A stretch of 64,000 nucleotides of DNA from a virus. Under the pieces are notes generated by a model that saw nothing but the letters and a program-made list of their open reading frames with translations, searched no databases and had not been told where the DNA came from. The stretch's first letter is position 1. Every line of letters begins with the position of its first letter. A program made the translations under genes and the position numbers. Shown here piece after piece: positions 1 through 64,000 of this stretch. The stretch spans positions 1-64,000 of the IMG/VR virus record IMGVR_UViG_3300034418_011473; one strand, 5' to 3'.

Positions 1-20
1 TAGATTAAAAAAGGATTATA

Positions 21-431
21 ATGATAAAGTATCTAAAATTAATGGTATGTCTCACAATGAGCTTACCACTTTTTTCTCAAACCGCTACGGATACTGATTC
101 TTTAATTAGTATTCCTACAGGTTATGCTCGTCAAATTGCTGGTGAGCTTACTTTATATGATTTTTGCAAACAAGAAAGGGATTCATTAAAAGTAGAAATT
201 AATGATTTAAACTCTACTATATCTCTAAACCAGGTTTTACTAGAAGAATATAAACTTACCACCGACTCCTTATTTAAGGTGAATAAAGAAATTCTTAATC
301 AAACTTCTGCTTTACAGGTAGAAGTTACAAACAAAGAAGAAAAAATTACTAAATTAAGAAATACCCGTAATTTTACATTTTTAACTACTATTTTAACGGC
401 TGTGCTTCCTGTTATATTAAAAAGTGAGTGA
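21..431 (+). CDS. Secreted/inner-membrane coiled-coil protein, possibly lysis-related
   Basis: A 136-residue protein of unknown function. Residues 1-20 look like a signal peptide or membrane anchor ending in LPLFSQ, a style common in Flavobacteriia. Residues about 50-112 are heptad-like and rich in Lys, Glu and Leu (coiled coil). Residues about 117-133 form a hydrophobic C-terminal segment. The layout (envelope targeting, coiled coil, second hydrophobic segment) recalls spanin or lysis accessory proteins, but no family is recognised. The start is preceded by AAAGGA at about 10 nt, one of few purine-rich ribosome sites in the window. Its 3' end overlaps the terminase gene by 8 nt, so the two are probably translationally coupled. 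Confidence 0.6.
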   Translation: MIKYLKLMVCLTMSLPLFSQTATDTDSLISIPTGYARQIAGELTLYDFCKQERDSLKVEINDLNSTISLNQVLLEEYKLTTDSLFKVNKEILNQTSALQVEVTNKEEKITKLRNTRNFTFLTTILTAVLPVILKSE

Positions 432-1995
432 TTTAAAACAAATAATAAGGCAAGAATATTTAAAGTGTGCTCAAGATCCTGTACACTTTATGAAAAAATA
501 CTGTATGATTCAACATCCACAAAGGGGTAGAATCAACTTTCATTTATATCCTTTCCAAGAAAAAGTTTTACACTTATTCCAAGATAATCCTTATTCAATT
601 ATACTTAAGTCTCGTCAGTTAGGTATATCTACTTTATCAGCAGGATATTCCTTATGGTTAATGATTTTCCATAAGGATAAAAATATACTTTGTATAGCTA
701 CTAAACAGGAAACTGCTAAAAATATGGTTACAAAGGTTAAATTTATGTATGAAAATTTACCTTCGTGGCTTAAAGTAGATTATGAAGAAAATAATAAACT
801 AACTCTTCGATTAGCAAACGGCTCCCAAATCAAAGCAACTTCAGCATCAAGTGATGCAGGTAGATCCGAAGCAGTTTCTCTTCTACTAATTGATGAGGCT
901 GCTTTTATTGAAAATATTGGTGAGATATGGGCTTCAGCTCAACAAACCCTTGCTACTGGGGGTGGGTGTATAGCACTATCTACTCCTTACGGTACAGGTA
1001 ATTGGTTCCATCAAACATGGGTTAGAGCTGAAGCTAATGAAAACGAATTTTTACCCATTAAATTGCCTTGGTTTGTTCACCCTGAACGAGACCAAACATG
1101 GAGAGATAGGCAAGATGAATTACTAGGAGACCCTAGAATGGCAGCACAAGAATGTGACTGTGATTTTAGCACTTCGGGCGATATAGTATTCTACCCAGAA
1201 TATATTGAATTTATAGAAAAATCAACAGTAAGAGAACCACTTGAAAGACGAGGAGTAGATCAAAATTTATGGATTTGGGAACCTGCTGATTATACTAGAC
1301 AATATCTAATATCAGCTGACGTAGCTAGAGGGGATGGTAAAGATTATTCTGCATTTCATATTTTTGATTTAGTAAATGCCACCCAAGTAGGTGAATATAA
1401 AGGACAAGTATCAACCAAAGATTTTGGTAATATACTTACAGCAATAGCAACTGAATACAATAATGCTTTGTTAGTAGTAGAAAATGCTAATATAGGGTGG
1501 AGTACTATTCAAACTATAATTGAACGTAATTATCCTAATCTTTATTATTCACCTAAATCAGACGCAGTAAGTGTAGATTCATACCTACAGAATTATGAAA
1601 ATAATTCAAGTATGACTGCAGGATTTACAATGTCAACTAGGACTCGTCCTATGGTCATTGGTAAATTTCAAGAATATGTTGCTGATAAAGGAGTTACTAT
1701 TCAATCAAAACGTTTAGTAGAAGAGATGAAAACGTTTATTTGGAAACATGGTAGAGCAGAAGCTCAAACGGGTTATAATGATGATTTAGTAATGAGCTTT
1801 GGTATCGGCTTATATGTACGAGATACTGCACTTAAATTTAGACAACACGGAGTAGATGTCACAAAAGCAGCTTTAGGTTCTTTTCATAAAACAACAACTA
1901 ATTACCAAGGAGCTTATTTCTCTACAGGACAAGATAATCCTTACCATATGGATAATGGAAAAGGAGGAACTGAGGACTTTAGTTGGCTTTTGTAA
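424..1995 (+). CDS. gp17: Terminase large subunit (T4 gp17-like)
   Basis: The DNA-packaging motor ATPase and nuclease, 523 residues, docking on the portal to fill proheads and cut the concatemer. The N-terminal ATPase has a Walker A-like KSRQLGIST at residues 62-70 and Walker B LLLIDEAA at 153-160 with its catalytic Glu. The C-terminal RNase H-fold nuclease has an ISADVARGDGKDYSA block (Asp299), an acidic VVEN block (Glu353) and NDDLVMS (Asp453/454), matching the T4 gp17 metal-binding acids. Length is near the usual 520-610. The start is GTG, inside the end of the upstream gene. No small terminase is recognisable nearby; in T4 gene 16 lies directly upstream, so it may be divergent or outside the window. 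Confidence 0.96.
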   Translation: MSDLKQIIRQEYLKCAQDPVHFMKKYCMIQHPQRGRINFHLYPFQEKVLHLFQDNPYSIILKSRQLGISTLSAGYSLWLMIFHKDKNILCIATKQETAKNMVTKVKFMYENLPSWLKVDYEENNKLTLRLANGSQIKATSASSDAGRSEAVSLLLIDEAAFIENIGEIWASAQQTLATGGGCIALSTPYGTGNWFHQTWVRAEANENEFLPIKLPWFVHPERDQTWRDRQDELLGDPRMAAQECDCDFSTSGDIVFYPEYIEFIEKSTVREPLERRGVDQNLWIWEPADYTRQYLISADVARGDGKDYSAFHIFDLVNATQVGEYKGQVSTKDFGNILTAIATEYNNALLVVENANIGWSTIQTIIERNYPNLYYSPKSDAVSVDSYLQNYENNSSMTAGFTMSTRTRPMVIGKFQEYVADKGVTIQSKRLVEEMKTFIWKHGRAEAQTGYNDDLVMSFGIGLYVRDTALKFRQHGVDVTKAALGSFHKTTTNYQGAYFSTGQDNPYHMDNGKGGTEDFSWLL

Positions 1996-2002
1996 TATTT
2001 AT
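1995..2002 (+). promoter_or_regulatory. ATATTTAT late-element candidate before portal gene
   Basis: Exact ATATTTAT; 17 nt separate it from the portal ATG. It overlaps the last base of the terminase stop codon. Confidence 0.5.
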
Positions 2003-2019
2003 TCATATATTAATATACT

Positions 2020-3924
2020 ATGGCTGATACTAGCGTATTTACAAGACTAAAAAGATTATTTTCTACGGATGTATTAATTCGTAATGTTGGCGGTAACAAG
2101 CTTAAAGTATTAGACTTTAGTAACTACCAACAAACTGGACAAGTTGAAACCAATTCAATGGTTGATAGGTATAATCGTTTATATACTACTAACCAAGCCC
2201 CCATATACAATCCAGCATTAAATTATCAAACTTTAAGAACCCAATTATATTCTGATTATGAAGCAATGGATACTGATGCTATCATTGCTTCCTCTTTAGA
2301 TATATTAGCTGATGAATCTACCCTTAAAAATGCTATGGGTGAGGTTCTCCAAATTAAATCCCCAGACGAAAATTTACAGAAAATTCTATACAATCTTTTT
2401 TATGATGTTTTAAATATAGAATTTAATCTTTGGATGTGGATTCGCCAAATGTGTAAGTATGGTGATTTTTTCCTAAAGTTAGAAATTGCAGATCAGTTTG
2501 GTGTTTATAATGTAATCCCTTACACTGCATATAATATTGTTAGAGAAGAAAAAATTAGTGAATCTAACAACCATCAAGTAGAAGTTAAATTTAAATTTGA
2601 CCCTGATGGTTTAAGTGGAGGTGGAGAATATGGTGGTTATTTTGGCGGTTTGCAAAGTGCAGGAGGTAATACAAAAAGTAGAGCTATCTATTTTGACAAC
2701 TATGAAATCGCTCACTTTAGACTTTTATCAGATGTAAATTATCTTCCATATGGTAGAAGTTATATAGAACCCGCACGTAAATTATTTAAACAATATGTGT
2801 TAATGGAGGATGCTATGTTGGTACACAGAATTGTACGTGCTCCTGAAAAGCGTATTTTTTATATAAATGTAGGTGCTATCCCACCTGCTGAGGTAGAAAA
2901 CTTTATGCAAAAGACTATCTCAAAAATGAAACGTACTCCTTATGTTGACCAACAGACGGGAGATTACAACTTAAAATATAATATGCAAAACCTCTTAGAA
3001 GATTTTTATATCCCACTTAGAGGTAATGATGCTTCAACTAAAATAGAAACAACACCTGGCTTACAGTATGATGGTATAACAGATGTTGAATACTTAAGAG
3101 ATAAATTATTTGCGGCATTAAAAGTTCCCAAGGCATTCCTAGGATATGCTGAAGATGTAGAAGGTAAAGCTACATTAGCTTCTATGGACATTAGATTTGC
3201 TCGTACAGTAGAACGCATCCAACGAATTATCCTCTCAGAATTATACAAAATTGCGGTTGTACACCTTTATACACAAGGGTATGATGGTGATGATTTGGTT
3301 AATTTCGAACTTAATTTAACTACTCCTTCAATTATCTATGACCAAGAAAGAGTAGTATTAATGAAAGAAAAGATGGAATTGGCTACTCAAATGATGGAGT
3401 CTAAATTATTCCCTTCTGACTTTGTTTACGATCATATCTTCCACTTTAGTGAAGATGAATATACTGAATTTAGAGATTTAGTTAATGAGGATGCTAAACG
3501 TACATTCCGCAATACTCAAATTGAATCTGAAGGAAATGATCCACAAGAAACAGGACAATCATATGGTACCCCACATGATTTAGCTTCATTATATGGTAAA
3601 GGTAGATACTATGACGAACCAGACAATGTGCCTGCTGGATATGATGAAAAATTAGGACGTCCTGAAGAAAAAGTTTCTAATATTAATACACAAGATAGTA
3701 ACTTTGGTAAAGATAGATTGGGTGCAAAACGAATGAAGGATACTGATAAAAATGATTCTGATTCAATACGTCCTACATATAAAGGAGGTTCTCCTATGGC
3801 TTTAGAAGCTAAAACCACTTATTTACAAAATAAAGATATGCTTAAAAGGATTCCAATAAATCGCAAACAGCTAGTATTTGAGCAAGATGAGTCGCTATTA
3901 GATGAAGGTAATTTAAAGGAATAA
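2020..3924 (+). CDS. gp20: Portal vertex protein (T4 gp20-like)
   Basis: Dodecameric portal protein of the head, the channel for DNA packaging and the attachment point for neck proteins. 634 residues against 524 in T4 gp20; the extra length is mostly a hydrophilic C-terminal tail from about residue 510, rich in Asp, Gly and Lys. Recognisable blocks are the early segment describing DPA-type helices (YEAMDTDAIIASSLDILADE), the Gly-rich stretch around residue 200, and the long-helix block ending LGYAEDVEGKATLASMDIRF, which resembles T4-like portals in the region that forms the channel stem and clip. It follows the terminase, as expected for interacting partners, and has its own ATATTTAT element. 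Confidence 0.95.
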   Translation: MADTSVFTRLKRLFSTDVLIRNVGGNKLKVLDFSNYQQTGQVETNSMVDRYNRLYTTNQAPIYNPALNYQTLRTQLYSDYEAMDTDAIIASSLDILADESTLKNAMGEVLQIKSPDENLQKILYNLFYDVLNIEFNLWMWIRQMCKYGDFFLKLEIADQFGVYNVIPYTAYNIVREEKISESNNHQVEVKFKFDPDGLSGGGEYGGYFGGLQSAGGNTKSRAIYFDNYEIAHFRLLSDVNYLPYGRSYIEPARKLFKQYVLMEDAMLVHRIVRAPEKRIFYINVGAIPPAEVENFMQKTISKMKRTPYVDQQTGDYNLKYNMQNLLEDFYIPLRGNDASTKIETTPGLQYDGITDVEYLRDKLFAALKVPKAFLGYAEDVEGKATLASMDIRFARTVERIQRIILSELYKIAVVHLYTQGYDGDDLVNFELNLTTPSIIYDQERVVLMKEKMELATQMMESKLFPSDFVYDHIFHFSEDEYTEFRDLVNEDAKRTFRNTQIESEGNDPQETGQSYGTPHDLASLYGKGRYYDEPDNVPAGYDEKLGRPEEKVSNINTQDSNFGKDRLGAKRMKDTDKNDSDSIRPTYKGGSPMALEAKTTYLQNKDMLKRIPINRKQLVFEQDESLLDEGNLKE

Positions 3925-3934
3925 GAAATTTTAT

Positions 3935-3942
3935 ATATTTAT
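3935..3942 (+). promoter_or_regulatory. ATATTTAT late-element candidate
   Basis: Exact ATATTTAT in the gap after the portal gene; 14 nt separate it from the next ATG. Confidence 0.5.
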
Positions 3943-3956
3943 AAAAAAGCCTATCA

Positions 3957-4814
3957 ATGAGAATCAAACATTCTAAGTATAAAAATACGGGCCTTTTATT
4001 TGAGCTTTTAGTAAGACAAATAACTGCTGACACTTTGTCTAGTGGTGAGTCTGCTTCTCTTAATATTTTAAAAAAAGCATTTGCTAAAACTGAATTAGGG
4101 AAGGAATATAAACTATACGAATCATTATTTAAGAATAAGAATTTAAGTGAAGGTAAAGCAGATATTACCTTAAATACTATATTAGAAGCAACTCGTAAAT
4201 TAAATAGAAGTGCCTTAAGAAGGGAAAAATATAATCTAATTAACGAAATCCGTAAACATTATAATTTAGAGGAATTTTTTAAACACCAAGTTCCTAACTA
4301 TAAGGGATATGCTTCTTTCTATAAACTAATAGAAATTTACAATTCAGATAAATTATCTGAAACCGATGAAATTATTTCTAATAAGGTAACAATATTAGAA
4401 TACCTTACGGAACGTCCTATTAGTGAAAAGAAAGTAAAACAGGATTTAGTAGAGGAATTTAGTAAGTACGATAAGGATTTAAGAATTCTTACTTACAAAG
4501 TAATGCTTGAAAAATTTAATGGTAAGTATTCTAATTTAAACAAAGGTCAAAAAGAAATACTTAAAGAATTTATCAATTCAATTGATAATACCCCTCGTTT
4601 AAAGGAAATTTACAACACTAAAATTGTTGAAGTAAAAAATACTTTAACTTTACAAGCCAAAAAAGTAAAAGACGAAGCTACTAAAATTAAATTATTAGAA
4701 GTAGTTAAATTACTTAAAGAATTAGATAAAGGTTCTAAAATTAATAACGATGATTTAATTAATCTTCTTCAATATTATTCTTTAACTGAAGAAGTAGCTA
4801 AAGTAATTAAATAA
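3957..4814 (+). CDS. Conserved-looking head-region protein of unknown function
   Basis: 285 residues, strongly basic and helical, with Lys/Leu/Glu-rich heptads after residue 150. No known domain is recognised. It lies between portal and prohead protease, the place occupied in T4 by genes 67 and 68 (prohead core), so a role in prohead assembly or a portal-associated initiator is possible by position only. Its stop codon overlaps the next start (TAATG), implying coupled translation with the following gene. Confidence 0.85.
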   Translation: MRIKHSKYKNTGLLFELLVRQITADTLSSGESASLNILKKAFAKTELGKEYKLYESLFKNKNLSEGKADITLNTILEATRKLNRSALRREKYNLINEIRKHYNLEEFFKHQVPNYKGYASFYKLIEIYNSDKLSETDEIISNKVTILEYLTERPISEKKVKQDLVEEFSKYDKDLRILTYKVMLEKFNGKYSNLNKGQKEILKEFINSIDNTPRLKEIYNTKIVEVKNTLTLQAKKVKDEATKIKLLEVVKLLKELDKGSKINNDDLINLLQYYSLTEEVAKVIK

Positions 4815-5350
4815 TGGCACAAACTATCAAACCTAAAGATTTAAACCCAGATTTTATTAAAAAAATTGAAGATACTTACGGAAAGGTTGATATGAAAAAT
4901 GATTTTTTTAGCCCCGATTTATCAACTTATTATAAAACAAATCCTAGTCTAAAAAAACCAGGTAGTGAAAGAACAGGAACTTGGCAGGACGTTATAGATC
5001 TCCCTACTTTTAATAAATTATTTTCGGATTTAGGTAATGCTAGAAATACTGCTAAAGGTTTAAAAACTAAAAAAGAATTAAGAAACGATACTGAGTTTCA
5101 AGCCCAAGCAGATAATGTAATAGATACTTTTAATTCATTTAGAACGTTCTTTAGAACAAATTATCCTGATCAGTATGCTATGGCTAAAAGAACAGTAAAA
5201 GAAACTATGGGTATGGCTTATAATACCCCTTACGCATTTGGTAAGGCTAATACCTCACAATATACATCAATAGGTTATAAACCAGTTAATCAAAAAGCTC
5301 TTAGAAAGAAATCTAAGGGGATGGATTATGTAGATTTATACAAAGATTAA
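4814..5350 (+). CDS. Hypothetical head-region protein
   Basis: 178 residues, basic, soluble, no signal or membrane segment. The C-terminus (residues 130-178) is Tyr-, Lys- and Gly-rich with little predicted order. No family is recognised. It starts inside the stop codon of the preceding gene (TAATG), so the two products are probably made in step. Location between portal and protease suggests a head or prohead role, inferred from position only. Confidence 0.82.
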   Translation: MAQTIKPKDLNPDFIKKIEDTYGKVDMKNDFFSPDLSTYYKTNPSLKKPGSERTGTWQDVIDLPTFNKLFSDLGNARNTAKGLKTKKELRNDTEFQAQADNVIDTFNSFRTFFRTNYPDQYAMAKRTVKETMGMAYNTPYAFGKANTSQYTSIGYKPVNQKALRKKSKGMDYVDLYKD

Positions 5351-5357
5351 TATTTAT
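5350..5357 (+). promoter_or_regulatory. ATATTTAT late-element candidate, very close to start
   Basis: Exact ATATTTAT overlapping the upstream stop codon; only 4 nt separate it from the next ATG. Confidence 0.5.
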
Positions 5358-5361
5358 TAAT

Positions 5362-6606
5362 ATGACAAGCGAAATTATATATAAATTCCAAGAATTTTTA
5401 GCTGAAGCAGCTAAAGCAGAAGAAAAGAAGACTACTAAAGAAGTCAATGAAAAAGAAACTGCTGGCTACGATTATAAAGACAAAAAGAATCTAAACAACC
5501 AAATCTTTGACCAGTATATTAATGGTTTAAGGGTTGAAATGGAAAAAGATCCTAAATTAACTATAGATGAAGCAAGAGAAGTAGTAGCTAAAAATTTAGA
5601 AAAAGATCCTATTTTTTATACTAAAAATGCTGCTTTTAAAGTAGATGGTTTAGGATACGAAGAATTAAAACAACAAGAAGAACCTAAGGGTAAATATAAA
5701 TCCTCCGGCTACGGAGACTTAAAAGAAAATGATATGAAAGAATTAAATAATTTTAAAAATTTTTTATTAACAGAAGAAGAATTCCAAGTTGATCCTAAAA
5801 AACATCCCTATGTAAATGTTGAATACGAAATGGAGGATGGAAAATTAGCCCAAGTTGTTAAAGTTAAAGGTAATGATTTAATTTTTCAAGCAATGCAAGG
5901 TGGGAAGACTTATTATATGTCCAAACCAACCTTCGATCAGGATCTTAAAAAGGGGTCAATTAAAGTTAACCCTGAAGATATAAAAAAAAGTCTCAATGGT
6001 AACCCTAAATCTGCCCTTGATACACCCAATTTTGTATGGAGTGGTTTTAAAGAACCAAAACTATCAGAATCTACTACTTCAGATAAATTAAAAGAATTAT
6101 TAGAAGAAGCTGTAGCTGGTATTCCCTCTATTGGAAATCCTTTTGCTAATCGTAAAAAAGAAGCTTATGAAAATAGCTTTGAAGCCTTTTTAGCAGAAGA
6201 AAATAAAGGAACTATTAATGACCCTAAAGGCTCTACAGCCCACGGTAACATTGCTGAAGAAGATGATATGAAAGAAGGTGAAGCTGCTTATGAATATGAA
6301 AAAGGCAAATCAGCAGGTGAAAAGGAAGAAAAGAAAAAAATGAAAAAGGAAGGCAGAATGAAAATGTCTGAAGTCCTTAAAGAAGCAGAGCGTTTAGGTG
6401 AGATTGCTCGTAAAAAAGTAGAATCTAAAATTTACGAAAGAGCAATCGAAGAAAGAAAAAGAGCAATGTCCATCAACGAAGATGAATCTCTCTCAGAATT
6501 CATTAATCAGGAAGCTATTAAAGAAGTTGAAAAAGAAATCAAGGAATTAGAAAAAAAGTTGATGGAAGTAATAGCTGATAAAAATACTATGACTGGAGGA
6601 AAATGA
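5362..6606 (+). CDS. Putative prohead core/scaffold-associated protein
   Basis: 414 residues, highly charged (Lys and Glu) with long helical C-terminal stretches. A short motif recurs: FQEFLAEA near residue 10, FKNFLLTEEE near 130 and FEAFLAEEN near 273, with a weaker LSEFINQEA near 378. T4 prohead protease gp21 cuts after Glu in (L/I)-x-E, so the LAE copies would be candidate processing sites. Together with its place directly before gp21 this points to a core protein destroyed or trimmed during maturation, analogous to T4 gp67/gp68. No sequence family is recognised. It overlaps gp21 by the 4-nt ATGA. Confidence 0.8.
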   Translation: MTSEIIYKFQEFLAEAAKAEEKKTTKEVNEKETAGYDYKDKKNLNNQIFDQYINGLRVEMEKDPKLTIDEAREVVAKNLEKDPIFYTKNAAFKVDGLGYEELKQQEEPKGKYKSSGYGDLKENDMKELNNFKNFLLTEEEFQVDPKKHPYVNVEYEMEDGKLAQVVKVKGNDLIFQAMQGGKTYYMSKPTFDQDLKKGSIKVNPEDIKKSLNGNPKSALDTPNFVWSGFKEPKLSESTTSDKLKELLEEAVAGIPSIGNPFANRKKEAYENSFEAFLAEENKGTINDPKGSTAHGNIAEEDDMKEGEAAYEYEKGKSAGEKEEKKKMKKEGRMKMSEVLKEAERLGEIARKKVESKIYERAIEERKRAMSINEDESLSEFINQEAIKEVEKEIKELEKKLMEVIADKNTMTGGK

Positions 6607-7220
6607 GACAAACCCTCATAGATACTCAACTTTTTAGGCTTTCACCTCAAGCAATTACCGAAGCGGTTAAGACCGAAAATGGTAACTTAATTGTTGAGGG
6701 TAAATTACAATCTGCTGAAACTCAAAACGGTAATGGTAGATCTTACCCTAAAGAAATTTTAGCTAGAGAAGTTGAAAACTATAAAAAAGGCCCAATAGCA
6801 GAAAATAGAGCATTAGGTGAATTAGACCATCCTGATTCTTCTATTATTAATCTCAAAAATGTTTCACATAATATTAAAGACGTTTGGTGGGATGGGGATC
6901 ACGTAATGGGTAAAATTGAAATATTACCAACCCCCTCAGGCAACATATTAAAAGAGTTATTTAAAAACGGAATTACAGTAGGTGTATCTTCTAGAGGAAT
7001 GGGTAGTTTAAAACCTGGTTCTAATGGAGTACAAGAAGTACAAGATGATTTCGAATTGTTATGTTGGGATTTTGTATCAACCCCTTCTACACCAGGTGCT
7101 TATGTTCATCCTATAAGCGAAGGATTAGATTCTTCTGCTACGGTTACTAATGAGTACTATAAAATAAACGAAATAATTACTGAAATATTATGTAACAACG
7201 GACAGTGTCCAATTATATAA
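6603..7220 (+). CDS. gp21: Prohead core protease (T4 gp21-like)
   Basis: Serine protease that degrades the scaffold core and trims head proteins during capsid maturation. 205 residues, close to T4 gp21 (212). The herpesvirus-assemblin-like fold is indicated by GRSYPKEIL at residues 45-53, the catalytic His76 in GELDHPDS, and Ser130 in GVSSRGMGS, followed by LLCWDFVSTPS at 152-162. It starts within the ATGA overlap with the preceding core-like gene and is followed by a strong terminator, so it closes its operon. The last residues, after an Ile-rich segment, include a short Cys-containing tail of unknown meaning. Confidence 0.95.
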   Translation: MRQTLIDTQLFRLSPQAITEAVKTENGNLIVEGKLQSAETQNGNGRSYPKEILAREVENYKKGPIAENRALGELDHPDSSIINLKNVSHNIKDVWWDGDHVMGKIEILPTPSGNILKELFKNGITVGVSSRGMGSLKPGSNGVQEVQDDFELLCWDFVSTPSTPGAYVHPISEGLDSSATVTNEYYKINEIITEILCNNGQCPII

Positions 7221-7246
7221 AACTTACCCCCTCGGTGTAAAGGAAG

Positions 7247-7279
7247 GAGAGATGCAAAAAATTGCATCTCTCTTTTTTT
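7247..7279 (+). terminator. Intrinsic terminator after prohead protease
   Basis: An 11-bp perfect stem (7247-7257 with 7262-7272) with an AAAA loop, followed directly by seven T residues. It separates the gp21 operon from the scaffold/capsid operon. Confidence 0.9.
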
Positions 7280-7283
7280 CTAT

Positions 7284-7291
7284 ATATTTAT
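7284..7291 (+). promoter_or_regulatory. ATATTTAT late-element candidate for scaffold/capsid operon
   Basis: Exact ATATTTAT directly after the terminator T-run. Unlike other copies it is 100 nt from the next ATG, leaving a long leader. Confidence 0.55.
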
Positions 7292-7391
7292 CGCAAGAAT
7301 GTGTCGTCAGTCTATACGGTACTTTAATTATTATTAATCACTATTACGCTTTTACAGAATAAGCGTACTTTCCCAAAAAAATTTAGGAACA
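7292..7391 (+). promoter_or_regulatory. Long 5' leader of scaffold/capsid operon with hairpin
   Basis: A 100-nt untranslated stretch between the ATATTTAT element and the gp22 start. It contains a 7-bp hairpin (7345-7351 with 7361-7367, 9-nt loop) followed by an A-run before the start. It is the only long leader in the window and precedes the most highly expressed genes. Confidence 0.4.
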
Positions 7392-8381
7392 ATGGCAAAC
7401 AGAGATTTGTTAGCAGACGCTATTGCTGATGCAAAAGCAGTCAAAGAAGTCGCTATCGCTAATGCGAAAGCCGCTTTAGAAGAAGCTTTCACACCTCATC
7501 TTAAGGACATGCTTGCTCAAAAAATCAATGAAATGGAAGATATGGACGAAGAGTTAGATCTTACAGAAGTTGATAAAGACAAGATGGATGAAGAGAAGGA
7601 GATGGATGAAGGTTATGGTAAGGAATCCATGGATGAAATGGAAGACATGGATGAAGAACTCGATTTAGATGAAATTCTAGCCGAGTTAGAACTCGAAGAG
7701 GGTGAAGAAATCGACGAAGTCGAGGAAATGGATGAAGCTAAGGACGAAATGGACGAAGCTGAAGACATGGACGAAGCTGAAGAAGAAATCAACCTCGAAG
7801 ATATGAGTGAAGAAGAGTTAAAAGACATGATCGAAGATGTTATCGAAGACATGGTTGCTTCTGGTGAACTCGAAGCTGGTGGAGACCCCGTTGAAATGGT
7901 AGATGATGAAGAGGAAGAAGAAGAAGGAGGAGAAGAAATGGAAATGGATGTCGAAGCAAGTGAAGAAGAAGTTGAATTAGAAGAAGAAAAAGTTGATGAA
8001 GAAAAAGAAAAGATGGAAGAGGAATTAGCAGAAGCTAAAGCTGCTATTAGACAATTACGTTCTGATCTTAATGAAGTTAACTTACTTAACTCTAAATTAC
8101 TCTACACTAACAAGATTTTCAGAGGTAAAAACCTCACAGAAAATCAGAAAATTAAAGTTTTGAAGGCTTTTGATAAGGCCGAAACAGTAAAAGAAGCTAA
8201 ATCTATCTTTGAAACTCTTAATGAAAACTTAGTTGCTAAGTCTACTAAGTCTAACATTAGAGAATCATTTGGTATGGCTTCTAAGCCTGCGGGCGTTGCT
8301 CCAAAGCGTAATTTGAATGAAGGTATTGTTCAAGAAGATGCTATGGTAGCACGCTTTAAAAAATTAGCAGGTATTAATTAA
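7392..8381 (+). CDS. gp22: Prohead scaffolding core protein (T4 gp22-like)
   Basis: The major internal scaffold of the prohead, removed by gp21. 329 residues against 269 in T4. The N-terminus (residues 1-45) is an Ala-rich amphipathic helix, DAIADAKAVKEVAIANAKAALEEAF, typical of gp22 proteins. Residues about 45-215 are an extreme acidic low-complexity tract built of Glu, Asp and Met with repeated MDE units. Residues 215-329 return to an ordinary helical sequence ending VARFKKLAGI, the usual gp22 tail. It lies directly between protease and capsid genes. The reverse strand is open across the acidic tract only as a shadow. Confidence 0.92.
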   Translation: MANRDLLADAIADAKAVKEVAIANAKAALEEAFTPHLKDMLAQKINEMEDMDEELDLTEVDKDKMDEEKEMDEGYGKESMDEMEDMDEELDLDEILAELELEEGEEIDEVEEMDEAKDEMDEAEDMDEAEEEINLEDMSEEELKDMIEDVIEDMVASGELEAGGDPVEMVDDEEEEEEGGEEMEMDVEASEEEVELEEEKVDEEKEKMEEELAEAKAAIRQLRSDLNEVNLLNSKLLYTNKIFRGKNLTENQKIKVLKAFDKAETVKEAKSIFETLNENLVAKSTKSNIRESFGMASKPAGVAPKRNLNEGIVQEDAMVARFKKLAGIN

Positions 8382-8406
8382 TTTTTAACTTTAAAAACAA
8401 AACAAA

Positions 8407-10038
8407 ATGTCAAACTTAAATTCTCTTTTAGAGAGCGCTAACCAGTGGAAGTCAGTACAATCTGACGCTGCTAAGTTAGCCAATAAGTGGTCAAGAACAG
8501 GTTTGTTGGAAGGTCTTTCTTCTGAGATGGACAAGAACAACATGTCTTTGATCCTTGAAAACCAAGCGAAACAACTCGTAGTTGAGACTTCTCAAACTGG
8601 TGGTGGAATCGCTTCTACTGGTAATTTCCAAACTGGTACTGGTGAACAGTGGGCTGGTATTGCTTTACCCCTCGTAAGAAAGGTATTTGGTCAAATTGCA
8701 GCGAAAGATTTCGTTAGCGTTCAACCAATGAGCTTACCTTCAGGTCTCGTTTTCTTCCTTGATTTCCAGTATGGTACTGAAAAATTAGGTGGAAAATTCA
8801 CTGCAGGTGATGATGTATTCGGTGCAGGTTCTATGTACGGTGTTACTGATACTACTTCTGCTCCAACCGATGGTTTATATGGTGCTGGTAAGTGGACTTA
8901 CTCTACAAACGTTACCCAATCTGGTGTTACTCCAAGCGCAATCGCTTCAGGATCTTGGGTTGAAGTAGGATACGATGCTGCTTTATCATCTTCTGTTGCG
9001 GGTCAACCAACTACTGCAACTTTGAAAAAACTCACTATTGCTGCTTCTTCATTTAACAACCCAGATTTGGCAGGTGTTAGAGGCTTCTCAGTTTCTGGTT
9101 CAAATGTAACTTCAAACGTTGCTGCTTATAACGTTGTTGATGGTACTAACGTAGTATTGTTTGTTCAAGGTACAGCTGGTGTTGACCCTTCAGGATTAGT
9201 TGTTACTTACGTACAACAACCAACTGATCAATACAGAGGTGACTTCGAAGATGGTAATACGGCATTAAACGGTGAAAACAACCCAATCGACATCCCAGAA
9301 ATCAACATCAAGATGAAGTCTGAAGCAATCGTTGCTAAGACTAAAAAGCTCAAAGCTGTATGGACTCCTGAGTTCGCACAAGATTTGAATGCTTACCACA
9401 GCTTGGATGCTGAGGCTGAGTTGACTTCAATCATGAGTGAGTACATCGCTCTTGAGATTGACTTGGAAATCTTGGGTATGTTGGTTGAAAATGCCTTGAC
9501 TACTGAATACTGGTCAGCTAGAAACAACGAACAATTTGATGCTAATGGTGCAGTAGATAACGGTACTTTCTACAACACTCAAGGTCAGTGGTTCCAAACC
9601 CTCGGTACTAAAATCAACAAGGTATCTAACAAGATCCACCAGTTGACTTTAAGAGGAGGTGCTAACTTCATGGTATGCTCACCAACAATCGGTACTATCT
9701 TGGAATCAATCCCAGGATTTGCTGCTGCTGATGGTGCTGATGCTGAAACTATGAACTATGCATTCGGCATCCAGAAAGTTGGTAACTTGAATGCTAAGTA
9801 TGAAGTTTACAAGAACCCATACATGACTGAAAACACTATTTTGTTAGGCTTCAGAGGTTCACAATTCTTGGAAACAGGTGCTACTTTCGCTCCTTACATT
9901 CCATTGATCATGACTCCTCTCGTATACGATCCAACGACCTTCACTCCAAGAAAAGGTCTCTTGACTCGTTACGCTAAGAAGATGTTGAGACCTGAATACT
10001 ACGCTAAGATTTACGTAGCAGGTTTGAACACTATCTAA
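8407..10038 (+). CDS. gp23: Major capsid protein (T4 gp23-like)
   Basis: HK97-fold capsomer protein, 543 residues (T4 gp23 521). The block VQPMSLPSGLVFFLDFQYG at residues 108-126 aligns with the T4 VQPM segment. The C-terminal part (AQDLNAYHSLDAEAELTSIMSEYIALEIDLEIL, then MTPLVYDPTTFTPRKGLLTRYAKKMLRPEYYAKI) is the strongly conserved core. The region about 140-275 is Gly/Ser/Thr-rich and probably the surface insertion domain. T4 gp23 is trimmed at residue 65; Glu60 in LVVE or Glu51 in LILE are plausible equivalents here. Codon use is richer in C-ending codons than its neighbours, as expected for high expression. It is followed by a strong terminator. Confidence 0.97.
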   Translation: MSNLNSLLESANQWKSVQSDAAKLANKWSRTGLLEGLSSEMDKNNMSLILENQAKQLVVETSQTGGGIASTGNFQTGTGEQWAGIALPLVRKVFGQIAAKDFVSVQPMSLPSGLVFFLDFQYGTEKLGGKFTAGDDVFGAGSMYGVTDTTSAPTDGLYGAGKWTYSTNVTQSGVTPSAIASGSWVEVGYDAALSSSVAGQPTTATLKKLTIAASSFNNPDLAGVRGFSVSGSNVTSNVAAYNVVDGTNVVLFVQGTAGVDPSGLVVTYVQQPTDQYRGDFEDGNTALNGENNPIDIPEINIKMKSEAIVAKTKKLKAVWTPEFAQDLNAYHSLDAEAELTSIMSEYIALEIDLEILGMLVENALTTEYWSARNNEQFDANGAVDNGTFYNTQGQWFQTLGTKINKVSNKIHQLTLRGGANFMVCSPTIGTILESIPGFAAADGADAETMNYAFGIQKVGNLNAKYEVYKNPYMTENTILLGFRGSQFLETGATFAPYIPLIMTPLVYDPTTFTPRKGLLTRYAKKMLRPEYYAKIYVAGLNTI

Positions 10039-10063
10039 TATAGAGTTTAGAATATACTAAGAG

Positions 10064-10090
10064 AAAGCCCCACTTCGGTGGGGCTTTTTT
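10064..10090 (+). terminator. Intrinsic terminator after major capsid gene
   Basis: A 10-bp stem (10064-10073 with 10078-10087) closed by the ultra-stable C(UUCG)G tetraloop and ending in a T-run. Flanking AGAGAA/TTCTCT extends the dyad. Confidence 0.93.
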
Positions 10091-10109
10091 ATTCTCTAGT
10101 AAGTATACT

Positions 10110-10117
10110 ATATTTAT
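10110..10117 (+). promoter_or_regulatory. ATATTTAT late-element candidate
   Basis: Exact ATATTTAT between the gp23 terminator and the pentein gene; 26 nt to the ATG. Confidence 0.52.
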
Positions 10118-10143
10118 AGCAAACAAATAAAAGTATATATTAA

Positions 10144-11058
10144 ATGAAAGAGACACCATCTCAGTTGCCTATTCCGGCATTCGTTATGAATTTTCCCTTC
10201 ACTCTAGACACAAAAGTTCCAAATAATATTTGGATGCAAGAGTTAGAAGAAGAAGCACTTAAAATAAATAAAGGAGTTGCTTATCGTCAATTTTTAGATC
10301 TATATCAATTTGTAGCTGGTAACGGATTAGTTTGTAATTTACCTTCTAAAGGAGATTACCAAGATTTAGTTTATGTAGCTAATTTAGGTATTTACCTTCC
10401 TCATATTAAGGACTCAAATAACATCATATTATCCAACTTTACTTCAGAACCACGCCAAGGTGAAGAAGAAGTAGGTAAGCCATTTTTTGAATTAATGGGT
10501 TATAATGTTCATATGTGTCCTTTTAAGTGGGAAGGAGAAGCCGACCTAAAATACCTTTACGATAATGTTTATATAGGAGGATATGGAATCCGTTCAGATA
10601 TTAAAGCATATGAATGGATGGAAGAAAACTTTGATATGAAAATTATTAAAGTTGAAATGGTTGATGATTATTTATACCATTTAGATTGTTCTATTTTCCC
10701 GTTGACTAAAGACAAAACATTAATTTGCACGGAACTCTTCAACGAAGATGAATTAGCGCAATTATCACAATATACTGAAGTAATAGACGTAGATGTTGAG
10801 GACGCTCTCAATGGGATAACCAACTCAGTTCGTTTAGGTAATACTATGTTGTGCGCTTCTAACATTTCTGAGATGACTAGAGCAGATGAAAATTATGAAG
10901 CCGAAAAACATAAAATAGAAAGCCTAGAAAAAATATGCTTTAACGAAGGACTTGAACCTGTATTCTTTAACTTATCAGAATATATGAAATCAGGTGCTAT
11001 GTTAAGTTGTATGATGATGCATTTGAACTATGTTGATCAAACTAAATCTCTTCTCTAA
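10144..11058 (+). CDS. Pentein-fold guanidino-modifying enzyme (amidinotransferase/DDAH-like)
   Basis: 304 residues, about the length of dimethylarginine dimethylaminohydrolases and bacterial amidinotransferase-family proteins. Family landmarks are in order: KWEGEADLKYLYDN at residues 128-141 (the EGGD-type substrate-binding block), VYIGGYGIRS at 142-151 (the G-x-R-T block), YHLDCSIFPL at 178-187 with catalytic His179, and a C-terminal nucleophile candidate Cys289 in SGAMLSCM. Enzymes of this family act on arginine or methylarginine through a covalent Cys-amidino intermediate. The substrate cannot be told from sequence. The stop codon overlaps the start of the decarboxylase gene (TAATG), and the pair sits in a late structural operon. 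It is unlike any T4 gene. Confidence 0.85.
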   Translation: MKETPSQLPIPAFVMNFPFTLDTKVPNNIWMQELEEEALKINKGVAYRQFLDLYQFVAGNGLVCNLPSKGDYQDLVYVANLGIYLPHIKDSNNIILSNFTSEPRQGEEEVGKPFFELMGYNVHMCPFKWEGEADLKYLYDNVYIGGYGIRSDIKAYEWMEENFDMKIIKVEMVDDYLYHLDCSIFPLTKDKTLICTELFNEDELAQLSQYTEVIDVDVEDALNGITNSVRLGNTMLCASNISEMTRADENYEAEKHKIESLEKICFNEGLEPVFFNLSEYMKSGAMLSCMMMHLNYVDQTKSLL

Positions 11059-11807
11059 TGGCACAATATCTTGAAGATTGGTTAGACGGAGAAGTAGCAG
11101 AACTCTCAAAATTAGAAGTAGGTGAATTATCTAATACCTTCTTTTTTAGAGACCCAATGCGTCCCAACTATATAGATTACAAACATTTTTACTCCCCAGC
11201 TGATGGTACAATTTTATACCAAAAAGTTGTACAAAATGCTGACGAACCTATAGTAGAAATAAAAGGTATGAATTATACCATCCAAGATGTACTTGGAGAT
11301 AAAACATACAATAAACCATCATTAGTGATTGGCATATTTATGTCATTTTATGATGTTCATATAAATAGAATACCATATGCTGGTATATTACAATATAAAG
11401 GTTTAGATCCTATAGAATCCACTAACAAACCTATGTTAGCTATAGAAAAGGATATTTTAAATGCAGCTATTAACCCTAATAATTTAGAATATCTCAAGTA
11501 TAACGAAAGAATGTGGAATAAAATTTATTCCCCTCAGTTAGATTACACTTATTATTTAATACAAATTGCAGATGAAGACGTAAACGTCATAGCCCCTTTC
11601 ATTAATGATCAGAATTCCCCTGTATCACAAAATGAACGTTTCTCACTTATAAGATGGGGTTCGCAAGTTGATTTAGTTCTTCCACTCGATGAAAGATACG
11701 ATTTTGACCTTGTCTTAGAAGATGAAATGCATGTGAACGCAGGATTAGACAAACTAGTTAAAATTAATTTTAGAAATGACCCATTTCAATACCACTCCCG
11801 AAGCTGA
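11058..11807 (+). CDS. psd: Phosphatidylserine decarboxylase-like pyruvoyl enzyme
   Basis: 249 residues. Known family members self-cleave at a Gly-Ser bond, the Ser becoming a pyruvoyl group, and convert phosphatidylserine to phosphatidylethanolamine at the membrane. All three signature blocks are present: YSPADGTI at residues 45-52 (catalytic Asp), FMSFYDVHINRIPYAG at 94-109 (catalytic His in the VHxNRxP motif), and ERFSLIRWGSQVDLVLP at 193-209, which holds the Gly201-Ser202 cleavage site. No membrane segment is evident, similar to short bacterial/archaeal-type enzymes. It starts within the stop of the pentein gene and overlaps the PhoH gene by 32 nt. Residues 115-190 are more divergent than the rest. 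Confidence 0.88.
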   Translation: MAQYLEDWLDGEVAELSKLEVGELSNTFFFRDPMRPNYIDYKHFYSPADGTILYQKVVQNADEPIVEIKGMNYTIQDVLGDKTYNKPSLVIGIFMSFYDVHINRIPYAGILQYKGLDPIESTNKPMLAIEKDILNAAINPNNLEYLKYNERMWNKIYSPQLDYTYYLIQIADEDVNVIAPFINDQNSPVSQNERFSLIRWGSQVDLVLPLDERYDFDLVLEDEMHVNAGLDKLVKINFRNDPFQYHSRS

Positions 11808-12474
11808 AGAAATCTTTAGAGGGAAAAAAATAGTGAAGAATCCAATAAAATTTAAAGTCCAACTTAACGACGAACAAAAAGAAGCAAAACAATTAATATT
11901 AGATAATACAATTACTATGTTAGCTGGACAAGCAGGTTCTGGTAAAACTTTATTAGCATGTCAAGTAGCTTTAGATGGTCTTATTAGAAGAGTATACCAA
12001 AAAGTAATAATTACTCGCCCTACTGTATCAAAAGAAGATATAGGATTTCTCCCAGGTGATTTAAGAGAAAAAATGGACCCTTGGGTGCAACCAATTTATC
12101 AAAATTTCTTTACTTTATATGATAAAGCTAAAGTTGAAAAATTTATAAAAGATGGTTTAATAGAAATTGTACCTGTATCATTTATGAGGGGTAGAACATT
12201 TTTAGATTCGTGTGTTATTGTAGACGAAGCACAAAACGTAACTCATGAACAAATGGAAATGATTGTAACCCGTTTAGGTTTACGTTCCAAAATGATGATA
12301 TGTGGAGACCAACACCAAACAGATCTAAAGAAAAAATCAGATTCTGGATTTAAATTTTTATATAAAGCATCTCGTAAAATTAAAAATTTAGAAGCAATTA
12401 CACTTACTTCAAATCATCGTAATGAAATTGTAGAAGATTTAAGAAATTACTATAACGATAACCAAATTTATTAA
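11776..12474 (+). CDS. phoH: PhoH-like ATPase
   Basis: 232 residues matching the PhoH/superfamily 1-like ATPase domain common in marine phages. Walker A GQAGSGKT is at residues 51-58, the TRPTVSKEDIGFLPGDLREKM block at 80-100, Walker B VIVDEAQ at 147-153, and a GDQHQTDL sensor motif near 196. The N-terminus LNDEQKEAKQLILD resembles the Q-motif region of ribosome- or RNA-associated PhoH proteins. Role in infection is unknown; nucleotide-dependent RNA metabolism is suggested for host homologues. The start lies within the decarboxylase gene (32-nt overlap), so translation is probably coupled. Confidence 0.95.
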   Translation: MTHFNTTPEAEEIFRGKKIVKNPIKFKVQLNDEQKEAKQLILDNTITMLAGQAGSGKTLLACQVALDGLIRRVYQKVIITRPTVSKEDIGFLPGDLREKMDPWVQPIYQNFFTLYDKAKVEKFIKDGLIEIVPVSFMRGRTFLDSCVIVDEAQNVTHEQMEMIVTRLGLRSKMMICGDQHQTDLKKKSDSGFKFLYKASRKIKNLEAITLTSNHRNEIVEDLRNYYNDNQIY

Positions 12475-12476
12475 AA

Positions 12477-12794
12477 ATGGCTAAACGTACACCTTTTGAA
12501 TGGGGAAATGCTAACTTTGCTTGGGATAAAAATCCCTTTGGAGCAAGGCAAAGTACCAACCCATTCACTTGGGATGATTGTGCGTTAGTTGAAGAAGTTG
12601 TAAAAGCCGGAAAGGCATATGGTGATGTCTTTAAAGACGAAAAAAAGAAAAAACGTTTTATAAAACTTATATGTCAAATAGAGGGCGTAGAATACAAAGA
12701 AACCAAAGAAGTCAAGGAAAGGCAAATACGTATCACGGACGTAGCATTGGTTGCTAAGGAAGTATTAGGAATTGACATAAAAATAGACGTGTAA
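12477..12794 (+). CDS. Hypothetical protein
   Basis: 105 residues, basic in the middle (KDEKKKKRFIKLICQIEG) with an aromatic N-terminus (PFEWGNANFAWDKNPFG). No family is recognised. It follows phoH by 2 nt, and its stop overlaps the next start (TAATG). The ordered operon position suggests a small structural or assembly protein, but nothing in the sequence shows this directly. Confidence 0.75.
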   Translation: MAKRTPFEWGNANFAWDKNPFGARQSTNPFTWDDCALVEEVVKAGKAYGDVFKDEKKKKRFIKLICQIEGVEYKETKEVKERQIRITDVALVAKEVLGIDIKIDV

Positions 12795-13366
12795 TGTATA
12801 AATTATTTACAGATAAAACTGAACTCTTTGAGTGTAATATAAAATTAGAGGGTGCCTCACTAAAAAATAGTAGAGCACGTCTATTAGTAGAATCTGAAGA
12901 TTTAAATCTTGTCTTTAATGGCACCATTAGCTCTACAGGTAAATGTCAAATTCCTATTAAAAAATTAAAAGGATTATTAGATGAAAGTGTTGAAGGTAAT
13001 TTAAAATTAGAAGTAATTGCTGAAGACACTTATTTTACTCCTTGGGAATCTAAATTTACAGTAGACACTTCTAGAAAAGTTACGGTAGAAGTTAAGTCAC
13101 AACAAAATAACGAAATCTTAACCGAATCAAAACCTGAAGTTTCTGTAAGTAATGTTAAAAATAGCGTGTCTCTTCACGAAAGGGAACATATCATTACAAT
13201 ACTGCGAATGTTGATAAAGGAGGATATCAATTTAGATAACCTCTCTATTAAAAAGGATAAACTCAACAATCTTGTTGGTACTTACTTACGAAACAATGAA
13301 ATTACCCCTAACCAAAAGGAAAAAATTATTGAAGGAGTTTTAACAGGGTTGTCTAAAATAGGTTAA
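12794..13366 (+). CDS. Hypothetical protein with N-terminal beta domain
   Basis: 190 residues. Residues 1-100 have the alternating pattern of a beta-sandwich (FECNIKLEGASLKNSRARLLVE, later LKLEVIAEDTYFTPWESKF), and residues 130-190 form a small helical region. No known family is recognised. It starts inside the preceding stop and ends 1 nt before the large fiber gene, so it may be a virion or fiber-attachment protein. That role is inferred from position. Confidence 0.75.
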   Translation: MYKLFTDKTELFECNIKLEGASLKNSRARLLVESEDLNLVFNGTISSTGKCQIPIKKLKGLLDESVEGNLKLEVIAEDTYFTPWESKFTVDTSRKVTVEVKSQQNNEILTESKPEVSVSNVKNSVSLHEREHIITILRMLIKEDINLDNLSIKKDKLNNLVGTYLRNNEITPNQKEKIIEGVLTGLSKIG

Positions 13367-13367
13367 G

Positions 13368-16300
13368 ATGGCACTACCTGATTTAACAGGGCAAAATATA
13401 GAAAATACGTACCAAAGGGTTATACAAACCGATGGTACAAATTTTTATGACGGAACAGGTTCTCTAGTTAATTTTGGAGGAGCTGTTTTCCCGTACACGG
13501 GCAGTGCTATAATCTCAGGAAGCCTTATAGTAACAGGCTCTACCGACATACAATACTTAACAGCTTCAGGACTTAATTATCCTGACACAGATGGAACTGA
13601 ATTTATGGTTCTTAGAACTGATGGGAATGGGAATCTCTCATTTGATTATTCAGATAGAACAAGTATTGAAGTAAGAACAATTGAAGCTGTAACTAAGGGA
13701 GACCCCTTAAGAGTTGTAGGATTTAACAATGGGCAAAATAGAGCTGAAGTTAGAAGAGCAGATGCTCTAAATCCCTCTTTAATGCCTTCATATGGTTTAG
13801 CTTATGAAACTGTAGGTGCTAATGTTAATACCCAAATGATAGCATTAGGAGCTTTAGATAATGTCAATACCCAAATAGCCCCTAATGATTTTCAAGAAAG
13901 TGATATACTCTATGTCCAGGTAGGTGGAGGCCTTACAAATGTAAAACCCACAGGAAGTGCCCTAATACAAAACGTTGGTAAAGTTGCAAGAAGACAACAA
14001 AATTCGGGAGAAATATTAGTATCAGCTATTGGTAGAAGCAATGATATTCCTAATATCCAACCGGGGTATGCTTGGGTTGGTAACGAAAATTGGGTTGCTA
14101 CTGCCGTTCCTACTTCGTCATTTAACGAAGACCCATTCCCATACACGGGAAGTGCCGCAATTAGCGGTAGTTTGGAAGTAACAGGAGATGTTACAATATA
14201 CGGCACTGCTTCTGTTAATGTATTGATAACAAATTATGAATCATCATCAATAATTTATTCATCTGGTTCAACTAAATTTGGTGACAGTTTAGATGATACC
14301 CATATATTCACAGGCAGTGTTAGTATTACGGGTAGTTTAGATGTAGACAATACAATTACTGCGGTAACAGGTTCGTTTTCACACCTTAAAGGAAATTCAC
14401 CTATAACTGTACAGGATTCTGTTACATTCCAAAGTGATATTACTGCGAGTGGAGATTTAAAAGTAGGATCATGGAAAATCCTTTCTTCTAGTAATTATAT
14501 AATTCCCGAAAGTGTAAGTGGAACTAACGGAAGTACATTTGTAATTCAAGGCCAAAGCTCTACTACAGGCACAGGAGGAGAACTTTTACTAAAAGGTGGA
14601 TATTCGGGAGGACCTCAAGCTGGGGCTAAACTTAGATTAGAAGGAGGAGATCCTTATGGTCAAATTCATGTAGGAAGATCGGGACAAACTGTTTATCTCA
14701 ATGCCGGGGGTCCCTATAGTGGACATGGAGCTATTTTCCAACAAAATGGACGTTACCTTAGATTTGGATGGAATACTACTCCAGGTATTCCTAATCCTTA
14801 TTTTAGGATAACAGGCACATCCTCTGATGGACTACACTTTGAATCTAATAAGTATTATCAATTTAGTAATAATACTATTATTAGTGGTTCTCTTACAGTA
14901 TCCCAATCAGTTAGCGCCTCCACATACTACGGCGACGGCTCCAATCTCACAGGTATAGATACTGACCCATTCCCATATACAGGAGATGTTATTATTACGG
15001 GTTCTAATTCTAATGCTGCTTCTGCTTCTTTAGAAATAGTTAATTCAAATGAATATCCCCTTCTATCTCTTAAAAATGATGGAACATTATCTTTGGGTCA
15101 TAACGTACTTAATACTACTACAGGCAATTTAAGGCTTATAAATAGAAGTGGAGATTCCTGGATGGGGGGTCAAAATTTATGGGGTAATATTAGTGCGGGT
15201 ATAATGATTCAATCTGAACCTACTAATCCTTTATATTTTAGAAATCTACTATTTTATGTAAAAAGTGATCAAGGTGCGGGTGCCGGAGTCGAAAAAATGA
15301 GATTCGACTACAATGGTAATTTAGGTATAGGAACCTCATCTCCCCAAGAACGCCTCCATGTAAATGGTAATGCTGTAATTACAGGCTCAAATTCACTAGC
15401 AGGTAATTATGCTCTCAAAGTAGCAAATAGTTCTGGTACTGATATACTAGCAGTTGAGAATGATGGTAATATTGGTATAGGAACAGATAATCCTTCTGCC
15501 CAACTCCATTTACAAGATGGTACTAGTAGATTTAGAATTAACACTACAGCCCATCAAATAGAAATGGGTACTGCTGGTATTTTCTTTAATACTCTTACCT
15601 TTGGCACAGGTACTATGACTTTAAATAATAGTGGTAACACAGGTAATGATACCTTTACAGCAGGACCTGGATATGTTGTTACTAATTTACTTAGGTCGGG
15701 TATAAATGGTAACCAATATTCTAAATTAACCCTAGAAAGTAGATATTATGGTATATCCACAGCTACTTCTGCTATGGATTTTAGGGTATTTGGAAGTGGT
15801 GGATCCTTAAATCAAACCCGTGTTGCTCTTTATAATGGGGATAATGGAGCGGTAATACTCCAACCAGGAACAGGTAACGTAGGTATTAGTACAAACTCTA
15901 CACCCCCTGAAAAACTCACAGTAGAAGGTAACGTTAGCGCCTCCACATACTACGGCGACGGCTCTAACCTCACAGGTATTGAAACCGATCCATTCCCATA
16001 TACAGGAAGTGCTATAATTAGTGGTTCACTTACATTAACAGGTAGTTTTAACGCTTTATTACCCACCTCCTCAACAGATACTTACTTTGTTACTTATAAT
16101 ACTTCTTCTTATGAATTAGAAGCTAGACAGGTAGCAACACTTATAAACCCTAAAGTTGAGTATTTAGATGTTACTGCTAGTATTTCTAGTGGTACTTCTA
16201 TAACATTACCTAATGGATTATCATACATATCATCATCAACTTATGAATACCTTGAAGTATTCTTTAATGGGTTAAGATTAAGGTATGATAGGGATTTTAT

Positions 16301-16382
16301 TCCTACATCAACAACAACAATTCAAAACCAAATAGCATTCCCTTCAGGAAGCGAGTTAACATTTAAATCATTGAAAGCATGA
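13368..16382 (+). CDS. Large fiber/structural protein with repeated GSxxISGSLxVTGS units
   Basis: 1004 residues. The sequence is a chain of beta-rich repeats: PFPYTGSAIISGSL-type units recur about five times, STYYGDGSNLTGI twice, and LGIGTSSPxxxLHV twice. These are characteristic of tail fibers of environmental and Bacteroidota phages. An internal segment (about residues 60-245) is paralogous to part of the 48118-50652 fiber (YPDTDGT...GNGNLSF, then NVKPTGS...GRSNDIPN). The C-terminus, with an RYDRDFIPTSTTTIQNQI block, resembles small beta end-domains. Two copies of a nearly identical DNA segment mark recent internal duplication. No enzyme motif is seen. Confidence 0.82.
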   Translation: MALPDLTGQNIENTYQRVIQTDGTNFYDGTGSLVNFGGAVFPYTGSAIISGSLIVTGSTDIQYLTASGLNYPDTDGTEFMVLRTDGNGNLSFDYSDRTSIEVRTIEAVTKGDPLRVVGFNNGQNRAEVRRADALNPSLMPSYGLAYETVGANVNTQMIALGALDNVNTQIAPNDFQESDILYVQVGGGLTNVKPTGSALIQNVGKVARRQQNSGEILVSAIGRSNDIPNIQPGYAWVGNENWVATAVPTSSFNEDPFPYTGSAAISGSLEVTGDVTIYGTASVNVLITNYESSSIIYSSGSTKFGDSLDDTHIFTGSVSITGSLDVDNTITAVTGSFSHLKGNSPITVQDSVTFQSDITASGDLKVGSWKILSSSNYIIPESVSGTNGSTFVIQGQSSTTGTGGELLLKGGYSGGPQAGAKLRLEGGDPYGQIHVGRSGQTVYLNAGGPYSGHGAIFQQNGRYLRFGWNTTPGIPNPYFRITGTSSDGLHFESNKYYQFSNNTIISGSLTVSQSVSASTYYGDGSNLTGIDTDPFPYTGDVIITGSNSNAASASLEIVNSNEYPLLSLKNDGTLSLGHNVLNTTTGNLRLINRSGDSWMGGQNLWGNISAGIMIQSEPTNPLYFRNLLFYVKSDQGAGAGVEKMRFDYNGNLGIGTSSPQERLHVNGNAVITGSNSLAGNYALKVANSSGTDILAVENDGNIGIGTDNPSAQLHLQDGTSRFRINTTAHQIEMGTAGIFFNTLTFGTGTMTLNNSGNTGNDTFTAGPGYVVTNLLRSGINGNQYSKLTLESRYYGISTATSAMDFRVFGSGGSLNQTRVALYNGDNGAVILQPGTGNVGISTNSTPPEKLTVEGNVSASTYYGDGSNLTGIETDPFPYTGSAIISGSLTLTGSFNALLPTSSTDTYFVTYNTSSYELEARQVATLINPKVEYLDVTASISSGTSITLPNGLSYISSSTYEYLEVFFNGLRLRYDRDFIPTSTTTIQNQIAFPSGSELTFKSLKA
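14910..14986 (+). repeat. Direct DNA repeat, copy 1
   Basis: Encodes SASTYYGDGSNLTGI followed by the FPYTG unit. Nearly identical at nucleotide level to 15933-16008, and richer in G and C than the surrounding sequence. Confidence 0.85.
15933..16008 (+). repeat. Direct DNA repeat, copy 2
   Basis: Second copy of the segment at 14910-14986, differing mainly at synonymous third positions, within the same fiber gene. Confidence 0.85.
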
Positions 16383-16687
16383 GTTTACACTTAAATCACT
16401 TTATTTCTACAGATCTATGGTTTTTATATGGTGCTATTATGGAGGGGAAAGTCCATTCATATAATAGAGAAACCCACATTGTAGATATAGAAGGTATAGA
16501 AGTTCCATATGATGAAACCAGAATAAATACTATTATTTTAGATATAGAATACGAACGAACTAGACTAACAGAAGAATATCAACAAAAAGACCCCCCTGAA
16601 GAGTTAGATCCAAATGTTTCAATGGTTTTAGATAGTATGATAGATGTTCTCAACATAATAAAAGATAGAATTTCATGGCTACCATAA
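16379..16687 (+). CDS. Small hypothetical protein between two fiber genes
   Basis: 102 residues, acidic, soluble. The first half is beta-like and the second helical (DPNVSMVLDSMIDVLNIIKDRI). It overlaps the upstream fiber by ATGA and the downstream adhesin by 13 nt, so it is tightly coupled to both. By position it could be a fiber chaperone or connector; no family is recognised. Confidence 0.72.
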   Translation: MSLHLNHFISTDLWFLYGAIMEGKVHSYNRETHIVDIEGIEVPYDETRINTIILDIEYERTRLTEEYQQKDPPEELDPNVSMVLDSMIDVLNIIKDRISWLP

Positions 16688-19600
16688 GATCAGTTTTTGC
16701 TCCTGGACAAACTTTTAATGTATTAGATCCTAATGCTTGGGTAGGAGGGGTAGTTCCTGGTCCTAATGATATAGCCCAAATAGGAGAAAATGGGGATTTT
16801 TACACGCGAATTAACATGCAGGGTTCTCCTTACAATATTAACGATGCCGAACTTAGCCATTTAAAACCTTGGACAGGAAGTATTGCTGAAATTAGGGTAG
16901 ATGATAATAACGTAGTTTGGAATGGCACTTACGAATTCCCAGATACTAATGGGAGTTTTTTAGTTTATCTGAATCGCAACTATTCAGAACTTAGGTGTCC
17001 TATTAAAATAGATTATGTAAGCAAATCATTAGCTAATGATGATTTCTTTTATACATGTAGTGTAGATTATTCTTATAATAACTGGGTTCACAAAGATAGA
17101 GCAATAGCAAATTTAAACCCTGAAGGATTTAATCAAGAAACAGTAGGCATAATTCAAGATGATTCTTATGTATTCCCACTAGAAACTAAATTTGAATTAA
17201 CAGGATCCGATACATGGCATGTTGGGCAAATTGAAACCTTAGAACGTTGTCATTTAACTATTAAAGGTAATTCTACATTATTATTAGATGGTACTACTGT
17301 TAACCCAAATGCTATATATAATAACCAAGATTCTTACCGAAATGTAGTTAGAATTATTGAAAATGCCACAGTAGAATTAACAGGAAGTGTCCAACGTGCT
17401 AGTAACCTTTTCTATTTCTACAATAGAGATGACTACCAGAGAATCCAAATCTCAGGAAGCGATACATGCCCCCATACTCTACTAAGTGAATCTGTTTCTT
17501 CTGGCTCTTCAACTATTACTATGGTAGATCCTACTAATTTTGGAGTCGGTAGTATAGTATCAATTGATAGCCCGGTTCAAATGGAATATGTTAATTCTTT
17601 AGCAAGCCAAAGTATGAACCCTTATGGTAGGTACTTTGATTATAGCCTTGACTCAGGTTCTTCAGCAGGCCCAGGATATTATGGTTTAACTAGAATTACT
17701 TCTAGTATGGAAAATGATGAGGTAGTTAGAGTAATATCTCAATCAGCCCCTAACGAATTTTTAGTTGTTAAATTATTTGGTAAGGAAGGTGAAATTATCC
17801 AAGATTTTGGAACATTTGATTACAATACATTTGTTGAAACCTTTAATGTTACCCCTGAAGTATTTAGTGGTAATAAGAGAGCAGTATTAGTTAGGTCATT
17901 ACATAATAATTTCCAAAAAGGAGAAATACTTGCAGTTAGCCGTTCTTTAGTAGCAGAATGTTTATACGCTGATTATTATCTTACTTCTTCCCAACATATA
18001 GACTTTACAACAGGCGATACATTAGAAGATAATTTAATATATAGTCCATATGTTTATAGTGGTTCATTTGTAGATACCACATTTAAAGCAGGGACTTATT
18101 ATAATGAGTACTACAGGTGGGAAAATAATTTGCTATATGGCCCCAGAACGGGCTCAAGTGGAGAAGTAACATCATCTGTTTATTTACGCACTGATAACGA
18201 TTATATCTATAATAATAATAGCCCACAGACCAGAGCCCAAGTAATGGTAAGTGGTTCATATTTTAAGGAGGGTGAAGTTACAGTCACATTTGATTATAAT
18301 CGAAACCTAACCGGTTCTTATGATACTGGTGCTAATTTAGAATTAAATATAGGATATTCCCAGGGAGCATACGCCGCATATAAAGGAACTAGCAGAATAA
18401 GAGGAATATTCCAACCTTGTAAAAAAATGTTCGCGGCTAGTAATTATATTAGTGTATTATGTAATGGACAAGTAGGTGATGGGTATGAGAGTAATATAGG
18501 AACAAATGAAGTTTTAGGTGAAAATAATCCTTCTAGTTTTGAATATAAAATTTCCCATAAAAAAGGTAGAACTGAGTTTTATGTAAATGGTGTTTTAGTT
18601 ACTACACAATTTGGTGAATCTAGCCTAGCTCCAATAATGTTAGGATTATATCGCTACGTTAACTTATATACTATAGATATAAAAGATTACCATCAATTAG
18701 TATTACTAGATACCGATGAAGCGGTTAATGTAGGAGATGAGATATTAGAAGGTGCTAGATTAGAATATGACCATTTTGAGGGCCAACGAGTTAGAACTAA
18801 TGCTAATTCTATTAAAGATATAAGAGGGCACCGAAATTTATTATATGATTGGTGGGATAAAAAAGGTCAAACCAAATTAATGCCATACCAACATGGATAT
18901 GTAAGTAACCGAAGTAATAAATATGATTATAATAATCTATATAGTGGAGATAGACTAGTTGGTGGAGAATTAATCCCAAATAACATAGGACCTGGAGCTA
19001 ACTCCCCCGGTGACTATTTTGACACTAGTATTACCCAAACTATAGTTTGGGATTTAATGACTGAGGTTGAGTTTGATAGTCTTTCTTTTAGGTACTACAA
19101 TGATTATGCCTATGACTATAATCAAATGAATGAACTTCAAATTGAAATTTCAAATGATATAGAAAATTGGACTACTGTATGGGGACCCTCACCTGATGGA
19201 AGGTATACTTCCCGTATAGCACAACGTAGGTATTTTGATTTCCCCAGTGGAAGTACTACAGCACGTTTTATCAGATTATCACTAAATGGCTCTACTAGAA
19301 GTGCTGGTGATAGTATTTTTGATTTAGGTATTTACCATTTTAATGGACAAGGAAATACCTTTGAATTATACGATGCTAGTATGTTTACTGTGGGGGACCA
19401 AATAGTATTTGCTAATCTAAAGGATGGGGGGTTTAGGGGCCAGCAAGAACAACAATATGATTGGTTAAGTTGGCAACTAGTACCTGGTGTTACCTCAGGA
19501 ACTACAACTAATGATGATGTTTGTGGTGGGTTAGAATTAAAATACACTATAACAGCAATTAATGGTAATATTATAACAGTAGATAGAAGAATAGCAAATA

Positions 19601-21105
19601 CTGATATTGGAAAAGATACTTTAGTTTATAAATGGAACCAGGGATCAGTTAATTTTAAAGGTAATTATAAAAATTTACTCTATTTCCGGAATTCAAATTT
19701 TGACCAAACTACTAATAATTATGAAGTAGTTAATGCTAACTTTGATTATATATTAGGTAGTTTTAATTGGCTAAGTGGTAATAGGAATTTATATACAAGT
19801 TTAGAAAATTGTTCATTTAATGATGTGGGTAATGGAGCTTCTATCCAATCCGGAAAAAGTGTAAAAAACAATATTTACCTTGGTAATAGTTCCTTTTACT
19901 CAAGCCACCCAACTTATGGGGTATCAGATTCAGTAGCATTTAATAATGTTGTTATGGGGGGACCTTCACAATTATATCCCTACTTTTACCCCAATCTTAC
20001 TAGAAACTTAATAATAAGTTATAATATAAGCTTAAATGGGGGAGCTAATGCTTGGTATGCTCAAGGTGCTAACTATGAACAAAACGTTACTTCAAAAATT
20101 ACCTATAAACATAACTATTTAGATTACAGGTATGAGCCTATATGGAATCAGCCTTTTCAATCTTCTTATCCTTCAACAAAAAACAGTGTAATTATAAAAG
20201 ATAATTATACTTCCAGAGGTAATATGGGATATTATACTACAGCTATGTATAACAGGATACAAAATGCCTACCCTAGTAGTATAATTTATAGTAACCTTAA
20301 CATAGAATCTTTTAAAAATTATAGGATATTATCAAATGGAGGAGAAATCCACCCATATTATTTAGATAATGGTCTTACTACACATTATGGAAGAGATTCA
20401 AATGTTTTAAGATATTACCCTAATGATATTACAACAGGTCAACCTTTAATCCGGTTAGGAGGTTATAATTTCCCCTCTTTACTCTATAAAGAATCTGCTA
20501 ATAGGTATGGAATCATTAACACAGTATCTGGAACATCCCCGGGTACACAAAGTATTCCTAATTTATATGTGAGTAGATTTAAAATAGAAAAAGAACAAGA
20601 TATTAACATACAATTAGATTTTGAATACTTTATAACCCTACTTAAACTCTATGATAGGTCTAACGATACTACTAACTTTAATAGGGGGTATGGATATGGT
20701 GGAGACCTTAATTGGACTGGGGTAAAAGTAATATTATACAATGACTCTGGAGCTTTTATTTTAAATAAAGATAATTTGACTAGTTTAGTTAACACACCCT
20801 ATTCATATAATAAAACCTTTACCCTCGAACCAGGTAATTATAGTTTTGGTATACATTATTATACATCTGTAAGGGAAGGCCATAAAATATTTGAACATAG
20901 CCCTATATCATACAATATATTATCTACTGACCCCAATAATTTAGTAGTTTTAGAAAATAATTTTAGTGCTTATAAAATGTTAGAAAGTAGAGCATATGGC
21001 ACCCAACAAATTATAACTAACCCTAATTTAGGCCCCTCAACTGTAGGGCGTGCTGCAAACTCTCTCCCTGTAGGAACCCTTAAAATCAGAAAACTTAGAC
21101 TATGA
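16675..21105 (+). CDS. Very large putative adhesin/tail fiber with discoidin- and LamG-like regions
   Basis: 1476 residues with no enzymatic motif. The N-terminus (WVGGVVPGPNDIAQI, residues about 22-36, followed by beta strands) resembles the start of G8-type adhesive domains. Residues about 520-680 have a concanavalin/LamG-like pattern (VTVTFDYNRNLTGSY ... EFYVNGVLV). Residues about 780-895 (TIVWDLMTEVEFDSLSF ... ARFIRLSLNGS) match the F5/8 type C discoidin pattern, usually a carbohydrate-binding fold. The rest is Asn/Tyr/Ser-rich and beta-helical in character. These are motif-level resemblances only. It is likely a host-surface-binding virion protein. It overlaps its upstream neighbour by 13 nt and its downstream neighbour by 4 nt. 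Confidence 0.8.
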   Translation: MATIRSVFAPGQTFNVLDPNAWVGGVVPGPNDIAQIGENGDFYTRINMQGSPYNINDAELSHLKPWTGSIAEIRVDDNNVVWNGTYEFPDTNGSFLVYLNRNYSELRCPIKIDYVSKSLANDDFFYTCSVDYSYNNWVHKDRAIANLNPEGFNQETVGIIQDDSYVFPLETKFELTGSDTWHVGQIETLERCHLTIKGNSTLLLDGTTVNPNAIYNNQDSYRNVVRIIENATVELTGSVQRASNLFYFYNRDDYQRIQISGSDTCPHTLLSESVSSGSSTITMVDPTNFGVGSIVSIDSPVQMEYVNSLASQSMNPYGRYFDYSLDSGSSAGPGYYGLTRITSSMENDEVVRVISQSAPNEFLVVKLFGKEGEIIQDFGTFDYNTFVETFNVTPEVFSGNKRAVLVRSLHNNFQKGEILAVSRSLVAECLYADYYLTSSQHIDFTTGDTLEDNLIYSPYVYSGSFVDTTFKAGTYYNEYYRWENNLLYGPRTGSSGEVTSSVYLRTDNDYIYNNNSPQTRAQVMVSGSYFKEGEVTVTFDYNRNLTGSYDTGANLELNIGYSQGAYAAYKGTSRIRGIFQPCKKMFAASNYISVLCNGQVGDGYESNIGTNEVLGENNPSSFEYKISHKKGRTEFYVNGVLVTTQFGESSLAPIMLGLYRYVNLYTIDIKDYHQLVLLDTDEAVNVGDEILEGARLEYDHFEGQRVRTNANSIKDIRGHRNLLYDWWDKKGQTKLMPYQHGYVSNRSNKYDYNNLYSGDRLVGGELIPNNIGPGANSPGDYFDTSITQTIVWDLMTEVEFDSLSFRYYNDYAYDYNQMNELQIEISNDIENWTTVWGPSPDGRYTSRIAQRRYFDFPSGSTTARFIRLSLNGSTRSAGDSIFDLGIYHFNGQGNTFELYDASMFTVGDQIVFANLKDGGFRGQQEQQYDWLSWQLVPGVTSGTTTNDDVCGGLELKYTITAINGNIITVDRRIANTDIGKDTLVYKWNQGSVNFKGNYKNLLYFRNSNFDQTTNNYEVVNANFDYILGSFNWLSGNRNLYTSLENCSFNDVGNGASIQSGKSVKNNIYLGNSSFYSSHPTYGVSDSVAFNNVVMGGPSQLYPYFYPNLTRNLIISYNISLNGGANAWYAQGANYEQNVTSKITYKHNYLDYRYEPIWNQPFQSSYPSTKNSVIIKDNYTSRGNMGYYTTAMYNRIQNAYPSSIIYSNLNIESFKNYRILSNGGEIHPYYLDNGLTTHYGRDSNVLRYYPNDITTGQPLIRLGGYNFPSLLYKESANRYGIINTVSGTSPGTQSIPNLYVSRFKIEKEQDINIQLDFEYFITLLKLYDRSNDTTNFNRGYGYGGDLNWTGVKVILYNDSGAFILNKDNLTSLVNTPYSYNKTFTLEPGNYSFGIHYYTSVREGHKIFEHSPISYNILSTDPNNLVVLENNFSAYKMLESRAYGTQQIITNPNLGPSTVGRAANSLPVGTLKIRKLRL

Positions 21106-21410
21106 AATTTCAAATATTAAATAACGAAGAATTAGGATTTTTTGATGATAATGGTAATAAAACCGCTACTATTAGTGTATCGGGTTCTAATCTTATATTA
21201 AATCCTAGTGGAAGTGGTGATATTCTTTTAGGTAATGATTCTACTGTTAATGATGTTGAAATGGGTATTCCTTCTACCCCTTCTAATTTTACATATTTAG
21301 GGGGTCTCCCCACCTCAGATCCTGGAGTGTATGGTCGTTTATTTCAAACATCAAGTGAAGCAATAGGGGCATCAGCAGGTTTTCAAGTAGTTTTAATATC
21401 ACAAGGATAA
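21102..21410 (+). CDS. Small beta-rich fiber-associated protein
   Basis: 102 residues, starting in the ATGA overlap with the giant adhesin. It contains TISVSGSNLILNPSGSGDILLGND, the same style of beta repeat seen in fiber proteins of this window, and a Ser/Gly-rich end. It is probably a small fiber tip or head-fiber-like subunit. No family is firmly recognised. It ends the long operon that began at the pentein gene. Confidence 0.7.
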   Translation: MKFQILNNEELGFFDDNGNKTATISVSGSNLILNPSGSGDILLGNDSTVNDVEMGIPSTPSNFTYLGGLPTSDPGVYGRLFQTSSEAIGASAGFQVVLISQG

Positions 21411-21421
21411 TTTCCTTTGTA

Positions 21422-21429
21422 ATATTTAT
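21422..21429 (+). promoter_or_regulatory. ATATTTAT late-element candidate before neck genes
   Basis: Exact ATATTTAT; 11 nt before the gp13-like ATG. Confidence 0.52.
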
Positions 21430-21440
21430 AACAAAACAAC

Positions 21441-22592
21441 ATGGCAAACACCCCAATTTGGCCCGGCTCTAGTTCATTTTCCCCCGGAAATACTCCGTTT
21501 GGGTTTTACGATAATGATGCTGAATTCCAAACAGATGCAGATAAAGTATCAGTATTTTGTTCCCGTCGTTTAGGGTATCCCTTAACTGATGTTGAACTAC
21601 AAGATATTAGTTTTTATGCTGCATTTGAGGAAGCAGTAACCACGTATGGTAATGAAGTATATGCTTTTAAAGCAAGTGAAAACTATCTTTCACTAGAGGG
21701 GTCACCAACTGGATCTACTATTAATTATAAACTTCAAAGACCAAATTTAGGAGCAATTGTTCGTTTATCTGAACAATACGGTGAAGAAGCAGGTGTTGGA
21801 GGAAGTGTTAATTGGACTCAAGGAAGCATTGCTTTAACTTCAAGTGTTCAAACTTACGATATGAATGCTTGGGCTACCTCACAAGGTATAGAACAAGGCG
21901 ATTTAGAAATTAAAGAAATATTCTACCAGGCACCCCCTTCAGTAGTTAGATATTTTGATCCTTATGCAGGTACTGGTACTGACGTACAGGGTTTATTAGA
22001 TGCTTTTGGGTTTGGTAATTATACTCCTGGTATTAATTTTTTATTAATGCCTATTAATTATGATTTATCTAAAATTCAAGCAATTGATTTTAATGATACT
22101 ATTAGAAAATCAAACTACAGTTTTGAATTAATAAATAATCAATTAAGAATATTCCCTATTCCAAATAGAAGTGGAAATTTATATTTTAAATATATTTTAA
22201 AATCTGATAGAAATAGAGCAACAGTAAGTGGAAGTTTAGGAGAAGGTGTTGTAACAGATGTTTCAACTGTACCTTATGCTAACCCAACTTACTCATACAT
22301 TAATTCAATCGGCAGGCAATGGATTTTTGAATACACATTAGCATTGTGTAAAGAAATGTTAGGTTACATTAGAGGCAAATATAGTACAGTACCAATTCCT
22401 GGTAGTGAAGTAACACTTAACCAATCAGACTTAATTTCAGCAGCAACCTCTGAAAAAACAGCATTAATTGAAAGGTTAAGATCTTACTTAGATGAAACCT
22501 CACGCAATAAGTTATTAGAAAAGAAAGCAGCAAATTCTGAATTTATACAAAAAGACTTAAGCGCAGTACCCTACACTATCTTTATTGGCTAA
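21441..22592 (+). CDS. gp13: Neck protein (T4 gp13-like)
   Basis: 383 residues (T4 gp13 309). It forms part of the head-completion neck under the portal. The strongest match is the C-terminal helix-rich block FEYTLALCKEMLGYIRGKYSTVPIPGSEVTLN at about residues 290-325, a signature of gp13 homologues, followed by a helical tail. The N-terminus (PFGFYDNDAEFQTDADKVSVFCSRRLGYP) is the usual entry of the family in environmental phages. The order gp13-gp14-gp15 supports the call. Its stop overlaps the gp14 start. Confidence 0.9.
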   Translation: MANTPIWPGSSSFSPGNTPFGFYDNDAEFQTDADKVSVFCSRRLGYPLTDVELQDISFYAAFEEAVTTYGNEVYAFKASENYLSLEGSPTGSTINYKLQRPNLGAIVRLSEQYGEEAGVGGSVNWTQGSIALTSSVQTYDMNAWATSQGIEQGDLEIKEIFYQAPPSVVRYFDPYAGTGTDVQGLLDAFGFGNYTPGINFLLMPINYDLSKIQAIDFNDTIRKSNYSFELINNQLRIFPIPNRSGNLYFKYILKSDRNRATVSGSLGEGVVTDVSTVPYANPTYSYINSIGRQWIFEYTLALCKEMLGYIRGKYSTVPIPGSEVTLNQSDLISAATSEKTALIERLRSYLDETSRNKLLEKKAANSEFIQKDLSAVPYTIFIG

Positions 22593-23101
22593 TGGCATTA
22601 TTTGGAAGACAACGTGATATAAATTTATTTACAACAATTAATAGAGAATTGTTGGGGGATGTTATCACTCAAGAATGTGCCTTTTACAAATATATTTTAG
22701 AAAAAACTACAATAAACATATACGGCGAAGCTGCTGATGGAGCTTATTACGATGGTCCTACCTTATTTAATTGTTTAATTGAAAGAAGCGACCAAGAATT
22801 CCCTGAAAGCGATATGGGTGTTGACTTTAAGTGGGGAATTGATTTTAAATTCCTAAGGGAAGATCTAATCGACGCTAATGTTGTACCCCAAGTAGGTGAC
22901 ATAATTTTATATTATGGAGGATACTACGAAGTAAACACAACTAATGCTAATCAGTATATTTTAGGTAAAAACCCAGATTACCCATATAACGAAAACCCAT
23001 TAAATCCAGGATTAGAACAATTTGGTTCAAATTATTCTATTATTTGTAAAACTAATTACGTTCCTGGTGATAAACCTGGTATAACTAAAGAAAGATTATA
23101 A
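22592..23101 (+). CDS. gp14: Neck protein (T4 gp14-like)
   Basis: 169 residues, shorter than T4 gp14 (256). It matches the family core: FKFLREDLIDANVVPQVGDIILYYGGYYEV at about residues 87-116, then NQYILGKNPDYPYN, close to the T4 'FLR-DL ... PEVGD ... FEV ... GRPDYN' pattern. It joins the neck between head and tail. It is translationally coupled on both sides by 1-nt stop/start overlaps. The lost length is at the N- and C-termini, as in several short environmental homologues. Confidence 0.9.
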   Translation: MALFGRQRDINLFTTINRELLGDVITQECAFYKYILEKTTINIYGEAADGAYYDGPTLFNCLIERSDQEFPESDMGVDFKWGIDFKFLREDLIDANVVPQVGDIILYYGGYYEVNTTNANQYILGKNPDYPYNENPLNPGLEQFGSNYSIICKTNYVPGDKPGITKERL

Positions 23102-24021
23102 TGGCGACACAAGGAAGAACCCCAATACCAAAATCACAAGCTGAGATAGCAAATGGATTTATTGAACCATTTGATACTCAAAGGGGGAATCCTAACCAAA
23201 GTCGTGATTTAAATAGAGGTAATAAAAATTCATTTAGAGACGATACAACTAAACCTTTTTCTATAGGAATTAAGGATATAGACGAATCTATTGTTTATTA
23301 CTTTAAAAATGTTATTAGACCTTTTGTAATCCAAAATGGGCAACGTATTGAAGTACCTGTAATGTATGGTGCTCCCGAAAGATGGAAATCAGTACAACGT
23401 GATGGTTTTATGCGTGATCAAAAGGGTGCTATAATGGCTCCTATGATTATGTTTAAGCGTAACACTATTGCCCCTATAAAAGGTCAATACAACAAATTAG
23501 ATGCTAATCGTCCTGCAAATGTTGCTTACACACAAACCTCATATAATAAGCAAAACGCATACGATAAATTTAATATTTTAAATAATAGAAAACCTATTAA
23601 AGAATACCATACTGTAGTAGTACCCGATTATGTTACTATGACTTATAGTTGTGTAGTTTATACTTATTTTGTAGAACAACTTAATAAAATAGTAGAATCT
23701 ATTAACTATGCCGCTAATTCGTATTGGGGTAATCCTGAACGATTTAAATTCAAAGCAGATATTGATTCTTTTACTACTGTTACTGAATTAAGTGCAGGCA
23801 CAGAGCGAACTGTTAGAGCTAATTTTGATTTAAATTTAAAGGGTTATATCATCCCCGACATTCCTCAAAAGGATTTAACAGTAGATAAAAAACGATTTAG
23901 TAAAGGCCAAGTTGTTATACAACAAGAAACTATAGCTAATCTAAATGATTTAAATCAATCTCAAATAAATCAACCTATCGATACAAGAAATCCCCAAAAT
24001 ACAGACACTAATATTTTTTGA
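23101..24021 (+). CDS. gp15: Tail sheath stabilizer/completion protein (T4 gp15-like)
   Basis: 306 residues (T4 gp15 272). The hexameric terminator of tail sheath and tube. The family pattern is visible: RIEVPVMYGAPERWKSVQRDGF at about residues 81-102, MAPMIMFKRN near 115, the YVTMTYSCVVYTYFVEQLNKIVESI block near 180-204 and the final FDLNLKGYIIP near 245. An N-terminal extension of about 50 residues and a Gln/Asn-rich C-terminal tail are added. It follows gp14 directly and precedes sheath and tube genes, as expected for a tail-completion protein. Confidence 0.88.
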   Translation: MATQGRTPIPKSQAEIANGFIEPFDTQRGNPNQSRDLNRGNKNSFRDDTTKPFSIGIKDIDESIVYYFKNVIRPFVIQNGQRIEVPVMYGAPERWKSVQRDGFMRDQKGAIMAPMIMFKRNTIAPIKGQYNKLDANRPANVAYTQTSYNKQNAYDKFNILNNRKPIKEYHTVVVPDYVTMTYSCVVYTYFVEQLNKIVESINYAANSYWGNPERFKFKADIDSFTTVTELSAGTERTVRANFDLNLKGYIIPDIPQKDLTVDKKRFSKGQVVIQQETIANLNDLNQSQINQPIDTRNPQNTDTNIF

Positions 24022-24032
24022 GGGAAATTCTG

Positions 24033-24040
24033 ATATTTAT
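24033..24040 (+). promoter_or_regulatory. ATATTTAT late-element candidate (first of a pair)
   Basis: Exact ATATTTAT, 39 nt before the next ATG and 34 nt upstream of a second copy. It is the only doubled element in the window. Confidence 0.45.
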
Positions 24041-24066
24041 CAACAAATGGTTTTAAAAAAAATTTA

Positions 24067-24074
24067 ATATTTAT
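24067..24074 (+). promoter_or_regulatory. ATATTTAT late-element candidate (second of a pair)
   Basis: Exact ATATTTAT only 5 nt before the ATG of the small coiled-coil gene preceding the sheath. Confidence 0.5.
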
Positions 24075-24079
24075 AAAAA

Positions 24080-24334
24080 ATGAGTGAACAAATTAAGTTA
24101 TCCCAAGAAGAACTTGACACTATCAAGCAGTTACAACAAAAGCAACAGGATTTAATTAACCGATTCGGTCAATTAGAATACCAAATGCAGTTATTAGAGT
24201 TGCAAAAAGATCAATTAGTGGAAACTATTGGTAAGTTACAACAAAACGAACAAAAAACTGGAGAAGCATTAACACAAAAATATGGAAACGGAACCGTTGA
24301 TTTAGAATCGGGAATGTTTACAAAAACTGAATAA
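24080..24334 (+). CDS. Small coiled-coil protein upstream of tail sheath
   Basis: 84 residues. Residues 8-70 are a continuous Gln/Leu/Glu heptad region (QQKQQDLINRFGQLEYQMQLLELQ), like a prefoldin-type helical hairpin. It is soluble with no signal. It sits 20 nt before the tail sheath gene and shares its control element, so it could be a sheath or tail assembly chaperone. Function is not established. Confidence 0.78.
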   Translation: MSEQIKLSQEELDTIKQLQQKQQDLINRFGQLEYQMQLLELQKDQLVETIGKLQQNEQKTGEALTQKYGNGTVDLESGMFTKTE

Positions 24335-24354
24335 AAAATTAACAAAACAATAAA

Positions 24355-26373
24355 ATGGCAGAACAAATAGTATCACCTGGAGTATTTACAAGAGAAAACG
24401 ACCAGTCATTTATTACACAGCAGCCTGTAGAAGTAGGGGCTGCTATCATAGGCCCTGCAGTTAAAGGTCCTGTTGAAATTCCTACTGTAGTTACTTCTTA
24501 CAGTGAATTTAAAAATAAATTTGGCTCTACTTTTGTAAGCGGAGGTCAAACCTACTCATTCTTAACTTCAATCTCAGCTTATAATTACTTCCAAAATGGA
24601 GGTAATACTTTGTTAGTAACAAGAGTTGCTTCTGGTAGCTGGACTCCTGCTTCAAGTAGTGGAATTTATAATGATGCCGGTGGTACATTAATAACAACTG
24701 CTGATGCTCTTTTAGGATCCATTTCTACACAACCTTCAGCATCAGCGGGAACATACACAGATGTTGAATCTGATTCAGTAGTAGGAACTGGAACTGATGT
24801 TACTGCCTCTATTATTTTAGATACTGATACTAATGTTTCTACTATAACCATTACGGGTCAAACTGGAACTTTTTCTATAGGAGATGTTATCACATTTCAT
24901 TCAAGTTCTTTAGGAGCTACAGATGGTGATGGAACTGATTTAGTAATTACTGTAGTAGCAGATGATATTGTTGCTTCTAATTCAAATACTCCTTTTGTAT
25001 TAAAAACAATTTCAGAAGGTACTATTATGAATAGTGAAGGTCCTGAAAATGCAGATGGTTCTTTAGATTCAGGTTCAGTAGATAATGTTAGATGGGAAAT
25101 TACTAACTCTAACACAGGATCTGGTACATTTACTATAAACATTAGAAGAGGTAATGACGTTACTAATGAAAAAGTAATTTTAGAAACATTTGCTAACGTC
25201 TCTATGGATCCTGAAGCTGATAATTACGTAGCAAAGGTAATAGGTGATACCTACCAATCAGTAGATACAACAGATGTTAATAACCCATACGTTAAAGTAA
25301 ATGGTGAGTATCCAAATGCTAGCCGTTACGTTTACGTTTCAGCAGTAAATACTCCAACCCCAAATTATTTTGATAATAGTGGAAATGCTAGATCAGAATA
25401 TACTTCATCTATTCCTGTAGTGCATGATGGAGCTTTTGCAGGGGGTACTGGTGATATTTTAACAGGAGCTGGTAAGTATTTTAACAATATTGATAATACT
25501 GATACTCAAGGGTTAGTAGCAGATAATTACTCACAAGCTATTAACTTATTAAAGAGTAAAGATGATTACCAATACAATGTAATTACTACTCCTGGTTTAA
25601 TCCATAGCTTAAGTAGCCACACATCTGTTTTAAATACTTTAATTGCAAATACTCAAGAAAGAGGAGATGCACTTGTAGTATTGGATATTGAAGATTATGG
25701 AGCTACAATTTTACAAGCCTCTAACGCAGCAGGAAATCTCAACTCAAGCTATGCAGCTACTTACTGGCCTTGGGTTCAAGTACAAAACCCAGATACTGGC
25801 AAATTAAATTGGATCCCAGCATCAACATTAATCCCAGGTGTATATGCCTTTAATGATAATGCTTCTGAGCCATGGTTTGCCCCTGCAGGTATTAACAGAG
25901 GTGGATTAAGCACAGTAGTAAGACCAGAGAGAAAATTAACAAGAGCTAACAGAGATACTTTGTATGAAGCTAATGTAAATCCAATTGCTAACTTCCCTGC
26001 AAACGGAACTGTAGTATTTGGTCAAAAGACATTACAAAAGAAAGCATCTGCACTTGATCGTGTAAATGTTAGAAGATTGTTGATTGCTCTTAAGAGCCAC
26101 ATTGGTCAAGTTGCTAATAACTTAGTGTTTGAACAAAACACAGCAGCTACTAGAAACAGCTTCTTAGCTCAAGTAAACCCATACATGGAAAGCGTACAAC
26201 AAAGACAAGGTGTTTATGCGTTTAAAGTGGTAATGGACGACTCAAACAACACACCAGATGTAATCGATAGAAATCAATTGGTAGGTCAGATATTCTTACA
26301 ACCAACAAGAACAGCTGAATTTATTATCTTAGATTTCAACGTGTTACCAACTGGAGCTGAATTCCCAGCATAA
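24355..26373 (+). CDS. gp18: Contractile tail sheath protein (T4 gp18-like)
   Basis: 672 residues (T4 gp18 659). It polymerises around the tail tube and contracts at injection. The N-terminus SPGVFTRENDQSFITQQP and the block following it are typical of myovirus sheaths. The C-terminal domain, from about residue 500 (PWFAPAGINRGGL near 502, then ALKSHIGQVANNLVFEQNTAATR near 576), is the conserved polymerisation core. Residues about 110-260 are a Ser/Thr/Asp-rich, beta-rich variable insertion facing outward. Codon use is closer to gp23 than to the hypotheticals, consistent with high expression. It precedes the tube gene. Confidence 0.96.
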   Translation: MAEQIVSPGVFTRENDQSFITQQPVEVGAAIIGPAVKGPVEIPTVVTSYSEFKNKFGSTFVSGGQTYSFLTSISAYNYFQNGGNTLLVTRVASGSWTPASSSGIYNDAGGTLITTADALLGSISTQPSASAGTYTDVESDSVVGTGTDVTASIILDTDTNVSTITITGQTGTFSIGDVITFHSSSLGATDGDGTDLVITVVADDIVASNSNTPFVLKTISEGTIMNSEGPENADGSLDSGSVDNVRWEITNSNTGSGTFTINIRRGNDVTNEKVILETFANVSMDPEADNYVAKVIGDTYQSVDTTDVNNPYVKVNGEYPNASRYVYVSAVNTPTPNYFDNSGNARSEYTSSIPVVHDGAFAGGTGDILTGAGKYFNNIDNTDTQGLVADNYSQAINLLKSKDDYQYNVITTPGLIHSLSSHTSVLNTLIANTQERGDALVVLDIEDYGATILQASNAAGNLNSSYAATYWPWVQVQNPDTGKLNWIPASTLIPGVYAFNDNASEPWFAPAGINRGGLSTVVRPERKLTRANRDTLYEANVNPIANFPANGTVVFGQKTLQKKASALDRVNVRRLLIALKSHIGQVANNLVFEQNTAATRNSFLAQVNPYMESVQQRQGVYAFKVVMDDSNNTPDVIDRNQLVGQIFLQPTRTAEFIILDFNVLPTGAEFPA

Positions 26374-26391
26374 TAAAAATTAGAGATAGTA

Positions 26392-26399
26392 ATATTTAT
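26392..26399 (+). promoter_or_regulatory. ATATTTAT late-element candidate before tail tube
   Basis: Exact ATATTTAT; 17 nt before the tube ATG. Confidence 0.52.
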
Positions 26400-26416
26400 A
26401 ATAAACGCAAAATAAA

Positions 26417-26902
26417 ATGGCAGTATTAGATCCAAACGAAATATTTTTCACCCCATTTGAACCAAAACAACAGAATAGATTTGTTTTGTATGTAGATGGA
26501 TTCCCCGCTTACCTTATTAAGGGAATGGGTGCAGTAACAGTATCACAAGGAACTGTAAACTTGAACCACATTAATATTCAAAGAAATATTAAAGGCAAAA
26601 CTACTTGGGGCACTATATCAATGACATTATTTGATGCTATCACTCCTTCAGGTGCTCAAGCAGTAATGGAATGGGTAAGATTACACCACGAATCAGTAAC
26701 GGGTAGAGATGGTTACTCAGATTTCTACAAGAAAGACTTAACAGTGAATGTTTTGGGTCCTGTAGGTGATGTAGTTTCTGAGTGGATTATCAAAGGTGCA
26801 TTTATTACTGAAGCAGGATTTGGTGAATACAATTACGATAATGAGGGTGCTGTTGAAATTTCAATGACAGTACAACCTGATTATTGTGTATTGAACTTCT
26901 AA
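26417..26902 (+). CDS. gp19: Tail tube protein (T4 gp19-like)
   Basis: 161 residues, almost the same as T4 gp19 (163). Stacked hexamers form the inner tube inside the sheath. Recognisable are KQQNRFVLYVDGFPAYLIKGM near the N-terminus, WGTISMTLFDAITPSGAQAVMEW in the middle and the late block EWIIKGAFITEAGFGEYNYDNEGAVEISMTVQPDYC. It has its own upstream element and is followed by a strong terminator, so it is probably also made as a monocistronic message at high level. Confidence 0.96.
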   Translation: MAVLDPNEIFFTPFEPKQQNRFVLYVDGFPAYLIKGMGAVTVSQGTVNLNHINIQRNIKGKTTWGTISMTLFDAITPSGAQAVMEWVRLHHESVTGRDGYSDFYKKDLTVNVLGPVGDVVSEWIIKGAFITEAGFGEYNYDNEGAVEISMTVQPDYCVLNF

Positions 26903-26925
26903 TACAAGCTAAATATTATAAAAGA

Positions 26926-26958
26926 AAGGCGTACTTCGGTACGCCTTCCTTATTTTTT
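26926..26958 (+). terminator. Intrinsic terminator after tail tube gene
   Basis: A 9-bp stem (26926-26934 with 26939-26947) with a UUCG loop closed by C-G, then a T-rich run. Same architecture as the terminator after gp23. Confidence 0.9.
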
Positions 26959-26960
26959 AG

Positions 26961-26968
26961 ATATTTAT
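26961..26968 (+). promoter_or_regulatory. ATATTTAT late-element candidate
   Basis: Exact ATATTTAT directly after the tube terminator; 25 nt before the gp26-like ATG. Confidence 0.52.
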
Positions 26969-26993
26969 ATTAAACAAATAAAGTTATTTTTAA

Positions 26994-27716
26994 ATGAGTG
27001 AATTTACATTACCTACCGAAATGGTAGAATTACCTTCAAAAGGTTTAGTTTATCCTGAAGGTCATCCTTTAAGAGAAGGAAAAGTTGAAATTAAGTATAT
27101 GACCGCTAAAGAGGAAGATATACTTACAAACCAATCTTACATAGAACGAGGCATAGTATTAGATGAATTACTTAAATCTGTAGTAGTTAGTAAAATTAAT
27201 ATTAAGGATTTAATTATAGGAGACAAAAATGCTGTATTAATTGCTACTCGTATTTTGGGATATGGTAAAGATTACTCATTCTCATACATGGGGGAATCCT
27301 ATGATGTAGACCTATCTACTTTAGAAAACAAAGAAATAGATGAATCTACCCTTTCAGAAGGTAACAATTTTTCTTATACCTTACCTCATAGCGGTATAGA
27401 TATTACTTTTAAGATTTTAAATGGACACGATGAAACTAAAATCGAAAAAGAAGTACAAGGTTTAAAAAAGATAAACAAATCAGCTTCCCCAGAATTATCA
27501 ACAAGATTAAAATATATTATTACTTCTGTAAATGGTGATACTGAAACTAAAACAGTTCGTAATTTTGTAGATAATGGTTTATTAGCTAGGGATTCCCGTG
27601 CTTTAAGAAATCATATTAAAGAAGTCCAACCAGATGTAGATTTAACCTATATCACAACTGGTAATGAGGAGATTACCATCCCTATAGGGATTAGCTTTTT
27701 TTGGCCTGACTTCTGA
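26994..27716 (+). CDS. gp26: Baseplate hub/tail assembly protein (T4 gp26-like)
   Basis: 240 residues (T4 gp26 208). The N-terminal signature LPTEMVELPSKGLVYPEGHPL, then VEIKYMTAKEEDILTNQSYI, and the ending IPIGISFFWPDF are those of gp26-type baseplate hub proteins of T4-like phages. It lies just before the tape measure, the position of tail assembly chaperones (lambda G, P2 E) in most tailed phages. Its last codons contain a run of seven T residues (27696-27702), after which the +1 frame is open into the next gene. A recoded C-terminal extension of 97 residues is therefore likely (see separate entry). Confidence 0.88.
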   Translation: MSEFTLPTEMVELPSKGLVYPEGHPLREGKVEIKYMTAKEEDILTNQSYIERGIVLDELLKSVVVSKINIKDLIIGDKNAVLIATRILGYGKDYSFSYMGESYDVDLSTLENKEIDESTLSEGNNFSYTLPHSGIDITFKILNGHDETKIEKEVQGLKKINKSASPELSTRLKYIITSVNGDTETKTVRNFVDNGLLARDSRALRNHIKEVQPDVDLTYITTGNEEITIPIGISFFWPDF

Positions 27717-27996
27717 TATAGTTCCTCAAGTAAGACGTAATATGTTCAAACAGATCCATGAAATAGTATTTCATGGTAAGGGGGGATATTCTTGGAATGA
27801 TGTATATAATATGCCTATTTGGTTAAGGCGATTTACTTTTAAAGAAATTCAAGAATTTTATGAAAAAGAAAAAGCTGAATATGATAAAGCTAACAAAAAA
27901 GGAACCAGTACACTAATCGATTCATCAGGAAAGGTAAATAAACCTCAATTTGCTGATGCTTCTCCTAAAAGATCTTCATTTAGAACTAAGCCATAA
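27688..27996 (+). other. Candidate +1/-2 programmed frameshift region joining gp26-like gene to next frame
   Basis: After an in-frame stop at 27685-27687, the +1 frame is open through 27996. It reads through the T7 run (27696-27702) and, between the end of the gp26-like frame and the ATG at 27742, encodes LTSDIVPQVRRN, which continues naturally into the downstream protein. Skipping one T after Phe236 would give a product of about 333 residues. The -1 frame meets a stop three codons after the run. A homopolymer assembly error is the main alternative. Confidence 0.6.
27742..27996 (+). CDS. gp51-like tail assembly segment, probably expressed by frameshift from gp26
   Basis: 84 residues from the first ATG, but sequence upstream of this ATG in the same frame also looks coding, so ATG 27742 may not be the true start. 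The core KQIHEIVFHGKGGYSWNDVYNMPIWLRRFTFKEI resembles the short 'YxxxDVYxMPxxxR' domain of hub-assembly or tail-chaperone extensions (T4 gp51-like). Residues 50-84 are a Lys/Ser-rich tail. It is placed between gp26-like and tape measure genes, as the T part of lambda G/GT. Whether it is made alone or only as a fusion cannot be read from the sequence. Confidence 0.7.
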   Translation: MFKQIHEIVFHGKGGYSWNDVYNMPIWLRRFTFKEIQEFYEKEKAEYDKANKKGTSTLIDSSGKVNKPQFADASPKRSSFRTKP

Positions 27997-28013
27997 TAAA
28001 ATTAAATTTTTGA

Positions 28014-28021
28014 ATATTTAT
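28014..28021 (+). promoter_or_regulatory. ATATTTAT late-element candidate before tape measure
   Basis: Exact ATATTTAT; 4 nt before the ATG. Confidence 0.5.
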
Positions 28022-28025
28022 TAAC

Positions 28026-30938
28026 ATGGCTAAACCCGAAGAAATTCAAAAGCTATTAGAAAATATCCAAAAGCAATATGATCGCTTAGGGAAAATAAAT
28101 CCATTTGCTAATTTTGATACTTCTAAATTTGATGATATTAATAAAGCAGTTGCTATTCTTGAGGTAGGTCTTAGAGATGCAAGAAAGGAAGTCCAACAAA
28201 TAGACTCAGATGTAAGTGGTTTAGTAAGTGGTTTTGACACCATGGTTGATTCTATAAAAAACTCAACTAGTGGGGTAAGAAATACTACTAAAGCATTCGA
28301 GGGAATGAGGGGTATAGCTCAAAAGATATTCTATGATCAACAAGGTATATCTAAATTAAATGGGAAACAACTTAAACAAATTCAAACTCAATTTAAGCAA
28401 AAATCAAAAGACTTAGAATTAAGTAAAAGTCTTTTACAAATTGAGATAGATGAATTAAAAAATAAAGGTGTACTAGATGCAAAACAAACAAAAGCATTAA
28501 AACAAAAAGAACATGCCTTAAATGCTATTAATGAACAATCAGCAGATGAAGCATCTAATCAAAAAGAATTAGAAAGACGAATAGAAGCTAGAATAAAACT
28601 AGAAGAACAATATACTGAAAAACTAGGACTAAGTGGAGCTGTAATAGGTTCTATGAAAGGAGCTTTAGACCAGCTAGGAATGAGCAGCCTTGCTAATAAA
28701 TTAGGTTTTGATGCTGCTTTAACTGAAATGGAGGAGCTTAGTCAAGAAATTGTAGATCTTGAAAACGATATATCAACTTTAAACACCAATAACCTCTCAG
28801 AAACAGACATTTTAGCAGGTAAAGGAGGAGAACACCTTAAAATCCTCCAAGAACAAAGAAATGCCTTAGGAGGTGCAAACTCTCAACTCACAAATTTAAA
28901 AAAAGGTTTTAGTTCTATGGGGGATTCCCTCATAGAAAACCTTAAAGATCCTTTATCAGCGGGATTATTTGTTGTTACTCAATTAGTAAAAGCCCTTCAA
29001 TCTACAGATAAACTAACAGGGGAAACAGCTAAAAACCTAGGCATGAGTTATAAAGAAGCCAATAATATGGTTTCTGATATGACTGATATAGCTAATCTAT
29101 CAGGTGATACCCACGTTAATACTGAAGGTTTAGTTAAATCCCAATTAGCATTAAGTAAAGCTTTAGGTACTAACTCTCAAATTAGTGGAGAATTACTTAT
29201 AGGTTTTACTAAGTTAACGGAACAAGCAGGATTTAGTGCTGATGCTATGACTAATCTTACTAAAATCAACCAGGGTACAGGTAAGTCACTAGAAGAAAAT
29301 ACAGCTGAATTATTAGGACAAGCTAAAGCTTTTAACATTAATAATGGATTAGCATTAAATGAAAAAGAATTAGTTGAAGAAATAGCAAATACAAGTGCTG
29401 CTACTGTTTTAACTCTTGGTAAATCATCTAAAGAATTAGTAGCAAACGTTGCTGCAGCCAAGCAGTTTGGTATTAATATGCAACAAGCTGAAAATATAGC
29501 AAGTAGTTTACTTAACTTCCAATCTTCTATTGAAAGTGAAATGGAAGCTGAGTTATTAACTGGTAAACAACTCAATTTAGAACAAGCAAGAATGCTTGCT
29601 TTAAAAGGAGAAACTGGTAAAGCAGCAGCTGAAGTACTTAAACAAGTAGGAAGCTCGGCTGAATTCTCTGAAATGAATGTTATGGCCCAAGAGTCATTAG
29701 CTAAAGCTATGGGTATGACACGTGAAGAACTAGCTAAATCTTTAATTGAAAGAGAAGCATTAGCTAACATAGGTATGGAAGATTTAAGTGCTCAACAAGC
29801 TTATAATGAATTAAAAAAGCAAGGACTATCAGATGATGAAATTGCTGTAAAATTAGGCAATGAACAATTAGCTAATCAACTTAAATCTGGATCTGCCCAA
29901 GAACGTATTGCTGCTATAACCGCTAAACTTCAAGATTTATTTATAGGGATAGCTGAACCTATTATGGCTATAGTTGATCCTTTATTAAATTTAGTTACAG
30001 CTGTGTTACCCGCTATAAATTTTTTACTCCAACCCATCAAAACTACATTTGATGGTATTAGTAAAATTCTAACAGGCGATTTCGAAAACCTATCAGGGAT
30101 GGAAGCAGTATTAGGAGGGATGGCTGTTACTATGGGGACCTTAATAGGTTTAGCTAAAGTTAAACAAGCTTTAGATGAAGCGCAAAAACTTGCTGGGATG
30201 GATGAATTAGATAGAATGGGTCAAATGTTAGCTATGATGGGTCTTGAAAATTTAGCTTTAGATTACCAAATAGCAAAAGAAGAAGGAAAAACAGTTTTCC
30301 AATCTTTAGGCATTGCTCTAGGGAAAACTGAATTAGGGCAAATGATAACCAAATCAGGTATTTTGACTGCTAATAATTTAAAAGAAAAAATATCACTTGG
30401 ACTAAAAGCTGCAGCTGCTGCTATGGAAAAATCTAAATTAGGAGCAATGATAGCTCAAGGTGCTCAATTTGCTTATGCTATTGCTAAAGAAACAGTTTTA
30501 TTAGGTATTAAAGTAGCACAAGCAGCCGCCGCTATGGTTGGAGTTTCAGCAGCTACTTTAGGTATAGGTACAGCTATAGCATTAGCTGCAGCTGCAGGAG
30601 GTATAGCATACTTATATAGTATATCTAAACCCAAAAAAGCAGGAGATATGCTATCCCCAGCAGACGGAAAAACCCAAATTTCTACTAAAGAAGGGGGATT
30701 ATTTGAATTATCTAAAAATGATGATCTTATAGCTGCCCCCGGAGCTGCGAAAGCTTTAGAAGGTGGTGAAGGAGGAGAAGCGGCCACTTCTAGTGGAATT
30801 AACATAGCACCTTTAGTAGCCCAAATGACTCAAATGAATGCTACGTTACAAGCTATCTTAGCTAAAGAAGGTACAGTTACATTAGATGGTACAAAAGTTG
30901 GTACAGCTTTAACAGTAGCAAGTTCAAAATTACAATAA
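28026..30938 (+). CDS. Tail tape measure protein
   Basis: 970 residues. It sets tail length and is packed inside the tube, later assisting DNA entry through the host envelope. Long helical coiled-coil stretches dominate residues 30-260. Hydrophobic segments occur at about residues 638-672 (IAEPIMAIVDPLLNLVTAVLPAI) and 812-868 (an Ala/Gly/Ile-rich stretch ending GGIAYLYSI), typical of tape measures. A short beta-like C-terminal domain follows (EGTVTLDGTKVGTALTVAS). It is longer than T4 gp29 (590); by the usual 1.5 Angstrom per residue rule it implies a tail of order 140 nm, an estimate only. It follows the gp26-like assembly genes. Confidence 0.88.
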   Translation: MAKPEEIQKLLENIQKQYDRLGKINPFANFDTSKFDDINKAVAILEVGLRDARKEVQQIDSDVSGLVSGFDTMVDSIKNSTSGVRNTTKAFEGMRGIAQKIFYDQQGISKLNGKQLKQIQTQFKQKSKDLELSKSLLQIEIDELKNKGVLDAKQTKALKQKEHALNAINEQSADEASNQKELERRIEARIKLEEQYTEKLGLSGAVIGSMKGALDQLGMSSLANKLGFDAALTEMEELSQEIVDLENDISTLNTNNLSETDILAGKGGEHLKILQEQRNALGGANSQLTNLKKGFSSMGDSLIENLKDPLSAGLFVVTQLVKALQSTDKLTGETAKNLGMSYKEANNMVSDMTDIANLSGDTHVNTEGLVKSQLALSKALGTNSQISGELLIGFTKLTEQAGFSADAMTNLTKINQGTGKSLEENTAELLGQAKAFNINNGLALNEKELVEEIANTSAATVLTLGKSSKELVANVAAAKQFGINMQQAENIASSLLNFQSSIESEMEAELLTGKQLNLEQARMLALKGETGKAAAEVLKQVGSSAEFSEMNVMAQESLAKAMGMTREELAKSLIEREALANIGMEDLSAQQAYNELKKQGLSDDEIAVKLGNEQLANQLKSGSAQERIAAITAKLQDLFIGIAEPIMAIVDPLLNLVTAVLPAINFLLQPIKTTFDGISKILTGDFENLSGMEAVLGGMAVTMGTLIGLAKVKQALDEAQKLAGMDELDRMGQMLAMMGLENLALDYQIAKEEGKTVFQSLGIALGKTELGQMITKSGILTANNLKEKISLGLKAAAAAMEKSKLGAMIAQGAQFAYAIAKETVLLGIKVAQAAAAMVGVSAATLGIGTAIALAAAAGGIAYLYSISKPKKAGDMLSPADGKTQISTKEGGLFELSKNDDLIAAPGAAKALEGGEGGEAATSSGINIAPLVAQMTQMNATLQAILAKEGTVTLDGTKVGTALTVASSKLQ

Positions 30939-30944
30939 TTTTTA

Positions 30945-30952
30945 ATATTTAT
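30945..30952 (+). promoter_or_regulatory. ATATTTAT late-element candidate
   Basis: Exact ATATTTAT; 11 nt before the ATG of the small gene leading the hub operon. Confidence 0.52.
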
Positions 30953-30963
30953 AATCAAAAACT

Positions 30964-31188
30964 ATGGCATTATTAGACAAATACAACCAAAACACTTCTA
31001 CATTATCGGGTCCTAAATCTCCCAAAACTCCTGTAGGAGCAACTGCTGAATCTAAATTACATGATCAATATTCTTTAAATGGTAAACCAAATCAAAAGAA
31101 TAAACCATCACCTTCAATTTTAGATTTAAATGGAGTTACCCCAAGTAATAATTATAAAGATAACGCACCTGAAGGAGCCTCATTTTAA
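30964..31188 (+). CDS. Small hypothetical protein leading the hub operon
   Basis: 74 residues, rich in Asn, Pro, Lys and Ser and probably disordered. No family is recognised. It is preceded by an ATATTTAT element and ends 3 nt before the next gene. Possibly a short tail-tube-proximal linker or assembly factor, from context only. Confidence 0.7.
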   Translation: MALLDKYNQNTSTLSGPKSPKTPVGATAESKLHDQYSLNGKPNQKNKPSPSILDLNGVTPSNNYKDNAPEGASF

Positions 31189-31191
31189 TAA

Positions 31192-33045
31192 ATGGGTTTA
31201 ATTGATCTTAAAACAGATCTTAAGTCCTTAAAATATGGGCTTGACAGACGTGGTATGGGAAGTAGTAAAGAACCCTTTATTACTAAGTCTATACCCGAAG
31301 GGGAAACCCCTGGAGCTTCAAGAGATGTTTTACTAAGACAAGGATCAATTGTATCTAGTGCAAACGATGTTTCTAGATTATTTCAATTATTTACTACTAC
31401 TAGAGGTTTAACTTTTATAGCTAACCAAAACCTCCTCTCAAGAGGATCAGTTAAAACAGAAGCTACTTTAGGTCCTGCTTATGGTGGGGGTAATGTAAAC
31501 CAAGGTATTTATTCACCTACTTCTACATTAGCACAAGCTGGAGTAGGATTTACAGGCACTCACTTAAATTTATTAGGTTTAGACCCATCGTCACCTATAG
31601 CAGGTGTTGTAGAAGGAGGATTATTTCCTGGAGGAGGTTTAATTAGATATGAACAAGCAGTTTTTGATTTTAATAAAAACGGATTAAATAGATTAGTCAA
31701 GCTTAAAGAAGATAAAATAGATCTAGATCCTAATTCTACAGAATTATTATCTTATGGAGGAGGCCCTAACTCAGTATTAGGAATAGGAAAAACTAGAATT
31801 AAACGTACTTCTAATACTACAGGAATTAATCCTTATGGTAACCCTGATGGAGGTTTTAAATCTGTTTCTTTTAATAAAGTAAATAATTCAAAATCAAATT
31901 TAGATTTAGGCAACTCATTAGGTGCTTCTTATGAGTATTTTACTTATTCTGAAATCAGTGGATTAGAAATCCCAGATCCAGATGCTGAACTTTTAGGTAT
32001 AAATCCTGAAGATGGGTCTCAATTAAAAAGATTTGGCCCTCAAGATGATAATAAAACTCTAAGTACTTTAGAAGATAGTAATGCTCTTATTACATCTGCT
32101 AAAAATATACCCCCAACAAAGGTAGCAGCTTCTAAAACTTATTTTAACGACAACTCTCCCTCAGGTTCTATCTCAGAAATTACATATGGTGTGGGTAGTG
32201 ATAATATTTTAGTATTATCTTCATCTGTACAATCTGCTGAAGAAAGATCTAAAGTTAAAGTAGCTGAAGCTAAAACTTATTTTAATGATAATTCTCTATC
32301 TGGTTCTATATCTGATGTAATTTATGGTACTGTAGCAGATAATAAAGTAGTAACACTTAAATCCGCTTATATAAAAGGTACTAATGCATCACTTAAACAA
32401 AAAGGATTAGCAGACCCTAAGTATAAAACTACAAACTATGAAGCAGGTAATGATATTACAGGAGATAAATTTAATAAAGCAACAACTAAAAAATTAAATA
32501 CTTCTACAGAAAATATTAAACCCGATAATGATCAATTAATTAAATTTTATTTAAATTTTATTGATCCTGATAATCCTGGAATTGATAATTATTTATACTG
32601 GCAAGCTTATGTAGATAACTTTAATGATCAAATTGGAGCTGAATATGATTCTTACAATTATGTAGGTAGAGGATATCCTTTATACAAATACAAAGGGTTT
32701 ACAAGAAAAATAGGATTAGATTTTACTATTGCTGCCGGAGATGAAAATCAATTAATTGCTATATACCAAAAACTAAACACATTTATACAACGTTTAGCAC
32801 CAAATTATAGTAATGAGGGTTATTTACGTGGGAGTTTTGTTAAATTAACATTTGGAGATTACCTTAACAACGTTCCTGGAATTTTAGAGGGCATTTCATT
32901 ATCCCCAATATTTGACGCTGGTTTTGATGTAACAAATGGTCGTCAACTACCTAAAGCAATTAAAGTAAGTGGATTTAATTTTACTCCAATCGCGGATAAT
33001 AATAACCAATTAATTAGTAATAAATCAACCTTTATCTCAGTATGA
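31192..33045 (+). CDS. Putative tail tube initiator/baseplate protein (gp48/gp54-like)
   Basis: 617 residues. The C-terminal 170 residues (FYLNFIDPDNPGIDNYLYWQAYVDNFNDQ, then YKGFTRKIGLDFTIAAGDENQL, then FGDYLNNVPGILEGISLSP) look like the tube-like beta domain of myovirus tail tube initiators and hub proteins. The N-terminal half is Gly/Asn-rich and less ordered. Two short near-repeats occur at about residues 311 and 355 (KVAASKTYFNDNSPSGSIS and KVAEAKTYFNDNSLSGSIS). It overlaps the LysM gene by ATGA. The exact T4 equivalent is uncertain. Confidence 0.72.
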   Translation: MGLIDLKTDLKSLKYGLDRRGMGSSKEPFITKSIPEGETPGASRDVLLRQGSIVSSANDVSRLFQLFTTTRGLTFIANQNLLSRGSVKTEATLGPAYGGGNVNQGIYSPTSTLAQAGVGFTGTHLNLLGLDPSSPIAGVVEGGLFPGGGLIRYEQAVFDFNKNGLNRLVKLKEDKIDLDPNSTELLSYGGGPNSVLGIGKTRIKRTSNTTGINPYGNPDGGFKSVSFNKVNNSKSNLDLGNSLGASYEYFTYSEISGLEIPDPDAELLGINPEDGSQLKRFGPQDDNKTLSTLEDSNALITSAKNIPPTKVAASKTYFNDNSPSGSISEITYGVGSDNILVLSSSVQSAEERSKVKVAEAKTYFNDNSLSGSISDVIYGTVADNKVVTLKSAYIKGTNASLKQKGLADPKYKTTNYEAGNDITGDKFNKATTKKLNTSTENIKPDNDQLIKFYLNFIDPDNPGIDNYLYWQAYVDNFNDQIGAEYDSYNYVGRGYPLYKYKGFTRKIGLDFTIAAGDENQLIAIYQKLNTFIQRLAPNYSNEGYLRGSFVKLTFGDYLNNVPGILEGISLSPIFDAGFDVTNGRQLPKAIKVSGFNFTPIADNNNQLISNKSTFISV

Positions 33046-33341
33046 ACCGTTACCGTAACATTCCTGTTTTTAAAACTCCTAAAGGTAGAAGATATTATGC
33101 TAATGTAAAATATCCTGATATTCCTTATAGAGATAGTGACATTTATGTTATAGCCCAAAAAGGAGATAGATTTGATCTACTTGCGCATCAATACTATAAG
33201 GATTCTACTTTATGGTGGATAATCCCTTCAGCAAACCCAAGATTTAAACCAAATAGTTTATACCCTACTTTAGGACATCAAATAAGAATTCCAACCGATA
33301 TAGCAAGTATTATAACAGATTTTAAAAAATTAAATAAATAA
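33042..33341 (+). CDS. LysM-type baseplate protein (gp53/gpX-like)
   Basis: 99 residues, small and basic. The segment YVIAQKGDRFDLLAHQYYKDSTLWWIIPSANP at about residues 35-67, then GHQIRIPTD, has the LysM pattern found in short tail proteins such as P2/Mu gpX and T4 gp53, where it binds other baseplate subunits. It starts in the ATGA overlap of the preceding gene and ends 3 nt before the hub peptidase gene. Confidence 0.82.
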   Translation: MNRYRNIPVFKTPKGRRYYANVKYPDIPYRDSDIYVIAQKGDRFDLLAHQYYKDSTLWWIIPSANPRFKPNSLYPTLGHQIRIPTDIASIITDFKKLNK

Positions 33342-33344
33342 GTT

Positions 33345-36185
33345 ATGGGAAAAATAATAGGAGAAAGTTTTGATCCATATGTTGATTTACAAATAAAAAC
33401 ACGTCAAAAAAAATTAGGGCAAACTAATAGAGATAACGAACTACTTACCTATTTAACTTCTAAAAATTCTTGGTTAAGATTAGCTTCTTCAGTTGACATA
33501 GACAAATCAAAAGCAACAGAAATAGGTACTAATCAAATTGGTAGTTTATTAGCAAAAAATAATATATTACAAGGGGGGGTATTAAGAACTACTTCTGATC
33601 GTTCTCCTAGGGGAGGTATTGTAGAGGCATATGGAAATGATCCTACTCAAGCTTATGGGTTTAATTCTAAAGCAGAATTTGGCCTTATTCCAATCCCCTC
33701 AGTAGAATCTTTTGAAATAACTCCTAAAAATAATGGATCTTTAACTCAAGCTAAAGTTAAAGTAAAATGTTTTAGCAAACAACAATTTAAAATTCTTGAA
33801 ACTCTTTATTTAAGATTAGGATACCATTTACTTTTAGAATGGGGTCACTCAGTCTATTTTACTAATGATGGAACATTACAATCTAATCCTATCCACTCAG
33901 ACGCTTTAGATTATATATTTAAGGATGGGGGTAACGTGAGTGAGTTAAATTCCCTTATACAAAAAGAGAGAAAAGCATCTAATGGTAATTATGATGGTAT
34001 GATAGGTAGAGTTACCAATTTTGATTGGAACGTAACCGCAGACGGACATTATGAAGTGGTCATATCAATTACTTCTACTGGGGATGTAGTAGAATCTTTA
34101 GTTATATCAAAACCTCTTCCAACTAAATTAACCGAAGAATCATCTTCTGATGATAGTGAAGATGATGAAGAAAAAACATCAGATGCTATTGATAAAACAC
34201 CTTTAGGAAAAATTTTAGATTATATTAAGAGATGTTTATATCGTCCTTATCTTTCTGCTCCATTTTATTTAGGAATACAAGGTAGTAGAACTAATGTAGA
34301 TTGGTCTCCAACAACAAGTTATACGGTTTTTGGTAAAGAAGCTTTAACTAATGATAGAATAAAAAGATTAGTACAGTTAAATGATGTAACCCCTTATAAG
34401 AGTCCATTCCCTCTTGCTGATAGAGAAATAGTATACATTAATGGTGAAGGATTTTCTTCTGATTGGGATTTTTATTATATAAAATTAGGTGCTCTTTTAA
34501 GAATAATTCAAAATTTTCTTTTAGTCTACAACAAAGAACCAGGAAATGATACTCCTAAAGAGCCCATTACTTTTATAGATCATAGTTATAAGGATAGATA
34601 CAATAAGTGTTATTTACCTTATCCCATCTTTTCAGTAGACCCTAGAGTGTGTGCCATACCTTCAAAAATAAAAGTAGAGCGTAAAAGAAAATTTATTGAT
34701 TTAAAAACTTTAAATAATGCATTAGGAACAGATTTTTATGATTCAAAAGATGATTTTGTATATAATTTTATGCATATTCATATGAACATAGATTTTGTAA
34801 GACAATGCTTAATAGATAGTATAAATAATGAAGGTGATATTTTACTTTTAGATCTTATAACAAAATTATGTGATGGTATAAATACAAGTTTATGTAATTA
34901 TGTTCAGTTAGAACCATTCCATGACAAAGATGACAATACTTTATATATTGTAAACAAATCTAACTCAGATAAACTCCTCAAAGATGCTCCCCCACCAACC
35001 AGATTTAGGGTAGGATTATTACCCCAAGGAGAGAGTAGTTTTGTAAGAGAAGTTTCAATTTCTTCTACTATTCCTGCTGATTTTGCTACTCAAATAGCAA
35101 TTGGAGCCCAAGCTAACGATAAAGAAAGATCTTCCAACTCAACTCCTTTTTCAAATTGGAATAAGGGATTAGAAGATCGAATTTTTAAAGAAAAAAAGAC
35201 AGCAGCTAATGCTGTAGATACAACTAAAACGGATGCCGAAAGAAAAAAACAAGAAGACGAACGATTTGAGGAGTTAACCCGAGCAGTAGCTGATACCGTT
35301 CATTACTACTCAGATTTTGATATAGATGATGATTTATTTGAATTAGAAATAGCTGTAAAAGATTTTTTCAAATCAAAACTTAACGAAATTGAAAAAGAAG
35401 GAAAAGCAATTACACCTATAATAATTCCTATATCCCTTAATCTAACAATAGATGGCCTTTCAGGAATTAAAATATTCCAAAAATATACAATAACCGAAGA
35501 TTTTCTTCCTGATAATTATCAAAATGCTGTTGAATTTATAGTAAAAGGAATTTCTCATACTATAGATAACGGAGGATGGGTTACTAAAATAGAAGGACAA
35601 TGTATACCTAAAATTCAAGACCCCGTAATCTTTGGAAAAGCTGTAGGTCCTGTTTTACCTTCTTCAGAATCCTATCAATCCAAACCCTTTCCACCTACTA
35701 AAAATACACCAAATGCTAATGCTTTACGTTTGGTTTTAAATAAACTAGGATATAGAGAAAAAGGAGAAGAAATCTCAAATGGAGGAGATATTAGTCTTCA
35801 ACTTGCTAGCTACTCAATTTCTGTATTTACTGAAATAAAAACCCAATTTCCAAATTTACAACTTACAGTAACTGGAGGAAACGATAAATACCATCAAAAA
35901 CTTTCTTACAATTCTGCTCATAAAAGAGGAGATGGTTTAGATTTCGTGATTTCTCCATCTGATCCCATTACATTACAAAAGGTAGATTTACTCCTCCAAG
36001 GATTTGCAGCTGGAAATAGAAGTCCTGCTGTTTCATTTATAAATGAATACGATAATCCTACAAAAGCTGCTAGTGGAAAACATTTCCACATTAGAATAGG
36101 AAGAGATAAATCTGGTTATGATAAAATTCAAAATGCTTATGCACTAGCTGACAGGGGACAACTAACGACATATACTATAGCTTAA
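33345..36185 (+). CDS. Baseplate hub protein with C-terminal M15-like peptidoglycan peptidase
   Basis: 946 residues. Residues about 90-560 contain hub-like beta regions. Residues 261-278 are an acidic Ser/Asp/Glu linker. A charged helix lies near residues 615-660. The C-terminal 130 residues carry a zinc peptidase signature: SAHKRGDGLDF with His859 and Asp866 (Asp863 also near), then KHFHIRIG with His913/His915, the H-x6-D ... HxH pattern of M15/VanY-type D-Ala peptidases. It would cut cell-wall crosslinks during injection, playing the part that lysozyme domains of gp5 play in T4. It is preceded by the LysM protein, and no other lytic enzyme is recognised in the window. Confidence 0.82.
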   Translation: MGKIIGESFDPYVDLQIKTRQKKLGQTNRDNELLTYLTSKNSWLRLASSVDIDKSKATEIGTNQIGSLLAKNNILQGGVLRTTSDRSPRGGIVEAYGNDPTQAYGFNSKAEFGLIPIPSVESFEITPKNNGSLTQAKVKVKCFSKQQFKILETLYLRLGYHLLLEWGHSVYFTNDGTLQSNPIHSDALDYIFKDGGNVSELNSLIQKERKASNGNYDGMIGRVTNFDWNVTADGHYEVVISITSTGDVVESLVISKPLPTKLTEESSSDDSEDDEEKTSDAIDKTPLGKILDYIKRCLYRPYLSAPFYLGIQGSRTNVDWSPTTSYTVFGKEALTNDRIKRLVQLNDVTPYKSPFPLADREIVYINGEGFSSDWDFYYIKLGALLRIIQNFLLVYNKEPGNDTPKEPITFIDHSYKDRYNKCYLPYPIFSVDPRVCAIPSKIKVERKRKFIDLKTLNNALGTDFYDSKDDFVYNFMHIHMNIDFVRQCLIDSINNEGDILLLDLITKLCDGINTSLCNYVQLEPFHDKDDNTLYIVNKSNSDKLLKDAPPPTRFRVGLLPQGESSFVREVSISSTIPADFATQIAIGAQANDKERSSNSTPFSNWNKGLEDRIFKEKKTAANAVDTTKTDAERKKQEDERFEELTRAVADTVHYYSDFDIDDDLFELEIAVKDFFKSKLNEIEKEGKAITPIIIPISLNLTIDGLSGIKIFQKYTITEDFLPDNYQNAVEFIVKGISHTIDNGGWVTKIEGQCIPKIQDPVIFGKAVGPVLPSSESYQSKPFPPTKNTPNANALRLVLNKLGYREKGEEISNGGDISLQLASYSISVFTEIKTQFPNLQLTVTGGNDKYHQKLSYNSAHKRGDGLDFVISPSDPITLQKVDLLLQGFAAGNRSPAVSFINEYDNPTKAASGKHFHIRIGRDKSGYDKIQNAYALADRGQLTTYTIA

Positions 36186-36189
36186 TACA

Positions 36190-36795
36190 ATGCCTTATAT
36201 TCCTAAAAATAGAATTCAACCAAACCTCTACACAGCAGGAGGAGAATTTTATATTCCTGGAGTTAATTCTGATTATATAGGTTATTATTATAAAATTTAT
36301 ACTGGTAAAAATTATACAGGTAGAACACCTAATGATAAACCTAATTACTTATTAGTTCCTATTGAAGAATATAATGTTGATGTTGAAGATAATTCAATAA
36401 AAGTAGAGGTATTAAATAGTTATGAATCTCTTATTTATAATGAAATAAGAAATTTAGCTGACTCTCCTACAATTTTTGTCCCTCAATTATTTTACACTCA
36501 ACCTACTGAAGATGATTATAAATTAGGTGAATTCCAAAGATTTTTTTGTAAAAAAAGAAACGAATTTATTTATTTAGAAATTTCTAAATCCGATTATGAT
36601 AAATTATCTCAAAGAAATTCTAGTATAGATTTCAAAAATTGGGAACCTTTTAATATACCTTGGACTTTAACAGGTGATAGAACTACAGTATATAAAGTTA
36701 ATCGCAATGTAGTTTTATTAGAAGAAAAAAACAATAAATTTTATGGTTTTGAAAAGTATCTTCGAGAAGACTATTTAAGATACTATCAATCTTGA
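36190..36795 (+). CDS. Hypothetical baseplate-region protein
   Basis: 201 residues, Tyr/Asn/Lys-rich. The N-terminus YIPKNRIQPNLYTAGGEFYIPG and a later EYLVP-like beta pattern suggest a compact beta protein. No family is recognised. It is the last gene of the hub operon, 5 nt after the hub peptidase gene and just before the giant fiber, so a fiber-to-baseplate adaptor is possible but not shown. Confidence 0.75.
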   Translation: MPYIPKNRIQPNLYTAGGEFYIPGVNSDYIGYYYKIYTGKNYTGRTPNDKPNYLLVPIEEYNVDVEDNSIKVEVLNSYESLIYNEIRNLADSPTIFVPQLFYTQPTEDDYKLGEFQRFFCKKRNEFIYLEISKSDYDKLSQRNSSIDFKNWEPFNIPWTLTGDRTTVYKVNRNVVLLEEKNNKFYGFEKYLREDYLRYYQS

Positions 36796-36803
36796 ATATT
36801 TAT
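36796..36803 (+). promoter_or_regulatory. ATATTTAT late-element candidate before giant fiber
   Basis: Exact ATATTTAT; 19 nt before the ATG of the collagen-like fiber gene. Confidence 0.52.
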
Positions 36804-36822
36804 AACGAAGAACCACTAGTTT

Positions 36823-39800
36823 ATGGCACAAGAATTTTTAGCAGATAGGGATTTAGGGGCATTTTGCATACCTTATAAAGTAGCAGGCAACTCTATTATC
36901 CCCCCTACAGGCCATTTAAGCTTTTATAACAAATTAGACGTTCGTTATGTAACAAGAGTCGACATTCATAAAAACGACTTTAATAACAACAATATATTAA
37001 GGTATTTAACGGGAAGTAATAAAGGAAATCTAACGATTTCATCCAAAAATTTTCCAACTTCATACGCAGTTTTTTCTTATACAGAAATAACTTCTAATTC
37101 AAATTATGTAACCTTTACTTTAGATACAGGTGCTGTAGCCTCATCTGCAAATTTGCCTTTTACAACAGGAGAAGAAGTTTGTATTAAGTTAGATTATAAT
37201 GATGGTGAGGGGGGTACTGGGGGAGTTGCTGGCACTAACGGCACCTCGGGTACTTCTGGGATAGGAGGAGTAACTACGGGAGGAGATGACATTGAAGTAA
37301 CTGGAGCAGGCACCGAAAGTGATCCTTATGTAATTAATTATACTGGTAGTTCCTCATCTGGCACTTCAGGCACTTCTGGCACTTCTGGCACTTCTGGCAC
37401 TTCGGGTACTTCAGGCACTTCAGGCACTTCAGGCACTTCAGGTACTAGTGGTTCATCAGGCACTTCAGGTTCATCAGGTACTTCGGGTTCTTCAGGCACA
37501 AGTGGTTCAAGTGGCACTTCAGGTTCTTCGGGTACCAGTGGCACTTCAGGTACTAGTGGTTCTTCAGGTACTTCAGGTATAGATGGTTCTTCAGGTACTA
37601 GTGGCTCTTCAGGCACTTCAGGTATAGATGGTTCTTCAGGTACTAGTGGTACTACAGGCACTTCAGGCACTTCAGGCACTTCAGGTGAAACTGGTCCTAC
37701 AGGTCCTTTAGGTCCTGAAGGTTCATCTGGTACTAGTGGTTCATCAGGTATTTCTGGCACTTCTGGCACTTCTGGTACTTCGGGTGCTGATGGAGATACT
37801 TACTCAAATTGTAGTACCCAAAATTTATCAACCCCTACCCCAGGCACCCAAATCACTATTACAATAGCAACTGGGTTAGCTTATACTCCGGGTCAAAGTG
37901 TAATTCTAGCCCAACAATCTACTCCTAGTAATTATATTGAAGGTACAGTAAACAATTATACTTCTGGAACAGGATCTATAACAATTGATGTAACTGCTGT
38001 AGGGGGTAGTTTTAGTGGACCTACAACATGGTGTATTAACCTAGCAGGTGCTACAGGACAAGCAGGATCCTCTGGTACTTCAGGTACTACGGGTACTTCA
38101 GGAACCTCAGGTATAGATGGTTCTTCAGGCACTGCGGGTACATCCGGATCATCTGGTCTTACAGGTCTAACAGGCACTTCAGGTTCATCCGGCACTTCAG
38201 GCTCATCAGGCACTTCAGGTTCATCTGGTACTAGTGGCTCTTCCGGCACTTCAGGTTCATCAGGTACTTCAGGTTCATCAGGCACTTCAGGCACTTCAGG
38301 CACTTCAGGTTCATCAGGCACTTCAGGTATAGATGGCTCTTCAGGTACTTCGGGTGAAGATGGCTCTTCAGGTACTAGTGGCTCTTCAGGTACTAACGGT
38401 TCTTCAGGTACTAGTGGTTTTTCGGGTACTTCAGGTACTAACGGTTCTTCAGGTACTAGTGGTACTACAGGTACTTCAGGCACTTCAGGTGAAACTGGTC
38501 CTACAGGTCCTTTAGGTCCTGAAGGTTCATCTGGTACTAGTGGTACTTCAGGTACCTCAGGAGGTATAGGTCCTATAGGTCCCGAAGGTTCCTCAGGTAC
38601 TTCAGGTTCTTCTGGTACTTCAGGTTCATCAGGTGTTTCAGGTTCATCAGGTACTTCAGGCGTAGATGGTTCATCAGGCACTTCAGGTGAAACTGGTCCT
38701 ATAGGTCCTATAGGCCCTATAGGTCCTACAGGTCCTTCAGGTGATAATGGTTCATCAGGTACTTCAGGTTCATCAGGTACTTCAGGTTCATCAGGCACGT
38801 CAGGTATTTCAGGTTCTTCTGGTACTTCAGGCATAGACGGTTCTTCAGGCACTTCAGGTGGTACTGGTCCTATAGGACCTATAGGTCCTGAAGGTTCTTC
38901 AGGTACTAGTGGCTCTTCAGGTACTAGTGGTTCATCAGGTCTTACAGGTCTAACAGGTACTTCTGGTTCATCAGGTACTTCTGGTTCATCAGGTACTTCA
39001 GGTTCTTCAGGTACTTCAGGTACTTCAGGTTCATCAGGTTCTTCAGGCACTTCAGGATCTTCAGGCCTTTCAGGTTTAACAGGCACTTCAGGATCTTCTG
39101 GCACTTCGGGTTCATCTGGTACTTCAGGCTCATCAGGTACCTCAGGTTCTTCAGGTACTTCAGGTTCATCTGGTACTAGTGGTTCATCTGGTACTTCAGG
39201 ATCTTCTGGCACTTCGGGTTCATCTGGTACTTCAGGTTCATCAGGTACTAGTGGTTCTTCAGGTACTAGTGGTTCTTCAGGTACTAGTGGTTCATCTGGT
39301 ACTTCAGGCTTTTCAGGTACTAGTGGTTCTTCAGGTACTAGTGGTTCTTCAGGTACTAGTGGTTCATCTGGTACTTCAGGCTCATCAGGTACTAGTGGTT
39401 CTTCAGGTACTAGTGGTTCTTCAGGTACTAGTGGTTCATCTGGTACTTCAGGTTCATCAGGTACTAGTGGTTCTTCAGGTACTAGTGGTTCTTCAGGTAC
39501 TAGTGGTTCATCTGGCACTTCAGGCTCATCAGGTACTAGTGGTTCTTCAGGTACTAGTGGTTCTTCAGGTACTAGTGGTTCATCTGGTACTTCAGGCTCT
39601 TCAGGTACTAGTGGTTCTTCAGGTACTAGTGGTTCTTCAGGCACTAGTGGTTCATCTGGTACTTCAGGCTCATCAGGTACTAGTGGCTCCTCAGGCACTT
39701 CAGGTTCTTCTGGTACTTCTGGTTCATCAGGTACTTCTGGTTCATCAGGCACTTCAGGTTCTTCTGGTACTAGTGGCTCCTCAGGCACTTCAGGTACTTC

Positions 39801-42800
39801 AGGTGAGACAGGTCCTTCAGGCTCCCCAGGTGAAGAAGGTTCATCGGGTACTTCAGGTTCATCAGGTCTTTCAGGTTTAACAGGTACTAGTGGCTCTTCA
39901 GGTACTTCAGGTTCATCAGGTACTTCAGGATCATCAGGTACTTCAGGTACTTCAGGTACTTCAGGTACTTCAGGTGCAGATGGTTCTTCAGGCACTTCAG
40001 GAGCAAGTGGAGATATCTATGCTAATTGTACTCCACAAACTATTACTTCCCCAGCAACGGGTACTTTATTTCTTACTATAGGTACTGGCTTAGCTTATAC
40101 TGCAGGTCAAAGTGTAATATTATCTATTAGTGCTACCCAATATATAGAAGGAATAATATCTTTTTATAATTCAAATAGTGGAAATGTAGCTATAACTGTT
40201 ACATCATCTAATGGTACTTTTGGAGGTTCAAATCCATGGTGTATTAACTTAGCAGGTGCTACAGGTGCTTCTGGATCTTCAGGTACTAGTGGTACTTCAG
40301 GTTCGTCAGGCACTTCTGGCATAGATGGTTCTTCGGGTACATCAGGTTCTTCAGGCACTTCAGGTACTTCAGGTACTTCAGGCACCTCAGGTACTTCAGG
40401 TGAGACAGGTCCTTCAGGCCCCCCAGGTGAAGAAGGTTCATCGGGTACTTCAGGTTCATCAGGTCTTTCAGGTTTAACAGGTACTAGTGGCTCTTCAGGT
40501 ACTTCAGGTTCATCAGGTACTAGTGGTTCATCTGGTACTTCGGGCTCATCAGGCACTAGTGGTTCTTCAGGTACCAGTGGTTCATCAGGTACTTCAGGAT
40601 CTTCAGGTACTAGTGGTTCATCAGGTCTTACAGGCTTGACAGGTACATCAGGTTCATCTGGTACTTCAGGTTCATCAGGTACTAGTGGTTCATCAGGTAC
40701 TTCAGGATTATCAGGTTCCTCAGGCACTTCAGGATCATCTGGCACTTCAGGTTCATCAGGTCTTACAGGTTTAACGGGTACTTCAGGTTCATCTGGTACT
40801 TCAGGTACTTCTGGTGCCGAATATTATAGATGTGTTCAATCTAATACTCTTCCTTCTCCTCCTACTATAGGACAAACTTACCAACAATTCATTGGAACTA
40901 GTTTAGCGTGGTCAACGGGAATGTATGTAGTACTAGAAGCTAATAATGGAGCTAGTATTATAATAGGACAAGTAGTAACGTATAGTTCTGTTACAGGATT
41001 CATAGAATTTGAAGTTCTTTCTTATCAAGGAACTTGGAGTAATATTACTCATTGGTGCTACAATATATCAGGTGCTCCTGGAGAAGATGGATCATCCGGT
41101 ACTTCAGGCTCATCAGGTACTTCAGGTTCATCGGGCACTTCAGGTTCATCAGGTACTTCAGGTACTTCAGGTGATACAGGCCCTACAGGTCTTCCAGGTT
41201 TAGATGGCTCTTCAGGTACTAGTGGTTCATCAGGTACTTCAGGCTCTTCAGGTTCTTCAGGATCTTCAGGTACTTCAGGCTCTTCAGGTACTTCTGGGGT
41301 ATATTCTTATTGTGGGTTTACTGGAATTGGTGTCCCACCACCTCCATCTCAATTTTCTATAACTATAGGAACTTATTTATCGTTTACTGCTGGTCAAAGT
41401 GTAATTATATATCAACAAAATAATGCTACCAAGTATATTTTAGGAACGGTAAATAGCTATACTCCAAGCACTGGAGTTATGGTGGTTGATTATATATCCC
41501 ATAATGGTAATTGGAGTGCGGGTCAAACTTGGTGTATCAATTTATCGGGTCAACCCGGGGAAGATGGTTCATCAGGCACCTCAGGTTCATCAGGCACTTC
41601 AGGTTCTTCAGGCACTTCAGGTTCATCAGGTACTAGTGGTTCTTCAGGCACTTCAGGTATAGATGGTTCTTCAGGTACTTCAGGATCTTCAGGTACTAGT
41701 GGCTCATCAGGTACTTCAGGTTCTTCAGGCACTTCAGGATCTTCAGGTACTTCAGGATCATCAGGTACTTCAGGTTCTTCAGGTACTTCAGGTTCATCAG
41801 GTACCTCAGGTTCTTCTGGTACTTCTGGTTCATCAGGTACTTCTGGTTCATCAGGCACTTCAGGTTCTTCAGGTACCAGTGGTTCATCCGGTCTTACAGG
41901 TTTAACAGGTACTTCAGGTTCTTCAGGTACTTCAGGATCATCAGGTGAATCCGGTTCATCAGGTACTTCGGGATCATCAGGTACTAGTGGTATTTCAGGA
42001 TCATCAGGCACTTCAGGTTCATCAGGCACTTCAGGTTCATCAGGCACCTCGGGTTCTTCAGGTCTTACAGGTTTAACGGGTACTAGCGGTTCTTCAGGTA
42101 CTAGTGGTTCTTCAGGCACTTCAGGTTCATCTGGTACTAGTGGAAGCCCAGGTGAACCCGGTTTAGATGGTTCTTCAGGTACTAGTGGTTCTTCAGGTAC
42201 TTCAGGTTCATCAGGTACTTCAGGATCATCAGGTACTTCAGGTACTTCAGGTTCATCAGGCACCTCGGGTTCTTCAGGTCTTACAGGTTTAACAGGTACT
42301 AGCGGCTCTTCAGGTACTAGCGGTTCTTCAGGCACTTCAGGTTCATCTGGTACTAGTGGTTCTTCAGGTACTTCAGGTTCATCAGGCACTTCAGGTTCAT
42401 CAGGTACCTCGGGTTCTTCAGGTCTTACAGGTTTAACGGGTACTAGCGGTTCTTCAGGTACTAGTGGTTCTTCAGGCACTTCAGGTTCATCTGGTACTTC
42501 AGGATCATCAGGAACTAGTGGTTCTTCAGGCACCTCAGGTTCATCAGGCACTTCAGGTTCTTCAGGCACTTCAGGATCATCAGGCACTTCAGGCTCATCA
42601 GGCACTTCAGGTTCATCCGGTACTAGTGGTTCATCAGGTACTTCAGGCTCTTCAGGTACTTCAGGATCATCAGGCACTTCAGGTATAGATGGTGACATTT
42701 ATGCTAATTGTACTGACCAAACTATTGCTTCTTCCCCAACAACCATTTCTATTCAAATAGGAGCAGGTTTAGCATATACAGCTGGACAAAATGTTATATT

Positions 42801-45495
42801 TGCTATTGATGCTAATAATTTTATAGAAGGAACTGTAAATAGTTATGATCCCAATAATGGGAATATAACTATAAATGTTACTAGTTTTACAGGGAGTTGG
42901 AGTGGTACAAATGAATGGTGTATTAACTTAGCAGGCGCCCCAGGTGCATCAGGTTCATCAGGTACTTCAGGTACTAGTGGCTCATCAGGTACTTCAGGAT
43001 CATCAGGTACTTCAGGTTCTTCAGGTACTTCAGGTATAGATGGTTCTTCAGGCACTTCAGGTTCATCAGGCACTTCAGGTTCATCCGGTACTAGTGGTTC
43101 ATCTGGTACTTCAGGATCTTCTGGCACTTCGGGTTCATCTGGTACTTCAGGTTCATCAGGTACTTCGGGTTCTTCAGGTACTTCAGGTATAGACGGCTCT
43201 TCAGGCACCTCAGGTTCTTCAGGTACTTCAGGATCTTCAGGTACTAGTGGTTCATCAGGTACTTCAGGTATAGATGGCTCATCAGGCACTTCAGGGTCTT
43301 CAGGCACTTCAGGTTCATCTGGTACTAGTGGTATTTCAGGTTCTTCAGGTACTAGTGGCTCATCAGGCACTTCAGGTTCTTCAGGCACTTCAGGATCTTC
43401 AGGCACTTCAGGATCATCAGGTACTTCAGGATCTTCAGGTACTTCAGGTTCATCAGGCACTTCGGGATCATCAGGCACCTCAGGATCATCAGGTACTTCA
43501 GGTTCATCAGGTACTTCAGGATCATCAGGTACTTCAGGTACTTCAGGTTCATCAGGTACCTCGGGTTCTTCAGGTCTTACAGGTTTAACAGGCACTAGCG
43601 GTTCCTCAGGTACTTCAGGTATAGATGGTTCTTCAGGCACTTCAGGATCATCAGGCACTTCAGGTTCATCAGGCACTTCAGGTTCATCAGGTACCTCGGG
43701 TTCTTCAGGTCTTACAGGTTTAACGGGTACTAGCGGTTCTTCAGGTACTAGTGGTTCTTCAGGCACTTCAGGTTCATCAGGTACTAGTGGTTCTTCAGGC
43801 ACTTCAGGTTCATCAGGTACTAGTGGTTCTTCAGGCACTTCAGGTATAGATGGTTCTTCAGGCACTTCAGGTACTTCTGGTTCTTCAGGCACTTCAGGTA
43901 TAGATGGTTCTTCAGGTACTAGCGGTTCTTCAGGTACTAGTGGTTCTTCAGGCACTTCAGGTTCATCAGGTACTAGTGGTTCTTCAGGCACTTCAGGTAT
44001 AGATGGTTCTTCAGGTACTTCAGGATCTTCAGGTACTTCTGGTTCTTCAGGTACTTCAGGTATAGATGGCTCATCAGGCACTTCAGGGTCTTCAGGCACC
44101 TCAGGTTCATCTGGCACTAGTGGTATTTCAGGTTCTTCAGGTACTAGTGGCTCATCAGGCACTTCAGGTTCTTCAGGCACTTCAGGATCTTCAGGTACTT
44201 CAGGATCATCAGGTACTTCAGGTTCTTCAGGTACTTCAGGTATAGATGGCTCATCAGGCACTTCAGGGTCTTCAGGCACCTCAGGTTCATCTGGTACTAG
44301 TGGTATTTCAGGTTCTTCAGGTACTAGTGGCTCATCAGGCACTTCAGGTATAGATGGCTCATCAGGCACTTCAGGGTCTTCAGGCACCTCAGGTTCATCT
44401 GGTACTAGTGGTACTTCTGGTTCTTCAGGCACTAGCGGTTCTTCAGGCACTTCAGGTTCATCAGGTCTTTCAGGTACACCAAGTACTAGTGGTTCATCTG
44501 GTACTTCAGGTTCATCAGGTACTAATGGTTCTTCAGGTACTTCAGGTTCATCAGGTACTTCGGGTACAAACGGTTCTTCAGGAACTTCAGGCTCATCAGG
44601 TCTTTCAGGTACACCTAGCACTAGTGGCTCGTCAGGTACTAGTGGTTTATCAGGTACTAATGGCACCTCAGGTACTTCAGGTGTTTCCATCACAGGACCT
44701 ACAGGTCCTCAAGGTATTAATGGTATTAGAGGAGGGGTTGAATATAAATCAGGATCAGGTCCAGGAAAGGTTGCATGGAGTAGTACAATAAATGCCCTCA
44801 CTATATCACGTTATGATGATCAGGGTAATGATGTTTATGATTGGATTAATAGCTGGGATGATGTTAATAATGCACAAAATAAAGGTCAGGTTACAATATA
44901 TTCCGATGATGGTAATGAACTTCTTATAGGAACAATTAATACTTTAGTTTTTATTCCAAACCAATTTTTAATTACATTAGAATATCCTCTTGTTGACCAA
45001 TATTCTCCTACTACTAATGAAACAGTTTTAGTTTCATTTTCTCCTAGAGGAGCAACAGGTCCCGGATTTATTGAGACATGGTCGGGTGCTCAAACTGTAT
45101 TAGCAAATGATTCGGATACTTTTAACGTAGGTGTTAACTTAGGAACAAATGATGTAGTAGAATTTGATGGAAGAATAATCCTTAAAGGAAATAATGGAAT
45201 TTCTCCATTAGAATCAGTAGGCATTACTATAAAATATACCGGAACACTCATAGCCCTTCCTGGTGGACAACATTATCTTTCAGATTTAACAATTTTGGAT
45301 ACTAGTGGAACTATTACTACTAATACTGCAGGTGTTATTTCTACCTCAGATGTAAATTTGTATAAAGTATGGTTATCATATATCGATTCACTTTCTACTC
45401 TTCCAAACGTTTTAACTCTTGAAGTTAATAATGAATTTGCATATAGTTTACAATATAAATATTTTACAACAATACGCTATTTTAATACTTTATAA
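36823..45495 (+). CDS. Giant collagen-like tail fiber protein (2890 residues)
   Basis: Residues 1-175 form a globular, probably baseplate-attaching N-terminus. From about 176 to 2637 the chain is a Gly-X-Y repeat, mostly GTS-GSS, interrupted in phase by GLTGLT, GID, GIS and collagen-like [10 protein letters not shown] or GPIGPIGP blocks. The phase breaks only rarely, for example at two GTP-STS sites near the end. Five globular inserts of about 85 residues share Y-x-x-C at the start and W-C-x-N near the end. Residues about 2638-2890 are a beta-rich globular C-terminus without Gly-X-Y, likely trimerising or receptor-binding. About 2000 residues of triple helix would reach several hundred nanometres; this is an estimate. 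No S74 cleavage motif is seen. Confidence 0.9.
37795..38070 (+). repeat. Two-cysteine fiber domain, copy 1
   Basis: About residues 325-415. YSNC near the start, [10 protein letters not shown] in the middle, WCINLAG at the end. Confidence 0.85.
40009..40262 (+). repeat. Two-cysteine fiber domain, copy 2
   Basis: About residues 1063-1147. YANC near the start, [10 protein letters not shown] in the middle, WCINLAG at the end. Confidence 0.85.
40816..41080 (+). repeat. Two-cysteine fiber domain, copy 3
   Basis: About residues 1332-1419. The most divergent copy: YYRC start, [10 protein letters not shown] middle, WCYNISG end. Confidence 0.82.
41299..41560 (+). repeat. Two-cysteine fiber domain, copy 4
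   Basis: About residues 1493-1579. YSYC start, [10 protein letters not shown] middle, WCINLSG end. Confidence 0.83.
42691..42945 (+). repeat. Two-cysteine fiber domain, copy 5
   Basis: About residues 1957-2041. YANC start, [10 protein letters not shown] middle, WCINLAG end; closest to copy 2. Confidence 0.85.
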
Positions 45496-45502
45496 TATTT
45501 AT
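45495..45502 (+). promoter_or_regulatory. ATATTTAT late-element candidate
   Basis: Exact ATATTTAT overlapping the giant fiber stop codon; 4 nt before the next ATG. Confidence 0.5.
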
Positions 45503-45506
45503 AAAC

Positions 45507-45965
45507 ATGCCAGCATTGAATCAAAATTTTATAATACATGATTTAGATTATTTTCAAGTAAGATTTAATATTACTGATGCTGTAAACCCCCTAGATAATT
45601 CAACTGCACGTTGTTGGTGGGGAGTAGCTGAAGATAGTAGTGATGGCTCTTCAGGTACTTATCTTCTTATTGAAAGAAGTAATAATACTTGGACTAATAC
45701 TGGTGTAGGTGATACTGTTAACTTTGGTAGTACTACACTACTTACAATAGAACCTACTTATGTGGATATAATAGTAGGAGTACAAAATATAACAGCTGGT
45801 GGTAAAGGTGGTTCTTATAACCTGACTCCTACTTCCTTTCCTGGTGTATACTACCATGAATGTATATATAGCGGCACCGGTGCCCAAACAAATTCAACAG
45901 CAATAGCAACAGGACAAATAACAGTTCTTCAATCACTATTTACAGAACAAGGATATAGAGCTTAA
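45507..45965 (+). CDS. Small beta-rich virion protein, paralogue A
   Basis: 152 residues. It begins MPALNQNF, like the following gene, and shares a WWGV block, a late YYHE block and an ending ITVxxSLFTxQxYR. The pattern (N-terminal NQNF, strands, G-x-YYHE, final beta strand) recalls the immunoglobulin-like N-domain of phage baseplate upper proteins such as BppU. It likely decorates or anchors the giant fiber just upstream. It is a tandem duplicate of 45986-46465, clearly diverged. Confidence 0.78.
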   Translation: MPALNQNFIIHDLDYFQVRFNITDAVNPLDNSTARCWWGVAEDSSDGSSGTYLLIERSNNTWTNTGVGDTVNFGSTTLLTIEPTYVDIIVGVQNITAGGKGGSYNLTPTSFPGVYYHECIYSGTGAQTNSTAIATGQITVLQSLFTEQGYRA

Positions 45966-45985
45966 GTAAAAAACACAAAAAAACA

Positions 45986-46465
45986 ATGCCCGCACTAAAT
46001 CAAAATTTTACAAGATTAGAAAGTGATAGTTATGTATTAGAATTTACTCCTACAGATGGAACAGTTTCACTACTTACATATGCTGGTTGGTGGGGAGTAT
46101 CCAATACAGATACAGCTGCAGGTTCATTATTATTAGAGGGGTGGACAAACAATTCAAATGGTTCAATCTCACTTAATGGGTATAATGCTACTGGTGGTTG
46201 TCAAAATACCCCATCCCAACCCGCCTTTCCTATCGATGGAACAGGTGCTGCTGTTAATGTTAGAATTTTCAACTTCGAAAACAAAATCCGAATTGTAATG
46301 GACCAATCAATACAGGATCTTATTACTCCTAATGGAACTTATTATCATGAATTAGTATTAATGAAGGTAGCAGCTAATACAGCATATCAATGTATATCTC
46401 ATGTAGCAGCATCTGGATTTATAACTGTCGAAAATTCTATATTTACTAATAGAACTTATAGATAA
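45986..46465 (+). CDS. Small beta-rich virion protein, paralogue B
   Basis: 159 residues, paralogous to the preceding gene (shared MPALNQNF start, GWWGVS block, GTYYHELVL, ending ITVENSIFTNRTYR). An A-rich leader without Shine-Dalgarno precedes the start. Its stop overlaps the following ATG. As with its paralogue, an Ig-like fiber or baseplate accessory role is inferred. Confidence 0.78.
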   Translation: MPALNQNFTRLESDSYVLEFTPTDGTVSLLTYAGWWGVSNTDTAAGSLLLEGWTNNSNGSISLNGYNATGGCQNTPSQPAFPIDGTGAAVNVRIFNFENKIRIVMDQSIQDLITPNGTYYHELVLMKVAANTAYQCISHVAASGFITVENSIFTNRTYR

Positions 46466-46764
46466 TGTCTTGTGGTCCTTTAAATGGTCTTTTAACAAGT
46501 AGTATTAACTCACAGCTTTTAGGGCCTTCTCTAGAAGGATTATATAACAATAGTTGGAACCCAAAATTTGCAGGTGTACCCTTAAATTTAAATTTATCAT
46601 CATCCTATCAAAATGGACTTTTAACTTCAAGTTTACAATGTTCTAATTTTATATTATACTTTGGAGAAGATAAAACTATTAGTACATATGGTTATAATTT
46701 ACAAGCAGAACTTTCTTCTTCAATGCCCCTACAATTATGTCGCCCTCGTTTTACTTTTGAATAA
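46465..46764 (+). CDS. Hypothetical Ser/Leu-rich small protein
   Basis: 99 residues, starting in the stop codon of the preceding gene. An internal near-repeat (NGLLTSSINSQLLG and NGLLTSSLQCSNFIL) suggests a duplicated short unit. Four Cys occur in 99 residues, unusual here. No family is recognised. It ends a three-gene operon in the fiber region. Confidence 0.7.
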   Translation: MSCGPLNGLLTSSINSQLLGPSLEGLYNNSWNPKFAGVPLNLNLSSSYQNGLLTSSLQCSNFILYFGEDKTISTYGYNLQAELSSSMPLQLCRPRFTFE

Positions 46765-46803
46765 ATTTTAATTTTATAATTAAAAAATAGTTACAATTAA
46801 AAC

Positions 46804-46811
46804 ATATTTAT
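46804..46811 (+). promoter_or_regulatory. ATATTTAT late-element candidate
   Basis: Exact ATATTTAT; 4 nt before the S74 fiber ATG. Confidence 0.5.
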
Positions 46812-46815
46812 AACC

Positions 46816-48114
46816 ATGCCTCATAATGATCAAATAAATTATAGTGTTAAAGTTAGGTTAGATCCCAACATCGACCCAGATGCAAGTGTAGTATGGAATA
46901 GTACTAATAAAAAATTTGAATTAGGAACGGGTACGGGTATTACTATTATTAACCCCGATGATCATAATATGATCACAGCTAATGGAACCACAGACTCTAT
47001 AACTGGTGAAGATTATTTTAGATATGTTGGTGGGGGTTCTAGTGGAACTAGTGTAGGAAGAGTAGCTATAGGACAATATGACAATGCCACTCCCTACACT
47101 ATGCTTGATATAGGAAGAAATATTACAAACAACACCACTAGTGGCTTCCCAGAAGCAATATTTTATTCTACTAATACAAGTTTTAATTTTGGTTTAAGAC
47201 TAGGTCTTCACCAATTATCGTGGGATCAAGGTAGTGGTACCTATAAGTCACTAGAGGCTACAATAGGAACAGCAGATAAAGCAGGATCCCCTGATACAGA
47301 TATATATGTTGGAAAATATTCTAGTTTAGGTGTGGGTACTTTTACTCCTATAGCAGCATTTGGTATTCCTCGTGAAAGTTTTGGAATTGGAAAATCAGAA
47401 AAAGCATTAATTGCTTATAGTGAAACTCCTACTTTAACTCCAATTCAAGCTACTCAACTTAATTCAACTTTTTATGTGGGGGAGGATGTTGATGCTAGTA
47501 GTGAAATTACTTCTGCTAAAGATTCTGTAGCTGAAATTACTAATTTTAACACTTCTGGAAATCAATACAATACTGCCTTAATAATTAATTTAGCAGCAAC
47601 AAGTGGTCAAAACCAACAAGATTGGGTAGGAAGTTCTGGATCCCCAGACGATAACTGTAGATTTATTTCATTTAGACGTAGAGCAACTATTAATGAACAT
47701 AACAACTCATATCCTTCATTCATAGAATGTGGTAAAATAGTTTTAAATGGAGCAGAAGCTGCTGCACCTAGTGGAGAAATATTTCCAGGTGTTCTTTATC
47801 TTAATACATCTGATAAACGATTTAAAAATAATATTAAGCCCCTTTCAGTAGGATTAAATGAACTTTTAAAAATCCAACCTAGTGAATATAATTGGAACCA
47901 ATCCCCTATTGTAAGTAAAGGATTTATTGCTCAAGATTTGTATAAGATTTATCCTGATGCTGTATATAAACCTAAAGATGAAACGGATTTATCTGATCCT
48001 TGGTCTGTAGATTATGGTAAATTAACTCCTTTACTTGTAAAAGCAATTCAAGATCAACAAAAGATTATTGAGGGGCTAAAAGAAAGAATTATTAAACTTG
48101 AAAACTCTATTTAA
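46816..48114 (+). CDS. Tail fiber/spike with C-terminal S74 self-cleaving chaperone
   Basis: 432 residues. Residues 1-325 are beta-rich fiber sequence. The C-terminal 101 residues are an intramolecular chaperone of the peptidase S74 family: SDKRFKNNI at 332-340 with catalytic Ser332 and Lys337 (S-D-x-R-x-K), GFIAQDLYKIYPDAV near 369, VDYGKLTPLLVKAIQ near 398, and a terminal coiled coil (IIEGLKERIIKLENSI). The chaperone aids trimer folding and is released by autocleavage before Ser332. The fiber part carries no glycan-cutting motif I recognise. It is followed after 3 nt by the 844-residue fiber. Confidence 0.92.
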   Translation: MPHNDQINYSVKVRLDPNIDPDASVVWNSTNKKFELGTGTGITIINPDDHNMITANGTTDSITGEDYFRYVGGGSSGTSVGRVAIGQYDNATPYTMLDIGRNITNNTTSGFPEAIFYSTNTSFNFGLRLGLHQLSWDQGSGTYKSLEATIGTADKAGSPDTDIYVGKYSSLGVGTFTPIAAFGIPRESFGIGKSEKALIAYSETPTLTPIQATQLNSTFYVGEDVDASSEITSAKDSVAEITNFNTSGNQYNTALIINLAATSGQNQQDWVGSSGSPDDNCRFISFRRRATINEHNNSYPSFIECGKIVLNGAEAAAPSGEIFPGVLYLNTSDKRFKNNIKPLSVGLNELLKIQPSEYNWNQSPIVSKGFIAQDLYKIYPDAVYKPKDETDLSDPWSVDYGKLTPLLVKAIQDQQKIIEGLKERIIKLENSI

Positions 48115-48117
48115 CAA

Positions 48118-50652
48118 ATGCCTATTTCTTATATTTACGGTGATGGAATTTCTATACAGAGTTCTTCATTAAATTCTAGTGGATCTATAGCATCTTCTTA
48201 TACTCAATTCAGAATTGAAGCTACAGGATCTAAAGGAAATAAATTTCAAATCCTTATCCCCTCCCAATCAACTGGTGAAAATGAAGATACTATAGCTTTA
48301 TTTATTACAAGTTCTGGTAAAGATGCTAATGTAGGAATAGGTACTAAAAGTCCTAAATCCTTATTTGAAATAAGATCTTCCCAATCATCTTCAAAATCTA
48401 CCCCCGATTTTATATTAGCAACTCCTAGCAGTTCTCTTATTACAGGAGGTGAATCAGCAAGACTTTCTTTTGTCATAGAAGATACTATTCTTTCAGGCAG
48501 TGAATTCGCAATTTCAGGAAGCACAGGAGCTATATATTCTAGGGTTCTTTCAGACCCTTCAACTACAGGTTACCAATATGGGTCTTTAGTATTTGAAGTA
48601 GATGGACCTAATGATATTACTAAAGATACTAAAGGCTTAGAAATAGGATATGGTTTAAATCCCTTTTTACCAACCACCATTGCTTCAGTATTTACAGGAA
48701 GTATTGTTATAGGAGCAGGAGATGTCAACCCTATACCAGGTATGTATGTACGTAATTATCTAGGTAACGATGTAGTATATATAGGCCAAGATATTTTTTC
48801 ACCATTAGATCTTGATGCTGGACAATTAATACTTTATGAAAATAATTCTCCAAAAATTAATCTCCAAACAGACCCAGGTGAAGATAGTTATATTAATACT
48901 ACAGGTAATTTTGGAATAGGAACATCTTCTCCTAACGCAAAACTTGAAGTAGTAGGAAACACAATACTCTCAGGTTCATTAGCAGTTTCTCAATCATTTA
49001 CAGCTTCAGGTTTATATTATCCTGATACTGATGGTACTGATGGTCAATTTTTAGCTACAGATGGAGCAGGTAACTTAAGTTTTCAAACAATAGAAGATGT
49101 TTATGTTACCGTAAAAAATGTTTCTGGGGGTACTTTATATAAAGGTACTCCGGTACATGCTACTTCCTCAGTTGCTGCGGGTAATGCTACTCCTGTTATA
49201 GCAGCTTCTGCTTCTAATGCTCTTACAATGCCTGCTACTTTTGTTTTAAATGAACAAATAGATGATGAAGCAGAAGGCCAAGCATTACTTTCAGGATTTA
49301 TCCAAGGAGTAAATACTTCATTATTTGAAGTAGGTGAAGTAGTTTATGTAGGAGAAAATGGAGGATTTACAAATATTAAACCTACAGGTTCTAATAATTT
49401 AATCCAAAACTTAGGTATTGTTACTAAAATTCACCCATCCAATGGTAGTGGGTGGGTATATGGTTCTGGAAGATCTAATGATGTACCCAACTTACCTACA
49501 GGAAAAATATGGGTTGGTAGTGATACTTACTCAGTAACTTCATCTGTAATTTCATTAGATGAAGCTAATAAGTATGTATCTGGCTCAGAAAGTGCTAAAT
49601 TCCAATTAGGTACTTACGCTTTTGGATATAATACTTTCCCAGGGTTTGGATTTGACATAACAGGCTCAGGTATAATAGTTAGTAGTTCTTTACCTTCTTT
49701 ACATTATCCTATGGTAAAAATAGGAGAAACAGAATTACTAGATTTAACTACATCTACTGCTTTAGCAGATCATACTTTTACTATCCATAATGTAGATAAT
49801 TTCCAAGTTACTTCTGGGAGTGAACCCACAGATGTTTCTACTAATAAATTATTTGAACATATTGGGGATACTTTTAAAGTTTATAGTAAAGGAAATTCAA
49901 CCCCTGTATTTACAGCATCAAGTAGTTCTATTGCTTTACAAGGAAAAAATGTTAGTATTTTACCTTCATCAGGAGTTCCTTATATAAAAACTCCTAATGC
50001 ATCTTCCTCTCCCCAATATGTGCCTGTATTTGATGCTTTACCTGACAACATATCAGGAAGAGAATTAAAATATATAACATCTTCTACTTTTATAGGAGGA
50101 GGATTAAGTACCCCTTATAGTTTAGGTACTTTTGGTGGGAAATATCAGTGGGGTACTACTGATGGAGGTAAAACTGTGGTTCATGGTTTTGTTAATGGAC
50201 CTACTGCAGGGGCCACACAAAACTCAGATCATTGGATAGATAGTGCTGTCTACACCCCTGATTCTACTACTTATAGTATGAGTACCTATAAAATGCAATA
50301 TGCTGCTTTATACTCCCCAGTAGGAGGAATCCCCCATATTAAGGGTTGGGGAAGAACTTCAGATTCAGATTTTACTACAAATCATTCCATGTCAATTTCT
50401 CTTTGGTCCCTAGATACAGAACCTGCAAACCTTGCTGCGGGTAGTCAAACTTTAACTCTTAGAGCTCAATCTGAATTTTTAACATTTAATGCTGGTACCA
50501 TTAACTACCTAGGAAACGGATGGGAAGCTTCAGGAAGTAGTGTTCGCCCTGCAGGTACTTTTTATTTTGTTACTTGGGATTTAGGTGGTCCTAATCCTTC
50601 TTCAACTGCTGATTTATCAGCAAACTTTACAATTTGGGTTGAACCCTCATAA
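48118..50652 (+). CDS. Tail fiber protein paralogous to the 13368 fiber
   Basis: 844 residues of repeats of the GIGTxSPxxxLEV and GSLAVSQSFTASG kinds. Residues about 300-465 (YPDTDGTDGQFLATDGAGNLSF through TNIKPTGSNNLIQNLG and GRSNDVPNLPTGKIWVG) are homologous to the equivalent part of the 13368-16382 product. The C-terminal 200 residues (TTDGGKTVVHGFVNGPTAG onward) look like a globular beta receptor-binding end. No enzymatic motif. It is co-transcribed with the S74 fiber. Confidence 0.82.
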   Translation: MPISYIYGDGISIQSSSLNSSGSIASSYTQFRIEATGSKGNKFQILIPSQSTGENEDTIALFITSSGKDANVGIGTKSPKSLFEIRSSQSSSKSTPDFILATPSSSLITGGESARLSFVIEDTILSGSEFAISGSTGAIYSRVLSDPSTTGYQYGSLVFEVDGPNDITKDTKGLEIGYGLNPFLPTTIASVFTGSIVIGAGDVNPIPGMYVRNYLGNDVVYIGQDIFSPLDLDAGQLILYENNSPKINLQTDPGEDSYINTTGNFGIGTSSPNAKLEVVGNTILSGSLAVSQSFTASGLYYPDTDGTDGQFLATDGAGNLSFQTIEDVYVTVKNVSGGTLYKGTPVHATSSVAAGNATPVIAASASNALTMPATFVLNEQIDDEAEGQALLSGFIQGVNTSLFEVGEVVYVGENGGFTNIKPTGSNNLIQNLGIVTKIHPSNGSGWVYGSGRSNDVPNLPTGKIWVGSDTYSVTSSVISLDEANKYVSGSESAKFQLGTYAFGYNTFPGFGFDITGSGIIVSSSLPSLHYPMVKIGETELLDLTTSTALADHTFTIHNVDNFQVTSGSEPTDVSTNKLFEHIGDTFKVYSKGNSTPVFTASSSSIALQGKNVSILPSSGVPYIKTPNASSSPQYVPVFDALPDNISGRELKYITSSTFIGGGLSTPYSLGTFGGKYQWGTTDGGKTVVHGFVNGPTAGATQNSDHWIDSAVYTPDSTTYSMSTYKMQYAALYSPVGGIPHIKGWGRTSDSDFTTNHSMSISLWSLDTEPANLAAGSQTLTLRAQSEFLTFNAGTINYLGNGWEASGSSVRPAGTFYFVTWDLGGPNPSSTADLSANFTIWVEPS

Positions 50653-50662
50653 TTAATATAAA

Positions 50663-50797
50663 ATGCATACCCCTACTCATACCCCTTTTCCTAAATTATC
50701 CACTACTTCTAGTTTAGCTGACGTAGTAAGTGAATACAATAATTTAGCAGAATTTTTAAACCAACAAAACTTCCCAAATCCTGATTTAGAAAAGTAA
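50663..50797 (+). CDS. Small hypothetical protein (44 residues)
   Basis: Short reading frame 10 nt after the 844-residue fiber gene, starting MHTPTHTPFPKL and ending PDLEK. It has a plausible A-rich leader and a regular helix-like middle (LADVVSEYNNLAEFLNQQ). It fills the gap before the glycosyltransferase gene. It could be a small fiber-tip or chaperone peptide. Confidence is moderate because of size. Confidence 0.5.
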   Translation: MHTPTHTPFPKLSTTSSLADVVSEYNNLAEFLNQQNFPNPDLEK

Positions 50798-50839
50798 AAT
50801 AACTTGTTTTTCTAAATTTAATTTGTTATATTAATTGTT

Positions 50840-53137
50840 ATGTCTACACCTAAATTAAAGGTCCATTGTTCTTATATAGGAACGACAGGATACAACCATC
50901 ATTCTAGAGATTTTTTTAGAAAATTATCTGAAAAAATTGATTTAAAAATTCGCAATTTTACTATAGGTAAAAATTGGAATTGGCCTAATAATGAACCCCA
51001 TAATGGGGAATCTTATTTAAATAGTTTAGATAAACACCTTTTAACAGAACAAACTTTATGGGTTAATGAAACTGATAGAGAAGAATTTTCTATATATTCT
51101 AAACATGTAAATGAATTTGAACATAATATTGATTTAGTTTTAAATGAAACTAACCACTATTATTTTTACGATTCATATGACAAGCCTAAAATTGCTTATA
51201 ATGTTTGGGAATCTACACTTCAACCCCCTCAGTTTTTTGATAAATTATTAGAATATGATCAAATATGGGTGCCTTCACAATGGCAAGCAGACTGTACTAT
51301 TAATCAAGGAGCAGATCCCTATAAAGTAAAAGTTGTACCTGAAGGTGTAGATGTTAACACTTTTTATCCTGAAGACCCTAAAACAGTTCTAGATTATGTA
51401 GATGGTAGATTTAAATTTATAGTATTTGGAAGATGGGATTATAGAAAATCTACTAAGGAAATCATAGAAACATTCCTTAAAGAATTTGACCCTTCAGAAC
51501 CTGTAGACTTAATTGTTTCTATTGACAATCCCTTTTCAGGAGATGGACATGAAACTACTGAAAAACGTTTAGAACATTATGGTTTTACTGATAAACGTAT
51601 TAAAATAAAGCATTTCCCTTCCAGAGAAGATTATATTACTTATTTAAAAAATGGTCATGTATTTGTATCTTGTGCTCGAAGTGAAGGATGGAATTTACCT
51701 TTAATTGAAGCAATGGCTTGTGGTACCCCTTCAATTTATTCTGCTTGTAGTGGGCAAATGGAATTTGCTGAAGGAAAAGGATTACCTGTAAAAATATTAG
51801 GTGAAAAACCAGTTATGGATGCTGATTATAACCATTTTAACTCTTCAGTAGGTAATTATTATGAACCTGATTTTAAAGATTTGGCTCGTGTAATGAGAGA
51901 TGCTTATAAAAATTATACAGACCATAAAAAACGAGCTATAGAGGAAGCTAAATTAATTCATAGAGATTTTAATTGGGATAAAGTAGCAGAAATAGGAATT
52001 AATACTTTAAAAAATTTTATGACAAATTTAAAGAATGAAATTATTATTAGTTTTGTAGATGGAGCTAGATGTGAAATTAAAGGGCCTTTAGATCAAGATT
52101 ACCAAGTTAAATTTTATAATGATGTTACTAATGAATTAGTTTGGGAAGATACTATTAAAAATAATATGTGGACTGCTCCTAATTATAAATCTTTTATAAA
52201 ATGGAGAATTGAGATTTGGGAAGGTAATAATAAAATTTATGAGCATATTTTAGATTTAACAAATAAAAAAGTTTATATTCATTTGGATAGTAAATCTATA
52301 GGTGATACTTTAGCTTGGTTCCCCTATGTAGAAGAATTTAGAAAAAAACATAACTGTAAAGTAATATGTTCTACATTCCATAATGATTGGTTTAAATCTC
52401 AATACCCTGAAATCCAATTTGTAGGACCTGGTACATCTGTAAGTGATTTATATTCATCCTATGGTATAGGGTGGTACTATGATGAAGATATTTATAGAAA
52501 ATCTAATCATCCTTATGATTTTAAATTTCAACCTCTACAAAAAACAGCAAGTGATATTTTGGGATTAGAATTTAAAGAACTTATTCCTAAAATTAAAAAA
52601 TTACCTTCTTCCCCTATAACAGAAAAATATATAACTATTTCTATTCAATCTACTTGTCAAGCTAAATATTGGAATCACCCAACGGGATGGGAGCAAGTAG
52701 TAAAACACCTCCAAAATAAAGGATATAAGGTAGCAGTTGTAGACCAACATAGAACTTTTGGCACCCAAGGATTTATGAACACCTCTCCCCAATCAGATTA
52801 CCACTTCCATAATAAATCCCTAGAAGAAGTTATGTCTGTAATTAATGGAGCCCAACTTCATATTGGTATAGGATCAGGATTATCCTGGATAGCATGGGCT
52901 TTAAAAACCCCTATAATGTTAATCTCTTCATTTTCTAGACCTTGGTGTGAATTCCAAACTAATTGTTCTAGAATTTATATAGATTCTCCTACATCAGGGT
53001 ATTTTAATACCCATAAAATGGATCCTTCAAATTGGAATTGGTACCCTTTTAAAGAGATAAAATCAATGGAGGATTGGTATGAGATAGAAACTATCACTCC
53101 TGATTTGGTAATTCAAGAAATCGATCGTATATTGTAA
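50840..53137 (+). CDS. Two-domain glycosyltransferase (GT4 plus heptosyltransferase-like)
   Basis: 765 residues. The N-terminal half (about 1-395) is a GT-B fold GT4 enzyme: VKVVPEGVDVNTFYP, VFGRWDYRKS, and the E-x7-E signature ARSEGWNLPLIEAMACGTPS with Glu282 and Glu290. A linker follows at about 396-475. The C-terminal half (about 476-765) resembles GT9 and autotransporter heptosyltransferases: HLDSKSIGDTLAWFPYVEEF near the domain start, then WNHPTGWEQVVKHL, and GSGLSWIAWALKTPIMLISSF at 678-698 followed by Cys703 and Cys709. Enzymes of that type modify protein Ser/Thr. It sits directly after the Ser/Thr-rich fiber block, suggesting virion glycosylation; host surface modification is an alternative. 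Confidence 0.85.
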   Translation: MSTPKLKVHCSYIGTTGYNHHSRDFFRKLSEKIDLKIRNFTIGKNWNWPNNEPHNGESYLNSLDKHLLTEQTLWVNETDREEFSIYSKHVNEFEHNIDLVLNETNHYYFYDSYDKPKIAYNVWESTLQPPQFFDKLLEYDQIWVPSQWQADCTINQGADPYKVKVVPEGVDVNTFYPEDPKTVLDYVDGRFKFIVFGRWDYRKSTKEIIETFLKEFDPSEPVDLIVSIDNPFSGDGHETTEKRLEHYGFTDKRIKIKHFPSREDYITYLKNGHVFVSCARSEGWNLPLIEAMACGTPSIYSACSGQMEFAEGKGLPVKILGEKPVMDADYNHFNSSVGNYYEPDFKDLARVMRDAYKNYTDHKKRAIEEAKLIHRDFNWDKVAEIGINTLKNFMTNLKNEIIISFVDGARCEIKGPLDQDYQVKFYNDVTNELVWEDTIKNNMWTAPNYKSFIKWRIEIWEGNNKIYEHILDLTNKKVYIHLDSKSIGDTLAWFPYVEEFRKKHNCKVICSTFHNDWFKSQYPEIQFVGPGTSVSDLYSSYGIGWYYDEDIYRKSNHPYDFKFQPLQKTASDILGLEFKELIPKIKKLPSSPITEKYITISIQSTCQAKYWNHPTGWEQVVKHLQNKGYKVAVVDQHRTFGTQGFMNTSPQSDYHFHNKSLEEVMSVINGAQLHIGIGSGLSWIAWALKTPIMLISSFSRPWCEFQTNCSRIYIDSPTSGYFNTHKMDPSNWNWYPFKEIKSMEDWYEIETITPDLVIQEIDRIL

Positions 53138-53138
53138 T

Positions 53139-54386
53139 GTGTTTTGGCTTATAGAAAATAAAGAACAATTACAAGAATTTAGGGAAAAGAAGTTCAAGAA
53201 AGTATTCATTGAACCTCTTTTTTCTAATGATAACATACACCCCCACTTAAGGGGGATAGTAGGATTCTATATTAGAGAAATTAATTATAGAAAAGGATTT
53301 ATTATTAATATAAACCATAGTGAGGCAACAAGTTGTGAATTAGATGAAGTATTAAACCTAATAGGAGAATTTAAAGAAATATTTGTAAGAGATAAGAAAG
53401 AATTTTTACACATAATCCCACTTAAGCAGCTTAGTGACACCCATTTCATCTCTCCTACAGATATCCCAGACTCATTTCCTTGTCATGATTTTTTCTATAG
53501 GAAATACCCCCAAATAGCCAATATAGGTAGCATAATTCCAATTGTAAAGCATTATGAACGTTGTGAAACGATATTTCACGCGGTTAAACATGTGTTTACT
53601 ATGGAGAAACCACCACACTTTGAGTTCTATAATAACAGAGCTACAAATGTGTTTTATTGGATCGAATCGGAGGGACTTAAAGTAGATCCTAAGTTATTTG
53701 AGGAACACTTTGGGGTAGAACGAGATTGGACTTACTCACAATTTAATTTAAAAACTACTACTACGAGACCTTCAAACTCATTTGGGGGAATTAATTATGC
53801 TGCTTTAGATAAAAAATCGGGTTGTAGAGAAGCGTTTATTCCCGATAATGATTTCCTAATGGAGATTGATATTAGCGCTTATCATCCTACTTTGGCTGCT
53901 CAACTTGTAGATTATGAGTTTGAGCATGAGGACATACACCAAGCATTTGCTGATATGTACGGAGTAGATTATAAGAAAGCTAAGGAGCTTACGTTCAAAC
54001 AATTATATGGAGGAGTATTTAAGGAGTATAAGAATTTAGAATTCTTTAAACGAGTAGAAAAATATATAGATGATATAAGTAGTAAGAAAGAATACGTTTG
54101 CAAGTCTGGATACGTTTTTAAAACAGATATGAAAAAACAGAAGTTGTTTAATTACATACTTCAAAATACAGAAACGTATTATAATGTACTTATTCTAGAG
54201 AAGATAATCCGTATACTTAAAAACAGTAAAACTAGGATTATACACTATACTTATGATTCGTTTTTGTTAGATGTAGATAAAGGTGAACGAGATGTAGTTG
54301 AATTAATAATAGATATTTTTAAGGGATATAACTTTAATACTAAAGTAGAGGTGGGACATAACTATGACGCTTTAGAGAAAGTGTAA
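53139..54386 (+). CDS. Family A DNA polymerase core without exonuclease motifs
   Basis: 415 residues. Motif A is MEIDISAYHPTLAAQL with Asp244. Motif B KELTFKQLYGG has Lys282 and Tyr290 at the family spacing K-x7-Y. Motif C IHYTYDSFLLDV has Asp373. Compared with Pol I, the 3'-5' exonuclease is not recognisable; the N-terminal 150 residues are divergent and lack the D-x-E pattern. It is shorter than usual, so either this is a reduced polymerase or the exonuclease is encoded separately. The GTG start (53139) overlaps no other gene; the ATG at 53137 is out of frame and stops after five codons. T4 itself uses a family B polymerase. Confidence 0.82.
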   Translation: MFWLIENKEQLQEFREKKFKKVFIEPLFSNDNIHPHLRGIVGFYIREINYRKGFIININHSEATSCELDEVLNLIGEFKEIFVRDKKEFLHIIPLKQLSDTHFISPTDIPDSFPCHDFFYRKYPQIANIGSIIPIVKHYERCETIFHAVKHVFTMEKPPHFEFYNNRATNVFYWIESEGLKVDPKLFEEHFGVERDWTYSQFNLKTTTTRPSNSFGGINYAALDKKSGCREAFIPDNDFLMEIDISAYHPTLAAQLVDYEFEHEDIHQAFADMYGVDYKKAKELTFKQLYGGVFKEYKNLEFFKRVEKYIDDISSKKEYVCKSGYVFKTDMKKQKLFNYILQNTETYYNVLILEKIIRILKNSKTRIIHYTYDSFLLDVDKGERDVVELIIDIFKGYNFNTKVEVGHNYDALEKV

Positions 54387-54393
54387 TATTTAT
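54386..54393 (+). promoter_or_regulatory. ATATTTAT element candidate
   Basis: Exact ATATTTAT overlapping the polymerase stop codon; 15 nt before the next ATG. Confidence 0.48.
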
Positions 54394-54408
54394 ATCCAAA
54401 CCTAGCAC

Positions 54409-54795
54409 ATGAAAAATAAGCTATTTTGTACCTTTACTTCTTTGGAAGATTTGGAGAGAACGCTGGTAGAGGTAAAGTCTAGCTACGATATACTCTATAA
54501 AAAAATATTTGTTTTATATATAAAAAGTAGTGATGAGTACGTTTGTACTTATAACGTAGAGCCGTCAAGCGTAGAGGAGATTTTACCCAATACTATCTTA
54601 GTTCATAGAAAAAAAGAATCAAACACATTATACACTATAAATGCTCTTAACGAGCTTATAAAATTGCTGAATAGTGGAGTAGTTGATGTACGATATAAAG
54701 TTAACTGGCAACACTATCGTAACACTATTTTACTTACCCAGCACAATGAATTGAAACAATTAAAGACAAAGATTCATCAGATTCTTGAGCTTTAA
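54409..54795 (+). CDS. Hypothetical protein between polymerase and gp32
   Basis: 128 residues, mixed alpha/beta. It begins MKNKLFCTFTSLEDLERTL and contains TILVHRKKESNTLYTINALNELIKLLN near residues 62-88. It looks like a small conserved cytoplasmic phage protein of replication context. No family is named with confidence. Confidence 0.78.
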   Translation: MKNKLFCTFTSLEDLERTLVEVKSSYDILYKKIFVLYIKSSDEYVCTYNVEPSSVEEILPNTILVHRKKESNTLYTINALNELIKLLNSGVVDVRYKVNWQHYRNTILLTQHNELKQLKTKIHQILEL

Positions 54796-54820
54796 TTTGG
54801 GATCCTGAGATAGGGTTCTT

Positions 54821-54828
54821 ATATTTAT
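54821..54828 (+). promoter_or_regulatory. ATATTTAT element candidate before gp32
   Basis: Exact ATATTTAT; 31 nt before the gp32 ATG, showing the element is not confined to virion genes. Confidence 0.48.
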
Positions 54829-54859
54829 CAAAAAGTTTTATTTTTAAATTAGTTACATT

Positions 54860-55642
54860 ATGGATTTAAATGCTATTCGTAGTAAGCTGAACTCCTTGCA
54901 GCAAACAAACAAAGGAGGAAATCAAAACAGCACTAGCTTGTTTTGGAAACCGAGTGTTGGGAAACAGGTAATTCGTATCGTTCCCAATAAGTTTAACAAA
55001 GCTAACCCTTTTACAGAAGTGTATTTCCACTATGGAATTGGTGAGCGCACAATGATTTCACCTATTAATTATGGTGAAAAAGATCCAATTGCTGAGTTTG
55101 CGAAGCAGCTTCGTACAACTAGTGATAAGGAAAATTGGCGTTTGGCAAAGCAGCTCGATCCTAAGATGCGAGTGTTTGTTCCTGTAATTGTGCGTGGTGA
55201 AGAGGACCAAGGTGTTAAACTTTGGCAGTTTGGTAAGAATACTTACCTCGAATTCCTTTCACTTGCTGATGATGATGATATTGGTGATTACACTGACATC
55301 CATCAGGGACGTGACATTACAGTAGACACAGTTGGTCCTGACGTTACAGGTACTGCTTATAACAAGTCTTCTGTACGTGTTAAGACTAAGCAAACACCAC
55401 TTGGTGAAGCTGATCAAATTCAAAAATGGTTAGATGAACAAGCTAACCCACTTGAAGTATTTAAGCGTTATTCATTTGAAGAAATGAAAGACAACCTTCA
55501 GAAGTTCTTGACTCCTGAAGATACTCAAGAAGAAGAAAGCGACGATCTCCCTTTTGATAAAGGGGAGTCCCAAAACAATTACGCTCTTAAGACTCCCCAA
55601 AAAGAGAGCAAGGTTGATAAATTCGATGAATTGTTTAGCTAA
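54860..55642 (+). CDS. gp32: Single-stranded DNA-binding protein (T4 gp32-like)
   Basis: 260 residues (T4 gp32 301). It coats single strands and organises replication and recombination proteins. FWKPSVGKQVIRIVPN near residue 28 and NPFTEVYFHYGIGERTMISPINYGEKDPIAEF near 49-80 follow the gp32 core pattern. The acidic C-terminus (TQEEESDDLPF ... KVDKFDELFS) recruits partners in T4. There is no Cys at all, so the Cys/His zinc site of T4 gp32 is missing. It is followed by uvsX with a TAATG overlap. Confidence 0.92.
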   Translation: MDLNAIRSKLNSLQQTNKGGNQNSTSLFWKPSVGKQVIRIVPNKFNKANPFTEVYFHYGIGERTMISPINYGEKDPIAEFAKQLRTTSDKENWRLAKQLDPKMRVFVPVIVRGEEDQGVKLWQFGKNTYLEFLSLADDDDIGDYTDIHQGRDITVDTVGPDVTGTAYNKSSVRVKTKQTPLGEADQIQKWLDEQANPLEVFKRYSFEEMKDNLQKFLTPEDTQEEESDDLPFDKGESQNNYALKTPQKESKVDKFDELFS

Positions 55643-56721
55643 TGCCTAGAGGAAAGAAAGCATCATTAACGGAGGCTGTCTCTAAGGAACTTAAGGCAAA
55701 TTTTGATTTGTCTAAGTTTAAGGAGAAAAAAATGCTTAATGCTAATGCTAAGTTTAAGCCCCAACAATGGATTCCACTTTCCCAAGCATTCCAGGATGTA
55801 ACTTCAATCCCTGGCATACCTGCAGGACATATTGTTTTGCTAAGAGGCCATTCTGATACCGGTAAGACAACCGCCTTAATTGAGGCGGCTGTCTCCGGTC
55901 AGAAAAGAGGTATTCTCCCTGTGTTTATTATCACAGAGATGAAATGGAGTTGGGAACATGCTAAAATGATGGGTCTTGAAATCAATGAAATAGTTGATGA
56001 AGAGACAGGTGAAATTACGGACTATAATGGTAACTTTATTTATGTAGATAGAGAAACTATTAATTCTATTGAAGACGTAGCAGCGTTTATTTTAGATTTG
56101 ATTGATGAACAAAAGAAAGGTAACCTACCTTATGACTTATTGTTCTTGTGGGATTCAATTGGTTCAGTACCATGCGAAATGTCACTCAAATCAAACAAAA
56201 ATAATAATGAATGGAATGCTGGCGCTATGTCTACCCAATTTGGTAATAATGTAAATCAGCGTATTGTTCTCTCGCGTAAAGAAAGCAGTCCATACACTAA
56301 TACACTAGTGTGTATTAATAAGGTGTGGACACTTAAACCTGAATCACCTATGGGTCAACCCAAGTTGATGAATAAAGGTGGATACGCTATGTGGTTTGAT
56401 TCAACATTTGTAGTAACATTTGGTAATGTAATGTCTGCAGGTACATCTAAAATTAAAGCAATTAAAGATGGTAAACAGGTAGAATTTGCTAAACGCACTA
56501 ATGTTCAGATTGATAAAAACCACATTAATGGAGTTACTACCAGAGGTAAAATTGTTATGACACCTCATGGGTTTATTAATGATAATGATAAAGAAATTAA
56601 AACCTACAAAGATGCCCATGCAGAAGCTTGGAGAGATATCTTAGGAGGTATTGATTTTGATATCATGGAAGAAGATCAAGAAGTACAAGACATTACTTCA
56701 TTCGAAAAAGAACCTGAATAA
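55642..56721 (+). CDS. uvsX: RecA-like recombinase (T4 UvsX-like)
   Basis: 359 residues (T4 UvsX 391). Walker A GHSDTGKT at residues 69-76 and Walker B LLFLWDS at 166-172. An acidic tail of about 17 residues follows a helix near the end. It promotes strand exchange and recombination-dependent replication with gp32. The start overlaps the gp32 stop, and its own stop overlaps the start of the nuclease gene, giving a three-gene translational chain. Confidence 0.94.
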   Translation: MPRGKKASLTEAVSKELKANFDLSKFKEKKMLNANAKFKPQQWIPLSQAFQDVTSIPGIPAGHIVLLRGHSDTGKTTALIEAAVSGQKRGILPVFIITEMKWSWEHAKMMGLEINEIVDEETGEITDYNGNFIYVDRETINSIEDVAAFILDLIDEQKKGNLPYDLLFLWDSIGSVPCEMSLKSNKNNNEWNAGAMSTQFGNNVNQRIVLSRKESSPYTNTLVCINKVWTLKPESPMGQPKLMNKGGYAMWFDSTFVVTFGNVMSAGTSKIKAIKDGKQVEFAKRTNVQIDKNHINGVTTRGKIVMTPHGFINDNDKEIKTYKDAHAEAWRDILGGIDFDIMEEDQEVQDITSFEKEPE

Positions 56722-57752
56722 TGATTAAGAAAGATTATCTAAAGATGCTCAATAACCTTGAGCAAGGGGAAAGTTCAACTAAACCTGGGCAACACGAAAG
56801 AGTTATTTTTATAGATGGCCTTAACCTGTTTTTACGAAACTTTGCTATATTAAATTTTGTTAATGGAAGTGGTAATCACATTGGGGGTTTAGCTGGCTTT
56901 CTCCGTTCTTTAGGTGCTTTAATAAATCAAATACAACCAACCTCAATATATATCGTGTTCGACGGAGTGGGTGCCTCCACTAACAGGAGGTACCTACTTC
57001 CCGAATACAAAACAGGTAGGAATATAAACCGAATTACAAATTGGGATATTTTTGAAAATGTTGATGACGAAAATGACGCTAAAGTAGATCAAATTATTCG
57101 TCTAATTCAATACCTAAAATGTCTCCCAGTTAAAGTAGTATCAATAGACAAAGTAGAAGCAGATGACATTATAGCCTATATGTCTAAGGATATGACTAAA
57201 CGTTTTAATACAAAGTCGTATATTGTTTCTAGTGACAGGGATTTCCTCCAATTGGTAGATGATAACATTACTGTTTATCGTCCAATAGAAAGGGAATTTT
57301 ACGACATTGCTACTGTAAAACAAAAATTTGGTATTGTCCCTGAAAACTTTATTCATTATAAAGTATTATTAGGGGATGCTTCCGATAAAGTACCTGGTAT
57401 TAAAGGGTTAGGTAAAAAGGGTGTACTTAAACGATTTCCTGAACTAGCAGATGGTCCTATGCCATTTGATAGATTATTTGATTTAAGTGAGGAACGACTC
57501 AAGGAAAGTGTAGTATATGCACGAGTAATTCAAGATTGGGACAAGCTTCTAAATACTAAAAAAATTATGGATTTGGAAATTCCAATGGTATCAGAAGAAG
57601 AAAAGGAATACCTTTCACAATTACCCTTGGAACAACTCAATGAATTACGTATCTTGGAGTTTATGAGTTTATATAGTGAAGATGGGTTAAACCATCTCAT
57701 TAAGAATACAGAGTTTTGGTTAAAAGATACATTCACACGATTAATATATTAA
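56721..57752 (+). CDS. 5'-3' exonuclease/flap nuclease (T4 RNase H-like)
   Basis: 343 residues. Removes RNA primers and flaps during lagging strand synthesis. FEN-family acidic blocks are present: VIFIDGLNLFLRNF near residue 28, SIYIVFDGVGASTNRRYLLPEYK near 76-98, VEADDIIAYMSKD near 144-156, and SSDRDFLQLVDDN near 167-179. The helix-hairpin-helix region LGDASDKVPGIKGLGKKG at about 215-232 follows. Length is close to T4 Rnh (305). It is in operon with uvsX and the helicase gene. Confidence 0.93.
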   Translation: MIKKDYLKMLNNLEQGESSTKPGQHERVIFIDGLNLFLRNFAILNFVNGSGNHIGGLAGFLRSLGALINQIQPTSIYIVFDGVGASTNRRYLLPEYKTGRNINRITNWDIFENVDDENDAKVDQIIRLIQYLKCLPVKVVSIDKVEADDIIAYMSKDMTKRFNTKSYIVSSDRDFLQLVDDNITVYRPIEREFYDIATVKQKFGIVPENFIHYKVLLGDASDKVPGIKGLGKKGVLKRFPELADGPMPFDRLFDLSEERLKESVVYARVIQDWDKLLNTKKIMDLEIPMVSEEEKEYLSQLPLEQLNELRILEFMSLYSEDGLNHLIKNTEFWLKDTFTRLIY

Positions 57753-57756
57753 GGTT

Positions 57757-59118
57757 TTGACATTAAATTCTCTTGCGACATACGGTACATCATTTCAAAT
57801 AAAAGTATTATCATCACTCCTTACACATAAGGAGTTTCTTCAAAATATACATGATGTATTAAGTGAAGAATATTTTGATAATAATGCCCATAAGTGGATT
57901 ATTGGGCAAATTCTAGATTATTATGAAAAATACCATACAACACCAACAATGGAGGTGTTGAAGGTAGAAATGAAAAAGGTTGAAAATGAAGTACTTCAAC
58001 TTTCAATCAAAGAACAACTTAGAGAGGCCTACCAGGCATCTAATGAAGATTTAGAATATGTTGAAAAGGAATTTTCTTCATTTTGTAAAAATCAACAATT
58101 AAAAAAAGCCCTACTTAACTCAGTAGACTTACTCAACTCAGGTGATTTTGAATCTATTAGAGGATTAATTGATAATGCTTTAAAAGCAGGTGCTGAAAAA
58201 AATATAGGACATGAATATATTAAAGATACAGAAGCTCGTTACCGAGAAGAAGCAAGAACTATTGTACCAACCCCTTGGGGTAAATTTAATGATCTTATGC
58301 AGGGGGGTCTGGGTAACGGAGATTTTGGTCTTATATTTGGTAACCCTGGAGGTGGTAAGTCGTGGACTTTGGTCGCGCTTGGCGGGTATGCTGTAAAGAT
58401 GGGTTATAATGTAGTGCACTATACTTTAGAACTTGGCGAAGATTATGTAGGGCGACGCTACGATGCATTTTTCACAGGTAAGCCAGTAGATACACTATTT
58501 AAAAATAGAGAACGAATTGAAGAAATAGTTAAAGAACTCCCAGGCCAACTTATTATTAAGGAATATGCTCCAGGACAAGCAACTATTAATACACTTCGTT
58601 CACACTTACAAAAATGTGAAGACTTAACCTTCAAACCTGATTTAGTTATTATTGATTATGTAGATCTTCTTTCATCAAAGAAACGAGTTAATGATAGAAA
58701 AGGAGAAATAGATGATATTTATCTAAGCACTAAAGGTCTTGCTAAAGAGTTACAATTGCCTGTTTGGTCTGTTTCCCAAGTAAATAGAGCAGGGGCAAAA
58801 GATGACGTAATTGAAGGTGATAAAGCTGCTGGCAGTTATGACAAAATCATGATTACCGACATAGCGATATCTCTTTCACGTAAAAAAGAGGATAAAGTAA
58901 ATGGCACAGGTAGATTCCACATTATGAAAAATAGATACGGAATGGATGGAATGACATTCTCAGTAGTAGCAGACACATCTACTGGCCATTTTGAAGTTAC
59001 GGATCACCATTTTGATGATAGTGATAGTCCTCGTCCTGTTCAACAGATTGAAGGTACAAATTTAACTACTTTAGATCGAGACGTTTTAGCGCAACAATTT
59101 TTTCAATTAAACACTTAA
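57757..59118 (+). CDS. gp41: Replicative DNA helicase (DnaB-type, T4 gp41-like)
   Basis: 453 residues, hexameric helicase of the replisome (T4 gp41 475). An N-terminal DnaB-type domain covers residues 1-150. The RecA core has Walker A GNPGGGKS at residues 195-202, Walker B LVIIDYVDLL at about 305-314 and the SVSQVNRAG block near 342. The start is TTG, since no ATG or GTG lies earlier in frame near the nuclease stop and the next Met would cut into the N-domain. A C-terminal tail of 40 residues is variable. No primase gene is seen in the window. Confidence 0.93.
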   Translation: MTLNSLATYGTSFQIKVLSSLLTHKEFLQNIHDVLSEEYFDNNAHKWIIGQILDYYEKYHTTPTMEVLKVEMKKVENEVLQLSIKEQLREAYQASNEDLEYVEKEFSSFCKNQQLKKALLNSVDLLNSGDFESIRGLIDNALKAGAEKNIGHEYIKDTEARYREEARTIVPTPWGKFNDLMQGGLGNGDFGLIFGNPGGGKSWTLVALGGYAVKMGYNVVHYTLELGEDYVGRRYDAFFTGKPVDTLFKNRERIEEIVKELPGQLIIKEYAPGQATINTLRSHLQKCEDLTFKPDLVIIDYVDLLSSKKRVNDRKGEIDDIYLSTKGLAKELQLPVWSVSQVNRAGAKDDVIEGDKAAGSYDKIMITDIAISLSRKKEDKVNGTGRFHIMKNRYGMDGMTFSVVADTSTGHFEVTDHHFDDSDSPRPVQQIEGTNLTTLDRDVLAQQFFQLNT

Positions 59119-59134
59119 AAACAATAAACTGAGA

Positions 59135-60118
59135 ATGTCTAAAAGTAATTTACTTACGGAAAGGGTCGTCTATAAACCCTTTGAATACCCAAAAGCCCAT
59201 GAATATTGGCTTAAACAACAACAAGCGCACTGGTTACATACTGAGGTGCCTATGATGAGTGATATTAATGATTGGAAACAAAACTTAAACGAAACTGAAA
59301 AAAATATTATTGGCTCTATCCTAAAGGGATTTGCCCAAACTGAAACAGTAGTAAATGATTACTGGAGTGGTTTGGTAACTAAATGGTTTCGAAAGCCTGA
59401 AATAATAATGATGGCAACTACATTTGGTGCCTTTGAAACAATACATGCTGAAGCATACTCACTATTAAATGAAGAACTTGGACTCGACGACTTTAGCGAA
59501 TTTCTCGAAGACGAAACTACAATGGCAAAGATTGAAAACCTTATGTCAGTTAGGGATAGTTTTAATGGCGAAAAGGATTGGCACGAAATTGCCAAATCAC
59601 TCGCAATATTCTCAGCATTCACAGAAGGAGTTAACCTCTTTTCATCTTTCGCCATACTACTCTCTTTTAAGATGCGAAACAAACTTAAGGGAGTGGGTCA
59701 AATTGTTGAATGGAGTATTAGAGACGAAAGTATGCACTCCGAAGCGGGATGTTGGTTATTTAGAACACTTATCGAGGAAAACCCGGAGCTCAACACTCCA
59801 GAGCTCAAAACCGCGATAACAGAAGCAGCCCTTCTTTCATTACAACTTGAATTAGACTTTATTGAAAAAGTTTATGAGTTAGGTGACCTTGAAGGATGTG
59901 CTAAAGAAGATTTAATTTCATTTATTAAAAATCGAGTCAATACAAAAATGAGTGACTTAGGTTACGAAGGAGTAGTTAATGGAATTGATCCTAATGCTCT
60001 TAAGAGAATGAAATGGTTTGATTCTTTATCAGCAGGAAAACAACATACCGACTTCTTTGCATCAAGGGTAACTAATTATTCTAAGGGAACAAAACAGTGG
60101 GATGAATCAATATTTTAA
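59135..60118 (+). CDS. nrdB: Ribonucleotide reductase small subunit (class I)
   Basis: 327 residues. Holds the diiron-tyrosyl radical cofactor that starts ribonucleotide reduction in NrdA. All ligands can be placed: Glu70, Glu101, His104, Glu164, Glu198 and His201, with the radical Tyr108 in FETIHAEAYSLL. The C-terminal tail (FASRVTNYSKGTKQWDESIF) carries the peptide that docks on NrdA. It precedes nrdA by 3 nt, the reverse of the usual host order. It supplies deoxynucleotides for phage DNA synthesis. Confidence 0.95.
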   Translation: MSKSNLLTERVVYKPFEYPKAHEYWLKQQQAHWLHTEVPMMSDINDWKQNLNETEKNIIGSILKGFAQTETVVNDYWSGLVTKWFRKPEIIMMATTFGAFETIHAEAYSLLNEELGLDDFSEFLEDETTMAKIENLMSVRDSFNGEKDWHEIAKSLAIFSAFTEGVNLFSSFAILLSFKMRNKLKGVGQIVEWSIRDESMHSEAGCWLFRTLIEENPELNTPELKTAITEAALLSLQLELDFIEKVYELGDLEGCAKEDLISFIKNRVNTKMSDLGYEGVVNGIDPNALKRMKWFDSLSAGKQHTDFFASRVTNYSKGTKQWDESIF

Positions 60119-60121
60119 ATT

Positions 60122-61831
60122 ATGGACGGAAACATTATAGCAGATACAACAAATTGGGTAAAAGGTAAAGATTACCCTGAATGGATGGATGAGGTAGGCG
60201 TAGCAACTATCTCAAAAGGATATTTACTCCCAGATGAAACACCTAGAAAAGCATATAGAAGGGTTGCCAAAGCAATCGCGGAAAGAATACGTAAGCCAGA
60301 ACTTGAAGGCAAGTTTTTTAAGTACATTTGGAATGGTTGGATTGGTCTTGCTAGCCCCGTATTATCTAACACCGGTACCGACCGTGGTTTACCTATATCT
60401 TGCTTTGGGATTGATACCCCTGATTCGATTCGTGGGATTGGTCTTACTAATGCGGAACTTATGAAATTAACTGCCCTGGGGGGTGGTGTTGGAATTTCGG
60501 TAAGTAGAATCCGCCCTAGGGGTACAAATATTACAGGTAACGGTAAATCCGAAGGAGTAGTACCATGGTGTAAAATCTACGATTCAGCAATTATCGCAAC
60601 TAACCAAGGCTCAGTTCGTAGAGGTGCTGCATCTGTAAATTTAGATATTAATCATCCTGACATTAAAGAATTTATGCAAATTCGAAGACCAAAGGGTGAT
60701 CCAAATAGACAATGTCTTAATCTTCACCAATGTGTAGTTGTAGATGATGCTTTTATGCGTCGTTTACAAGACCGAGATAGTGAGGCAATGGAAATTTGGC
60801 TTGAAATTTTAAAAACCCGTGTAGAAACAGGTGAACCTTACATCATGTTTAAGGATAATGTTAACAAAAATAATCCGTTAGCATATGCTATGAACAATCT
60901 TGATGTAAGTATGACTAACATATGCACAGAAATAACATTACATACCGATGAAGAACATTCCTTTATCTGCTGTCTTAGCTCCCTCAATCTTGCGAAGTAT
61001 GATGAGTGGAAAGACACAGACGTCGTTGAAACCTCGATCAGGTTCCTCGACGGAGTCATGCAAGAATTTATAGATAAATCAAATGGTAAAGATTCATTAA
61101 TCCGAACCCATCGTCATGCCCAAAAGGGTAGAGCATTGGGTTTAGGTGTAATGGGTTGGCACTCATTCCTCCAAAAGAAAAACTTACCATTTAACTCTAT
61201 TGCTTCAACTGCTTGGACCCATACTATTTTTAGTGATATTAGACAAAAAGCTGAAGCTACTTCAAGAGCATTAGCCCAAGAATATGGTGAGCCTACTTGG
61301 TGTAAAGGTACAGGTATGAGAAACACTCATTTACTTGCTATTGCACCTACAGTATCTAATTCTAGACTTAATAATTGTTCTGCTGGTATTGAACCAATCC
61401 CAGCTAACATTTATACTTTTAATGGGGCTAAAGGAACATTTATTGTAAAAAATAAAGAATTAGAATGTTTGCTTGAAGGTAAAGGACATAACACTGAAAA
61501 AGTATGGGATGCTATTTTAGCAGACAATGGATCAGTACAAAACCTTCCACATGATGTTCTTACTGAAGAAGAAAAAGAAGTATTTTTGACATTTAGTGAA
61601 GTCAATCAACTTGAATTGGTTAGACAAGCTGCTACTAGACAAAAGTATATTGACCAAACACAATCTTTAAATCTTTCATTTGACCCTACTGACTCCCCTA
61701 GATGGATTAATCAGGTTCATATGGAAGCTCACAAGTTGGGAGTTAAAACACTCTATTATCTTCGCACGGACAGCGTTATAAAGGGCGATTTGGGCTCTAG
61801 AACTTCTGATTGCGTAAGTTGCGACGGATAA
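60122..61831 (+). CDS. nrdA: Ribonucleotide reductase large subunit without ATP-cone
   Basis: 569 residues, short for class I (E. coli NrdA 761). The active-site residues are present: Cys94 (LPISCFG), Asn266-Cys268-Glu270 (TNICTE), Cys283/284 (FICCLSS), the radical-path pair Tyr545-Tyr546 (TLYYLRTDS), and the C-terminal redox pair Cys564/Cys567 (SDCVSCDG). The N-terminal ATP-cone that gives overall activity control is absent; the protein begins close to the catalytic 10-stranded barrel. A reductase not switched off by dATP would suit a phage. It follows nrdB. Confidence 0.95.
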   Translation: MDGNIIADTTNWVKGKDYPEWMDEVGVATISKGYLLPDETPRKAYRRVAKAIAERIRKPELEGKFFKYIWNGWIGLASPVLSNTGTDRGLPISCFGIDTPDSIRGIGLTNAELMKLTALGGGVGISVSRIRPRGTNITGNGKSEGVVPWCKIYDSAIIATNQGSVRRGAASVNLDINHPDIKEFMQIRRPKGDPNRQCLNLHQCVVVDDAFMRRLQDRDSEAMEIWLEILKTRVETGEPYIMFKDNVNKNNPLAYAMNNLDVSMTNICTEITLHTDEEHSFICCLSSLNLAKYDEWKDTDVVETSIRFLDGVMQEFIDKSNGKDSLIRTHRHAQKGRALGLGVMGWHSFLQKKNLPFNSIASTAWTHTIFSDIRQKAEATSRALAQEYGEPTWCKGTGMRNTHLLAIAPTVSNSRLNNCSAGIEPIPANIYTFNGAKGTFIVKNKELECLLEGKGHNTEKVWDAILADNGSVQNLPHDVLTEEEKEVFLTFSEVNQLELVRQAATRQKYIDQTQSLNLSFDPTDSPRWINQVHMEAHKLGVKTLYYLRTDSVIKGDLGSRTSDCVSCDG

Positions 61832-61841
61832 GAAAAGTGTA

Positions 61842-61849
61842 ATATGTAT
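61842..61849 (+). promoter_or_regulatory. Variant of ATATTTAT element (ATATGTAT)
   Basis: One mismatch to the octamer; flanking TGTA...AACAAA resembles the exact copies. 26 nt before the holin-like gene. Confidence 0.3.
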
Positions 61850-61875
61850 AACAAACCTATAAAATTTTAAATATT

Positions 61876-62058
61876 ATGAAAGAAAAAACATTAGGAATTA
61901 TTAGACACGCCTTGACGTTTGTTGGGGGTGTGTTGGTAACACAAGGCGTTATCGATGACGCTTTATTTGCTGAATTATTTGGTGCTGTAATGACAATCGT
62001 TGGTGGTGTCTGGTCAGTAGTAGATAAAAACAAAGCAACGTCCGAAGCAGAAGCTTAA
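61876..62058 (+). CDS. Holin-like small membrane protein
   Basis: 60 residues. Two hydrophobic segments, about 8-25 (IIRHALTFVGGVLVTQGV) and 28-48 (DALFAELFGAVMTIVGGVWSVV), end in a charged tail. The pattern RHALTFVGGVL ... GAVMTIVGGVWSVVDK matches small holins of the Pam3-gp28 type. It would open the inner membrane at the end of infection. It leads the lysis-like cassette and is followed by a probable terminator. Confidence 0.75.
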   Translation: MKEKTLGIIRHALTFVGGVLVTQGVIDDALFAELFGAVMTIVGGVWSVVDKNKATSEAEA

Positions 62059-62075
62059 GATATCTTTAACCAAAC

Positions 62076-62117
62076 TTAGGGGTCTAATCAGTTATAAAAT
62101 GCTGGTTAGGCCCCTAA
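62076..62117 (+). terminator. Probable terminator after holin-like gene
   Basis: A 16-bp stem with two G-T pairs (62076-62091 with 62102-62117), 10-nt loop, followed by an AT-rich stretch (TAATTTTAT), a weaker T-run than the others. Confidence 0.65.
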
Positions 62118-62133
62118 TAATTTTATATAAAAT

Positions 62134-62400
62134 ATGAAGGCACCCATAAGCTTTGAGCAGTTTACTAAAAACCCTGTTGCAGCAATAGCATTTGCCGCAT
62201 TGATTGTAATAGGATATTTGTACATGGATATGATGAATATTCATGAAGCACAATTAAAAAATTTAGAATCTTCTTGTATTCAAAGAATTGATGATCACAA
62301 AGAAAGAATTGAATCTTTAGAAACTACTATTGTTAGATACGAAGATAAGTTAGAATTAATTAACGAAAAGTTACTAGAATGTTTAGGTACCAACGATTAA
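62134..62400 (+). CDS. Inner-membrane spanin-like protein
   Basis: 88 residues. A single transmembrane segment at about residues 14-31 (VAAIAFAALIVIGYLYMD) is followed by a coiled coil at about 38-82. This is the layout of an i-spanin, anchored in the inner membrane with a periplasmic helix. The gene overlaps the following lipoprotein gene by 22 nt, as paired spanin genes often do. The role is inferred from topology and overlap. Confidence 0.62.
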   Translation: MKAPISFEQFTKNPVAAIAFAALIVIGYLYMDMMNIHEAQLKNLESSCIQRIDDHKERIESLETTIVRYEDKLELINEKLLECLGTND

Positions 62401-62915
62401 TCCCTCTTTTATTTATGATGGGTTGTGGTTTAACTTCACCACCCCCTAGTCTTACTACTACTACTATTAAACCTATTTCTGATACTGTAGTTGTAATTTC
62501 ACCTTCCCCACTTCTTGATAATATAGAATCTACTTTAGAAATGGCTGATGAAGTTATGAGTAAACGAGAAAAAGAACAAAATCTTCTTAATAGAAAAATT
62601 TATGATTTAGTAAATACTGTCTCTCAAGAAGAAGAATTAATTGCTGAATTACAAAGAAAATTAGTTGTTAAAGATAGTATTATCAAAAATAAAAGTATTC
62701 AACTTGAAGCTACTTTAGAAAAATTAGAATCAACTCAATATCAAGTAGAAAACACTGAAGAAATAATTCAAAGATATATATTATCTTATAATGTGTTATT
62801 AGAAGAAAACAGTATCCTCCAATCAGAGTTAGATAAAACTTACTCTCAAGTAGAATACTTAGATTCTTTAATTTTTACTAATAAAAAACTTACTAAAGTT
62901 TACGAATCAAATTAA
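62379..62915 (+). CDS. Coiled-coil lipoprotein, o-spanin-like
   Basis: 178 residues. A signal peptide with lipobox MMGC gives a lipid-modified Cys16, then a Pro/Thr-rich linker (PPPSLTTTT) and a long coiled coil at about 45-175. A typical o-spanin is short, so this long coiled coil is atypical; it may instead be an envelope-bridging lipoprotein. Together with the overlapping i-spanin-like gene it could fuse the two membranes at lysis. The start is within the previous gene. Confidence 0.6.
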   Translation: MFRYQRLIPLLFMMGCGLTSPPPSLTTTTIKPISDTVVVISPSPLLDNIESTLEMADEVMSKREKEQNLLNRKIYDLVNTVSQEEELIAELQRKLVVKDSIIKNKSIQLEATLEKLESTQYQVENTEEIIQRYILSYNVLLEENSILQSELDKTYSQVEYLDSLIFTNKKLTKVYESN

Positions 62916-62918
62916 TCA

Positions 62919-63221
62919 ATGAAAGAATTTTTACTAGGAATAGGAATCAATGTTGGGTTAGCAGTATCTGGCTTTTTTGGAAGTTTATTACTAGTAGGAC
63001 AACAAAAAGATTTAAACCTTAAAGAACAAATCATTTCTATTATTGGTGGTACTATGTCCGCTAATTATCTCACCCCAATAGTAATTGATGCTATGGGTTC
63101 TGATAATGAGTCCCTCCATTTTGGAATGGCTTTCGTAATTGGATTTGGAGGTTTAAAAGTAGTAGAACATTTTTATCACAAATGGTTTAATAAAAAAGAA
63201 AATGACTCTAGTAATAATTAA
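62919..63221 (+). CDS. Small membrane protein, possible second holin
   Basis: 100 residues with two or three hydrophobic segments (about 5-26, 38-58, 68-84) and a basic, Asn-rich tail. It overlaps the following membrane gene by 20 nt. In the lysis-like cassette it could be a holin or antiholin, but no family is certain. Confidence 0.62.
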   Translation: MKEFLLGIGINVGLAVSGFFGSLLLVGQQKDLNLKEQIISIIGGTMSANYLTPIVIDAMGSDNESLHFGMAFVIGFGGLKVVEHFYHKWFNKKENDSSNN

Positions 63222-63504
63222 CTTAATTTGTAATATAGTACTTTGCGCTGCAGGTACTTTATTTTTTTTAGCTTTATTTGCTCATAAATCTAGTATTGTT
63301 CATAAATGGAAAGCATTACATCATTGGACTTTAAAAACTGGGCTTAGTGCTTTCATAGCAGGTTCTTTATTTAATGTTTTAACCTTATCATCTCCTCCCT
63401 GGAGTGAAGTAGTATTAAATATAGGATTAGCTTTAATTTTTACTTGGGCTTCTTACTTTCATTACAAATTTTTTTACCCTAGTAAAAAATACCAAAACAA
63501 ATAA
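63202..63504 (+). CDS. Three-helix membrane protein of unknown function
   Basis: 100 residues. Hydrophobic segments at about 3-26, 46-62 and 69-88, with a basic loop HKSSIVHKWKALHHW between the first two. No motif is recognised. It starts inside the previous gene and its stop overlaps the thermonuclease start, so it belongs to the same message. Confidence 0.6.
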   Translation: MTLVIINLICNIVLCAAGTLFFLALFAHKSSIVHKWKALHHWTLKTGLSAFIAGSLFNVLTLSSPPWSEVVLNIGLALIFTWASYFHYKFFYPSKKYQNK

Positions 63505-63869
63505 TGTTTTTATATTGTTATAATGCTAAACTCGATAGAGTAGTTGACGGAGACACCATAGATGCTATGGTAGATTTAGGATTTAGCACTTGGAAACACG
63601 TTAGAATTAGACTAAACGGAATAGATGCTTATGAATCCAGAACTAAAGATTTAGAGGAAAAAGAAAAAGGATTAAAAGCAAAAGCTAGAGTAGAAGAATT
63701 ATTAGCTTCAACTAATGGTAATTTTATTTTATATTCTAAAGGAGTAGGAAAATATGGTAGGTGTTTAGGCGAAATAAAAATAGAACGTAGCATACACGAT
63801 ACTGTCAATTTAAACGAATTACTCATTAATGAAGGTTTAGCAGTCCCTTATGAGGGAGGCGCAAGATAA
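63504..63869 (+). CDS. Thermonuclease (SNase-like) protein
   Basis: 121 residues with the staphylococcal nuclease fold pattern: VVDGDTIDAMVDLGF near 13-27, VRIRLNGIDAYESR near 33-46 (Arg and Glu near the active site), then a Lys/Glu helix, and GKYGRCLGEI near 82-91 with the second Arg. The Ca-binding Asp is the DGDT pair. No signal peptide, so it would act in the cytoplasm, perhaps on host DNA. Small size is near the domain minimum. Confidence 0.88.
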   Translation: MFLYCYNAKLDRVVDGDTIDAMVDLGFSTWKHVRIRLNGIDAYESRTKDLEEKEKGLKAKARVEELLASTNGNFILYSKGVGKYGRCLGEIKIERSIHDTVNLNELLINEGLAVPYEGGAR

Positions 63870-63870
63870 A

Positions 63871-63902
63871 TTTGGAAACTTGAACCTTTGTATGTATATT
63901 TA
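63871..63902 (+). promoter_or_regulatory. Possible Bacteroidota-type promoter
   Basis: TTTG at 63871-63874 and TATATTTA at 63895-63902 with a 20-nt spacer, like the Bacteroidota consensus TTTG/TAnnTTTG except the last base. It lies 4 nt before the ATG of the gene leaving the window. Confidence 0.3.
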
Positions 63903-63906
63903 ATAC

Positions 63907-64000
63907 ATGCATTCAATTGAGGTTATCGAAAAGAATTTGTCAAAGCTTCAAAAGCTGAATTACAATCAATTTTTCTGGTGGCGTCGCTGGACTCGTATGG
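63907..64000 (+). CDS. Partial hypothetical protein cut by the window end
   Basis: Open for 31 codons from ATG at 63907 to the window end, beginning MHSIEVIEKNLSKLQKLNY, with an aromatic-basic segment FFWWRRWTR near the break. It may be a small cytoplasmic phage protein. Too little is present to classify. Confidence 0.5.
   Translation, partial: MHSIEVIEKNLSKLQKLNYNQFFWWRRWTRM

What the first reader, a model, noticed from the sequence alone, without database searches (positions are those of the whole stretch)
11058..11807. Phage-borne phosphatidylserine decarboxylase homologue with intact self-cleavage site
Seen: SPADG, VHxNRxP and IRWGSQVDLVLP with Gly201-Ser202. Known: these residues define the pyruvoyl enzyme that makes phosphatidylethanolamine. 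Inferred: the phage may remodel host membrane lipids late in infection, or the fold was recruited for a virion role; only experiment can tell.
Basis: partly seen in the sequence, partly recalled or inferred. Interest (0 to 1): 0.68.

Follow-up and report, generated by a model that had tools for sequence, protein, structure and literature searches.

The report
Phage two-gene arginine-to-putrescine module
The phage gene read as a membrane-lipid enzyme is really half of a conserved gene pair, shared with many bacteria and other phages, that most likely turns the amino acid arginine into the DNA-neutralising diamine putrescine rather than remodelling host membranes.

Summary
ORF 11058-11807 belongs to the phosphatidylserine decarboxylase superfamily (PF02666, E 6e-24), and the self-cleavage residues D49, D99, H101, G201 and S202 are intact. 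They are invariant in 60 of 60 distinct viral homologues, under strong purifying selection.

The membrane-lipid reading is not supported. The gene overlaps, by one base, an upstream arginine-dihydrolase-like gene (10144-11058). This pair is kept in 78/80 viral contigs from either direction (exceptions are cut contigs), in Bacteroides phages, and in Campylobacter phages where the two genes lie tens of kb apart. Bacteria of several phyla carry the same pair in reverse order at about 50% identity, usually next to a MATE exporter that is absent from the viral loci examined. Seventeen of 21 such bacterial genomes also carry a separate, stronger canonical PSD, so this is a paralogue. It lacks the membrane-binding N-terminus, and its fold also matches PSD-fold enzymes acting on free amino acids: PsiD and Aspergillus oryzae arginine decarboxylase.

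Best explanation (inferred): arginine to ornithine (dihydrolase), then ornithine to putrescine (PSD-fold pyruvoyl decarboxylase). Substrate and order are untested. I found no description of this gene pair in the papers searched. New variant of a known kind: phage polyamine genes.

The parts
11058..11807 (+). PSD-fold pyruvoyl decarboxylase homologue, 249 aa; catalytic D49, D99, H101, S202; family signatures IADEDVNVI and GSQ
   Evidence: PF02666 E 6e-24; phrog_12670 E 5e-43; residues 60/60 conserved; AF2 model with VIA-align Z 10.8 to E. coli PSD, 9.4 to PsiD, 9.0 to A. oryzae arginine decarboxylase
11658..11663 (+). Gly201-Ser202 codons: predicted self-cleavage site, Ser becoming pyruvoyl
   Evidence: sequence; alignment with PSDs; E. 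coli G253-S254 (PMC7952604)
10144..11058 (+). Arginine-dihydrolase-like enzyme (guanidino-modifying superfamily), 304 aa; N80, R104, E130, R150, H179, D181, C289 conserved
   Evidence: only solved relatives found are the ArgZ and AgrE arginine dihydrolases, E 3e-27 with the family profile; NCBIfam Arg_dihydro E 6e-23; residues conserved in the viral set and in cellular homologues
11056..11060 (+). TAATG stop/start overlap joining the two genes (translational coupling inferred)
   Evidence: sequence; the same overlap in 74 of 80 records with both genes, i.e. 78 viral loci plus two copies of the window itself
11776..12474 (+). PhoH-like ATPase, next gene downstream, overlapping the decarboxylase end by 32 bases; not part of the module elsewhere
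   Evidence: PF02562 E 2e-61
8407..10038 (+). Major head protein, gene upstream of the pair (context only)
   Evidence: phrog_138 E 6e-66

Best explanation
The ORF is the second enzyme of a two-enzyme arginine-to-putrescine module. The upstream gene most likely hydrolyses L-arginine to L-ornithine, CO2 and 2 NH3, as ArgZ and AgrE do. The PSD-fold protein cleaves itself between Gly201 and Ser202, forms a pyruvoyl group, and decarboxylates the free basic amino acid (ornithine) to putrescine. During infection this would raise putrescine, used to neutralise packaged DNA or feed host polyamine synthesis, without PLP and without the bacterial agmatine route. Phages took the two enzymes from a bacterial operon but not its MATE exporter, so the product stays in the cell. 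Shown here: homology, intact catalytic residues, near-obligate pairing, coexistence with a true PSD, loss of the membrane anchor. Inferred: self-cleavage, substrate, order of steps, product, and role in infection.
For: Pairing: 78/80 viral loci found with the decarboxylase hold the dihydrolase next to it, and 78/80 found with the dihydrolase hold the decarboxylase, exceptions at contig ends. All 45 GenBank phage records with the decarboxylase also hold the dihydrolase: 6 Bacteroides phages (adjacent) and 39 Campylobacter phages (tens of kb apart). In 27 of 29 bacterial loci from several phyla the order is reversed, decarboxylase then dihydrolase, at 45-53% identity; 21 loci also carry a MATE exporter, none in the 80 viral loci. 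Paralogue, not housekeeping PSD: 17/21 bacterial genomes have a second PSD at 137-211 bits against 77-97 for this copy. Soluble: only 46 mostly hydrophilic residues precede PADG, while E. coli PSD is membrane-bound through N-terminal helices. Pocket change: IAGLVARRI and GSR of short PSDs become IADYDVDxI and GSQ. Precedent: Z 9.0 to A. oryzae arginine decarboxylase and 9.4 to PsiD; A. oryzae ADC is a pyruvoyl enzyme (PMC12283126). Partner: ArgZ/AgrE are the only solved relatives found; AgrE makes proline from arginine through ornithine (PMC8262935). Selection: dN/dS about 0.08 and 0.12.
Against: No activity data exist for any member. Sulfurimonas-type and Sedimenticola genomes with the operon already hold SpeA, agmatine deiminase and NspC, so putrescine synthesis would be redundant there. 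Verrucomicrobiales with the operon lack SpeA and NspC but mostly also lack recognised polyamine end enzymes (incomplete MAGs), so need for putrescine is not shown. The MATE neighbour could point to export of some other amine. No spermidine synthase or SpeD was found in the phage records searched. I could not measure whether D172/D174 face the active site. The dihydrolase scores far below the NCBIfam Arg_dihydro cut-off (81 against 450).
Confidence: 0.58

Rival explanations
1. Same pair, other order or chemistry: the PSD-fold protein is an arginine decarboxylase making agmatine and the partner hydrolyses agmatine; or the partner is only a deiminase, giving citrulline and then N-carbamoylputrescine.
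For: The A. oryzae PSD-fold enzyme acts on arginine. Bacteroides phage DAC19 also encodes an agmatine-deiminase-family protein.
Against: The partner keeps two arginines (R104, R150) aligned with ArgZ/AgrE, which by recalled DDAH structures hold the substrate carboxylate, and the asparagine aligned with ArgZ Asn71, recalled as the dihydrolase determinant. Both favour a carboxylate-bearing substrate and full dihydrolysis.
Confidence: 0.2
2. It is a working phosphatidylserine decarboxylase that makes PE in the infected cell and changes the membrane.
For: PF02666 membership and conserved catalytic residues; GenBank annotation of many Campylobacter phage homologues.
Against: No membrane segment, below all NCBIfam PSD cut-offs, coexists with a true PSD in 17/21 bacteria, near-obligate pairing with an arginine enzyme.
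Confidence: 0.08
3. The pair makes a different small amine, for example a secreted metabolite or a precursor for hypermodified phage DNA.
For: The MATE exporter next to the bacterial operon suggests a secreted product. Some phages attach putrescine or decarboxylated amino acids to DNA bases (from memory).
Against: No conserved third biosynthetic gene in bacteria, and the three phage groups share no neighbouring base-modification genes in the stretches seen.
Confidence: 0.11
4. The fold was recruited as a virion structural protein.
For: In the window the gene lies between the major head protein and PhoH.
Against: Catalytic residues invariant; other phages carry it in different settings; bacterial operon.
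Confidence: 0.03

Closest known systems
Aspergillus oryzae arginine decarboxylase (PDB 9jf5)
   Same: Pyruvoyl-dependent; the model aligns to it at Z 9.0 over 174 residues; acts on a free basic amino acid
   Different: Fungal, larger, 13% identity over the aligned part; no dihydrolase partner known to me; substrate of the phage enzyme untested
Canonical phosphatidylserine decarboxylase (E. coli PSD, short actinobacterial PSDs)
   Same: Fold, D-H-S cleavage machinery, Gly-Ser site
   Different: No membrane N-terminus; GSQ not GSR/GST; acidic IADYDVD in place of IAGLVARR; paired with an arginine enzyme; true PSD is a separate gene in the same bacteria
PsiD L-tryptophan decarboxylase (8x4q, 8zia)
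   Same: PSD-fold enzyme for a free amino acid, Z 9.4
   Different: Aromatic substrate; fungal psilocybin pathway
ArgZ / AgrE arginine dihydrolase (for the partner gene)
   Same: Only solved relatives found, E 3e-27; N80, R104, E130, R150, H179, D181, C289 aligned
   Different: Stand-alone, no ornithine cyclodeaminase domain; below the NCBIfam cut-off
Phage polyamine enzymes of Li et al. 2023 (PMC9992855): pyruvoyl ODC/ADC derived from SpeD, arginase
   Same: Virus-encoded routes from arginine or ornithine to putrescine
   Different: Non-homologous enzymes; that paper's text names neither phosphatidylserine decarboxylase nor arginine dihydrolase, and no phage arginase ortholog was found in its screen

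Membership tests
PSD superfamily (PF02666), self-cleaving pyruvoyl proenzyme | Profile match above curated cut-off | tested here: met
   85 bits against 22
PSD superfamily (PF02666), self-cleaving pyruvoyl proenzyme | D-H-S cleavage residues and Gly-Ser site | tested here: met
   D49, D99, H101, G201, S202 in 60/60 viral homologues; E. coli equivalents D90, D142, H144, G253, S254
PSD superfamily (PF02666), self-cleaving pyruvoyl proenzyme | PSD fold | tested here: met
   Z 10.8 to 7cnx over 169 residues; plain Foldseek gave no significant match; profile-sequence match to 7cnw E 5e-9
PSD superfamily (PF02666), self-cleaving pyruvoyl proenzyme | Actual cleavage and pyruvoyl formation | not testable with these tools
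   needs protein
Canonical phosphatidylserine decarboxylase (PE synthesis) | N-terminal membrane-associating segment | tested here: not met
   46 residues before PADG (68 in DAC19, 47 in the Campylobacter phage), highest 15-residue hydropathy 0.93 or less in 22 family members; actinobacterial paralogues 1.7-2.0, verrucomicrobial ones longer (about 115-125 aa) at 0.5-1.1
Canonical phosphatidylserine decarboxylase (PE synthesis) | NCBIfam PSD equivalog cut-offs | tested here: not met
   best 71 bits against 183
Canonical phosphatidylserine decarboxylase (PE synthesis) | Sole or main PSD of bacteria that carry it | tested here: not met
   17/21 genomes have a stronger second PSD
Canonical phosphatidylserine decarboxylase (PE synthesis) | Activity on phosphatidylserine | not testable with these tools
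   needs assay
PSD-fold free-amino-acid decarboxylases (A. oryzae ADC, PsiD) | Fold match | tested here: inconclusive
   Z 9.0-9.4, but E. coli PSD scores as high or higher, so fold does not decide specificity
PSD-fold free-amino-acid decarboxylases (A. oryzae ADC, PsiD) | Activity on a free amino acid | not testable with these tools
   needs assay
ArgZ-type arginine dihydrolase (partner gene) | Catalytic Cys-His-Asp/Glu and substrate Asn/Arg residues | tested here: met
   N80, R104, E130, R150, H179, D181, C289 conserved and aligned to 6lrf; functional roles of these residues recalled, not read
ArgZ-type arginine dihydrolase (partner gene) | NCBIfam Arg_dihydro cut-off (450 bits) | tested here: not met
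   81 bits; a distinct subfamily, so I claim ArgZ-like, not ArgZ
Phage-encoded polyamine synthesis | Putrescine or spermidine raised by phage enzymes | not testable with these tools
   no SpeD or spermidine synthase in the phage records searched; needs metabolomics

The most novel reading that the evidence does not exclude
A widespread, apparently undescribed bacterial module (PSD-fold ornithine or arginine decarboxylase, arginine dihydrolase, MATE exporter) is a further pyruvoyl route from arginine to a diamine. Distant phage groups acquired its two enzymes and dropped the exporter, so the diamine accumulates inside the infected cell.
Probability: 0.5. Interest if true: 0.76.

Novelty: new variant of a known kind. 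Interest (0 to 1): 0.66.

Why it matters
Many proteins now annotated as phosphatidylserine decarboxylase in phages, and their homologues in bacteria, are probably not lipid enzymes. If the module is right, it adds a PLP-free two-step route from arginine to putrescine, a bacterial and viral branch of the PSD fold that acts on a free basic amino acid, and a clear case of phages taking a biosynthetic operon without its exporter. It is testable with two small soluble proteins and one metabolite assay.

Tried and rejected
Plain Foldseek of the model gave no significant hit; re-alignment with VIA-align recovered PSD, PsiD and A. oryzae ADC. Tyr137 of E. coli PSD as a phosphate-site test was dropped: by hand alignment the family has Phe there, but so do the short true PSDs, so it does not discriminate. 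Polyamine gene content of the bacterial genomes was mixed and does not decide the product. The papers on ArgZ, AgrE and A. oryzae ADC are not held; what I say of their residues is from memory. The tree puts the family apart from true PSDs only weakly (89/62), with long phage branches. One extracted paralogue (L231) was read in the wrong frame and left out of the tree. DNA hypermodification as the shared purpose was considered; the three phage groups show no shared modification genes beside the pair.

Full report
Observation. ORF 11058-11807 (249 aa) is real and complete. It matches PF02666 with E 6e-24 over residues 27-229 and phrog_12670, a family of unknown function. The named motifs are present. 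By alignment to E. coli PSD, whose self-cleavage uses D90/D142-H144-S254 (PMC7952604), the equivalents are D49, D99, H101 and S202. These are invariant in 60 distinct viral homologues, and dN/dS is about 0.08.

A partner gene. The gene immediately upstream, 10144-11058, shares one base with the decarboxylase (TAATG). It has no Pfam match, but NCBIfam Arg_dihydro matches at E 6e-23. A profile of the family hits only the arginine dihydrolases ArgZ and AgrE among solved structures (E 3e-27; two further hits at E 0.18 and 0.36 are chance). The residues N80, R104, E130, R150, H179, D181 and C289 are conserved in the viral and bacterial sequences.

The two genes travel together. In IMG/VR, 78 of 80 loci found through the decarboxylase hold the dihydrolase directly upstream. 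In the reverse search 78 of 80 loci found through the dihydrolase hold the decarboxylase. All four exceptions lie at contig ends. Among 50,697 GenBank phages, 45 carry the decarboxylase and all 45 also carry the dihydrolase. Six infect Bacteroides, with the genes adjacent. Thirty-nine infect Campylobacter; in the phage NCTC12673 the genes are about 42 kb apart, so the pairing there is not mere linkage, although those phages are close relatives of each other.

Bacterial homologues. A scan of genomes gave 30 loci, one of which (L085) has phage gene order and is probably a phage contig. Of the other 29, from Verrucomicrobiota, Actinomycetota, Latescibacterota, Eisenbacteria, Campylobacterota and Pseudomonadota, 27 have the dihydrolase directly downstream, the opposite order to the phages. 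L088 lacks it within 8 kb and L114 is cut. In 21 loci a MATE transporter sits next to the pair, mostly as the very next gene; none is in the 80 viral loci.

Not the lipid enzyme. Seventeen of 21 bacterial genomes with the pair also hold a second PSD of 137-211 bits; the paired copy scores 77-97. The family starts with about 46 mostly hydrophilic residues, without the membrane-associating N-terminus of PSD. It misses all NCBIfam PSD cut-offs. Where short PSDs have IAGLVARRI and GSR, the family has IADYDVDxI and GSQ. This is a basic-to-acidic change that would suit a cationic substrate; that it lines the pocket is inference.

Fold. The AF2 model (pLDDT 80) aligns with E. coli PSD (Z 10.8), PsiD tryptophan decarboxylase (9.4) and A. 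oryzae arginine decarboxylase in complex with arginine (9.0). Plain Foldseek had missed these. Pyruvoyl dependence of A. oryzae ADC is stated in PMC12283126. So PSD-fold enzymes for free amino acids, arginine included, exist.

Mechanism. I infer arginine to ornithine by the dihydrolase, then ornithine to putrescine by the self-cleaved decarboxylase. The conserved arginines R104 and R150 and the Asn aligned with ArgZ Asn71 favour a substrate that still bears its carboxylate, so the dihydrolase first; their roles are recalled, as those papers are not held. The reverse order, through agmatine, stays open. For phages, putrescine is a known counter-ion of packaged DNA (general knowledge). Leaving out the exporter fits keeping the product inside.

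Limits. Bacterial polyamine gene content is mixed: Sulfurimonas-type and Sedimenticola genomes already have SpeA, agmatine deiminase and NspC; Verrucomicrobiales lack SpeA and NspC but also show few polyamine end enzymes, and the genomes are often incomplete. A different amine product is possible. No biochemical fact about any family member was found.

Literature. The survey of virus polyamine enzymes (PMC9992855) does not mention this route, nor does the SpeD neofunctionalisation paper (PMC10407285). Searches for phage, PSD and amidinotransferase together found only an ocean AMG survey that touches them in its reference list. Absence from this library is not proof of novelty.

Noticed in passing
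MT074139.1 106338-107390 (locus L247 3839-4891): Bacteroides phage DAC19 also encodes an agmatine-deiminase-family protein (PAD_porph E 1e-24) with a GGCFNCITN motif, near its portal gene and far from the pair; possible further arginine or agmatine enzyme.
   Followed up: partly
window 36823-45495: A 2890-aa ORF lies in a stretch with GC 0.42-0.46, against about 0.33 elsewhere, and with inverted AT skew; long antisense ORFs run through it. Perhaps a repetitive or recently acquired fibre gene.
   Followed up: no
L085 (NZWA01000018.1): A Flavobacteriales MAG contig carries the pair in phage order at 77% identity to the window protein; probably a phage contig binned with the host, which hints at a Flavobacteriales host.
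   Followed up: no
NC_015464.1 76619-77386 (locus L083): GenBank notes that the Campylobacter phage homologue resembles AF210249_12, which I recall as the Streptomyces verticillus bleomycin gene cluster record; a further actinobacterial homologue.
   Followed up: no
window 7392-8381: 329-aa ORF extremely rich in Glu/Asp before the major head protein, probably a prohead core or scaffold protein.
   Followed up: no
G005, G006, G018 (Sulfurimonas-type genomes): These genomes hold a third, weak PF02666 copy (37-49 bits) besides the true PSD and the paired copy.
   Followed up: no
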